Assembly: GCA_037833965.1 (NCBI GenBank)
Contig: AP031351.1
Coordinates: 11,916,501 to 11,980,500 of the forward strand
DNA length: 64,000 bases
Source of the DNA: Marchantia polymorpha subsp. ruderalis
Taxonomy: Eukaryota > Streptophyta > Marchantiopsida > Marchantiales > Marchantiaceae
Direction of reading: 5' to 3'
Positions within the stretch are counted from its first letter, which is position 1; each line of letters begins with the position of its first letter. Under the pieces are notes generated by a model. The model was given only the letters and a program-made list of their open reading frames with translations, did no database searches and was not told where the DNA came from. The position numbers were made by a program, and so were the translations under genes. This document shows, one piece after another, positions 1 through 64,000 of this stretch.

Positions 1-1300
1 GGAATTTCGGGGCGGGCGAGGGGGTGACCCAAGGGGCCAGACGAGCCTCCGGAATGGGGGCTAGAGGAGCAAAGGAACCATCGCAAGCGAAGTAAGAGTC
101 CCGCATTTCTCTCTCGCTGCTGGAGAAGGGCCGGAAGAAGAGCGGATTCTATCCGTCGCTGCAGTGAGCAACATGATGATAATGACTCATACTTGAGGCG
201 ATAGCCGCAATAGCGCCAAGGAATTCCACACTTGCTTGCGTCCAGCTTATGTGCTTGCTTCCTTCCTTCTGATGCGGTCGATCATAATGCGTGGTTGCGA
301 CTATTAATTTCGTGTTCCTCTTTTTTGCAACTGGGGCTTGTGATTATGTTCTCGCTTGCTTTTATCTTTCTTTACTCCTGGGCAATGATGGACCCTTTTA
401 GCAAGTAAAGTGGTTCCTGCTGCTGCTGCTGCTGGACATCGAGCTTTGAGGATGGGCGCATGAATGGATGGATGGATGGGTGGGTGGGTGTATGGGCGAG
501 TTTAGGGAGGTTTGCTTGCTTTCTCTTGACTTTGCCAGACAAAGGAACTCAGCTGATCGCTATAACTGCTGATTCCCCTTGCATGCAACGAGAGAGATTC
601 ATGGATCCAATTATGTACTCCACTCGGGTGTCAACTCGAACCGAATGTTTAGATTCCCGTCATTCGCCCTAGAGCCGGGCGAGCAATCAATCAAGGCCTT
701 GTTGACAATAATTGACGACATTCATTACATGACTACCTCTCCTGTCCTCAGTAACTGAGGTTTATGAGCTTATGGTGTCATGGACTCTGGAGCTGATCCG
801 AATTGTTACCAACTGAATGACTCTATTCTCCTCCTCTGTACTGCTCGCGTCTGCATGAATATGCCCTCGCTCTCCAAGCATCTCACGTTCTCAACCATCA
901 AGTGCCAAATCTGGCAGGCTTCTCCTGCTGTATCTATCGATGTGACTGAACCTTGTGTGCAGCGTCAGTCATTGGCCATCATCGACCTTTCGATCGATTT
1001 TGCAGTTTGCACATATGCATGCATTATCGGCCCCTCCGCTCTCCTCGCTCATTTCCATGGCCACACAATCATCTCCATCACTCGACAGATGCCTTTCTTA
1101 CCTCTGGAATCAACCTCTTTCCAGAAGCAGTCCTCCGGTATTCATTCATTTAAGTAATTAATTAATATTTTCTCCCGCACTCTCTCACATTCGATATTGA
1201 GGCTTTCCGGTTTCACTTGACACTTTCTCGGCTGTCACCTCACAGGTGTCGGTTATTGATGCAACTAGACGATCAACCGAGCTACATCCTCAGCTGGTAG
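1..1300. other. Left-edge region, no supported gene
   Basis: Mixed composition sequence with a short GC-rich start, a small CTG-type run near 420-435 and a GGAT/GGGT run near 464-490. An open frame of 125 codons at 780-1157 matches nothing I recognise and overlaps open frames in the other two phases, so it is more likely untranslated or intergenic DNA. It could be the distal UTR of a gene lying to the left. Confidence 0.4.
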
Positions 1301-4300
1301 GTTTCTGAGGATGTGCAAAACTCTTTCGCTGAATGTAGTCTGGTGTTGATTTGTCTTTGAAATATTAAAAATTAATCGCTTGTGAGGCAGTGGAAATGCT
1401 CCATATTGTTAGAAATATTCTTTCTTGCGGGATTACCCACAACTCTGATTTCTCCAAGTCGATATGAGAAAATCTGAGAACCACACATGCCTACATTCAA
1501 TTTGGGCCAGCTCGTTGAGGAAAAGCCTTGCCAGAAAATATGTCATATTTTTCCGTGGTCAATAAGAATGATGAATATTCTGATAATTGAGGAGTGTATT
1601 AGGAAAACTCAAGATCAGTGCGTAATCCAACAAAGTTCTCTTCCTCACGAAGGATGAGATTGATATATTTGCAAGAAAGATGATAATATGTGATTGTTAA
1701 GATATTTTTGTTCGTATCCTTCCAATTCATATAAGATTCATAACCATTCGCTAATAAAATAAGCAGCAAATCATTTAGAGTAGCGATCAATTTTCACGAA
1801 AGAATGTATCACAGATATTCAAGGAGTAATGAGAATGCACAGCGAAAATGACATTATCCTAAACTGCATGAGGTTGCCTTCCAAACTAATTACCATTATG
1901 AATTGTATTTAGAATTCAAAATCTGGAAAGATCATTTTTTAATTAAAATGTTTCAAAAAATGTGATGTTTTTATGACGTACATGCATTTAATATCACTTG
2001 CCACATAAATATTGTGTAGAGTTGAAAGTATCCAAGAATAATATTTTTCAAAAAACGTGAATTTCCAATTCACTCATTAATATGTCGCTGCAAATAACAA
2101 TAAGAAAAATATACTTATTATTGAAACAAAATATACGTATTAATATATTATTTTATTTGAAATTAATAAAAAGTAAAAGTATATATATATAGAGAGAGAG
2201 AGAGAGATAAAATAAAACTGCATATTGAAACAGAAATTATAATAAAAATAAAAACTATAAATCTATCTAAGATACCTTTGAACACATATAAATTGTTCAT
2301 TTTTTGTTCAATAATTACTCGGTTGCTTCTTGAGAGAATTAATGTTACCAACAAAGGAAATGTTTTAAACAAACCTAGAGAAATTATCAGATTAATCCTA
2401 AAGGTTTACTACTAGCATGACTTTGTGTAAGTATTCTCTTAAAGTATTAAATTTTGGATCACAAGAACACTTACAATCACCAGATGCAAAATAAAGTAGT
2501 AATCAGTTATGTCATCATTCGATCTTAAAATCATCAATGTGGAAACTTCATTTTCTCTCATAAATGGATTAAAAATAAAACAAATAAAAAAAAATCCCAA
2601 ACATAATTTTAAAAGTTTCATTGTTAAAAACAGACCCAAAAATGATGATATAGTATACAAATAAATCTTTCAAATTTTCCGTCATAAAAACATCAGTTGA
2701 AATTTATTATATATACATCCATTTTCACTTTCATTTATATGCAGTTTCTAAAAATTGAATTAGAAGTGACAAAGAGATGAAATAAATTTAATAATTCAAT
2801 CTAAATACAAATTTCAAAAACTTTAAAAGCTACTTTTTATGCAAGAAGTGAAGCTCTTCTTTCCGACTTACAACAACGGATGAGTTAACAAAAAGCTATG
2901 TTGGAAAATAATGAAAAAAAAATTATCTGAAAAAAATTAAAATTAAAACTAGTAATTACAATACTTATTTAAAAGTTTAATTTAAAGTTTAATTTAAATT
3001 ATTCGTGCAACAAAATTGATACGAGCATGATTTCAGATAAATATTCATTTTCAAAAAAAGAATTGAAATCTATCATCATGATGTGATTTAAAGTCAAACA
3101 CATATTGTGAAAATCAACTTTAATGCAGTACAGTATACATAAAAGACTTTGAGATTGATAGCATTAATAAGAAATGATATGAATGAGCTCAAATGTTAAA
3201 GTAAACTTCCCAGTCTTTTTCCTACAGATCTACTCATCTAACAATAACCCACATTTAAGAATCTAAATGAGCTAGTCTAATATAGTAAATTCAAATAAAA
3301 TAACTTATAAACATTGATGCAAGCTTGTAGAAATCTAAGAATATTAATTTACGAAACAAAAATATGTTGTACATATCAAAACTAAACTTGAACCTGTTCA
3401 CTTATTTATATTATTCAGGTGTATGAATTGAACATTGGCAATGGAAAAATAATAAATAAATAAAAGATCCAAAATTCAAACAAAAATCAAACTATAGAAA
3501 GAAATCCATGAAACAAATATGGGATAATATATCATCTTCTTTGAAATCTTTCTCAATAGATTAAAAGAAAATATGAATTACAATGAAGTGTGAATATTCT
3601 GTTTGATGTATATGACATGAATTGAATACTATATAAAAGGCAGTAAAGGCAAACTATATTCAATAACTAAATTTGACTTCTCACTGTAAAATTTCATAAT
3701 TATAAAAATATTTTTTTTTTAAATTATTCAAAATAACCATTTTGCGTGATTATAAATATTCATATAACGTGATTATTACATTGTTACAAATTAAAGATTT
3801 CATATGAAAAAAGTAAAATTTATATAAGATATCAATTTTTATATTTCTCTATTTATTATATTATAAAATGTAAGAAAATGTCGTAAATAGTATTTAAGTT
3901 TATGAAATGAAAAATTTAATATACATGCATGGTACAATTGAAAAGTAAAAAGAAAATTTTTCTTATTTTTTTGTATGTGGATACCAAAAGTAAATAAAGT
4001 ATATGTACATTTGTAACCTTATCATTTACAATAAAAAAAGTCAAACATGATAATGTCAATCTTTAAATAGATTTTTGATCATATTATAAAATTTTAAATA
4101 GTGATTATTTAAGTCACATTTTAAAATAAAATATTTTTATTCCATATAATTAAAATGGAATTTTTTATACTTATCTCAAATCATTCATATTTTATAAAAA
4201 ATAAATATTTTGAAGGTGAATTTTATATGTTCGTTTTGTAGTAAATTTTCATTAAGAATAAAAGTAAAATAAAAATCGACCTAAATTTTTTTCTGTAAAT

Positions 4301-4908
4301 CTAATTTACAAAATTCATACTCAATAATATTGAAAATTTGGAAAAAATATTATAAGTGATTTATCCATATTTTCTTAACCTGACTGCTTTACTACTTCAG
4401 CTATATATAATTATCTCAGAGCAAACAATTTTTTTAATCATATATGATCTTCGTAATTACTTGATTTTTTAATATTATATAAATAACTGTAATATATATA
4501 TATATTACATTGATTTATTTTTTTAATAGATTGCTAGTTTTTAAGAGAAAACATATCAAGATCAAAATTTAAAATTGCTTTAACCACTAATATTTCAATA
4601 TGTAAGCTTTTTTATGTGATTATTTATAATTTACCAAAAAAAACAAAGTATACATTTTTCTTAAAAAATTTATCTTTATATAATGACGAGAGCAATTTCA
4701 AAATATTTAAATCATCAACAATTGCTTAAATATGCTTCATAGTTGTTTGTGATGATAACCTGAGAGATCTATTCATAGATGAAGTATTTATGTATGAAAC
4801 TTTCATTAAACTCTTGGCTCCTGGTTCTAATTTAAACTAATTTTCATATCTAACAATTCAATAAGCTATAAAATAAAACATCGATTCCCGCTCTGAAAAA
4901 GAATCTGC

Positions 4909-4935
4909 ATATATATATATATATATATATATATA
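4909..4935. repeat. (AT)n microsatellite
   Basis: About 13 uninterrupted AT units in AT-rich intergenic DNA. Confidence 0.9.
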
Positions 4936-7900
4936 ATCTGATTGTCGATGAAAAAATTTGTTAAACACATTTTAGTTATTAAAAATGTTCCACTAAAGTG
5001 TTAATGATTTTTTAAATATTTATACTTGTCACAAAAAATTAAATAACCCACAAAATATTTATTTCCATTGATTCCAACAGTGTTTTTAAAATTTAATAAA
5101 TTGTATATAAGAGTATAGTTTGACTATGTAGAAAATGTGCATAATTAAAATGCATGCATGAAATAATCCAATTTTTGGCATAATCACACAAATAATAACA
5201 TAAATTCAATAAATAATATTTTAATTTGAATCCCGTTTTTTAAAGATTAAATATTATGATTAAAAAAAACTTGAAAACAAAGTGATTTTTTAGAAAAATG
5301 AAAATAAAATGAAATTCATGATCAAAGCCCACAAATATATAATCTTGTGTGTTGAAGCTTTTAAAATTTTTTTACTTTTCGTGAGCGTATATAATTTGTT
5401 ACAATACTCTTTCGTGAAAAACAACTAGATGATCTCAAGAATCTATGAAATAAATTATGTGTTCATCAAGAATCACAAATATCAGCTTCTTATTCTGTGA
5501 AATAGATGTGACATCTTGTATATTACTTTATAAATAAATTTATAAAGATTGTATTTTCACTACAATCAAAATAATTGATTATTTCATTAGTGTCAAAACA
5601 ATAATGATGAAGAACTATAATATCATGCGATATACTTACGTATGTCTTGTGAATCTGTGTGCAAAAAATTATGGAAACGAAGAAATCACTAATCAGATAT
5701 TGCAATTTATAAGTTAAAATATAATAAGTACATAAATATATTGAGTATTTAAAGAAAATACCTATCCATAAATATTCAAGTAGCTTTTGATATTCTTATC
5801 AAATTAACGTTGTTAAATGTACAGACTCCACTTGATCATATGCTCCACAACTTTGTATAACAACATATAATATCACATGTTTCTTGATAGGAATAATACA
5901 CTAATTGAATTATGCATGAAACTGGGTTTTAGATATTTATTATTTCTAAATTTCAAATTTTAAACTTAAATCATTTTAGATAAGTTAAACAATTAATCAA
6001 TACATTCGGTCATGTTTTATAGAAAAATCGCATTTAATTAAGCCAAAAAAAGTTAAAAATTTAATTCAAGTCATACACGGCAATGTGTTTCTTGTAAATT
6101 TCCAAAAATCAAATAAAAAAATATATTCTCAGGTTGTTATGCTAAAAGAAGATATATTATATCTAAATTTAGACTAACAAAGTAGATAACTTATCTAAAC
6201 GAAAATGGTGAGTTATTCTCAAGTGAGTTGCATTAGATAATCTAACGTGTAAATAAATGGATGCACGCTACATAGAAAATTCTGTACATTGAAATAAAAA
6301 TGTGATACTACATGTTACAAAATATGATGTATTTTTCTAAAAGACTGATTGTAAAGTAGGAACATATTACCTGTATACTATACGTATATTTAAACATCGT
6401 CAAAACAACTATAATTTCACTCTCAACAACTTTAATTGGATGGTTATAATAACATTCTATAATATATCACGTATGTTTGTGTAATAAAAAATTCAAATGA
6501 GTAACCAGGTACTCATGCAAAGACATACACATGATTTTTTCATGTGAGATGTGCCCAACATTAACATCTTAGTCTTCAACTAGGTCTATGAAACAGAAGT
6601 TCAATGTGATGTATACACATTTTTGTGTTATAGCAAACTCACATATTAGTGTAATAATGGGTAGCTATCATGTGTAATTCAAAGGGGGCAATGTAGACTT
6701 GGTTGCATCTATCTTTATATCAAATCACGTGTGATTTAGAATTTCAATTTGATTAAGATGGCCAAAACTATTACTCTTGCACTTAGAATAGATAGATAAT
6801 AATTTATTTACAATATTTACTTAACCTCTTTTCCTAACCTTCATCATTGAGTAGTCCCATTTTTTCAAAACGTATATTATCGTGCCATTGATATAAAACA
6901 GAAACTATAAAATGCATAATTTTGCAGTGTAATATTATTGTAATTTCATTTATATCCACTTTGTATTAACAAATCAACTTTTGAAGGAAATTTTAAACTA
7001 AGTCAAATTTTTGTAAGCCTTTGCAAACGACACATGAGTGTGATATTCAGTCTTCGGGTATCTAGCCAGTTGTTAGGCATTCAAGTCTTCGTCTCGACGT
7101 GGAAAGACAGCGGACTTTCAATACATGTATCGGAGCTAAACTTAGCATCGATAAGTCCAAGTTTAAATTCATGATAAAATTTGCAAGCATACATTTGGTT
7201 AAGATATATTAATGTCAGATGTTACAAATTGGTTATACAGTGGATAAGTTACAGATAATAAATCTCTACTGATATTACTAGTAAAAGTCTGGTCCTCTTG
7301 TCTAACTGACAAGTAAAACAGATACTGTATGTGTAACAACCGCAATAGATAGTGATCCGTATTTATCTGTTGGCGGTGATAAAACAAGGGAGCAGTTAAT
7401 TTAAGACCTCCTCTATGGCTAGTCCTATAAAGGGAAAAAAATGATAACTTTGAGTTTGTGGAGAACGTTGAGGTATCATACTATAATGGCCCATAGGAGG
7501 CGAGGATGCACATTGGATCCACATCTCAGATGATTAAAAAAGCCATGGGAATTCCATCCTGATTTTGATGGTTTGAATGTTATATGCTGGTATATTTATT
7601 ACTTTTATATTGCCAAAGATGCCTAGAGAATTGAAAATTAGAAAAGTTGCTCAACATTTTCAGCTACCACTATAATACGTGGTTTGAAATCACTATTGTT
7701 GAACACGTGTTTCAATAACCTACTCGTGCCGGATATGGATATAAATGAAATAAAAGCATAAATTAGTATTAATTTGAGGGGCTTTTAGGTAGTTTTTATT
7801 TCTGGGATATATTTCCATTCTATTCTATTTTATTGAAAATAAGTAGAGAATACAGATTTTTTATTCGGGAAAAAATTGAATCATCCACTTTAAATTCCCT

Positions 7901-8378
7901 CAACTATTGAAGTGTACAATTCACAATGGATATATAATTATGATATACAAATATGTAATCATAAAATAAATAAAAACCAAAATAAAATTTGATTTTCTTA
8001 AACATAATAAAGATAAAAATCAGATCCACAGAATCTGAATATTTCTTATATAAAAAATTTCATTTCTATATTTCTTAATTAAGAGTACATCATTTAGATG
8101 TAATTATTAGATGATTTTTATTAAATAGATAAGAATATTATTAAAGAATTTAGTAAAGAATGAACAGAAAAATTTATACATTTTACGAATTTTATGAAAT
8201 TAAATAATTTATCACTATATATATGAAAATATTTTGCATAAAAAACTCTTATATTTTTTAAAAATTATTTCCTTTAACTCAATTGAAGAACTTAGTATTA
8301 TCTTATTTTATAAATAAGATTTGAAATTTATTATCCATAACATAATTTCTATATGAATATCTCTAAAGAAATCCATCA

Positions 8379-8442
8379 TAAATAAATAAATAAATAAATA
8401 AATATAAATATAAATAAATAAATAAATATATATATATATATA
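8379..8442. repeat. (AAAT)n / (AT)n compound microsatellite
   Basis: Runs of AAAT units interrupted by ATATAAAT variants pass directly into an AT dinucleotide run. Confidence 0.9.
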
Positions 8443-9663
8443 CTTTCAACTTTTTCATAAAATCATAAGGTGCCGATGATAAAATAGTACTTAAAATACT
8501 TCATTCAACAGTAAACTGATATATACGACAATAAGATTTTTTTAATTCGATAGTATAGGTACATCTATAATTTTCTTTCAAGGATCAAAAGTCATTTCTA
8601 TTTTATTTGTCAAATATTTTTTTTTAAATTTAAATAGTAGATCTTATAAATGTTTAAAGTTATTTCAATCAATTTCATATAAACGGTTTTTTCAATTGAT
8701 ATAACCTTTAACTTGTACGTCATCAATTTTTGAATTCGTGTGAAGTCTGAGCTATGAATATTCATTTAAAATATTTAATGAGTAAAATACTTGAAATTAG
8801 AGTTTTTGAGTCCAGTACATATCTCATCTTTCAATTCTTTCATGATTTTTTATTTTTATTTTTTACAAAAATCAAAAAAATCAGTATATTGCATTTTATT
8901 TTTCCTATCGATGAGAAAAATTGCTTGTTGAAGTTTAAAGATTTTTTATAACACAACTTTGTAATTCTGGTGTTGATATGAATATTTTTAATTAAAAATA
9001 TAATATGTAAATCTCAATCAGAAATGCATGATTGAGATGATTTAGATTTAGATAAATCTGATATTTAATCAATTACAATCTTTCTAAACAAAATAGGTAG
9101 GTAAATATTCATTGAAACTTTTGGAACAAATTTAACAAATTTTGGCTCATTCAATTGAATATTTGATACTAATATGATTGATGATACTAGTTTGATAACT
9201 GTCATTGTAATCATTTATAGTTGAAATGATATAGATAACCCGATGTGATTCATTTTAGATTTTTTTAAGATCTGAAATAAATATTTCAAGTTTTTATAGG
9301 ATCCTATGTTTAATGTATTTTTTCTTACGGGTATCTTTTAATGCCACTATATAACGATTTTATTATCCTTATTTTTTCAAGCCAAATGAACATTGGCGCA
9401 AGAAGAATCCTAAGTTTAAAAAGATATATTTGTCACTTTGTATAGATTTATCAAAATTTTAGCTTCTTGATTTTGATTCAATTTCTGAGTATATAACTAA
9501 ATTAGTCATCTGGTGATAAGTACGTAAGGTAAATAGCGTAGACAAAGGTTCTTGTAAGAGATTTGTAAAGTGGAAATTTGAAATTTCAGATTTGTATTCT
9601 GTGCATAACTTCTGATGGGATAAAAACGTACTCATGTAGTAACACATAGTCTTGTGAGTCGAT

Positions 9664-9665
9664 AA

Positions 9666-9697
<32 letters not shown>

Positions 9698-9719
9698 ATA
9701 AATAAATAAATAAAAATAA
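9664..9719. repeat. (AAAG)n / (AAAT)n compound microsatellite
   Basis: About eight AAAG units are followed by about five AAAT units. It sits just before the composition changes from AT-rich to GC-rich. Confidence 0.9.
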
Positions 9720-11855
9720 ATATTGAATGAATATTGCGACTCACAAGTGTTATTCTTATTGAAACAACATGCTTGCAAAAAAATCGTAAACCTTTTGTCT
9801 CAAATCAAACATTGGAAAGAAAATGGAACCCTGGAGGCTTCAAGGGTTTGAGTGTAGCTTAGGTTGTGATCTGCGCGTGTCAAACAAAAGTGCAAATCTA
9901 TTGACAGTCGGATTGCCGTGAAAGATCGATGAGAAGTCTAATATCATCGAGACGAGAACTATCACATATGGAAATGATCCATTTCAGACGACTGTCGTCC
10001 CGTAACGTGGCGATGGAGATGGAGGTGGAGGGTTGGGGAATTGGCTCCCCGGAGAGAGAAGGAAGAACAGGGCGATGGCCATGACGCGACATGACATCAT
10101 GCGAATGGAAGTGTGCACGAATAGCGCGTGAGGTTGGAAAAGGCAAAATGGCAAAAGAATTCCTTTTCTGCTGGCCGGCCATTGGGAGGGGCGGCTCGGC
10201 CAACAGGAAAAAGCAGACAGCAATTGTAGAGTATTGCTGAGTTAGGGCGTAGAGTGCCGCGAGCATGGCCAATGCTTGCTTTCCAGACGTATCGGGAATG
10301 CATGAATGAATGAATGATATGAAGGGGACATTTTCCGCGACTATGGGGGCATGGAATGCAACCGCTTCGCTTTTCGTGAAGCAGTTGCATGGACGAGGGG
10401 TTCGTTCGACTCTCGCGCGAGGCCAAGAAAAATCGAAATCGGAGTTTCACGGCGAATCTGAAGAAGAAGAAGAAGAAGAGGCAAATGAAGGCGAGGGGCC
10501 ACGTTGATGTTGTTCTACGTTCGGGGGCGCAGCGGCGAGGCCGCGCTCGGATCACGGACGACTTTGTCACGTAGTACCGGTGCTTACATCAGTGAATGGC
10601 GAGTGACAACTTCTTACGGACTTCGTCACGGTGCGAGCGCCTGCTTTCGACGGCGGATTGGATTATGGCCTTCCCGATGTTCGCATTCGCTTCATGAGAA
10701 GAATCAAATATCTGACACGACATCTTTTAGAAAAACAAAGAAGCAGTTATATATCTGAAAGAACACGAACATGTGACACTGTGAAAAAAGCGTGACCTTC
10801 GTCCGAGTCGAGCGCAGTAAATGGCTGTGCTTGTCTTGGGTGATCGGCCCCGCCCCTTGCTTCGACCCCAAGGAATGAAGCAAGCCAGGAAGCAAGGACG
10901 GACGGACGGACGGAAGGAAGGAAGCAAGGCAAGAAAGATGGAGCTACATTCGCTAGCGAGAGCAGTGCTACGAGTCAACCGGAGGCCGAGTTTGATTTCG
11001 AGCAAGAGTCGAGCTATCGCTGGTGGTACTGCTGCCTGTGAGCGTCGGAGCCGAGCGGAGCTGAGGTGAGCGGGGCTGGCTGAGCCCAGCTCGTACGACG
11101 ACCTGACATTCGGAGATATACTTGATAATATACAGAATGAAGTACAGAGGAAACGAAGGAGCGCAGTCAAGAGGCGAGCCAGATTAGTGATGCGTGGTAG
11201 AAGTAACAGGAGCACTTTTCGAAGGGGGCCCAAACCTGCAATGTCCAACCTGCTTCTGGGTCTGGAACGGTGGAGTGTTTCATTCAGGTGAAAGAACAAA
11301 TGGGCCAGGGGCAACCAGTTGGCTACCATGTCCTGTATGCTGAATTTCGTCTCGCGCATCGTACACAAGAGCGACGAGCAACTTTGTATGTATGCTGTAT
11401 GTCATAATGTTCCAAATCCATCTCGTAGTCTGGCTCAGTTTTTTAACCATAATGTTGTGTCGTCTAGAGCTTGAAGGTCGACCTGCAGAGGCGGTCCGTG
11501 CATCGGGAGGCTGGCTGGCTGGCCGGCTGGCTGGCTAGGAGGAGGTCAAGAATGATTAAATTGTTATACCAGAGGTGGCAATTTAACAACTAGTTGGTAG
11601 AAACTTTCGAGGCATCGTACATACAACTAGAAAATTGTCCAGACAGACAGACCGACAGGGCTGGCATTAAGTGTGTGGCCAGGACATGGGATTAGATACT
11701 GTAGGTGTATGTGCTTGAGTCGAGTCGGGTCGAGTGGAGTCGCGAGTTGAGTTCAGATCCTGAGTCGAGTCGAGAGCAGCATAGCGGCCCCGGTGTACGT
11801 GTCGATCGGGCAAGTAAATGGTATACTCCTGAAGAGCCCTTTTGATTGTGCTGTT

Positions 11856-11888
<33 letters not shown>

Positions 11889-12892
11889 ATAGAGTGACAG
11901 AAGTACATCCATGTAGAAGGAATATGCATGGGACGAAGGGAGGAGGTCGGCCAGGCTCGGCCCCGCCTCCGGCTCGGCCCGAAGGAGGGGCAGGCGCATG
12001 AAAGTGCAACTGGGGGCAGTTGGTGGTGAGTAGTAGTAGTAGCAGCAGTAGTAGACCTCCGGTGGTAGGATGGTGGTGGTGGCGGATTCATTACGAGGGG
12101 TTGACACAAGGAGATAATGAGGGTTTATTGAAAAAGTAATCACGGCACCCACAACGGAGTCCGATGTGCGTGTATGTTCCGACACGATTATACGATTCGT
12201 ACTTGTATCTCTGGTCGATGTATCGATCGTACGAGTGATGCGATGAGAGGGCATCGCGAGGGAGGGAGACAGACAGAGAGAGGGGGAGAGAGAGAGAGAG
12301 AGAGAGAGAGATGTGGATAGAACAGAGAGAAAGGGCGCAACGGAGCGAGGCCAGTGTGGCCAGGCCCAGGGCGCAGGGGGGGGCAGGGGCAGCGGAGTTC
12401 AGTTCAGTTCTCTCTGGGGCCTGCTGGGCCGATCTCCGCCAAGTCAGGCCGCGAGGGTATATTTTGAAAGAAAGGAAGCCCATAAATGAATAAAAAAGGG
12501 CGAGGGGGGCAGGGCGAGAGCGTCCTTGGTCCTCGTGCGTGAGATAAATCGGCGCATTTAAAGCCGCGTGCTCCAAAACCAAAATAGTTGACAAAATTAT
12601 TGACGCTTACTAATCAGTTCGGTTGCTAATCGCCGGTCAGTCAACACACAAACGAACGTCCTCCACCACCCTCCTCCACCTCACATCTCTCTTAAGTACG
12701 AGCGTAAGTACTATTACGACGTGTCCGATTACTTATATGAGGAATCCCGTCATGGCCTGCCTTATACCACGCTCATGCTCGCTGGTAGGCATACCCCCTA
12801 CCCCCTCGCAGCGCAGTAGTTACTCGATGGTACTGCCCGCGTTGGCACTAACACGGTCGCCACTTACTACTACATGTGCCAAGCCAGTGCGA

Positions 12893-12973
12893 GGAGGGTG
12901 GGGGGTGGGGGTTGGGGGTTGGGCTAAGGGGCGGGGGGTGGGGCTCGGGGCCGAGGGGCTGGGGGCGGGGGGC
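12893..12973 (+). other. G-run cluster (potential G-quadruplexes)
   Basis: About 80 bases carry a succession of runs of three to six G separated by one to four bases, enough for several overlapping G-quadruplexes on the plus strand. A similar, shorter G-rich stretch lies at 13097-13112, with a G15 run at 13186-13200. Confidence 0.6.
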
Positions 12974-15245
12974 GAACAATACAGCGAGCACGAACGACGG
13001 GACGAACGTCCGACTACTTTGACCGTTGGCAAAGATTTGGATTTGCCGGGCGGGATAGCGAATGGCCATGAGGGTTCGCGATGGGTGGAATGATCTCGGG
13101 GTGGGGGCGGGGCCCAAATTGAATGGGAGATGCCAGAAGGTCATAAATTGCGGGGCTCGTCGTACCGATTTGATGAGTTGAGGGAGGGGGGGGGGGGGGG
13201 TCTCCTGCGGGTCGGGTTGAGGAATCCCAGACAGCGTAATCAACGATTTGAGATGAGACTGATTTGTTGCGATTTGGGAAAAGCGGCTTATCTTAACTTA
13301 TGGACAAAGAATCAGAGCAGTCGGGATCGATGCTGTAGCAGCTGTACCCGCTTTGATGAGGTCTCCTTGTCAACTCCCCATCAATAACTACTTACGAGAG
13401 AAAGTGTAATCTCCGATCTCTTCCGGATGATGATCCCCATCTCATCCGATCCTCATCCCATGCTATGATGGGGATCCCCTTCGCTCACTTCACAGAATTT
13501 CACTCTCTCTCTCTCTCTCTCTTCACTGCTTCGCTCCTATCCTTACGACATTCATTCAAGCCATTCCATTCGTACAGATCGGTACGACCCACCCCGACCC
13601 CCTTCTCCTCCTCGTCCGCAGCTAGAGGAGGAGGGCGGATAGACACATTGAGAGCGCAGAGCAGACGAATCCGCGAACTCGTTCGGGCTCGGAAAATGGA
13701 GAAGGGCGAAGAACATCACGCAGAATTATTGTCACAAGGCATAAAAGTGCTGCTGCTGCTGCTCAGCTGCGCGGCTGAGCTCTGCTCTGGGAGGAGCGAC
13801 ATAAATCCTCGGCCTGCCTAGCTTCCACCGACATAATACGACAGAATAACTCCCCCTCCCCTCCCCTCCCCTCACACCATGTGTGAAATGTACTTGGCTC
13901 GAACAGTGGACTCGAGAGCAGCCACCGCTAGCAGCAGCGAAGAGTATCGCCAGGCACAGTAGCGCGGCCTTGTGTTGCGTTGCGTACAAGTACGCACCCT
14001 CTTGCTCGCTGGCTCTTCCACTCACGCCACGCCCATTACGACGAAGACGACGGACGAGGAGGATGAGAGAAAGAGTAGAGACGATGTCGTCGCTTAGATG
14101 GAGGAGCAGGAGGAGGAGGAGGAGGAGGTGGGGAAGAGGATGGGGGAGGAGGGGTCAGGGAAGGAGAGGGGAGGGGGGTGGTGTATTGGATCGATGAGGA
14201 GCGATGCTTTCAGCTTTTACGCAAGACAAGGCGACGACGACGACGACGACGACGCCAGATAGATGGATGATGGGGTGATGTCGGGGGGAGGAGCCAGGGG
14301 GCTCGGCGACGATCGCGGGCTAAAGCGCATACCGATTCCCTTTGGTTCTTCAGCGCTTTGCCGGTAAGGAAAAAAGCGGCTGCGCGCGGCCTCGAAAAGC
14401 GCGCCCAGTCGACGGGCCTGCTGACTGACGTCCTCCGACAGCGCGGCAGCACACTTTCGCAATGTCATCGTCCATACTGGACCATACATTAATATGATTA
14501 TTTGCGCCCAAAGCCAAATCGAAGGGTACGATTTTTAATACACGTAATGAGGCTGGTCAACGGCTGGGCCCAAAAGGCCAAGTGTATGAGGCGATGGCGA
14601 TACTCTATTCTATTCGATGGCCTCCTCCTCCTCCTCCTCCTCGCCCTCGCCCTCTCCCTCCCCACTCCGCCCCCTCGCTCGCTCGCTCCGATCGGCTCGT
14701 CTCGCCACCAGAATCACGAATCTTCCTCCGGCCTCCTCCGACCAGACTCTTGGCTCAGCCCTCTGCCTGGCCCTGCCCCCCTTGCTCCTGGCGCTGCTCT
14801 GCTCTGCTCTGCTCTGCTTCGGTATCATCTCGTCTCATCGTTCTCTTCGCAATTATAGTTACTGTAATAATTATGATTAACATTCCGCATCGCACCCAGC
14901 ACAGCAAAGCACAGCACAGCACATCACCTCACAGCAAAATCCTGCGCTGCTGCCCAGCCAGCAGCCTCCTTTGCCCTGCCCCCCCTGCCCTGCCCCTGCC
15001 CCCCTCTGCCTGCCTGCCTGACCCCGTCTGCTGCAGGAGCACCCCCTTCCCCCTTCCCCCTTCCCCTTCCTTCTTCCTCTTCATACATATCCGTTGGCCC
15101 GGCCCTGCCCTAGCCAAGGGAAGTCTACTCAGAAGGGAAAGAATTAGGGTTTGACTGTAGATGGCGACGTTCAAAGTGGCCGGGCCTGTGCGGCACCAAT
15201 ACCATCGTGGCACACAATCCTCGGCTGCCCCCCGCGCGTTACGTT

Positions 15246-15290
15246 CTTAACCCTCTACCCCCGACCCCCGCCCCGCCCCGCCCCGCCCGG
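15246..15290 (-). other. C-run cluster (potential G-quadruplex on minus strand)
   Basis: Repeated CCCCG units give at least five G-runs of four on the minus strand. Confidence 0.5.
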
Positions 15291-17599
15291 AAGTTACACT
15301 CGGGTCGCCGCTGGTAGTTAGTGCGACTCACTCCATAACAAAAGCCCCCGGCACGTGAGAAGTCTCTCGCATCGCACGGCTCAAAACAGCGTACCAAATC
15401 ATCGCCCGCTCCCTCGTCGTCGATCCGGAATCCCTGCGACTGGCATCCCGCGAGCCGTCCACCGTGAATTCAAACAAACCCCCGACGAGTGAGAGCGAGA
15501 GAGCGAGGGGGGAGGGCCAGGGGGAAGCCCCGGATAGATATAGATCGGTAGGCTAGGTACAGCAGTCGTAGGCCCAGTTCGACTCTGTTCGTTCCGTTTG
15601 GCTTCGCATTTACCGTTTTGTTGCCTGCGCAGCCAAAGGGCGAGGAAAAAAATAAGCGCAGGAGGAATCGGGCCGGTGCTCGCTTTGTCGGTCGGGCTGG
15701 GAATCCGTTTGGATGAGAGGATTTTATTTTTAAAAGTAAGTAACCGGCCCTTCCCATCCTAGATGCCACCCTAGCGGGCCTAGCCCCCCTAGGCTAAATC
15801 GGCTAGCGAACGAGCTACGCCAGTAGCAAGGGTGGCAGAGTGTTTGCGAGGGGCAGGGCCAAGAGGAGGAGGAGGCACTCACATGAGGTGACTGGTCTCC
15901 GAGAGCAGAGAGTGAGTGAGTGAGTGCTTGCTCGGGCAAGGACAGTACAGGCGCCCGTCGACCCCGTCGCCCTGCCCCTGCCCCTGCCCCTCAGCCAGCA
16001 TCGAATCGAAGCAAGCAAAGGCGCAAGACGGAAGGAAGCATGGAACGGAAGAAATCGCAGCCTGGTGGCTGGGCTGGGCTAGGCTAGGCTAGGCTAGGCT
16101 GTGCGGGGGGCAGAGCCTAGCGAGGGCGGGGCAGGGCTAGGGTACGCGCATCTTCCCCCTCGCCTCGCCCCCTACCCGATGCGTCTCGTGCTGTTGTCCA
16201 ACTCCCGGCAAGCCGAGCCCATTCCCGCGCAATCAATCAAAGCCGAGATCCCACCGATCCAGCCGGTTTCACAGCTTTGAATGAAGGCGGCTCGGGCCCC
16301 GCCCCTGCCACGTGTCGCCGCGCCATCCCGCGATATCTCTCCGCCTGTGGCGCTCTGTGCCACCCGTCTCCCCTGGCCACCGGCTCCTCGAATTCTCCCA
16401 CCGGCAACTGACGCTCGCTCGCTCCTCGTATATATTAGCCCCCGACATACACATGAGTACGAGAGAAGCTCCTCGCCCTCCTGTGCCGACTCCCCCCTTC
16501 TCTATACCGAATGTCAACCTCTCCCCCCTCCCCCTCCCGCTCCCCCCCTTCGCTTGCCCCATATATAATATCGCCATATGACACTGGGCTGGTACGGGGC
16601 TCGGGACGGGGGGCAGGCATCGGGCAGGTGAGCAGAGTCGCAGACAGGCAGCGAAGGAGGAAGCGGAAAATCCAGAATAAACTAGCAGCAGCAGGGCCCA
16701 GGAGGCAGGCACACAACAGGCAGCAAGCAATCGAGCGAGCGAGCGAGCCGAAGCCCAGCCCAGCCCCAAGCAAACGGCCCAAGGTGTGCTGCAAGGGCCT
16801 GACAGTCGCGTCAAGAGAGAGGTCAGTCAGGTGTGTATCATTGGGCTCAATTTCCTTCCGCTGCTCTTCTGTGTACCGTAGCCCCTCGCTCTCGCTCGCC
16901 TACAGATGACGAATGATGCCAAGCGCATTCTCTCGCTCTCGCGCTCCGGGTATGAAAAACATGGAGGTCTTTACCTCCAAAGGAGATCCTCGTGTAGGGG
17001 TTTTCTCTAATCATGTTTTGCATCTGCCCTTGCCTGAACCCGACCCACGAGAAGAAGAAGTCGATCCCTCTCTGCGCCTGATCGATCGTAGACTCTGGAC
17101 GGGCTCTTGCCGCACCGTATCACCTACTTCGCTCTCTACCGCCCCCCGGACTAGTGACTACTACTGCTCGGAGTGAATCGACATGCGCTTCCGGTGTTTC
17201 TTCTCGGCTGCCCAGCGGTGAGTCCAGCGTCCTCGCGCCTTCATGTTCTTCTCCTCCTTCTTCTCTTGCCCTCCATCGCTCGCTCGCTCGCTCGCTCGCA
17301 GCAAGATGTAGGCAGGCGAGCAAGATATAGGCTTTCCACAATAACTTCTCGGCACCTAACATTCATTCGGTCACATGGGAATGAAATCTTGACTCTTCCA
17401 TTTTGGACATTATACGAAGGAATGTATTTGCATTTCTATCTATACGGCGACCACTTGGATTTGGGCTTCTTTATTACTGGATCCCATCTAGATGTGATGG
17501 AGTTGAATGGAATGTCTAAAGATTTGGATAACCATTGGATAACCAAATAAGATCGTGCGATGTTTGTAGACTTCAATTTGAGTCCCAAGAATTCCCCCC

Positions 17600-20500
17600 C
17601 CCCCCCCCCTATTTATGATATTCCGTTTTCGGTGAAAGTAATTCCTACCTCCGTAGAGAATAACCTTATCTTCATGTGGTCGAACAAATGAACTGCTTCA
17701 TTACCTGTTCGAGATTACGAATGTACTTCCTGTAAACAGTGATATTACAATCGTATTTACGCCGGGAATGCTCGTCGTAGTTCATTCATAAAACTTGGGA
17801 TAATTGATTCTTTCGTACACCTCTTAGTACTCAACGACCACAAATTACCTTATGTTCATGTTACAGAAATCATCCAATTGAGGAAAGTGTTCTATTGCCT
17901 GATGATGTCCCATATTGGACACTGGATAGCTGAAGAAAACATGAACGATCACAATCACTGGAACATGGAGAAAGTTTTATGTTGAAAGGACATGGTGAAG
18001 TCATCTATACATTTGTGTTACGATGCACATATTTCCAAAATATTAAGAAATTGGGGACTATTTTCGTTTTTTAGTGGTCAAAACTGAATTCGATGCACTG
18101 TACAAAACATAAGAGACTACGAAATCTAGGATTCTGTGCAATTTTCATAGTGAAAAAATCTTTAATGGAGAATTTCGTTTGATTTTAGTAAAGAAGATCG
18201 AGCGATAGTAATTGGAGTATATAACATTGATTCCCGGAGAAATTGAAGGATGGAAAGAAGGTTCGCGTAGTTTTTTTCCCGAAACTTTGTTACAGGAAGA
18301 AACACTCCATCATCTAGGTTTTTGTTTTTAAAATTATTGCTTGTAGGGAGGCAATCATGCAAAAGAAATATAGCCTAGTAAAAGTTTGGATATTAGGGTG
18401 TGTGGCTAGCACGTAGGATAACTATTACTACTAACCGCATGAACAACTCTTAACTGGTGCGTAGCTTGCCGTATACATCTGCTTTAGACATCCTATGATA
18501 AGGACGATGATGTATGTAGACGGTAAAGGAGATATTTTATTCCGTAGATTTCTTCGAGGACCTGCTCGGGGTTGGATATTCATCTCACCTATGGTCATTT
18601 GTTATGTTTTGCTCCCTAGTCCAAAATGTGAAAGTGCATATCTACTCACCCTAACGTCGAAGTAGGGAGAAGGATAGCACACAAAATGCTTTTGATGGTC
18701 AAAAGTCGAAAACCGCTTTGAGAAAACTAAGAAGAAAAAAAAATCAGCCCAATGACATATATAATAATAAAAAATCGTATCAGGGTAGGTTGGCAAAGGT
18801 GAAGGGAAAAGGAGCAGCAGGGTAAGATGTGGTAGTGTCTCATGACTTGCAACCTAGGACTACAAGTGACAAGGAGAAAGAGCCGTCTGCTCATTATTTT
18901 GTGAGGAAAAAAATGCTGCGAAACGTAGGACAGAAAAGGGTAGAAAAGGTCATAGGCAGAGTATGATATATCATTCTATTTTCATTATTTTTTTTGTCTT
19001 GTACGCTGTGCTGCTACACAGGAACCAATGCCGCCATTCCATCCGTTGCCAAATGGCTCAGGCACATGAATGGTACACCTCAATACAATACGCATATCGG
19101 ACAAAGTATTGTCTGTTATGTATGGAGCGCTGGCTCGAAAAGGAAAGGCCTCTTGCCCGGCCCTGACAGTACAGTGAGAGCGACCCGGCCGGGCAGCGCG
19201 GGCAGGGCAGGTGAAAAAAATCTAGGAAGTTGAAAGAGACGCGAGGGCGAAGTAAATAATGATGGCGTCGCAGGCAGGCGAGGGGGGAGGTTTAGAGGAA
19301 AGTACGCATGAACTGAACGGGCGGGGACGGACGGGACGGAGAGGATCGAGGACGGAGGACGGACGAGGGAGGGGAGGGAGTGAGTGAACGGACGGACGGT
19401 TGGTGTTGCGCGCGAATCTTGTTTGTCGGCTGCCACTTTGGCCATAATCCATTGGCCTATGCGGAGCCATATTTGAATGTCGCGATGGCCATGGTGCATG
19501 TGCCTGTCGCAGATGTGGATGGGGTGGGGGCCAGGTGGACGCTTTCCAGGCGAGCCGCTCGCGGATGATGATGCCATGCCACTTCCCATGCTACACTCCC
19601 TCCTCCTCCTCTACCCCAACCCCAACCATGCTATGGCCCTGCCCTGGCTCTGAACCTCCTGCACCGAACCGAACCGAACCTACCTACAGGCAGGCTTGGC
19701 AGGCGCTGGCGCAGGTTTCCCGGCCTGGACCTCTGGCCTCTGGTCTTGGATTCCTTGCCATATATATTCAGGGCATCAAATGCGTCTGAGGCGAGAGATC
19801 TCGCGAGGCTCGAACTCGCCTTCGCTCGTGCCAAGCTTGGCCCGTGTTCTCTTCGGGCCTGCAGTTGTTGCCACCCAGGACGTGCTTCGTGTGCTCGCTC
19901 GCTCGAGACTCCATTGGCGATAGCATCTTCTCGCCTCCAGTGCACTCAAACATGTTCGTGAGAGATGAACGGACTCGCGCGCGCCGGGGCGTCTTTCGGC
20001 CTCCGAACCCCGTTGCGTTTCTTGGCTGCAGTGCCAAGAAGCTCACCGCAGCTTTTCGGAATTCAATACTTCCGGCGCCGAGAGGTTGCCATGTGGTGAC
20101 GAGACGAGAGGGAGTGGTCAGATGATGATTGCGTGAATTTGCTCGGCGTTGACAAGAGATCGAATGAAAAATCCCTTCCGCGGGAGTGTCCGTTTGCCGC
20201 CGCATGGCAGATTAACATACGGTAACACCGTAGCCTTGGGTTTTTCCATTTGCCAAGCCTAGTCGTCACCGTGCTCGACAACTGCAAGTACAACTGATGT
20301 CCCGAAATTTTCACTGAATATTTCTACATCATTTGACAGTATAGGAATTGTACTCCCAAAGTGGTAGCCCAAGTCCAAAGCATAAATCCTTGGCTCTTTA
20401 TTGAAAATTTTGGATATTTCTCAATGTACATTGACCTCCGACTTTGCAAAACTTTCTGCGTCGTGCCCTTGTACTAGATCCTTAGGCCTGCATTGGATCC

Positions 20501-22230
20501 CGATCGAAGTAGGTCAAAATCATATCATGAGGAAAGCATTTCAAGTTTCCCACGAGTAAAGTCACTCCAACTCCAGTATAGTAACTTTATCGACATGTAC
20601 CACCACCACATTTGCCTAGAAACGAAACTTCAGCAAACTTGCAAGAGCATGGCAGAAAGAAATTTGCAACCAACCTTTTGGTAACACCGTAAGAAGGTTC
20701 GTTTTTTTGAACAGAGTAGAACTTTTATGGCTCCACATTAAAGAGCTTCGAGTCAAAGCTTTGACGAGATAGTGAAGTTGTCTCGTGCCGACCGTGAGCT
20801 ATGGAGTCCGACTCATGCCGCAAGTTTCGCATGCGTAGTCAAAACCTCGGCCCTGTTGTTGATGTAACCACCGTTTCTTACACTAGGGACAAAGCTCTGA
20901 TGCAAGAGATTAGGGTGCATTATTCTGCCTTTGCACCGAATGCAGAACCCTCTCCCGATGGCACCTTCGACTCCAAATCAATTTCACTGATCTCGTGTTC
21001 TGCTACGGAAGACTTTTTCTGACCTATCAGTAACAGCTTCCCTTCCTGTCGAAAACCAAGATATTCAATAAAGGCAGAAGCTTTAGCAAAAACTTTTAAC
21101 GTTTTCGTTCACAAACATTCTACGCCCAATTGCAACTGTTTCAAAGCATAGCACCGACGGAGGAGAGGGAGGGAGGCGGAAGACGACACGAAGCACACAA
21201 CCTAACATTCCAAATGTATACAATAGAAGCAGTTGGATCCACTTTATGTCCAATCCAAATCTGAGACTAGCGTGAGCGAATTCAAGGACTCAGTATAGCG
21301 ATGTGAATGGAGTGTTGCAACAAGAAGCTAGTGAGTGCATTGTAGGTTCATGGACTTCACATCTCTCTATATACTTGAACAATCAACCACATACGAGACT
21401 CAATGATGGACAAGTGCACCTCCTTAGCAGAGTAGAAAGATCTATGCATAAATCAAAGCATCTGTTGACAAGTTTATCCTAAATTACAAAAGAATATCAA
21501 GAGTGCTCCGGGGAAAGATCGACTTATGCAAACTTGAGACTCAATGAAGGACAAGTGCACCTCCTTAGCAGAGTAGAAAGATCTATGCATAAATCAAAGC
21601 ATCTGTTGACAAGTTTATCCTAAATTACAAAAGAATATCAAGAGTGCTCCGGGGAAAGATGGACTTATGCAAACTTGAGACTGCAACTCACTGTCTGTTC
21701 GTTCAACTGGTAAACAAAACATGTCTAGGGCATAGGCACTTAACGATTCCAGTTGTTGATAGAGCTTGTACGAAGTAACACATCTGACTGCTTGTATTTG
21801 TTCAAACTAGGTCTGAAGCAGACCTCTAGATAAGCTGAGACGCACTACAGGTTTTACCATACCTGTGCCAAATTCCTCGCATTTCAAATCAGTGTTGAAA
21901 ACAAGTTCAGATTTTGAAAAGGAAAAATGCAGATTGACTAGTTTTACTGTGATTATCGGAAGTCTACAAAAGTTTTCAGGTACTGGCAGTGTGCTTAGAT
22001 GAGCAACTCGTTACTATAAACACTCAGAATCAGCAATTTACACACACTCGGAATCTCTTGTCAAACACATAAGAAAAAGTGCAACTGCGTCATCACGAAG
22101 TAGGACTTTGTTCATCCAAGCTCTCTCCTGGGAAAGTTCGTTTTACCACGTTGTTGCAGATAGGGTCCCTCTTCATTTAGTTCGTGTTCATTCAAAGATG
22201 ATAAGTTCCAATCACAGGACGAGAAATGAT
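17600..22230. other. Intergenic region with a second GC-rich stretch
   Basis: 17.6-19.0 kb is of ordinary composition with no supported gene. 19.0-20.4 kb is GC-rich again, with many short overlapping frames on both strands. 20.4-22.2 kb lies downstream of the WD40 gene and may include its 3' UTR. A 73-codon frame at 20801-21022 resembles nothing I know. Confidence 0.5.
21395..21676. repeat. 141-bp tandem duplication
   Basis: Two head-to-tail copies (21395-21535 and 21536-21676) differ at about two positions as read, and a third copy starts for only a few bases at 21677. The near identity implies a recent duplication. It lies about 0.6 kb past the stop codon of the minus-strand WD40 gene, possibly in its 3' UTR or flank. 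Confidence 0.9.
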
Positions 22231-22233
22231 ATG

Positions 22234-25200
22234 CTATTGATGTTTAAAGAATATCGACTGAAGAATTAAAATTATTAAAAATAAATAATGTGGTGGTTTC
22301 TGACGAGAGTAGAAATATATACCTCGCAACCAGCAACCAAAGTATCATTCAAAGGGTGAGATGCAATGGCAACCACTGCCTCTGAGGTCCGTAGTTCTGT
22401 TTGCCACTCTTTCTCACTGTTAGATCTGCACTCCACCATGGTAACATGTGACTCGAAATGCAAAGAAAAAATTAAAAGGCAAAACAAAATCTAACAACAT
22501 CGATACTGGAACAGAGTACTACACGTACTCCTGAGGTCCTTTCCCTTAGGGAAACAAAGCATTTTTGAACTGCCTCCAAGCTTAAATCAGTCGATAAATT
22601 GTGTTTAGAGTGGTTCTTACCGGTAATGGTCTAAGGAATATCGAGACTTGGGCCCAAGCGTGAAATCAAGCATATGAACTTTAGAATCTGATCCAGATCC
22701 GACAGCATACACCTGAAGAAGTGAAAATATTATGAGACATATTTACCATCTGAGACATATGTACATACCCATATCTAAGTTGTACACAAGTCTAGAGATA
22801 TTACTCACAGGGAAGGTATTTAGCCACACGGGCTTCCTCCGACGAACATCGGTCCGAGGTTGAAAAGTTGGAACTGTTGCAACTCCCGGAGTTGAAAATA
22901 CTGAAATCGAATCCCTCTGGTCACTCATTATATGTCTGTTTTCATCCCTCCAATATATAAGAAATAAAATCTGTGGAATTCGACTACTTCAGCTAGCATA
23001 CAGGCAAACTACTCGTCAATTTGACAAGTAAAATCTGAAGACGATGTCTAGATGTAAACGTGGCAACAAGGACATGCTGTTTGAACTCACGACCAAGGGG
23101 GAGGTGGACAGTGGATATGAGTCACGTCTAAGGTACTCATATCTAGAACCCCTGACCTGCCACATCGAACATTCAAAATGAACAATTAGCAAGTTACGAA
23201 AATGAACAGTCATGTGAAACTTACCACTGCCTACTTAAGCGATCTACAAGCTACAATTAGGAAATGGTAAATGGTAAATGGTAAATGTAATGGGAGTCCT
23301 ACATAACAGGTAAAGTACGTCATTAGCGAAAGATGTTTCTCACGATGAGCTTGAGGTGATAAATAATCACCTCAGGCTCATCAGGTGCTAAGACCGATGG
23401 TCAGATTAGAAAATAAATTCAGACAGAACCAGTTCTTGCCACCTGTACTACCCTTCACACAGTTAAGGTCACCACTTGCAACCTAAATGCACAAACCAGA
23501 TTAGGGGTTTTAAAGACACTTGGAGATGGGGAGCGTACCAGCCACAGCTGAGATGGAAAGCAAGCTGCTTTTCACAAGCTGGATTCAAAGATATTGCATC
23601 AACCGAGCTAGGGCAAATATCCGTCTGCGCCTACACACGTACAGATAAAAAAATTTAATTGGCCAAAATACTGCAGTGAGTTATGCAATTGTGTTCTTAA
23701 GATTACAATGCACTGTAATCAAATCTTTCAAGTTTCCGTATAGTGTTAGACTGCTGTGCAAAGCACAGCAGTCTAAACTAACAGATTTTTATTTTATACT
23801 TTTGCTTTATTTGAGCTCATAGTTTGTCTACCAAACCGGATGAAATAGTAGAAGTCCAGGAACAGAAGTAAGGAGTGAGCACATCACAACATGAAACTCG
23901 ATTTGTTATGAATGTCTATTATCTTACATGTGTGTTATCAGGTAACGGAAATCCGAGCACAAAATACAACTACACATACAAATGATCTCAAATCCTAATG
24001 GTTCTATATTGCAAGCTCACAACTTTGTTTTCCCCTAAGCATTGATGGAGACGGACACTTCGTAGTTTTCAGCTCACTCTAAGAGGGGAATAACTTGGGG
24101 ATGATCTTGTTTCTGTGATAAACTTTCGACGATATTAATGTGGAGATAAATACAGACCCTTAGGCTGGAAATCTTTCTCAGCTGGTTTTCAATCCTTATA
24201 GCTGCGACAGGTTGGTTATAATCCTGAGAAAACGAATCAAATAAAGAGAGTGAGGCTTTGTTCTATAGATGCTCGTGACTAGGAATACGTGATCAAATAT
24301 TTGCAAAAAACTATTTAATGTGAAAGACATGCGTGGAGATTCTGAGTCCTGAGATCAAAACTATTTCTAGGAGAATGGCAGCACGTTGTGTTAGCTTACA
24401 AGAAAAATGTCCAGAAAAAAGGATTAATCTTTCCATAGATTAGCATCGGAAACCTATGGCAGCTCTTAGTTTGGACATGATACAATGAGATCGCAGAACA
24501 TCCAATTTGGGAGTCTAGCTTTGGCCTCAACTGAAAGACGAGAAGACTAGGATATTGATGGCTGCATCTACTTCAAGCGGTATTCAAGGAGAAGTTTACA
24601 CACAATTTATATTCAAGAAATGGTAAACTGAATTCCTCAGAATTTTTCCCTATAGTATCAAGCCAGAAGCAAAACACGACGTGAGTCATGTCACGCGGGC
24701 TTACCTTAGCAGACGATACAAAGGCCGAATTCTTCCCTCCTCGCAAATCCCACAAGTAAATATATCCTCCTTCACTTCCGCAATAAAGCATCTGCTCAAT
24801 ACACCATAAACAGAATCTGAAATGTGCAAAATATTACCTCCTCACTAAGTTCCACACCGTGGAACAATTTGATCCGTATTTTGAGTAGCCTCAGCATCCA
24901 TTGCTCTCAGCAAAAGTTACATTAGAGTGGGAAGGAATCAACAATTAAGTTGTTGAACTTCATGTCCGCATTACATGCTGAGATATCTAACTTTTCAACT
25001 TTCAGAGCACTTAAAGTTGCAGAATTATACCTGCTCATCACTAGACAACTGAATGCTGTTCAATCCTCGGCTCGGTTCAGTGTCATGTACAGTCATAGTC
25101 GCATAGGACGCCTTACTGCTTCGTCGATCCCAGAGGTGCACTCGGCCATCTTTTCCACAAGCCACAAGTCTGCATGAAAACGGTGAGTTTCACATATGTG

Positions 25201-28200
25201 AAGTGTCAAAATAAAAGTTAGCACAGTTTTGCAGACATGTTGCTTGTTCTAGTGCAGTAGACCTGAAAGCTCTTCACCTCGAACTTGTGAGATGTCAGTG
25301 CTCGCTTAAAAAAAAGCAACTTACATGTCAAGTTAAAGATGCAAAGCTGGAAGCAGAAAACATTTTCTAATGCCTAACTGCACTCGATCAAAGTTTTGTC
25401 CCTCCCGCACACATCCTTAATGCATGAATGACCAGTGAAAGTTATCAGAAAGGTTGAAAAAGTGACGAGTATGAAACGCTAGAAGTAAACACTGAGATAT
25501 CCTCACCGGCTATTGAGATGACACCATAATTGCAGGCAAAGTCTGTCGAGACTCTACATTTTTGCGATATGCGTTTGTCATGAACTGGCCTAGCCCAGTG
25601 TTATTGTTTAATTCACCTCTAGTGCTCTAGATACACAAGAGTGTCTGCCAAGCAAGAAGGCTCTTCAAGTCAAAAACCGACTTCACTATTTGATCTTGAA
25701 ACGTATGTGATGGAGACTTCCTTCGCTTTACGATAACAGTCTACATTACAGATGACTCATAGGCACAAGATGGATGGAGCAAATTTAGGAACCCACCCAG
25801 AGATGAAGGTCTTCCGAGTATATTCGAAAGGAAGAGTGTAAATCTGAGATGTTCCGGGATGAGCTCCACTACCCCATATTATGGAAAAGCAAAATCTCAA
25901 GAAGTCTGTGATCATCAAAACACGTGAAAACTTGATCTTGTTTTGAGGCCATATCGGCTGCTTTGAAAACTAACCACATTTTCCGTAGACACTTCAGTGT
26001 TTGTCAACAAACCATCATCCAACGGTCCTCAGACTGCTTTTGCCATGAATGTTGTGGTTATCAAGGTGGAAAAAATCAATCTTCTATCTACCTCGTGAAA
26101 TTATTGAACCCTTGTCACGTAAATGTTCAGCCACTACTTGTAGAAGTACTGGAGGGCATGTGAATTGAAGAAAAATAGGTTTCTATCAAACAGAAGGTTT
26201 TGAAAGAGGGAAGTACATGAGGTATACACCTTTCACGAATCCCGGTCTAAAACCCTGAAGATTTTATCAGACCATCTTTATGTTAGTCGTTGTTTAGGAT
26301 GAGACACGTAAAGAGACTACTATGCATACCTCAGGACATATAGTTTGTGTGGACAATGCAGATTTATGACAAACAATACTCTACTTCGATACTCAATTTC
26401 TCAATTTTCATTCAAAGAATTCTTCTAACATCTTTCCCACTTAGTCCCTTGCAGTTTCACAAGTTTCTTCTCCGACACAGAGAAGACAGAGATACTAATT
26501 TACAGAACTTTTCATTCTGGTTTCCTTCTTTTTGTGTACCTGCTATGCTTTCATCCAAGTAGATGAATGACAAATTAGTGAATGCACAATCTTCAAAGAT
26601 CTGCTAGCTTTCAAAAGTAGTACTCATGATATCTACCTTGATTTTCCGATCTTGAAGAATGCGAGGTCAAATAGTCCTACGGAACCCCCCAACTCTCCCC
26701 AGCCGGAAAGTGACTTTACTTTCAGCACCTGAACAATTGGAGTGCTCTTCAAGGATGAGTCCTCAAGAAACAGAAAATGCTAGAGCCCAGAGTGGAATGA
26801 CGAAGATAAGCAGCACGAACAATAATTCAGTTACAATTATTCCTCACGTATTCAGACCATAAAATGGTGAACACGGAAATCCACCATAAAAAAACAAAGA
26901 ACTATTTCCTGATTTTGGATATGAAAAATATTTGAACCATTTAAGAGAGCAGAAATGCCTGCAAAGAAGTGTATGCCATGATAAATGGGCAAACGAAGAT
27001 TCTTGTGGTTTCCCTCTTTGTTATGGTTGAGATAAGACACCTCTGACGGTAAAAAGGTTTCGCATGCTACGTCATAGAAGTATACTAGATTACTCCCAGT
27101 TGTTACACAAGCCACCTGAAACACATGACAAAAAATTACTTGACACATGCAAGTTCCATATACAAGAAGGATGATGAAGAATTCCAATTCACCGAAGAAA
27201 GGTTGATTTGCAAGAAAAAAAATAGCACTGCTCTCTCCCATTTCGACTTACTGATTCTAGAGAATCGTACAATACCAAAACCAAAACAAGAGAAGTCAGC
27301 AGAATACAGGAATTTAGGCCTCCAACTTTATACTCGTTGATTCTCTTACTTCATCCTCGTTTGACGGGTTCCACCTTACTGCTTGAACTGCCTTGTCCAC
27401 TGGAAAGCAGCGGAGATAGAGAGCCCTACTTTGATCTGAACCTGTACAGATTGAATGTTCTTATAAATACAACGGAGAGATATAGTCAACAACTGGCCCC
27501 TCATGTTACGTGCACCATACAAGAGAAGGACCAACATGCAAATACTGGGCAAAGTTAACATCTGTGCAAATACAGGTCCTGCAGTCAGGACAAAGCCGAC
27601 CCAATACAACGCACTTATCGTCATTTCTTACTAAGAAATAATTCCATAAATAGCATTCGTTCGACTTTTGAGCAAGAGACCTTTTTCAGCGTTGCAATAT
27701 AAAGTTTCAAACTCATGGATAAAGAGCCGGCCAGCATTATTTCCGGAGGCTAGATAGATTCCCTGCCAAAAAAAATATGTCAGGTCAGGGAAATCGATTC
27801 GCCCTCAAATATAATAATTTCAAAGATCAAATCATGAGGACAAGTAAACCGACTCTTGTTGTTGAGCCTTTTGAATCTACATGTATGAGATGATATGCAA
27901 ATTGATGAGTTTCAGATTCCATTTAAATGAGTGAAAGGATTATGGAAGAGGTATACATTGTAGACGCCAAGAGCAACAAAGTAATGCATGTAAGTAACTT
28001 GCCTTTGAATCAAAGTCAATAGTCGTGACGAAGGGGCTGCACAGACCCAATATATTGTTTATGAGATAGTGGAATAAGGTGATATACAATGTCAAGCTTT
28101 GCATCTAAGTAAAAAAATGGAGCCGTGCTAGAAGATTCACACGCGATCGTGAATTTTCATGCACTGAGGTTGTTGTACTTAAGGGTACCTGATGACGTTA

Positions 28201-29190
28201 GTGCGAGGTTGTCGAGAAGGAAACCAACTTGGATGTTTCTGATCCTGATTGAGGGCTGCAAACTGCAAGCACAAAGTCGTTATAAGAAGAGTAGTCCACT
28301 TCCATTCAGACATACATAATCATCCGATTCTGCCTTGGTATTATTTCATAGAGCTCGAACCGGATGCATGGATTAATTTTAGGACAATGAACAAGAAATA
28401 CAATCACAAACTGATTCCTGCTAAGCGGTGGCTTCAAGAGATTGATCTATCTCCGAAGTACAATTTGAACTACGATTTGATACACATGCCCACTTTGACA
28501 TATGGACCTCAATGTTTGGAGCATCTCAAATCCAAAGGTCAAGATCTTATAGGTCATCATAGTCAAAAAAAGCCCCAATTGAAGAGATTAACACTAAAAG
28601 AACAAACGCGTGAAGGACGGTGCAATGCATAGAACACTGCACGATCATGATAATCGCGTTAGGACTTCGAGTAGGAAACTGAAACTGTGAGAAGATACAT
28701 TTCCAACTGCACATACGGAAAAGAAAGCATCCACGTCGCTGCATTCCAGGCCAATGTTACAAAAGTTCACACTTGCCTCTGAGTATGAACTGAGCATAAG
28801 TCTAGTGAGAAAAGGCTTAAAGGCGGGCAAAATTCTGCCATGAATTTCGTACGCAGACAGCAATGTCACTCTCTTTTTACACCCCGTTGTAGAGCACCAT
28901 GGTCGCTCCGGTCTACAACCATAGAAAACCAAAATTTAGATAGTGAAAACAGTGACAACATAACGAATGGACCTCAGAACCAAACGAACAGAGTTTCGAG
29001 GACCCATGTCCTTGATTGGAGCCTAAGAGCGCTCACAGCACGCGAATGTCTTTTCCGCTTAATCCAGTTGACTTCTCTAAGGTATGAAACTCACGGAGGC
29101 CTTCTAAACAACTCAGACAGACCTGATGGACAGTTGATTGCCTGGAGGCAGATCAGAAGGGTCCGTCGCGCGAACGACAAACTTATCCAT
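22234..29190 (-). CDS. WD40-repeat (transducin-like) protein, 18 exons
   Basis: I do not recognise the family beyond WD40. Exons, 5' to 3' on the minus strand: 29190-29123, 28912-28777, 28262-28189, 28036-28003, 27762-27681, 27441-27350, 27115-27041, 26728-26637, 25868-25797, 25169-25031, 24791-24705, 24223-24158, 23630-23539, 23156-23091, 22935-22809, 22712-22621, 22425-22323, 22257-22234. They total 1,521 nt (506 aa and TAG) with every phase matching. An in-frame TGA seven codons upstream supports the start. Beta-propeller hallmarks are a blade beginning IDFDSKGIYLASG near residue 98, VHLWDRR near 250, IYLWDLRGG near 300 and VYAVGSGSDSKVHMLDF near 435-451. No signal peptide or membrane segment is seen, so it is likely a soluble scaffold; partners are unknown. 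Introns 2 and 4 use GC donors. Exons 1-2 are the least certain part; exons 3-18 are well supported by phase and repeat pattern. Confidence 0.82.
23262..23287. repeat. AAATGGT heptamer tandem repeat
   Basis: Three to four copies of a 7-bp unit in an intron of the WD40 gene. It is not the plant telomere unit. Confidence 0.8.
23344..23382. other. 17-bp-stem hairpin in WD40 gene intron
   Basis: Arms 23344-23360 and 23366-23382 pair at 16 of 17 positions around a 5-base loop (AAATA); the remaining pair is G/U-compatible in one transcript sense. It lies in the intron between the exons at 23539-23630 and 23091-23156. Confidence 0.8.
23746..23776. other. 14-bp perfect hairpin in WD40 gene intron
   Basis: Arms 23746-23759 and 23763-23776 are perfect reverse complements with a 3-base loop. 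A smaller hairpin (7-bp stem, 23701-23720) lies just before it. Both fall in the intron between the exons at 24158-24223 and 23539-23630. Confidence 0.85.
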
Positions 29191-29843
29191 GCTTGCACTG
29201 GCATGAATTCACATTGTCAAATTGTCGAGAAATCCATCTCCTCCTTCAGCGACAAGTCGTTGATCGTGACCAATTCAGAATCCACAATTGAACCAAATCT
29301 CTTATTTCCATCTCTGGCTGCATTTGAAAGCTCCTGGTACAACGAGCAGAACCTCCGTACATGGTACAATCGCTCAGGCTAAACCAACCCGAACTTGCAG
29401 TAACTCATTATCAACATTTGGTCCACAACTACACGATCGAAATCGAACATGTCCCAAAACTCGATCGAAGATGGTATCCCGGAGCTCACACTCTGAGCAC
29501 GCAGCACGCTGGAGGGGACTGTAGGACGGCTTCCGTTGCAGTACGAACAGCGGCCAAAAGCGCGGGAGTTGAACTCGGCTCCGCGTCAGCTTCCGGGCGA
29601 GGCGGTCATGGCTTCTGGTCTCAAACGTTCGTTCGTCTGTTCCTGCGACCAGTCGAGTTTTGTCTTATTTCATCTTCAAGAGGAATTTACTTATTTGATC
29701 AATCATTAATTTCTAAAACATGTTGCTGCTGTACACTAAAGTTCTTATCATATGCTAATTTTAGTGGAGATTTGTGACAGTTGAACTTTGTCACAAGTGG
29801 TTAGAGGTTTTGAGCTGTCGAAAATTAGACTAGGCGATATTAC

Positions 29844-30025
29844 GTGGCGACTTTGTGTAACCTGTGAAAGAAATTCACAAGGATCAAGTACTTGTGAATC
29901 CGATTGTAGGATAATTTTACAACTTTGATAATATGTGGCGACTTTGTGTAATCTGTGAAAGAAATTCACAAGGATCAAGTACTTGTGAATCCGATTGTAG
30001 GATAATTTTACAACTTTGGTGCAAT
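29844..30025. repeat. 91-bp tandem duplication with internal inverted repeat
   Basis: Copies at 29844-29934 and 29935-30025 are nearly identical. Each contains ATTCACAAG, nine bases, then CTTGTGAAT, a perfect 9-bp inverted repeat. A related TTGTGACA/TGTCACAA inverted repeat lies just outside at about 29766-29790. The block is about 0.65 kb upstream of the WD40 start codon and so may be part of its promoter region. Confidence 0.88.
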
Positions 30026-30029
30026 GGGG

Positions 30030-32040
30030 AAGTCTCGCCAAATAAGGGTCCAGTTTGAGTGGAAATTTGGGAGATTCAATGATGGATGACGAATATAATA
30101 TAGCTGTTATAGTTCCACTTTTAATACTACAACATGTCTGCTATATACTCAGTGGGGTCACATAGGGTAAATCGAAACTTCAATTTAGTTCTGATGGTAT
30201 CCATCAAGTAAATATCTACATCTTCGATAGAATTGAGAATCAATATCTCTACATGATGATTTGTTGCACGTCCCCTCATGATTCTATGATCCATGTTTTG
30301 TATGCAGATATATCACGGTGATAATTGTATAAGTATTTAACTTGTCAATGTTTTTTTTCAGCCCTTAATGCTTAGTTAGTTTGCATCTGAACGTGTTCAC
30401 ATAGCTTTCATTGTTCCTTAAGGTGACGAAAAACACAAGAGGTTTTAAACCACTCCGTCGTTACATAATTGACCATCAAAGAAGCGGGGAGTTTAAAATC
30501 GTGTATCATGGCTTAGCTTGTAATGAGAAGTGTCATAGAAATTTTAGTCTATACTTAAAAAGAAATGATGTTATAACAAAATTTGATACGTTGAAAATAA
30601 ACATGTTTATTAACAGTTAATTCTTTATGAAAACTGTACAAAAATTAATTGATTATATGCATTTCGGATGCCTTTAAGTTACGAAGATATTCCTTTACTA
30701 AAAGACTAAAATTATGTCACTGAAAAGAAGTATTTTATCAACCTCTATTTTACAATATTGAAATACTCATATCATGAAAACTTATACTTTACAAGCCAAA
30801 AGGGACTGATAGGTATAATTTATAAGAAAATAACACAAATTTTACAGTATGATCATGTTTAGTACAATTTATATTGGACAATGTGACATTTTGAAATCTT
30901 GCATCTGATTTAAAACTTCAATTTATTTGTATTGATTTTTAATGAATTTTCCATGTTGAAACTAGAGGGTTTTTTGGTTGTACATGTTATGGATTAAAGT
31001 TTTCTATCCTAAAAATTCTATATTTTTGATTCTTTCAGTGAGCATGATATGATAGCATACTTTATTTCAAGGTTGTAATTATGAGTTCATGTTTTGATTG
31101 ACATAAATCTGAATACTTACAGAAAATTATAATTCTTGAAAAGTGAATTCAAACATGATATGTTTGTTCCATGCATATTAAAGATTTTGCTCATGAAGGA
31201 AATTCAATACTTATTTTAGGTACTAACTCAAACTACCAATCAAAAGGGAAAAAACTAGATATTGAGTTTTGTAATGAAAGATATCAAGTCAAGCAAATTG
31301 ATGTGGTAGTCCAGCTCATGTTTGATTTTGATATGAGCTTGTGCTTTGAAATTTGTATACAAACATGTGTATGTTTTTATCAACTATGCATAATTTTTAA
31401 AAATGTACTATAATTTGTAATTTTTAATTAAATATCTTTAGATTTCAAATCATTTACAATGTCTATGGACATCTACCAAGATTATATTTTATAAATACAT
31501 AACAATGTATCCAACACAATAAATTGTTTTATATAATGTATTTAACTACAACCATAGCAACAAAAATATATTCAGAAACAACTTAAATCCTATTGCCAAA
31601 AATGTGGCTGTAAGAAGGCCGCTCTTCTTGCTGACGGCATATAGTCACGATCAACGGGTCGTCGTTACCAGATAAAATAAAACAATAATACAGTAAAACA
31701 TAATGCAAATATATCTGATTTGAAAATATCATAAAATCTTTGATTTATCAATCTATATTTTCACTATCCAAAAATGATTGTAACAAATAGTTTTATCCCA
31801 TTGATGTTCAAACTCCAACATTTTTTTAATGTTACATAAACATGTAACAGATAAAGATGAAATGTGGCTATGTAGTTTTTTCTGAAAATAAGGAAGTTTG
31901 GGAAGTAAGGACTAGCAATTTTAAACTTTTAGAACAATAATAATAAGAAGCAGAGTAATTAGGGAATTTTAGAGTAAATGATAAGTAAGAGTAAGGAATA
32001 GAAAGTATCATAGTAGGTTAAGCTTGGCGTGCTTGTTCCA
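30030..32040. other. AT-rich intergenic region
   Basis: No exon, RNA gene or clear repeat was found. Short open frames of 69-80 codons (30411-30620, 31171-31413) resemble nothing known and have the local AT-rich composition. Confidence 0.5.
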
Positions 32041-32061
32041 ACGAGCCTAAGAACGTGAAAA

Positions 32062-34693
32062 ATGGATAGGGGAGACCCGAGCTACGAAGGAATGCAGCAA
32101 AGATCCTGTTTTGACGAATGCATAGTACAAACTTCAGCGAAGAGTCTTTGGACTTCGGCGTTAGCGTCTTCGGAGTTACATACAAAGTATCTTAGGGGAG
32201 AAATCCTCATTGAAGTACAAGATGGCGCCTCACGGGAAAGAAATTCAAACCTTGGCTCCTTCGATTTGCACTCGTCTGCAATGCCGTTGAGGCGGCGGAG
32301 TACATTAGGAGGGGCGCAAACTCAGTGCCCACATTTCACGAGAGCGTATTTGCAAATTGAGAGCACGACGATATTGGTGAGTGAAAAATTGCGGAAGCAA
32401 CCATGGAGCGAGTTGGAGGAATTCAATTGACGGCCTTGAAGGTGCATGAAGTCGGATTGAGAGCTCATCGCAACTAGTTGATTGTTGCCAGACTTGATTT
32501 CTTGTTGTGGGGCTGGAATTGGATGTGCGTGGCAATGGTGCAATGGCAAGCGCGTGCCAGATGCTAATGAACTCCGAGTCAATCCCGCACTTTGGCAAAT
32601 ATACGATTGGAAGAAAGTCCTGAACCGTGCGTAGGAGAAGATGAGGATTTCACCTTCGATAGCGAGAGTGTGAAGGTGACGCGAGCAGAAGAGAAGACGT
32701 ACGCGACGCTATTCAAGAAACCGCGTTCGGGCAAAAAAATCAAACGATAGGGTATCAAGATTGATTGCAAAGAAATGTGACAGTAGCTCTAATGCACATC
32801 CTTTGACCTTTGCAAATGACCTACATGACGACTTGGCAGGTGGGATTCATCGAGCGCGCGTTAAGAGTAGAATGTATTCACTGGACGCAGATTATGTGGT
32901 ACACCACACGTCAACACATTGGTGAATCTTGGGAAGTATCAATGAATTACTTATCTCACTTCTTCATCAATTTCTACAGAGGCATGGGGTATTGATCACA
33001 CATGAGCAGAAGAGATTCTCGCTCTAGACAGATGCAATGGACGGAGACGAGACACGAGGTGATAACAAGGTGGACACAAAGGAGAACGACACTCAACTTG
33101 CGTTGATTTTGTCGAAGATTGACAAGTCAAGAGATAATGTGGAGTAACGGCCGCAAAAGAAGCGGAAATTACAACGAATTGCAACTTCAAAGACGACCGA
33201 TCACCATGCCGGAATTCGCGTTCGGAGCTCTGTCCCCACAAAGTTAAGGTCAACGAATGTACGTGCTCACAGCAAGATGAAGACGAGACGACTGCTGATT
33301 GAGGAAGAAGATAGCACCGAGTGAAGTGAAGCCGTCTCTGAGAGTCGAATCACTTCGGCGGAGTGGGCTGAGCTAGAAGCGGAAGTCACTGGAACAGAAG
33401 AAGAAGTATCTTTGACATTCGGAGTGAAGACCTACGGCAGTACCAGTGGAAGATCCGCCGAAGGAAGTAGAAGAGGAGAGAGTTGATACTGAGGTGGAGA
33501 CCTTGAACCGAAAACTAGAGACTTCAGGCCAATCCCTTGTGTATACGCCTTCGGGGAAGATGTGTTTGGAGGAACCGGCGGAGTCATCAGACACGGCGGA
33601 GGACCTCACTTTGCTGGAGGAGCTAGTAGACTGTGTAGTGAAAGATGTGGAGAGAACGATCACATAGCAACAGCCAGCGCCTTTGACTCAGTGCGACGAA
33701 GATCCCTTGGCGGAAAAACCTAAGTCGGTCGGACTTAGTGCCACGCACATGCTGAGTGAGCAGATTCTTACCTTGCTCCGGTATTTGGACGGTAAGTTGG
33801 AGAAGTATGCCGGGACGTCAATCGTGGGATCCTACGTGGAGCTAATGCATAGTGGGACGGAGCCAAAGGTGGCCGCATCTACAGAGACAGCAAAGAGAGT
33901 AGAGAGTTTGACCACTGAGTGCGCGACGGTGAGGACTACGCTGCAGAAGAAGGAGAAGTGACATTGAGAGTTGAAGTGGGAGTGTGTTAAAGTCCAAAAT
34001 AGTTTGGCCGTAGAGAAGAAACTTTGAAGGTCTTCAGAGAATGTTTGCAAAAATGCAAGCCTACGAGGTGATATTGAGACCACGCAGAGAGCGACAGTCG
34101 ACCTTCGAGATAGATTGAAGTCGTTTAGGGTGGCCTTCAATGAGGAATCGCGTCGCATAGATGAGTTGATTACAGATCTGGCGAAGAGAATTTAGTTATA
34201 TGCAGCGAAGTTAGCAATGAAGTTGAAAGAATTTGCAGAATGCGAAGCTGTTAGGTCTTCGGAGTTAGAGCAGGTGGAGAAGTTGGAGGCTGATCGCAAT
34301 GAGATGCAATCTCAACGATCAGTAGTTGAGAAGCAATTGATCGCTACGGAAGCTAAACTGCTGGAAGCGGAGGAGAAAAATTAGCAGTAAACAGGTCAGA
34401 CAGACGAGGCCTTGATCGAGAAGGTAAACCGATGTCTTTGCGGTTATGTAGTGTGGCAAATCGAGACGATCAAGTGGTTGAAGCTGCGGAAATTGGAGCG
34501 TCTTGTGACGGAATTGATCGCTTGTAGTGTAGGAGAACATCGTCAGTTAAATAGGAAGTTAGATTTGTTCCTCTCCGGTTTTGAGTAGACGAAGTAGAAC
34601 TTAGAGTTAGAGATTTTGACTGTTTTGCATAGGTTAGGAACAGATAGGAGTTCAACGGGCGTGGTAACAGTTGTGAGTGACATCTCAACAAGT
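32062..34693 (+). pseudogene. Decayed coiled-coil protein of a multicopy repeat family
   Basis: A reading frame (phase of 32062) can be followed to about 33440, then shifts by one and continues in a single phase to a final TAG near 34691. It is broken by many in-frame stops (for example near 32428, 33665, 33959, 34193 and 34382) but by only one obvious frameshift. The second half is rich in Glu, Lys, Leu and Arg with heptad-like spacing, as in long coiled coils. A conserved-looking aromatic patch near 34437-34490 reads CGYVVWQIETIKWLKLR. From memory, similar predicted proteins are highly repeated in the Marchantia polymorpha genome; I could not check this. I infer a dead copy of a transposon-borne or transposon-amplified gene. 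It does not encode a working protein as it stands. Confidence 0.55.
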
Positions 34694-35483
34694 TAGTTAG
34701 GAATAAAGAGACCCAAGTTTATGACTTCGGAGGGCATTTTTATTAGTTAGTTTCTCAGTTTTCAATTTGCATTTCTCCGTGTGTTTGTGAAATTGAATGT
34801 TTTGTCACCGTGCGCAAGTTACTTTGGATTTTCGAAGATACTGCATCTGAAGTAGAAAGTCCAATTCGGATGTTTTGAGTAGTGCATGGCTAGCTCATAA
34901 TTTAGGCAAATTTGTTAATTGGAACTCGGTGCAGCCGACTAAGTGTATACTTCGGGAATTTTTCCCCCTGAATACCAAGTGCAGAGTCGCGATCGAGTTC
35001 TCTAGGTTTTGATTGGATGAATTGCAAGATTCGAGAGTGATTACGCCTTGCAATGTGTTGCATTTGGATTTCGCAATTGCAGGATTTCTCGGAGTGACAT
35101 GTGCTTGAGAAGTAAAATTCTTCAATAGAATGTTAATTTATGACACTATTTAGATTTCTGATGTTGATTATGTACTCGTGGGATCAGACTTTTAACTTTA
35201 TGCTATATTTTGATAATTATCTTTCTATACATGAAACTATTGATATGAATTGAAAAAATATAAAAATAATCATAGAAATATTTTCAGTTGAAACTACCTC
35301 AAAAATGAATCGATTTAATTTTGATTTTTATGTAAAGTGAAAAAAGTAAATTACAATTGGAAATGTGAAAATAATAGCTATTATGCATATAATTGAGATT
35401 TTGATCACATTATACTTCACTAATTTGTAACTTTCATAACATGTATCTACCATTAGGGGGCGGCAAATTATATCTCACTCATT

Positions 35484-36717
35484 GGGTGTTAGGTTTTGTG
35501 TGACGAGTAGTAAACCTCACGGGTTTACTTCTTTCCGATCTTCGTCAAAGATGGTTTCCCGGCAACAGCCAAGGAGAAACCATGCCCGCCAGAAACGCAG
35601 TGGAGGAGCCGCGTCAAATCTGAGCATGTGGTCCAAAGGGTGCTCGTGAAAAAAAGATATACAAGACTGAGTGGCGCATTCGTGAAAAGTTGGTAGTGAA
35701 TGCTCATAGAAGCTTCCGAAGTTTGATGCTATGGATATGAGGTGGGTTTGTCGACTGACAAGCGCAGTACTAAAATATAAATGACCTGGAACGACTGAGT
35801 CTGCTCTACAAAACACGCGTGCACAAAAAGTACAAACACACAGAATGCACTTGACCAGATAGACAGGGCCATAGAACTTTGTCACCCTTGCACTTGCCAT
35901 GGAGACTGCTATCTGAACCTCCTACTCGGTCGATAGTGATTGCCCTTGCACGCAAGAAGCACCATTTGATTATCCGGATCAAGAGTCAATCTAGACTACG
36001 CAAGTCAAACTACACCGTGTCAAATGCACAACCGACGAACCCAAAAGGAGACATAGTCAACCATGTCGGGCACACGGGCAGATCATTTGTCTCTCCTATG
36101 AGCTTCCGAACATTGCCACCGCAAACTCAACCACAGCTCGTGACCAAATTGCTGCAGTACGCAACCTGTCCGAAACTTTCGACTCACGAAAATTTCCAAT
36201 TTAATTATGTACAAACATTCCCTTCTCTACCTCCCGTCTCTACTCAACAAGCACGTACGCCCACTGAAAACTCGAAGAAGAAAACCCCTCTCGAGTTTCA
36301 GATGGCCCCTAAATATATAAGCCGTCGTCTTACAAACCCAATAAGTCTCTCTTCCTGAGATATCGGCATGTAGTTCTTTCGATTTGGAAGGATTTCAAAA
36401 ATCTTGAATATCTTCGTCAAATCGTCGCCCCATATTACGGCTTGAAAGAAGCGGACTGCCCTGTCATCCTCGCTGACAGACGAGTGTTCCTCTTGTCAAT
36501 GAGATCTTCTTCTCTTCTTCATTTGCACAGGATGTACTCTATATGCCTACAAACCTCTCACTCCTGAGTATCCCTCGTACCACCTACTCGGCTTTTGACG
36601 TGGCTTCTCGCACATTGAGATGGCAAGCATGGTTCTTGCCGCTGAGTCAACTTTGACTAAGATGGGAAATAAGTAAACCTGCAAAGTTTATTACTCACCG
36701 TACAGAACCTATAACCC
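35484..36717. mobile_element. Putative non-autonomous element with ~70-bp inverted termini
   Basis: Bases 35484-35554 and the reverse complement of 36647-36717 align at roughly 75 percent over 70 bases without large gaps, both starting GGGTNNTAGGTT. The 1.23-kb unit has no transposase. Two open frames inside (35517-35900 minus, 35879-36358 plus) are unrecognised. A TATATAAG motif occurs at about 36313. No clear target-site duplication was found, so element class and exact ends are uncertain. Confidence 0.5.
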
Positions 36718-37258
36718 GAAGTCATTGATGAATGACCAATATATCTGTTTTCAATAGAAATTAATTTTTTTTTCTTTCCATTTGACCATGTATTTAATTT
36801 AAAAAGTAGATTGTCAAATTCATCTTCAGGTGTTACATGTTGTTGATGTTACCAACAAAATTTTCGAACAAATCTTTACGTTGGATTTTGTAGTACGATT
36901 GAAGATGAGGAAAGATTCACAGAGAACTATAGAAATCTTTGAATCTATCCTCATTTCCCTTGCATTTGCACTGATTCACGTATCTTCGGTATACAACCGA
37001 AAGCAGAGATTTTAGGCAGAGAGAGACTACGTAACTGGGGGCATTAATCTCTGATTTAAGAATGAGAGTGAAATGCATCCATTTCTGCAGGAAACAGTAC
37101 TTTTCTAGAATAGTTACCAAGTTTCTTTCTTCCTCCCTCCTTCTCCAAATTTCGAAGAGAGACTTGACTTGATCATTCATCTTCATCGCCAACAATTTTT
37201 ACTGTTAACACAAGACAACCGAACCCACAACCAAACATATTAGGATCGATGGAAAATA

Positions 37259-37287
37259 ATTTATATATATATATATATATATATATT
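37259..37287. repeat. (TA)n microsatellite
   Basis: About 13 TA units downstream of the GH3 gene. Confidence 0.9.
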
Positions 37288-37941
37288 CCAATGGTATTGT
37301 TATACAAGTGAGCATTAAAAGTTTAATGGAAGTAGACGTGTAGCGATAATTTCAGACAGACAGGGATATATCAAAATATCTCGGTTCAAGGAGGTATTAT
37401 AAACGATTTTTAGTTTTCTGAGAGGTGATGAAACAGGGTGTATGTAGGGTGTAGGGTGTAGGGTATGTATATATGTGGAAGTTGGAAGACTTACTAATTT
37501 CAGCATATGAATTATAAGAGGCACGGCCCAGCAACTTATATCAAGGAGTCTCCACCTCCTCATAAAGTTGATACTGCCGCCACTAATGAACGCTAGCAAA
37601 ATTGTCATCAACGAACATAGCTTCATCAATAGTAAATCTTCATCATATCATAATCGTACACTTCGAGAAACGTTGGATCTTGCGAGAAGAAATATTTTGA
37701 TCAATCGAACACTTCAATTATAAACTACAACTGGGTAACTTCAATAATAAACTACAACTGGGTGAAAACAGATGTCAAGAAAGCATTATTCTCCCTTGAA
37801 TCCATCCTGTTTCCTACGACTAACTTCCCTACGCTGAAACCCCCTCGCAAAACTGGAGTACAAAATCCTACTCTAATGTTTTTCTACAGTCTGCACATCT
37901 TGCCCGATTCGAGTAACGGTGACAGAATCGAGTCAAGCACT

Positions 37942-40900
37942 CTACCTGGAGTTAGGGGTACCCATCTTCAGACCGTATCCGAATGGGAACAGAGGGTCAT
38001 ATTTCTCATCACCGACATTCATCGGCAGCTGATCCACGGACTTAAACCAGGTGCGGGCTAAGGTACCAACAAAATCGTAGTCTCCGAAAATGACGTCTGA
38101 GACCCCGGCCCCTTCACTGCCGGGTAGCCAAGCAGCTACGAAGGCATCCATGACTGGCAGATATGGTTCCACGACTAGAGGTCTCCCGGACACAAGGATG
38201 ACTAAGCACCTCACTTCTCCACACACATTTTGGATGGTGGGAATGCCTGCCTCTGGAATGGTAAGATTCAGATTATCTCCAAAGGTCTCAGCGTATGGAG
38301 GTTCTCCAACAACAACAATGGCGAAGTCTGCTCCTTGGCTTTGGGCGAACCCAGGTTGAGGGTAAGGTTCATACACAATCTGGGTGGTTGGACTCACTGC
38401 ACCCTTGATGGCGTCGAGAATAGTTGTACCTGGATCATTCCAACAGAATCTGACTCAGTATCTTCAAATTGCAGAGCAGCGATTGAACTGACGGGGAGTT
38501 ACAGCACAAACCCGACGGCAAGGTACTACATCCTTCGGCAGCGCTTACCTTTGGTAGTGGTGCCGTTCCCACCCTGCCATGTGATAGTCCATCCTCCACA
38601 CTGACGTCCAAGATCATTGGCATGACTGCCCGCAACAATGATCTTCGCTGCAGTCTTGCTGAGAGGTAGGAGAGGTTTGCCCGCTTCCTTTCCGTTCTTC
38701 AAGAGGACAAGGCTCTTTCGGACGGCTTCCCTTGCGAGTGATCTGTGCTCCTGCAGCAGCCAAATTTAAGGTCAGCGATCCGACTCAATTGGTTTCATCC
38801 TCTTGCGTTGGCCATAAAATGCAGCTGCTGGGGCAACTCGATGTTGACACTTACTTCGGAACCGAGATGCTTCGAGTATGAGCGATCGGCCAAGGGCTTC
38901 TCAAAAAGACCCATCGCGAATTTCACGCGCAAAATTCGGGTGACGGCGTCATCGATTCTATGCATGTTGATGTAACCACCCTTCACGAGATCAGTGAGTC
39001 CATTGATGAACTGGGGGTAATTGTTAGGCACCATGATCTGTACAGAGAATGACCCGTGTAGATTAGCATAATGTTGTATACGACGTGTTCTATTGTGAAG
39101 TTAAAGTAGGGAGGGAAGAGACAGTCAATACTCAAAGATCTCTCCACATATTCTCGCCTCATCCACAGAACACTTCTAGGTTCGACTGAGTGATGCGAAC
39201 GTATCTTACATCAGAACGAACTGCCAAAACCACCTGCGTCCACAAGTTTAAAATGTACGTACCATGTCGAGACCCGCATTGATAGAGGACTCAATGCTGA
39301 ATGTGTAGTTTGCGCCTGCGGGACTCGTAATTCTGTCAATTCCTTCCCAGTCGGAGATGACAAAGCCCTGCAAATGTCCAGACGAACTTAGTAACTTCCT
39401 CTGCTTCTTTCGAGGTATCTGTACCCACTTCTCACTTGACGAGGGCAAGAGGGGATTATAAAAGTCGGCGTAGACACTAAATCAAGAAGGCCATTCAAGT
39501 GAATCAGCAAGTAACTACCGGCAGGTGTACAAGTTTGTCTTGAAGCTGTCGGGTTTACCTTGAACTTGAGGTTGTACTTCAACACTTGCGTCACGAGGAA
39601 TTTGTTGGCGTGCATTTTCATTCCATTCCAGCTCGTGTACGAGATCATGACAGTGGAAACACCCTTGGCAATGGAATCGAAGTAAGGTGCCATGTGGATG
39701 TCAACAAGGCCCTTGTAGTCAATAACCGTGTTGTTTTCGTTGATTCCATTAGTAGTACCTCCATCTCCCACGAAGTGCTTGGCGCACGCAGCAACCTTCG
39801 AGCTGGATACGACCAGACACGCAAAGCAGAATGTCAAAAGTCAGCAAATCCCGCCTCATTGCTCTCCCTGACCGGCTTCCCACATCTCCAAGCAGCTACG
39901 GAGATCAAATTAAGAGAAAAAACAGAACTTTCGACACGGCAGTTTCAGAAACTGCCATTTACTTGACCCTATGCTGCTCGAGGTCAGCTGCAAGTTCAGA
40001 TGCACGAAAAGTGCAGTCTCGTAAGAAAGACAAGATTTTGTTTCCATTCGGGTGGAGCCAGCTCGTGCATTTGACTGAAGACGCAGAGTAAAAAGCTACA
40101 CGAGAGACTAATGGGTACAGTCTTCGGGAATCTGTGGACGTCATGATAGCACACAGACCGGGCAGAGATTTGACGATTGTGGATGGTAAGACCAGGACGG
40201 CAGGCATACCTGTCGGCCACGAATGGGAATCCAGCAGTTTTGTTGGCGGGCTCTCCTTGGAGACCGAGGATGATGTCCGTGAGGCTGGTGACCACCTCGG
40301 TGCTCTCGCTGTAGCTCTCGTAGCAGCGTCCCCAGCGTGGGTCTCTGCAAGTCTGCAATATTTACCATGCGTCAGGCATGGCTCAGTGGGTGGACATGGG
40401 CAAGCTACAGCGTCGGCAGGTAGGCGGGCAGGAGCACTCACCGCAATGCACGGAGCGAAAACGTAGGGAATTCCCGTGGCTCTGACTTCAAGGGCAGTTG
40501 CCACTCCGATCCTCTTCACCAGATCCGGATCCCTGGAACAAAGCCAAGTTAGCGTTCACTGATGCCATACACTCCTACGACATGTTCATCTAGTCTGAGC
40601 ACTAGAGCTGTAAGACTTCCGAGCTGAAGGATTGAGGCTGACAGTTCCGTGCTACAGCAAGCGACAATCGTGTGCGACGGAGAATATATGCGCAAATTGC
40701 GAACGAGCCTTTACCTGGTGCATCCAAGACCCACATTGTGTGGGAAGATCGTTGCTCCAAACACATTGTTGTGCCCGTGGACAGCATCAATTCCATAAAT
40801 CATAGGAATACCCAGTCGCGTGGAAAGAGCATCATTTTGAAGCCTGTCCACCAAATCCTGCCATGCCTCAGCGGTATTGCCCGCATCCGGCACGCTACCA

Positions 40901-41420
40901 CCACCGCTTAAAACGCTACCTGTGATTGGGATTCCACACGCAAACGATTACATCATGCCCCCTAAAAGTGGCTGTAGCTTTTCTATGAAACAGGACAGCA
41001 GTACACTATAGCTGGCACGTAAGCTCGGTTTTGGCATGGCTTAGCAGCAGCTCAGCTCGGCTGCGCGAGCTCACAAGCTGTACTGTAAAATCTTTCGCTC
41101 ATATGAGCGTGCAATCGATGATCTTCTGGACCAACTTTTGCAGGAAATAGCAGCCGATTCAGTGAAAATAATCTCCACACGATTGACAGTGAATCTTACT
41201 CAACCGTACCTATGAACAAATCCTTGACCACGGAATTATTCGACACGCCGCGTTCGATCTGTGTCATCTGACCAACCTTTTCAGCCAATGTCATTCTCGA
41301 CAGCAAATCCTGAACTCTTGCTTCCACATCTTGGCTAGGATCCTTGTAGAGATCGTAGGAATACACGGACGAGACGAGTCCGATGAAGAGGAGCAGGGTC
41401 ACACAACTTCCCTTCCCCAT
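37942..41420 (-). CDS. GH3 beta-D-glucan exohydrolase / beta-glucosidase
   Basis: Retaining exo-hydrolase of glycoside hydrolase family 3, expected to release glucose from wall beta-glucans outside the cell. Exons on the minus strand: 41420-41210, 40919-40715, 40532-40442, 40352-40210, 39802-39559, 39367-39263, 39037-38855, 38750-38549, 38429-37942; total 1,872 nt, 623 aa, all GT-AG and in phase, the usual plant length. Residues 1-21 form a signal peptide ([13 protein letters not shown] core). Visible motifs are RDPRWGR near 172, KHFVGDGGT near 225, the nucleophile Asp in ISDWEG near 304, WTITWQG around 450 and the candidate acid/base Glu in PYAET near 509. The Asp and Glu assignments follow barley exohydrolase ExoI. 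The start is the second ATG of the first open frame, placing the signal peptide at the N-terminus. The gene looks intact. Substrate preference cannot be told from sequence. Confidence 0.93.
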
Positions 41421-41678
41421 TTCGGAAGCTCTGGTGGTTCCACAGCAGAAGACACACACACAAGCTTCTCACACAGATTTCTTGAATTCTCGGGCTCCCC
41501 CCAACTCGAACAGAGAATGCCCTGCCCTTCGAGCCGTCCCGTCCACTACACCTATACACTAAACAGACCCGAGCTGAGCTCGCTTCCTTCGGCTCAGTCC
41601 GTAAGCAGAGCTTATCTAAAGCTCGAAGATCTGCCGACGGGATCGAATGATTGATTAGCGACGGTAGGGCCTGCCGGG

Positions 41679-41685
41679 CTTTATA
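41679..41685 (-). promoter_or_regulatory. Candidate TATA box of the GH3 gene
   Basis: TATAAAG on the minus strand about 260 bp before the GH3 start codon, flanked by GC-rich sequence. A start site near 41650 would give a 5' UTR of roughly 230 nt. Position and motif only. Confidence 0.4.
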
Positions 41686-42052
41686 CTGGGCCAGCAGCAG
41701 TCGACCGATGAACTCAGATCACACTCAGACCGATGGGAAGCGGCTCGACAGGGAGCCTGACATGCGGAGGAACATGGCACAGCATATAGGACATGAGAAT
41801 CCTGTACATTCCGCTATCCACGCTTCGCTTTCTCCGACTCGACCGTTGCGTAATTAGCACATGTTTCCAAAGTCCGACTGCAAATCCCAGTCCTGTCGCG
41901 CAAACTATCCGTTCATAATCTACAGGTGTAACTGCCCGGAAGCCCCATTACCGAATAGTCAACGACAGGAGCTCGAGGAAAGCAAAAGTATTCAACAAAC
42001 GTCTTTCTTATCATCTTTAGTGGGTAGCAATGGGCGAAGGCTCGGGGTCCCA

Positions 42053-42058
42053 CACGTG
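42053..42058. promoter_or_regulatory. G-box (CACGTG)
   Basis: Perfect palindromic CACGTG about 630 bp upstream of the GH3 start. A second copy is at 42216-42221, next to a C-run. G-boxes bind bHLH and bZIP factors in plants; function here is inference. Confidence 0.35.
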
Positions 42059-42215
42059 ATGGCTCCATTTTTATTTGCTGCCCGGGGAGGGGGTACGAGT
42101 GATCGCGATCGCCAAGCTTTCCCCAAAGGGGAAAGCAAGTCAGTCAGGGAAAGGAAGCGCCCGCCTGCTAAACCTCCCTTCGGACGGAAGCGTCCTCTAA
42201 ACCCTGCGCGGGCAC

Positions 42216-42221
42216 CACGTG
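42216..42221. promoter_or_regulatory. G-box (CACGTG)
   Basis: Second CACGTG upstream of the GH3 gene, one base before the poly-C tract. Confidence 0.35.
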
Positions 42222-42222
42222 A

Positions 42223-42245
42223 CCCCCCCCCCCCCCCCCCCCCCC
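42223..42245. repeat. Poly-C tract, 23 bases
   Basis: Uninterrupted C-run in the GC-rich region upstream of the GH3 gene. Its length should be treated as uncertain in any assembly. Confidence 0.85.
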
Positions 42246-44900
42246 ACCACATCAGTTCGCCAAGCGGGTCAAGATCGACGGCCCGCCGCGCCCCGATCGA
42301 AGCGCTGGCCGACGCGCGGATGCGCAAATTCTCGCCTCCCCGTCCGTACAGTCCTTCGTCGCGCTCGGTGTTACCCCTGTCGACGTTATCCCAGGCGATG
42401 GCAGAGCTTCGCTTTGTGCATGTATCGCCACAGTGCCCCCCTCTTTGACTGGGCATCGTCATCGAAGGAGCTGTTGTGATCCTGAGGATCGCTGCAGCTC
42501 TACTCGAGCAGAATAGATCAGGGCCCCTTTTTCCATCCAATCCCGGTCCTACACATCCTTTTGGCTGTGTTACTTCTTCCCAGTTCGGAAACTTGAACAA
42601 CGAGTCCCACTCCCATGACCCTCTGTCTCTTTGTGATTTGTGTGATCCCTGTGGCCAGTGTCCTACCACCATAGTCAAGAACCGCCAGACTCGGTCGGCA
42701 GGAAGAGTCAAGCGACTTGTGTCTGCGAGATTCTTCTCCAGTAAAACCGTGATGACCACAAAGAGACCACTCTTTGGTTTCTTTGTGCTTCTAGCCGTTG
42801 ATTTTGTTTTTTATCCTTGCCTTGTGTTCCTCCTCTACGGTCTGGTCTGGGTCATCTCGCTTCTTAGGCTCTTAGCCTATGGTCCTCATTCACCTTTTCC
42901 TATACTGTGAAAAATAATTCCAGATAACGCTTTTGTATTCATGAAAGAACGTACATGCCTCAGTCACAGCTTTCTCCTCGAATAAGTGGACACAAAATGA
43001 ACATACGATGCACATTTTAGAAACGGGGAAAAAATGGAAAGAGTAGGATACAGATAGACAACCAGAGGTACGACATCTCTCTCGCATACAGTAGCGATGG
43101 AATAAATGATGGCGGGCTAAGGAGCATGATGTGCTATAATAAACTATTTTTGTTGAGAATCACACAAAAAGACCGATGCATTAAATGCTGTACTTTGAAG
43201 ATGGGTCGATCGTGAGAAGACTTTTTTGCTCCCACAAAGACCCGCCTGAATCAAGCGAACATTCTATAACCATCATCGTGTCACCATGCCAAGAAGTCTC
43301 GGGAAAACAACAACAACATGAACTCTTATTCTCTGAGCCAAAGCCGATGAAGATTGTACCATGGTGAGAGGGTGATACATCAATTTGGTTCGAGCTAAAG
43401 CTGAAGATGCTGAAGATGAGTGTGAAAAGGTGAATGACACCACGATGAGCTGTCTTTCATTAAACTTTCCAACAATCATCAGTGAAAAGGATGTAAAAAA
43501 CATTGTGACTTTTTCAATACCGAGGTGAACGCCAGTGACATGTGTGGTAATTCTCGCCACAAAAAATTCCCACACATGTCAGACATATCGAGGAAGAAGT
43601 CAAATGCCTATACTATGCGTAGTTGTTGTTGTAATGTTTAGAACCGCAACCATTTGTAAACTCGCTATGTCCTAAGATGATTTGTACGATTGTTACTGGT
43701 AAAAATTAATAACCTTTTCAGTATTGCTGCAAATAAAATGAAACGGTTTGACACTTTTTTTTAAAGGTAGGTGGCAGATGTATGATCAAATTTTGGAGCG
43801 TACGGAAGTAGTCAAATTTCTTAGAAACAATCATACACACGCTGCCATTATCTGCTTCAGCACAGTAGAAAACCTCTGCCCATAGGATTCAAACTCGATC
43901 CGACTCCACAGTCGATTTACCTACCGTCATAACGGCATATTTGGAAGTTCTGCAGCGCCGGTAGGAGAGAGACAACAAATAGCAAATGTCCTCAACACTT
44001 ACATCCTAATATGATTGAAGGCAGGCAGAGAAACTTCTTTTCGCCTGTTATTGCATGAGTCGTCTCAAACCTCGTTTCAGGCTTCCTGCTAAACCGAATT
44101 CCTCCTCGCCAGTGCTCTTTCGATATTGCGAATACCAGTAGAGAGTGTACATGGTACAGAGTTGTGCAATCTACTACTTGAGACGTTCGTGACTCATGCA
44201 TAGCCTCGACAACCCATGCACGATAACGTGTGGGCTCACCGACCCTCCTCACGGAGCTCCTCGGCTCCATCAATCTCCAGCCTCTCGCCGGCTGCTACCC
44301 TTGCTGCAATATAGGTACCTCATGAAGAAGACTCAAAGTCGGACGTCGGGAGTAACATAAGTTTAATCAGGCCCGGACACAGTAAAAGAAGAAAGTTGAT
44401 CGGAAGACCCATCAATCAACTCAAGGCCTTATTCACCTGATTTTGGAAGAGGAAGAGTAGTAGAGGGCAGCAAAGCAGAGGGAAATGGGTGCAGGTTGAT
44501 TGCAGTTGATGATAGTCGAGGAAGAATATTTCGTGAGGGAGGAACAAGTATAAATTACTGAACTGGCTAATTTGTCGATCGAAGGTAATGCTTAGTATCT
44601 TCACGTCACGTCACATCACCGCTGGATTCTAGAGCTAACCGCTAGCATGAGAATGTCACCTGAGAGTACGCATGCACCTCAAAATCCGGACTCTGGTAGA
44701 TGTGCGGAATGATAAGTAGTGATGTCACGAACTACACTTGCCGTATGGATTTGTTCGGTATTGTTTCTATTTTTCCGCTAATTTCAATAAAATATTTGGG
44801 AGGGTTTTCCAACTGATATAGCTGAACCGCATTGATGTTGATCATCTCATGAACCAGGTAGGCTTGATAAGGTCTGCGGCCAACCTGTCTACGTCCAACC
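42246..44900. other. Intergenic region with unrecognised open frames
   Basis: A 144-codon frame at 42476-42910 (plus) ends in a hydrophobic stretch that could span a membrane twice but resembles nothing I know. A 93-codon frame at 43992-44273 (minus) is also unrecognised. Neither has clear splice or family support. Confidence 0.35.
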
Positions 44901-44919
44901 TCTAGAATGCATCATACAT

Positions 44920-45215
44920 TATTCCAAAGTCACATATTCCACTCGTTACTTAATTGCTCTAGACGATCTACTTGGCGGCTTCAGAAGTGCCTTTGTGCTC
45001 TCACGAAGTTGTTACACACCACTAGGATGAGTATACTGGATCATGCATGCAATCTATCACACTTAGGGGAATGCCTAAGTGTCGTGGTGCATCTCATTCA
45101 TATGCTTGTAATTCTTCAGATCATTGGTCTGGTAGACAAGACAAACGAAATGGTGAGAGCGTCATCTTTCTTGAATGGACTGAAAAGTGAAACGATGACA
45201 ACTCATCGTAGGCGA
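44920..45215 (+). pseudogene. Possible copia gag fragment
   Basis: Reading across phases, the end of this stretch resembles a Ty1/copia Gag segment, for example QIIGLVDKTNEMVRASSFLNGL, the kind of passage that precedes the 'LxxLPxSY' part of Gag. Stops and shifts interrupt it, and no LTR, protease or polymerase part is attached. It could equally be chance similarity. Confidence 0.3.
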
Positions 45216-45279
45216 CAGGAATGGAACTGTTGGTTTACATGTGGTGAGATGGAACTAGATGTAGCTTAGAAAGAGGGAA

Positions 45280-47120
45280 ATGCGGTGCTTACCTTACTAA
45301 GAGCTGAGTTATTTTTCAGCCAGTGTGAGTCTGCCATTTAGCTGTAGAGGATAAAAACCATAATATAATTCATTCTGGTTACTTTGATAACTCTTAGAGT
45401 TATGAAAATTTAATAAGCAACTCATTTTTTACGTTAGCTCTATTGAAACATCATACAAAATGATAGAATATGAACAAAACATTCTAAAAGTTGTATGATA
45501 ATAGAGTTGTCAGAGGTAACATATTTCTTGTGATTTATATGTTAGGGGGTTTTTTATACATGTGGAAGTAAATACATGATGTAATATCTCTTTTGTGTGC
45601 TAGTTATGACTTTAGTTATCCTTACAACGCTAGATAAATTGACATGTCATAATTGTGTTATCAAATGTTATCTTCGTAAGAGAAAAAAATTCCAGAAGAA
45701 GAAGATGCACTAAATATATGATAGACTCATTTGAGATGAGATCACATGAAATTTGTAATTGAAAAGATCACACGATATATGTTGAATATTTTGTTTATAT
45801 CTTTGATTAGATTAATAGCATCATTTGACTTTCAGATAAATTTAAATCTAAAATCTGTAAATTTGATAATCCATAATTTTTTTATGGGATATACTGTATT
45901 TCAGAATATCTATTGCTATACCACTCATTTAATAAACGCATAAATTCTATAATGAAAGGATAGAATTTTTTTTTCTCTCAGAATTGAAAACCATTAATTT
46001 AATGATGTTAAAAAAATTATTATGGATATTTTTTCAAAAATAATTGCTGAAATGTGAAAACTTCATTTCATAGAGAATATATATTGATTTTAATAGATCA
46101 AATCCTTAACCCAAATTAATAGTTTTGATATTTTGGATTTGATGGTTTTCTAATAATATTTTAAAGTTTAAAATAACCTCAATAACATTCATAAGTTTTT
46201 TCTTTGACATTCAAAAACCATCCAGATATAATTGACACAACTAGTTTGTTGTTCACCTCAAAGAGACGAAGTCCACAGAATTGCAAAATTTTCTTTATTG
46301 AAACTCTAATTTAAGTAATTAAAAGCCCCTATAAATCTTGTTTGCATTAATGGTTTAACTAGTCTAGCTAATTTAAGTTGTACTAAATGATATCAACCAT
46401 ATTTAAGTTAAATTCTAACATTATAAAATGATCTTCTCATGCATTTTACATATATCATGAATTATGATACGTTAGATTTCTTGACAACAATAGTATGAAA
46501 AATTGAAGATTAATTTTTATCATGTTTTTATTTTAATACAATTTTAGTGATTATAAAATAGAATAAATTCATGAATATGATATGTAAATATATGAGTAAA
46601 ATCTTATCTAATAAATTCAAAATCATCTATTATTTATTATTTGTCATTGATAGAAAATAAAATTCATTTTCAAATCAAATAAAATTCTAAAAAATTTCAT
46701 TTTATAATCAAATATTTTTAATCTATATTATATTTTGCTACATATAAGAAATAATTACTTATGCTAATTTTGTTGGGCAATTTATAATGAATTTTTTTTG
46801 TAATTCATTATGTTATACAAATTTTTTTAATATAGCATAAAGTTGCAATTTTATGAAAAAATATGGGTTATATTATTGATGTTATTTCAATTTATAAGTT
46901 ACTTTAATTTCCATGAATTTTGAATTTCAAATTTTTTTCATAAAATTATACAATAAAAATAAAAAGATTGACGATTTTTTTGATAATATCTTGTTCATAT
47001 GTTAATTTATAAATCTGTTTTTCTATCAATCTAGTTTTAAAATTTTGAATAGATTAAACCTTTTTAGGAAAAAAAATTCAAAAAATATATGTTTTTATCA
47101 ATGTTCAAAAAAATTAATTG
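45280..47120. other. AT-rich region left of the copia element
   Basis: Very AT-rich, with no exon, RNA gene or clear repeat seen. It forms the left flank of the copia insertion. Confidence 0.55.
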
Positions 47121-47128
47121 TTTTTTTA

Positions 47129-47366
47129 TGTTGTGGTTAACACCGGTTAAGGACTAACGTCAGGTTATATCTATTTATAGCTATGTGTGTCGCTCGCTAT
47201 GGGTGTAAATATACCCCCAAGGTCAAGGCTTCTTTGAAGCAATATTGTGTATTCAGTTTAAGTAAAGCTTTTCGTGCACTTCAGCCGTGGACGTAGCCCC
47301 TGAGGGTGAACACATTATATGATTGTGTCCTGTGTTTCTTGAATGATTCCTCGTTTTTTATTAAGA
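47129..47366 (+). repeat. 5' LTR of the copia element
   Basis: 238 bp starting TGTTG. It contains a TATA-like TAAATATA near 47206. The shared sequence with the 3' LTR ends at TTAAGA, so the termini read TG...GA, not the usual TG...CA. Confidence 0.9.
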
Positions 47367-47368
47367 AG

Positions 47369-47380
47369 TGATATCAGAGC
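47369..47380 (+). other. Primer binding site
   Basis: TGATATCAGAGC, two bases after the LTR, matches the common copia site TGGTATCAGAGC (complementary to initiator Met-tRNA) with one change. Confidence 0.85.
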
Positions 47381-47408
47381 TAGGTTACGATTCGGAGTTG
47401 GATCGACC

Positions 47409-47780
47409 GTTTGTAAGTGTTCAGTTTTCTGCATCGATAGTTTGTAAGTGTTCAGTTTTCTGTATCGACAGTTTGTAAGTGTTCAATTTTCTGCATCGAC
47501 AGTTTGTAAGTGTTCAGTTTTCTGCATCGACAGTTTGTAAGTGTTCAATTTTCTGCATCGACAGTTTGTAAGTGTTCAATTTTTTGTATCGACAGTTTGT
47601 AAGTGTTCAGTTTTCTGTATGGACAGTTTGTAAGTGTTCAGTTTTCTGTATGGACAGTTTGTAAGTGTTCAGTTTTCTGTATGGACAGTTTGTAAGTGTT
47701 CAATTTTTTGTATCGACAGTTTGTAAGTGTTCAGTTTTCTGCATCGACAGTTTGTAAGTGTTCAGCTTTCTCTATCGGCA
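47409..47780 (+). repeat. 31-bp minisatellite, 12 copies, in the copia leader
   Basis: The GTTTGTAAGTG start of each unit recurs at 47409, 47440, 47471 and every 31 bases to 47750, giving 12 copies followed by a partial unit at 47781. Units differ only at a few positions (CAG/CAA, CAT/TAT, CGA/GGA). It sits in the untranslated leader between PBS and gag. Confidence 0.95.
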
Positions 47781-47888
47781 GTTTTAGTAGGAGCAGAGGA
47801 GAAATTTCTCGGGTCGTGAAAAAACTTGAGAAGAATTGATCTGCAGTCCAGGTCTTGAGAGTAGAAGTCAAGGTGTTTTGGTTCTCAA

Positions 47889-48880
47889 GCGAAGAGTGGC
47901 GGGCTCTAGGAGCGGCAAAGGCGTGTCATTTTTCTTCCCCTCCTGTGCAGTCCGGTCACTTCCCCCCCTCCTCCCAAGCGGCGGGTTCCCGGAGCGGCAA
48001 AGGCGTGTTGTGCGATTCTATCACCTCCCTCCTCCCGAGCGGTGGGCTCCCGAAGCGGCGAAGCCATTTTCCCTTCCTTAATTACAAACTAGGTGCGTTC
48101 CCATCCGAGCGGACATCTCCAAATCGGCGGCGGGCGATGGGCTCCAAATCAGCGAAGCACCGAAGCGGCGAACATCTCCCTCGAAGAAGGGAATCCCACC
48201 CCCAAGTCAGGAGGGTCCAACCCCCCTATGCGGTACTGACTCGATCCTGACGGTCGTATCAACTTCAAGTCGGACTTCGAGGGATTCAAAAATTCAAAAA
48301 TGTTCTTTTTTACCCCCTAGCGAGCGGCAAAAATTTTACGAAGTTTAGGGTTTTTTCGGTGCCCCCGCGGAAGGGACAAATTTTTTTTTCCCGGCAAAGT
48401 TATCGTTTTCCGCCTACAAACGACGTGATTGTGGCGGACTTTGTTGCAAGTCACGTGGTAGCAGTCCACGTGGTTCTAGTCACGTGGTTGCACTCGGACG
48501 TGGTGATCTCAGGAAAAACGTGGTCAGTAACAAACGTGGTCACCGGTGACAGCTTTGACGGTAAAGGTGCTGACGGTCACGGGCGACTATAGTCGCAAGT
48601 TACCGTCATTGCAGTCGCAGGCAACGGGAGTCACGGGCGACGACAGTCGCGGGTGACGGATATTTACGTTGTGGGCGACGATAGTCACGGGCGACAGTGG
48701 TCACCGGCGACGAGACTCGCGGGTGACGGATATAGTTACGGACGACGGTGGTCGCGGGTGATAGTGGTCGCGAGTGACAGAAGGTATAAGTTGAGGGTGA
48801 CGGCTGTCACGGGCAACGTTAATCACGGGTGCTCACACTATATCGCGGGCAACAGTGTGCGCAGAAGAAATTCACGCAAA
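47889..48880 (+). repeat. GC-rich degenerate repeats in the copia leader
   Basis: First come about three copies of a 60-85-bp unit containing AGCGG(C/T)GGG(T/C)TCCC and GGCAAAGGCGTGT (47889-48080). Then come many short degenerate units based on GTCACGGGCGACG (about 48590-48860). Three perfect CACGTG G-boxes lie between them at 48452, 48467 and 48481. Composition contrasts sharply with the AT-rich flanks. Confidence 0.7.
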
Positions 48881-48953
48881 ACAACTGGCAATGCACCCGA
48901 AGGACGAAATTGACGTAGTAGCAGAAAGTGTCTCTATTTTTCGTCGAACTGAG

Positions 48954-51900
48954 ATGGCATCGAAACAACTTGGAGGAACAGGGTACAACATTCTTCCTCT
49001 TGATGGCCGAGGTGATTACCTGCTTTGAGAAAAGCAGGTGAAAGGCAAGCTGAGATCTATGGGTCTCGCTAATGTGCTTCGAGACAAACCATTGCACATT
49101 ACCGACATTGATTGGAGGGATTCACAAGAGCAAGCAGTCTACATTGTGATGCATTATCTAGATCATTTAGTTATGAAGCAAGTTGAGTAGTATCTTGAGG
49201 TTACACAGCTTTTTGATGCCCTACAGAGACGGTTTCATCAAAAAGAAATCTCACATGTGATGAACACCCACATGAGGCTCTTAAACTTCAGGATGAGGCC
49301 GAGATCAAGAATTCAAGATCACATTCACGCCTACGGAGATTTGTTGGTAGATCTTCAAAGTATGGAAGAGGAGCTTTCTGACATTAAGAAAGCTATGCAT
49401 CTACTCCACTCATTGCCTTCCTCTTACCAGACAATATCAAAGATTCTCCTTCATCGTGATAACAAGGCTGTAACTTACAACGAGGCTGTAAGTGCTCTCC
49501 TGGCGGACGAGGTGAAACAAGAGATGTTGTCATTCTCTCGCCCACTCCCGTCAAGTACTGCAATTACTTTGATCCGGGATCAGTCGCAACCATCGGGTCA
49601 TGACAATTTGCAGCGTACAGGCTTCAAGCGGCAGAGATCCAGATCCCCTTAACGCAGGAAAGTTCAATTTCGAGTTCCATCCCCAAACAAGAGGAACTTG
49701 AAGAACTTGGTGTGTTGGAGATGTGGCAAGCATGGCCACATCAAGAAGTACTGTCGGATGATAGTCAGAGATGCGAATCTCCATCAAGTGGCGAATGTTG
49801 CGGAACATCTTCACTCCGAAGAGGACGACGTCTTTGCCGACGGTCTATGATGCCAGAGGTATGCCCTTTGTAGTTCACCATCACTTGTTGGTGATGTATG
49901 GATTTTGGATAGTGCTTGTTCTTATCACATTTGTTACATTAGGGAGTTCCTCTGTACTTTCTCAGGATCAAACGGTTTCGTTCTTATTGGGAATGACCAA
50001 CCTTGTAAGATTGAGGGTGTGAAATTTGTAAAAATCCGCATGTTTGATAATGTCAACTGAACACTGACACACGTTAGGTTTATACCTAATATGAGAAAGA
50101 ACTTGATCTCTCTTGGAGTGTTAGACTCACACGGCTTGGAGTGAAGCTCTAGGCAAGGCGTGTTAGATGTCAAATCCAGTGATAAGAAGGTTATACTTAG
50201 AGGATACAAGCACAATAATCTGTACTTACTAGAGGACACCACAATTTGTGGAGAAGTTAACTTCACCAGATCTCGCGTAGAGATGTCTCATTTATGGCAC
50301 TCTCGATTATGCCATATGAGTGATAGATACTTGTTTCTTCTTGACGAGAGAAAAGTGTTATCGGGTTTGGGTTAAGTTGACTTCGCCTTTTGTGAACATT
50401 GCATCATGGGAAAACACCATAGGCGAGCTTTTACGGTTGGAATTCATAATTCCACGGAGATACTGGAGTATGTACATAGTGACGTGTGGGGCCCATCTCC
50501 TACTACCTTACTCTAAGGAAAGCTCTACTATGTATCTTTTATACATGATTACTCCAGATATGTGTGGGTATATTTTCTTACACACAAGTCTGAGGTGTTT
50601 TCCACCTTCAAAACTTGGCGCGTACAAGTTGAAACTCAGATTGGCAGGAGGATAAAATATTTACTATCGGATAATGACGGCAAATATACTTTTGAGGAGT
50701 TTGAAAGGTATTGTATAGAGGAGGGTATTACTCGTCACTTCACAACAGTTTACACTCTCCAACAAAATGCTGTTTCTGAAAGATTCAACCGAACAGTGTA
50801 GGAGAAGATGCGGAGTATGCTAAGCAAATTTGGTTTACCAGGAGAATTCTGGGCCGAAGCCGTCAACACCGCAGTTTATTTGGTAAACCTCTCTCCTTTT
50901 AGTGTAATCAATTTCTCCACACCGTTGAAACTCAGGCATAAACGGATGGCGAATTACAATCGCTTGATGGTTTTTGTTTGTACTGCTTATCCTCTTACAC
51001 CAAAGGAGCACATGAGTAAGTTAGATCCTGCATCCAAGAAATGTCGTTTTCTTGGATATGCTAGTGGAGTGAAAGGTTACAGGCTATGGGATCCATTAGC
51101 TCGTAAGGTGATTGTCAGTAGAGATGTTTCTTTCAATGAGCTTGGCTTATTGAAAGAGGAGGAGAATTTTAAGACTCCTCGTACTTACAAGAGGAAATCT
51201 ATTGTGGGGTAGTTTGATCATTGTATCACTAATGATCTGTCACAAGAAGGAGCACCGGTGCATCAAGAACTGGAGAAACATGAGCGAGTTAGCATTGATG
51301 AGCCTATTGCAATAGTTTCAGACGATAGAGATCACATCTACTAGGAGATCGCATCGTGCTAGTAGGGCTCCTGCAAGGTTTGGCGTATGGGCAAATTCTT
51401 CCATTCTTGAAGATAATGACTTTGATGTTGAAGATGAGGATGGTATGGCGTTATTTTTGGAAGAAGTTGAACCTTCTTCATACAAGAAAGCTCAAGCTTT
51501 GGTCAACAAGCTTGAGTGGAATGCTGCTATGGAGCGGGAGATGAAATCCTTGATTGACAATAAGACTTGGGAGCTGGTTGAACCTCCTTCGGATAAAGCG
51601 CTGATTGATTCTAAGTGGGTGTACAAGCTGAAGGACAATCCATCAAGAAACGAGGCAAGAATCATCAAAGCTAGGTTGGTGGCTAGAGGTTTCACACAAG
51701 AGAAGGGCGTGGACTACAACGAAGTTTTTTCACCTGTAGCTAAGTATGCTACAATTCGTCTGGTATGTGCACTAGTTGCGATATTTGATCTTGTTATGGA
51801 TCAGATGGATGTGGTTACAGCCTTTCTTTATGGAAATTTAGAGGAGGAGATATACATGAAACAAACTGTTGGTTTTGAGGTAAAAGTCAAAGAGAGTTTG

Positions 51901-53054
51901 GTTTGTAGATTGCTGAAATCATTGTATGGACTGAAGCAAGCTCCTAGGCAATGGAACATGCGTTTTGATGAGTTCATGAAGGCACAAGGTTTTTTACGGA
52001 GCGTGTATGATCCTTGTGTCTACATGAAGAAGGTAAATGATGAGACGTTCAATCTCATTATTTTAGTGCTTTACGTTGACGACATGCTCATACTGGCGAA
52101 AAATCAATCCGATGTTGATGAATGCAAGAGTAAGTTGAAGTCTGCATTTAAGATGAAGTATATGGGAGAATCGAAGAAAATATTAGGCATGGAGATCCAT
52201 AGAGATCATGAACAGAAGAGATTATGGTTGAGGCAAGGCAAGTATGTCCGTTGTATACTTGACAGGTTCAACATGATTGATTCCAAAGGAGTTTGGACTC
52301 CTTTGGCACCACATTTCAAACTCTCTGCAGCTCAATGTCCTACCGATGCTGTGGAAAAATGAAAAATGTCATGTGTTCCCTATGAACAAGCCGTAGGCAG
52401 CCTCATGTACTTGATGGTGTGCACTAGGCCGGACATTGCTTTTGCAATGGGTAAGGTAAGCAGATATATGTCAAATCAACGGAAAGTTCACTCGGAAGCA
52501 GTGAAATGGATTATGAGATATTTGAAAAGTACCTTGGATTATGATTCATTGTTTGATGGTATATTGTACAATGCCAAATCCTTGTTTGATTACGTTGATG
52601 GTGACTACGGACAGGATCTCGATAAAAGGAGATCTACAACTAGGTACTTGCTTACACTTGGCGGTGGAAGCATTAGTTGGAGATCTACCTTGCAGAAATG
52701 TGTAGCTCAATCAACAACGGAAGCTGAATATGTAGCAGCAGCAGAAGCAGCAAAGGAAGTTATTTGGTTAGATAGGCTTATCATGGAAATGGGATTGAAG
52801 CAGGGCGTTGTTATCTTCATTGTGATAGCCAGAGCGCTTTACATTTGGCTGCAAACCAGATCATGGATAGCAGAGTGAAGCAAATCGACATCAGGTATCA
52901 TTTTATCAGACAAGCAGTGTCTGATAAAACTATTGAGCTAGTCAAGATTGACGGTAAACTCAGTCCAGCTGATGCTTTGACCAGAGTTATTCCATTGGAG
53001 AGTTTCAGACGACACTGTGCTACCATGCAAGTTGTGCATGGGGAGCACATGTAG
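48954..53054 (+). pseudogene. copia gag-pol polyprotein, disrupted
   Basis: Starts at ATG 48954. Domains in order: Gag with an IQDHIHAYGDLLVDLQ segment (about 49317); zinc knuckle CWRCGKHGHIKKYC (49713-49754); protease with DSA (near 49908); GAG-pre-integrase ending CEHCIMGKH (about 50391); integrase with SDVWGP, SDNDGKY and QQNAVSERFN as its D, D and E regions (50480-50785); reverse transcriptase with YGLKQAPRQW and YVDDM (51445-52362); RNase H with STTEAEY (near 52710). All parts up to about 51212 share one phase but are cut by several stops. The RT lies one phase over, and the RNase H tail (52845-53054) shifts again. The longest intact piece is the 305-codon RT frame. No working polyprotein is possible. 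Confidence 0.95.
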
Positions 53055-53233
53055 AATTTGCTAGCATAGTAGCTTGAGTTACCTCTTTATGTTATCACTC
53101 TATCATGTTATGGCTACCGTCTAGTTCTAGTTAACTCTCGTGTAAAGAGGGGCATTGTGTTAGGTTTCTGTCTAGAACTTACCGCTGAGTAATAATATAG
53201 GTTACAGAGGTTAGTGTTTCCTTAACACGAGTT

Positions 53234-53243
53234 AAGGGGAAGA
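53234..53243 (+). other. Polypurine tract of the copia element
   Basis: AAGGGGAAGA immediately before the 3' LTR, the plus-strand primer for reverse transcription. Confidence 0.8.
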
Positions 53244-53244
53244 T

Positions 53245-53483
53245 TGTTGATGTTAACTACGGTTAAGGAGTAATCTCAGGTTATAGCTATTTATAGCTAT
53301 GTGTGTCGCTCGCTTTGGGTATAAATATACCCCCAAGGCCAAGGCTTCTTTGAAGCAGTATTGTGAATTTAGTTTAAGTAAAGCTTCTCGTGCATTTCAA
53401 CCATGTACGTAGCACCTTAGGGTGAACCACGTTATATGATTGTGTCTCGTGTTTCTTGAATGATTGCTTGTTTTTCGTTAAGA
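53245..53483 (+). repeat. 3' LTR of the copia element
   Basis: 239 bp, about 88 percent identical to the 5' LTR by eye with one single-base indel. It is followed by the target duplication TTTTA. Confidence 0.92.
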
Positions 53484-54169
53484 TTTTATTGAAAATTTTT
53501 GGTCAATGATTCAAATACATATTATAAGTCATAGTAAAACAATCAAACATATTGACATGTTAATCCATAATAAAGACAAGTCAAACTTGTTAAACACACG
53601 TGAAACGTAATTGCCTTATTCAATCATTTTTTCTTTTTCCAGTTTGGTAATACCTCAAGTATTGGATGAAAGTCAAATCAACCTAACTAGAGTTAATATG
53701 AGTATTATATTTCTTCTCATTATAATTAGAGCCAGGTTTCAACTACCATATATATAAAGAGTGTCCATACACATAGCGCCTCGAATAATTCTAGATTTTT
53801 TTGATTTAGACCTTGTTGTTTACTAGAACGTAGCCAAAGACTTACATATCATCATATCATGTCATCACATCACATATTTTTTTGTCATAAATTTTTTTGC
53901 TCGTGGATATATTGATTGTTGTTTTTAATCTTAAACTCTAGATTCCAATGAAGAATGTGCATATTATCTTCTTGAATTTAACCAATTCTTTCATCTTAAA
54001 TACACACTTAAGCTGGTTCTTGCATTGTCGACATCCAAATATTTTTTTTTTGCCAAAATGAGCATAACGTTCATATAAAATACTAAAATAATGAAATTGA
54101 ATATTTTTTTGTTTAATTTTTTATGTATCATAAAAACTCAATGAAACCCTTTGTGCTTTCATGAACTTA

Positions 54170-56960
54170 TCAAACTTTGCATTCTATTGCATATGAGCTT
54201 GCTTCAATCCGTATAATGATTTCAACCATCTATAAACCAAATTTCCTTGATCTTTTCTTTGAAATCCAACGAATTGTTTCATATGGATTCACTTCTCTAA
54301 AAATCTATACAAACATGTTATAATTACATACATAAAATTCATAAGCAGATTAAATATTACAAAAAGTGTACATACCAATCAAATTGTAACATATTTGCTA
54401 CTAGCAAGATCATTTTTTTATAGTCCGCAACTTTTTTTTATGTAAAAACTCTAGACACCAACATGACTTTGAAAATTCTACTCCCTTATCTACTAAATTG
54501 AAATTTAACTTATACTATCATTTGCAATGAATCAAAATTTGATTCCTTAGAAATTCTACCAATTCCAATGTATTGTTATTCATCAACAATTGCATCTCAT
54601 GATTTATAGCAGCATTTGATTCAAGCTTATTGACATAGTTTTTATTTACTTCAGAAAATTTTTACTTTTCTTATAAGTCCAATGCATTTCCATCATCATA
54701 AAAAATATTAATATAACTAACTTCAAACATGTATGAATCATATGATTCATGAACCATATTCATGATTCATGTTGATTCAATTCTAATCAATCTTAATCGT
54801 CTAGTGCAAATAGTTGAAGTTCGCAAAAGATCAACTGCTTCTCCAATATGTGCTCTTCAAGAATTTGCTTCATTTGTATTAGGGTTTTTTTTATGTCACA
54901 TCATTTATTACATAATGATTATTCTCTCCTGAGCAATTATTGTGAATAAGATTTATCTTTATCGATATTTGAGTTTGAAAATCTTTCTTTCTTTTAATAA
55001 TACAAGCTTTACAAAAACAAAACTACTAAAAATAACTACATAGAATACTAGATCTCATAGTTCATAAACCTCCACATCACTAGCATATACAAAAAAATAA
55101 CACTTGCGGATGCAACTACTAGCTTGATACTACTTTTTTTTTACCTTTAAAAGTTTAGTCCGTACAATCAAATATTCTCAAATAAATATAATCAATCGAA
55201 TGCTTATGCCGCAATTCAAATGATATCAAGATATTGAGTTCATTGAAAAAATCCTTTAACAAATGTACTGCAATATTTATAACTCTATCTCAAAATTCAC
55301 ATAATAATATCAAATATATAATATATCAAATTGACTCAACATACTACACAGTTTTTCTAACACCGTTGAATAAATTTCTAATAAATAATTTTCTTCTTGT
55401 GAAGTATATACGTAATTGAATGACGAGCAATAATAAACTATTTGCAATAACTTCAAAATTACTCAAAAGTATACTTTTTGCTTTTAACTTTATGTACATT
55501 TTCAACTTTTGTCAAGTCTTAGTCTTCACTTAACTTGAATTCTCCAACTTTTAAAACTTGTAAATAACTCAAACTTGTATATGAAAAATTAAACTTTCAC
55601 AAACCTTGGATAATCATCAATAAAATATACATAAGATATCTTATTAGAGAGAGAAGCCTTTGAAGAGTATAATCACATGTCATTATGTACAAATTCAAGT
55701 AATTATTTATCATTATGAGTTTCAATTCCAAAATTTTGTCTATGATGATTGTTCATAACACAATGTTCACAAAATTTTAAGTTAACTTTATTTATGCAAG
55801 TTAACAAATCCTATCATCAAAAAGTGACATGTATTTATTGCTAATGTTTCATAGGCTAGAAAACCATACGTGCATGTGATATTTCAACTCGAGATTTAAT
55901 ACAATTGAGTTTGTCATAGATGATAATGTACTTTACCAATTATAGATTTTTGTACTTAGTATCAATTTACATAATCTTATTATGTATTTCTAAATCCATT
56001 TGTCTCTTTCAAGACGTCCATCCAAGGTTTTTAATTCTAACACTTTGGAAGAGATTAAAATTATTTCCATATCATTATAAATTTGACTTGAGTAAATTTA
56101 CGTTGGACTTCATCAAAAATTTGAATCTTAACAAACCTAATATCTTCAATATGATCACTCTTTAGAAGTATGATTTTGTTTGATACTAAAAAAATTACCA
56201 ACAAAATTCTCTAATGTAGCAAATGTAATAAGATTAAACACAATCTAAGCTTTGTACGCCAACAACATTTTTAAGTGAGTTGAAAACGACATATTTTTGT
56301 CATCATAGAGCATCTTTGAGCAACTCATACTCATAAGCATCAAACTCTTGAGCCAGGTTGACTGAAGTAGTATCACCACCTTTGATCTTCACATGACAAT
56401 ACTTCTTGACGTGACTAGTCTTGACAGATTTTCAACAATACATCATCTATATATTGATAAATTTGTACATAAACATGATTTTATACTAAGATCCAATAAG
56501 TTTATCATCCTTGTCATTTAACCAAACTTAAATCACATTGTTTGTCGTATTGGAAAAAAAATGAACTCAATTTCAACATCATCTTTTATACAAAGTCATT
56601 CATCAAAAAATCATTAATAACTTTATGATATAAGATTGTTTTCTAATATCTATGAAACAACATTTGTGATAAAGACTGATTTGAAGCAAGTAGCAAGCTC
56701 AAAATATGTAGAACTTTTTTCTCATCGTTATTCTACTCTCCAAGATTTTGAAGATCAATCACTAGCTCATGAAACTCATCAATATGATCTTGAATCTTTG
56801 TGACACAATCTTTTCACTTGAAATTCATTAATCTCAAGGAAGCATAAATGTGTTTGATAACTTCTTGCAATGAAAACTATGACTAGATTCATAGCATTTA
56901 GCTTTCAAAAATCTTTCCAAAAATAGATATTCATCACATCCATCTTACTTGACTATCTCA
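54170..56960 (-). pseudogene. Old, heavily decayed copia gag-pol remnant
   Basis: Read on the minus strand, colinear fragments of a copia polyprotein survive. Gag: IQDHIDEFHELVIDLQNLGE from about 56800 down, parallel to the intact neighbour's Gag. Zinc knuckle remnant: SHVKKYC near 56405. GAG-pre-integrase: CEHCVMN at 55751-55771, with integrase-like sequence near 55600-55700. RT start: VNKLESNAAINHEMQLLMNNNTLELV-like text near 54550-54650 (broken); RT core: LKSLYGLKQA near 54190-54230. Stops and small indels are everywhere and the composition has drifted to AT-rich. It is a different, older insertion than the element at 47-53 kb and lies in the opposite orientation. No LTRs were recognised. 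Confidence 0.8.
54733..54750. repeat. 18-bp perfect palindrome
   Basis: ATGAATCAT followed by its exact reverse complement. The same ATGAATC...GATTCAT motif forms a longer palindrome at 59163-59192. Confidence 0.85.
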
Positions 56961-57182
56961 TATTCTATTCCATCATATTTTGTGGTTGCAATCTAATCAT
57001 GAAAAATAAGTTGAGTCGTCTCTTGTGACGTTAAAAGTAAGTTGTATTTTTTTTCATTCATATATCACTCTTGACATTTCAACATCGCTTTTAAGAAAGT
57101 CTTGGAGGTTATGATAGGTGTAAAACAGACTTGTGACTTGAGTCTATTTAAGACTATGTCAAGATTCTTAAATAACTCTTAA

Positions 57183-57630
57183 AAGATTAAAGACTAAGGT
57201 TCTGAAAAAACTTCATAAATAGAAGAGACAATAGATTGCGGAAATCATAAGTTTTTCAATGGAAAGGATTCAAGATACTCAAAGATATGTATAAGTACAA
57301 GTGATTTTTTGGATGATATTTCAAATGATGACAAAGTAAAACTATAGGTTATCATAATTGATGTAGAAAAAAGAAGCAAGAAACATCTTAAAACTGCCAT
57401 AATTGAGCCACAAAGTCTCTAACAGCCTTGATCATAAATGTCAAAAACCCTAGATGTAGTCGCAAGGCCCAAACTAAAGCACATAAGCACAACTACGTTG
57501 AAAAAAAAAGCAAATCATAGGTTCATTTGTAAGGCAAAATGCAGAAGATTAAGAACAACAAAAATCTAAAATCATAATAACTTCTCAAAACAATTTACAT
57601 GGATCCTAGAGGTTTGCAAGATTAAAGACT
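57183..57630. repeat. 13-bp direct repeat bordering the left arm
   Basis: AAGATTAAAGACT occurs at 57183-57195 and again at 57618-57630, exactly at the two edges of the left arm of the large inverted repeat, like a target-site duplication. Confidence 0.8.
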
Positions 57631-58477
57631 TTGCTAGAGCAATGGCTATGATTTTTTCATCATATGCTGTTGCAGCCATTAGGGCCTCAAGTTGCAGCAA
57701 CTATTTTTCCATCCTTAGAACATTTTTTTTAAATACAAAAGTTCAAAAACTCCTCATATGTTGCAATTATGTCGCAAGTTGAACCGGCATTGGATATAAT
57801 GAAATTAGCAAGAAATTTGTACTATTATAAATATCATCGTATAATACAATAAATCTTTCAGGGACAATGTGCCAATCAATATTATGATATTTTCAAAATC
57901 TTCATCCATGACAACCCTTGTTCCTCTTTATTGCTTTGTTGGATACTTATCATTTGTCAAATTCATGTCTTCATAATTAGTTAGATTTTTGGAAATATAA
58001 ATTCTAATTATTTAGTAGTTTTGACTTTTGACATAGTCAAAGTCCTCACAAGGAGCAAACCTCTAGGATCCATGTAAATTGTTTTGAGAAGTTATTATGA
58101 TTTTAGATTTTTGTTGTTCTTAATCTTCTGCATTTTGCCTTACAAATGAACCTATGATTTGCTTTTTTTTTCAACGTAGTTGTGCTTATGTGCTTTAGTT
58201 TGGGCCTTGCGACTACATCTAGGGTTTTTGACATTTATGATCAAGGCTGTTAGAGACTTTGTGGCTCAATTATGGCAGTTTTAAGATGTTTCTTGCTTCT
58301 TTTTTCTACATCAATTATGATAACCTATAGTTTTACTTTGTCATCATTTGAAATATCATCCAAAAAATCACTTGTACTTATACATATCTTTGAGTATCTT
58401 GAATCCTTTCCATTGAAAAACTTATGATTTCCGCAATCTATTGTCTCTTCTATTTATGAAGTTTTTTCAGAACCTTA
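57195..58477. repeat. Large inverted repeat, 423-bp arms with no mismatch seen
   Basis: The left arm is 57195-57617 and the right arm 58055-58477. Block-by-block comparison found no mismatch and no length difference, including a 9-base A-run matched by a 9-base T-run. The spacer is 437 bp (57618-58054). No open frame of note occurs in the arms. Transcription from either side would give a long, fully paired hairpin RNA. It could be a foldback-type element, an inverted duplication of a short retroposon, or an assembly artefact. Confidence 0.92.
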
Positions 58478-59162
58478 AGATTATTGGGGAACGATACAAT
58501 TTGTTTTAAGTTAGAACAAATCATGTAGATCATTTTCAATCAGATTGTAATTTTTTGAGCTAAGCATATAAGTTAGTGCAATTAATTTGATGATTTTTAT
58601 TTTCATGTACTTAATATGTATGTTATACAAGTGCAATTCAAGGGTTTAGGGGTCAAGGATCTCACAAGATTAAAAAAACATTCCAATGTATACTCTAACT
58701 AAGTGTGTTGTTTTGATTGATTTCATTCTACTACTTTGAGATATCATATTTGTTAACATCATTTTTAAACATGAAAAAAGCAAAAACAAACAAGAAAAAT
58801 AATGATTTTCTTGCTTGAAAAAAACTCTATAATCATTTATATGATAGTTGTAGTCTTTGATTAGAGATTCATTAGCTTTCACGCAACAATTTTTTGCACA
58901 ATCTTTTGTTTCACAATCTTAAGCGAGTCCTTATCAAATTTTGTTTGCAAATAAAAATAGATATATCACTTCAAATACTACATTTTGTTGCTTATTTCTC
59001 CTTCCGCTTCTTATAGCGTGCACTATGTACTTCAATATTGTTTCAATTGTGCCCTCCACTTGTTGTTGATCCACAAAGCCAATAGAAGATTTGAGTGCAA
59101 ATGCAACCAACCAAACTTCTATCAACTTACTATTTTATAATATTTTAGCATTTACTATCAGT

Positions 59163-59192
59163 TTTTATATGAATCGTACGATTCATATAAAA
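59163..59192. repeat. 30-bp perfect palindrome
   Basis: Every base from 59163 to 59192 pairs with its mirror position, centred between 59177 and 59178, with no spacer. Confidence 0.95.
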
Positions 59193-59395
59193 TTTTTTAT
59201 TGATGACTTCCAATTCATTCTTGCACTTCTTGTAATAAAGTTGCCACATAAGACACAAACATGAAGAATGTAATTTGGCCAAGCAATTGAAGTAAAATTT
59301 TTATGCAAAAATGCATTATATATTACAATAAAATTAGTACTTGATTCTGATTTTCTTTTCATGTAAGAATAATGTCATTTTCCCTATTACTTCCA

Positions 59396-59720
59396 TGTGT
59401 GCGGACTAGTGCAATTAGAGTCCTTATAGTTAGTATTAAGATTTAGTGCTTGTAGTTTCCTATTTTTCAGTTTGTTATGATCAAAGTATGCGACACTCTT
59501 TAGGGATGTATTCCCCGGCAGGGATGTGTTCCACTATAAGGGTGTGACTACTTTGTGGAGTTGTGTTTCTCCATGTCTGACGCATCCCTTGACCTCTCTC
59601 GGATTGGGTATTTAAACCCGATCCGTGGACCTCTGTTTATCAATAACTATCTATCAAATACTTCCTCAGAATCAGTGTGTACTCTCATCATTGCATTGCT
59701 CTATTTCTATAATTCATAAT
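59396..59720 (+). mobile_element. Possible solo LTR
   Basis: This stretch is more GC-balanced than its flanks. It contains a TATTTAAA TATA-like motif near 59612 followed by CTCTGTTTATCAATAACTA, an arrangement typical of a retrotransposon LTR promoter and leader. No second copy, PBS or clean target duplication was found, so this is weak. Confidence 0.25.
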
Positions 59721-60400
59721 TCCTCATTGTGGAAAATTTGGTCATCATTTTACTTTTGTATTGTACTCAATGTATGTCTATAAGAAAAATCACTTATGAT
59801 GATCTAGATACTCTGAATCCCTACTTCTAACGAATCTTCACACTTTGTCTTCATACACGTATGACATCATGCTCCATGCAAGTCATTCGTTGATTTTGAC
59901 ACTCTTTGAATTTCATGATTAAGTAATACATCCATTCTTGCCCCCATATTCATGTCCGCAACACTGCCTCGTTGTGTTGTAGTTAGCGTATGATGACATT
60001 GTGCTCAATCCTATGAAATGATAGTCATGACTAATATCTTTGGATGGATCTTTCATTTAGACTTCTCTCGAAGAGACATCAAACGATTGAACAATTTGGG
60101 GTTTCATCAAAGATGGATTAGACAACTGGTGGTGTGCTCGTCCATCATTTTCCAGCGCTACGGTAATTCTTTCATTTCAACCCACAACCAGTATGAACTA
60201 GAACTTGGTAAGGAATCTACTGCTTCACATCCGCTTAAGGTACTTGAAGTGGAACCTCTAGTATACTTTTCCTTCCCATGATTCTTACTACTTGATCTCC
60301 ATACTAGATTCTGCAGTGACCTTTTTGAACCCCTTGCCTTCCACAAAGGCTCCTTGAGCACATCATTTTCTTCAACCTCGTCCACTGTGTTTTTAACTTA

Positions 60401-60885
60401 TCTCTTAATTCTTGTAGTTGTAATAGGAATACGAGAATCCATAAATATCACAAATAAAATAACAATGCAGACAAAAAAATTGTCATTCTCGAAATACTGA
60501 TCTCTTAATTCTTGTAGTTGTGATAACATTTGTAATAGGAAATACTAGAATCCACAAACATCACAAATAGAATAACAATGCAGACAAAAAATCTGTGGTT
60601 TGTCATTCTCGAAATATTGAGTTTGAACCTCATCTCTTAACCTTGTAGCTGTGATTCCATTTGTAGCAGTAAAGACGAGAATCCATAGATACCTTGAATA
60701 AAGAAAAATACCCGACAAAAAAATGTGGTTTGCAGTATCGAATTTCTGTGTTTGAACCTCATCTCTTATTTCTTGTAGCTATTATATCAATTGTAACAGT
60801 AAATACAAGAATCTATAAACATCACAAATAGAGAAACAATGCCGACAAAAAAAATACATGCTTCGCATGTCTCGAACTTTGTTCA
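60401..60885. repeat. Four tandem copies of a 100-132-bp unit
   Basis: Units starting TCTCTTANNNCTTGTAG begin at 60401, 60501, 60633 and 60762. Each continues into a GAGAATCCATA/AACATCACAAATA and AACAATGC(A/C)GACAAAAAA segment. The later units carry an extra TTTGAACCTCA stretch, which explains the longer period. Confidence 0.85.
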
Positions 60886-60889
60886 CGAG

Positions 60890-62512
60890 ACAGACATGAG
60901 ATTTTTATTTTAAAAATCTACAAATTTTTTAATGTAAGTTGTGGCTCGAATTACTATTTATACAAAGTTAGAAAAAAATCTAGATCTAACCATATCTCCA
61001 ACTTTATTAAAATTTAACAAGAAATTATCTCTAGACTTGAGTTGATTCTAACTCAAACGCAGTCCAATCCTATCACAACTGGACAACAAGTTGTTGCTCT
61101 CTTGTGAAGCTGAAAGCCGCCAACGGCTACAACGAAAGTAGTGTTCAAACAACTAAAGTAGGACGTGCGGTACCACAAGGGTTATTGATATGAAACCGAA
61201 GAGAACAGATCAGACGCCGGTGGTACAACCGTGTACATCGGAAGCATCAGAGATCCGAACAGATATGGAATCCGACACGATTACCAGTTCAAAGACGTTT
61301 TACCTCTCGGTATCGACTCCCTGCTTAATTCAAAGGCTTTCTTTCGAGACTGAACGATATCCTTTTGCAGATACTATCCGGCTTGTTGGGGACGTTATCT
61401 GAAACTTCGAATTAAAGATATTATCGGATCCCGCTGACGACCGCCATGTTCCATGCAGATATAGTTCACTGCATGCAATTGATTAGCTCTTGAAAACTTG
61501 TTCTTGATATTTTGTTTAATGGTGGAATGCGGAACAAACCATGATGGGCCAGTGTGTGAGTCTATAAGCCCAAATATAAGTGTGATTGGCGCCATCAAAA
61601 CAACCCATGCCGTTCTTCCATTTCAGTCCGCCAAAAAATTTCATATCCAATAACCAAAAACTTTCCAATACTCTTTGGTGGTACCACGTCGCCACAACCA
61701 TACATTCATGCATTCATTTTCGAAATGACGAGCTCCTAGATGCGGAATTAGACAAGACGACCCATCACAAGTACATCCAACATCGTTGGACCTATTGACA
61801 TGATCGTGGCAATCTTTTCTTGGGTAAGCAAACTCTCGAAGGGGCGGGCAGTCGAATACTCCTGATATTACAGGGAGGTAAGACCTTTTCGTGAAAGCCA
61901 GACCCTTATTCACTGATACAAGCTGAGACTTCATGCTCCAAAAAACCATCTTGGCAGTAACCAGAACACGAAGGGCAGATACATCGAGACTCATAACGCA
62001 GAGTAGCAAGAGTCAGAAAAAATTTTGAACCCAGATCGTAGTGGTAACACTGCACAAATATAGTACCTATCTCTGCTTCAAGAGTTAACATCGCACTCTA
62101 TGGAATTATAAGGATGCTCATTTAAGTAATCTCCCATTAAATTAATTCCAGCTCGATAACCGATAAGTTGTGTTTAAATAACAACCACTCTGTCGACCTC
62201 AGCCATGATCCAGCTGCACCTGAAATAATTCTAACTAGATGAGATAAACGAAGCAGCAGATGATGCACCTCTTGGCGAAAATCGTGCATACAAATGCTGC
62301 TACAAACAGAGAAGCCAACTACAACCACTTCTTGATCCCTACCCATGGGGCCGAGTTGAGGAGTATCGGCTTGAGATAGGTCTTTCACCCATGTGAAAGT
62401 AAGACATAAGTGCCGTAGACACCGAAAGTCACTTGCAGCCGTCAATGACGTACTCATGGACGAACAAGTTTGAGCATTATATGACACAAAGTGTCACCTC
62501 TCTACTGCGAAC
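60890..62512. other. Region downstream of NUP35, no supported gene
   Basis: The right part (about 61600-62512) may be the 3' UTR of NUP35. Minus-strand frames at 61641-62009 and 62137-62487 lack any recognisable motif. Confidence 0.4.
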
Positions 62513-64000
62513 TTACATACCAAATACAATGTCAACAAGCTTAGAAAGCGTTGACTTCGCAGGGGACGCAATCGCTGCAACAGAGCGTGATGTTGGTCCT
62601 GTTTCTGAAGGTTGTGAGGAAAAAGACCATGAAGACTGTTTCACTGGAGTGGTAGTATTCCTGACAGGTGTTCGTGAAGGCAGAGCCATATAAGAGAGTC
62701 CACCTCTGCTGACCTTCTCTGAAAGAGCTTGACGCTGCAAAGGGTCCAGAGGCTTCACACCAACAATAAGCGCGCCATTGAGTTGTATCCCATTTTTCTG
62801 TAAAGCTTTTTGAGAATCATAAAAATTCTGCATGGGCAATAGATTGAGAGTTCAGCTTGTATACATAGATTTTACATTTTCTCCAATCAGAAATCTTAAT
62901 CTGCATGACACCAGGTGCCAAAGTCGTTGAATGAGCACTTGACTTAAAAAGGGTGATAGTAGATGAAAAAGCTCGAATACCTTCCATTGTCTGTACACTA
63001 CTTAGAATTAAAAGTATACAAACATCCCACTTTGAACAGGAAGAAATTCGAAAACAGACTTGAGGCAAAGTTCAAAATTCCTCGTTTACAAACGCCAAGT
63101 CAATGAACAACTCTCAAAGAGTTACCTGCTCAAATTCATCATAACATCTACGATGTGAAACCAGAAGTCTGTCATAGTTGGGAAGATGAAGGGAACGGGG
63201 TATACCTGGTATTGAATGTGAACCCAGTTTGCACCCCCTGGACCTGAGACATGATTTACGATTGGCCCACATTTCTCAAATTCCCTCATAACCGCATTGG
63301 TCTCCTCCACACCAAACCTGTTGCATCAAAGATTGGTTCAGTCTAACGAGAAGGCAGTATTTTCCTGCCCGAAAGCACCAAAGAAGCACTGTGCTATTCG
63401 GCTGATCGCATATCAAAAAACTCCTTGATCAGGTTCCCCTAAACATAACACCCGGAAAAACCCCCACCAGACATGGTGGATGATTATGCTATGATAATAT
63501 TCTTGTTAACTCGAACTTGGTTCTTAGAAGCAAAGCCTTCAGCACATTACCCAAAAAGAAGAGTGTGCGACTGGTACGAAGAAAGCAGCTCAAAAAAACG
63601 TCCACATGTACAAATTCCATTAGAACAGTGGATTTATCGCTAGAGAGAAACTATAACAATCGCGAGAAATAATAGGAAATACAACTAACTTTTAGATAAA
63701 AATGTAGATCTTGTGGTCTCCCGTGACGAGTAACGTAATGAAGATAACAGTAAAGATCAGTACCCAAAAACGGTAACCCATTCTTCGCCTTCAGTGCCTT
63801 TTTCGTACGAGGCATTGCCCTGCAGGCCTGGACGAACTATTTCCCTCGGAGCTGGTAACGTGAGCAAACCTCCTGACTGCGGTTGTTGTACAACTCCTGA
63901 AACTGGACTGCATCCATCCTTGTCAGGGGTGTTACTATTGAGTCCATTATCAAAACCTCCTCGTTCTCTCAATGGTGACCACCAAGAATTGCTACCAGGA
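62513..64000 (-). CDS. NUP35: Nucleoporin NUP35/NUP53, C-terminal part (gene runs off the right edge)
   Basis: Structural nucleoporin of the nuclear pore inner ring. Three exons are visible: 64000-63764 (5' partial), 63317-63206 and 62827-62513, all GT-AG and in phase, coding about 220 C-terminal residues. The first includes SPVSGVVQQPQ, LTLPAPREIVRP and EEWVTVFG. The second continues into the RRM-like Nup35 (MPPN) domain with VMREFEKCGPIVNHVSGPG and ANWVHIQYQ. The third contains SQKALQKNGIQLNG, LIVGVKPLDPLQRQAL, a Ser/Thr/Pro-rich linker and the C-terminal SKLVDIVFGM, the position of the membrane-binding amphipathic end of this family. The MPPN domain normally dimerises rather than binding RNA. 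The N-terminal half lies outside the window. A cryptic GTATGT donor overlaps the stop codon, but ending there gives the expected tail. Confidence 0.93.

Follow-up and report, generated by a model that had tools for sequence, protein, structure and literature searches.

The window, as we call the whole 64-kb stretch of DNA that was analysed, contains a perfect inverted repeat whose left arm we read, with a probability of roughly 80%, as a recent inverted copy of the right arm that was made in a single event, through either a template switch or patch-type break repair. The first-pass annotation had left three origins side by side for the identical arms, namely very recent formation, gene conversion, or an artefact; the first of these is best supported, now by a direct repeat at one arm and by relatives whose alignments cross the outer border of the other arm only, and the other two are disfavoured. 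These two independent signs, a direct repeat at the left arm only and homology that crosses the border of the right arm only, agree in pointing to the right arm as native and the left arm as the copy. The mechanism is ordinary in kind, its product is unusually long and clean, and the perfect hairpin is a by-product of the copying event.

The inverted repeat and the direct repeat at its left arm

The left arm (57195..57617, minus strand) and the right arm (58055..58477, plus strand) are 423 bp each and are separated by a 437-bp spacer (57618..58054, plus strand). A string test over all 423 bases found the left arm identical to the reverse complement of the right arm at 423/423 positions (100% complementarity), which bears out by computation the two identical, opposed arms and the spacer length that had been read by eye, and this identity ends sharply at both borders. 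The arms (GC 0.31) and the spacer (GC 0.30) have the same base composition. The runner-up among exact inverted matches in the window, at a seed length of 20 bases, is a 30-bp palindrome (self-complementary), and 17 stretches of 10 kb that were taken from the same genome at preset coordinates and compared with themselves by blastn contained no perfect inverted repeat of at least 100 bp; the 423-bp pair is therefore far beyond chance. A perfect 30-bp self-complementary palindrome lies at 59163-59192, in the right flank.

Similar but imperfect inverted pairs are not rare in this genome, as two of the sampled stretches, L034 and L040, indicate. L034, on the small 5.6-Mb contig C1, was the single stretch of the 17 with a pair at ≥95% identity and ≥100 bp, this being an 862-bp inverted repeat (7253-8110 and 8438-9291 of that stretch) with 96% identity and a 328-bp spacer; no direct repeat of at least 7 bp was found between the 60-nt flanks of either of its arms. 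Shorter and less perfect pairs were found in the repeat-rich stretches, above all in L040, which includes a pair without mismatch over 63 bp.

A direct repeat of 13 bp, perfect between its copies and absent from the first-pass annotation, brackets the left arm alone, and does so exactly. Both copies are on the plus strand, the left one at 57183..57195, ending on the base with which the left arm begins, and the right one at 57618..57630, within the spacer. The 12-bp core of the repeat occurs twice on the plus strand of the 64-kb window, both times at the left arm, and not at all on the minus strand, and the chance of a 12-bp match in the local DNA is 3.9e-7 per site. Among the 5900 registers of a 423-bp offset in 54050-59950, a match of 12 bp was reached only by the two adjacent registers of the direct repeat, the next best being 9; across the whole window, abutting repeats of 12-15 bp at this offset were found in 10/63470 registers, two of which are the left-arm repeat itself, the other eight lying outside 54050-59950. 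The two 30-nt flanks of the right arm have no common word longer than 4 bp, so that, with the direct repeat at the left arm, the left arm looks inserted and the right arm does not.

Microhomology at the junctions of the event is weak, with one base at the outer border. Near two borders of the event lies an imperfect inverted repeat of 23 nt (78% identity; 57152..57174 on the plus strand with 58016..58038 on the minus strand), no more than about 45 nt from the outer border of the left arm and 40 nt from the inner border of the right arm. Its score was matched by 2/300 random local zone pairs in a post hoc test, and it may represent a pre-existing hairpin that folded the template or stalled synthesis. 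An inverted word of 6 nt is common to 57630-57635, in the target just past the 12-bp core, and 58054-58059, at the inner edge of the donor; as a candidate for junction microhomology it was set aside, being within chance (about 0.055) and not fitted by simple re-annealing.

Relatives of the arms elsewhere in the genome

The genome searched has a total size of 241 Mb in nine contigs, the smallest 5.6 Mb and the largest 33.2 Mb long, and positions 56001-61000 were compared with 23 other loci in it, several of which overlap one another. A search for single-arm copies, which had been proposed as a check when the repeat was first noticed, did find relatives: used as a query against the whole genome, the arm matched at least three diverged places with 70-83% identity over 88-192 bases, and two more were found via the flank. 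No close copy of the arm was found elsewhere, and no second copy of the spacer or of the arm pair, in searches whose counts are lower bounds; the spacer retrieved only itself. With no close arm copy found elsewhere, the donor would be the neighbour 437 bp away, as the use of a local template predicts.

The right arm is matched at five distinct diverged places, one on contig C3, one on C5, and three on C4, and each of the five alignments extends beyond 58477, into the right flank, at approximately 65-74% identity outside the arm (matching columns outside the arm: 53/72 for C3, 54/76 for the best piece of C5, and 108/164, 115/178, and 21/32 for the C4 places). Matches to the left arm begin at 57196 or later among the compared loci; its outer border at 57195 was crossed by no alignment among the 23, and 57128-57194 had no partner among them. 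In C5 and in two of the C4 places, C4a and C4b, the left flank was aligned too (approximately 65-79% identical), with no second arm-like place between the flanks, the insertion point itself being unaligned; the C3 place and the third C4 place had no left-flank match on that side. On these alignments and the direct repeat, the right arm is best taken as the native donor and the left arm as its inverted copy. In the C5 relative (L005, 1501-1839), the part that matches 58437-58553 is duplicated in tandem, the two copies being adjacent.

The proposed copying event and competing origins

In the mechanism that we propose, DNA synthesis would have left its template at about 57194, or a staggered break would have opened there; the segment from 58477 to 58055 would then have been copied in reverse orientation, from its own locus, the sister, or the homologue; and the original DNA would have been rejoined 12-13 bases upstream of where it had been left, with those bases being duplicated as a result. 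In four-point template-switch notation, the order would be 4-1-3-2. A four-point model with synthesis to 57194, reverse copying from 58477 to 58055, and a return 12 bases upstream rebuilds 57101-58600 letter for letter from an ancestor of 1065 bases, and because this ancestor was derived from the window itself, the exact rebuild is a check of completeness and not independent evidence. The copying was presumably DNA-templated; a replicative template switch and synthesis-dependent ‘patch’ repair of a staggered break give the same product. Two points count against the proposed event, namely the length of the copy, 423 nt being long for a short-range template switch, and the weak microhomology at the junctions. 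Zero differences in 423 positions give a 95% upper limit of 0.0071 on the divergence of the arms; with a rate of 7e-9 per site, an Arabidopsis value that may not fit the present species, this limit corresponds to about 0.5 million years, or as many generations. A large effect of gene conversion on this apparent age is disfavoured by the perfect direct repeat, which lies outside the arms.

A duplication at the left arm would also result if LINE-type machinery had reverse transcribed RNA of the right arm at a nicked target site, and here the size fits, as 12-13 bp is usual for LINE insertions, the target duplications of which measure about 5-20 bp. Two bases beyond the repeat, the complementary strand at the left copy also reads CTTTT/AAGAG, a motif that we take to resemble the L1 endonuclease consensus. 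However, this puts the nick site two bases off, the 3' end of the insert has no A tail whichever way it is read (the left end alone has a run of six A, ten bases inside), and a landing 437 bp from the donor in a 241-Mb genome would not be expected; we consider such an insertion very unlikely. An old inverted repeat with arms kept identical by gene conversion or by repeated template switching is comparably improbable. The surroundings are indeed old, and the conversion of quasi-palindromes to palindromes is known, as described in the consulted portions of PMC7954356 and PMC8794818. The direct repeat, however, is perfect as well, although all but one of its bases are outside the arms and would not have been co-converted with them, the identity stops sharply at both arm borders, and C5, C4a, and C4b lack a second arm-like place between their aligned flanks.

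Perfect long inverted repeats are also a classic artefact of assembly or of library preparation, in the form of fold-back chimeras. The present pair is internal to a contig of 31.6 Mb, and a fold-back read would not be expected to produce a 13-bp duplication at one arm together with unique flanks on both sides, which makes this origin still less probable than the preceding ones. Least credible among the origins considered is a MITE- or MULE-like transposon of the foldback or long-TIR type, of which the arms would be the ends. With its long arms on either side of a spacer, the locus has the shape of such an element, and the outer flanks have the 6-bp word AGATTA in common, which abuts the right arm and stands 5 bases off the left arm. 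No target duplication was found around the arm pair, however, the outer flanks within 30 nt sharing at most 6 bp that do not abut the left arm, and the 13-bp repeat brackets the left arm and not the pair. The right arm’s outer border, moreover, is no element end, given that homology crosses it in five relatives, and the genome searches, which give lower bounds, returned the pair and the spacer only at this locus. The young foldback element that had been suggested for this locus is thus unsupported on all three counts, that is, flanking duplication, copy number, and the nature of the right border.

The one-event inverted copy that we favour has counterparts in two known systems. Among the short-range template switches treated in PMC7954356, in so far as the consulted part of that paper covers them, there is a class with point 4 before point 1 whose mark is direct plus inverted repeats, and our locus is like it in being a one-step reverse-complement copy of a nearby segment with a direct repeat at the return point and perfect arms. 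It is unlike the great-ape set of that paper, as excerpted, in scale: copied lengths there have a median of 12 and a maximum of 128, and the template was required to be within 100 nt, whereas 423 nt were copied here and the template is approximately 0.4-0.9 kb away. The copy is longer than those of that short-range set, and the locus is useful mainly as a clear example. The second counterpart is patch-mediated or filler-DNA repair in plants, in which, according to the sections consulted, a short tandem duplication at a break is likewise combined with DNA copied from elsewhere: PMC8355091 links small duplications in tandem to the filling-in of staggered breaks, with reference to work in rice on patch-mediated repair, the study of Vaughn and Bennetzen 2014 is referenced both there and in PMC6097286, and filler DNA in plant double-strand break repair is treated in PMC5023962. 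In contrast to plant patch repair, the patch here comes from the immediate neighbourhood in inverted orientation, and it is known from its product alone. On the reading given here, the locus shows which of its arms came first, and how a single step, with no transposon end involved, can give rise to a long perfect inverted repeat. Literature searches made without the name of the organism brought no paper on this locus to our notice.

The host retrotransposon and the small-RNA reading

The DNA in which the repeat lies is, by its sequence, a decayed, CpG-poor Ty1/copia relic. A better preserved copia element occupies approximately 49.2-52.9 kb on the plus strand, with RVT_2 and Retrotran_gag_2 matches in Pfam, and the relic adjoins it on the minus strand at 53962-56867. 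With pieces of the preserved element as tblastn queries, three decayed parts of the relic were located on the minus strand: a copia-type gag at 56508..56867 (30.6% identity, E 4e-13), a match at 54974..55108 (E 3e-4) to the piece 50802-51209, which is regarded as integrase because of its position and sequence and carries no profile name, and a reverse transcriptase at 53962..54634 (two pieces, E 5.8e-30), the DNA of which aligns in inverse orientation with 51502-52189 at 68%. The inverted repeat starts about 330 bp past gag, on the 5' side of the relic, and from this order of parts the leader or LTR of the relic is the likely source of the arm. A like order is found in the C5 relative, where a match to the RNase H piece (52363-52875, so taken although it has no Pfam match) is followed by a match to the integrase piece, gag-region DNA, and then the arm-like piece.

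The decayed, AT-rich setting described in the first-pass annotation is confirmed by a GC content of 0.26-0.32 over 54-60 kb and an observed/expected CpG ratio of 0.45; over 54-60.4 kb, this CpG depletion is accompanied by a TpG ratio of 1.34, which is the pattern expected of long-methylated DNA. The CpG value of the arm sequence, equal in both arms, is 0.30. The copying event was probably later than most of the CpG decay.

In addition to its origin as a copy, and not as an alternative to it, the repeat might be transcribed as a hairpin that is then diced to yield silencing RNAs of 21-24 nt, which we regard as very unlikely. The predicted minimum-free-energy structure of a transcript pairs the two arms in a long near-perfect stem, should the locus be transcribed, and there are published precedents in Mu killer of maize, an inverted transposon duplication that silences (PMC3440606), and in plant miRNA genes that arose from inverted duplication (PMC3237417), in both cases as given in the consulted parts of these papers. 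No Rfam match at gathering score was found in the window, however, and exact matches between the arm and the five relatives reach no more than 19 nt in one relative and 11-14 nt in the remaining four, which renders trans targets doubtful; silencing in trans by the arm sequence at present thus appears unlikely. ARAGORN returned no tRNA.

With the young MIRNA and siRNA loci of those two papers, as far as the consulted text describes them, the present locus has in common a perfect inverted duplication as starting material; it is unlike them in that it probably derives from the leader or LTR of a dead retrotransposon and that no close target sequence was found. It would be a long shot for the repeat to be a proto-siRNA locus of zero age, that is, a perfect and mutation-free 423-bp stem from a probable dead retrotransposon leader that is already transcribed and diced. 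A one-step inverted duplication is the step that is assumed in models for the birth of new hairpin RNA genes, and the locus, combined with small-RNA data, could be used to ask whether a perfect hairpin newly formed in dead transposon DNA is expressed at all.

Several other features of the window were noted. A GH3 gene was found, which, like the copia elements, is consistent with a plant genome without being proof of one. The stretch 2001-6000 is very AT-rich (GC 0.21-0.23), and the GC content of the window reaches 0.60 in 14-16 kb. Units of about 31 bp form a tandem array at 47399-47784, and a tandem duplication at 21395-21682, with 98.6% identity over a 147-bp alignment, is likely recent.
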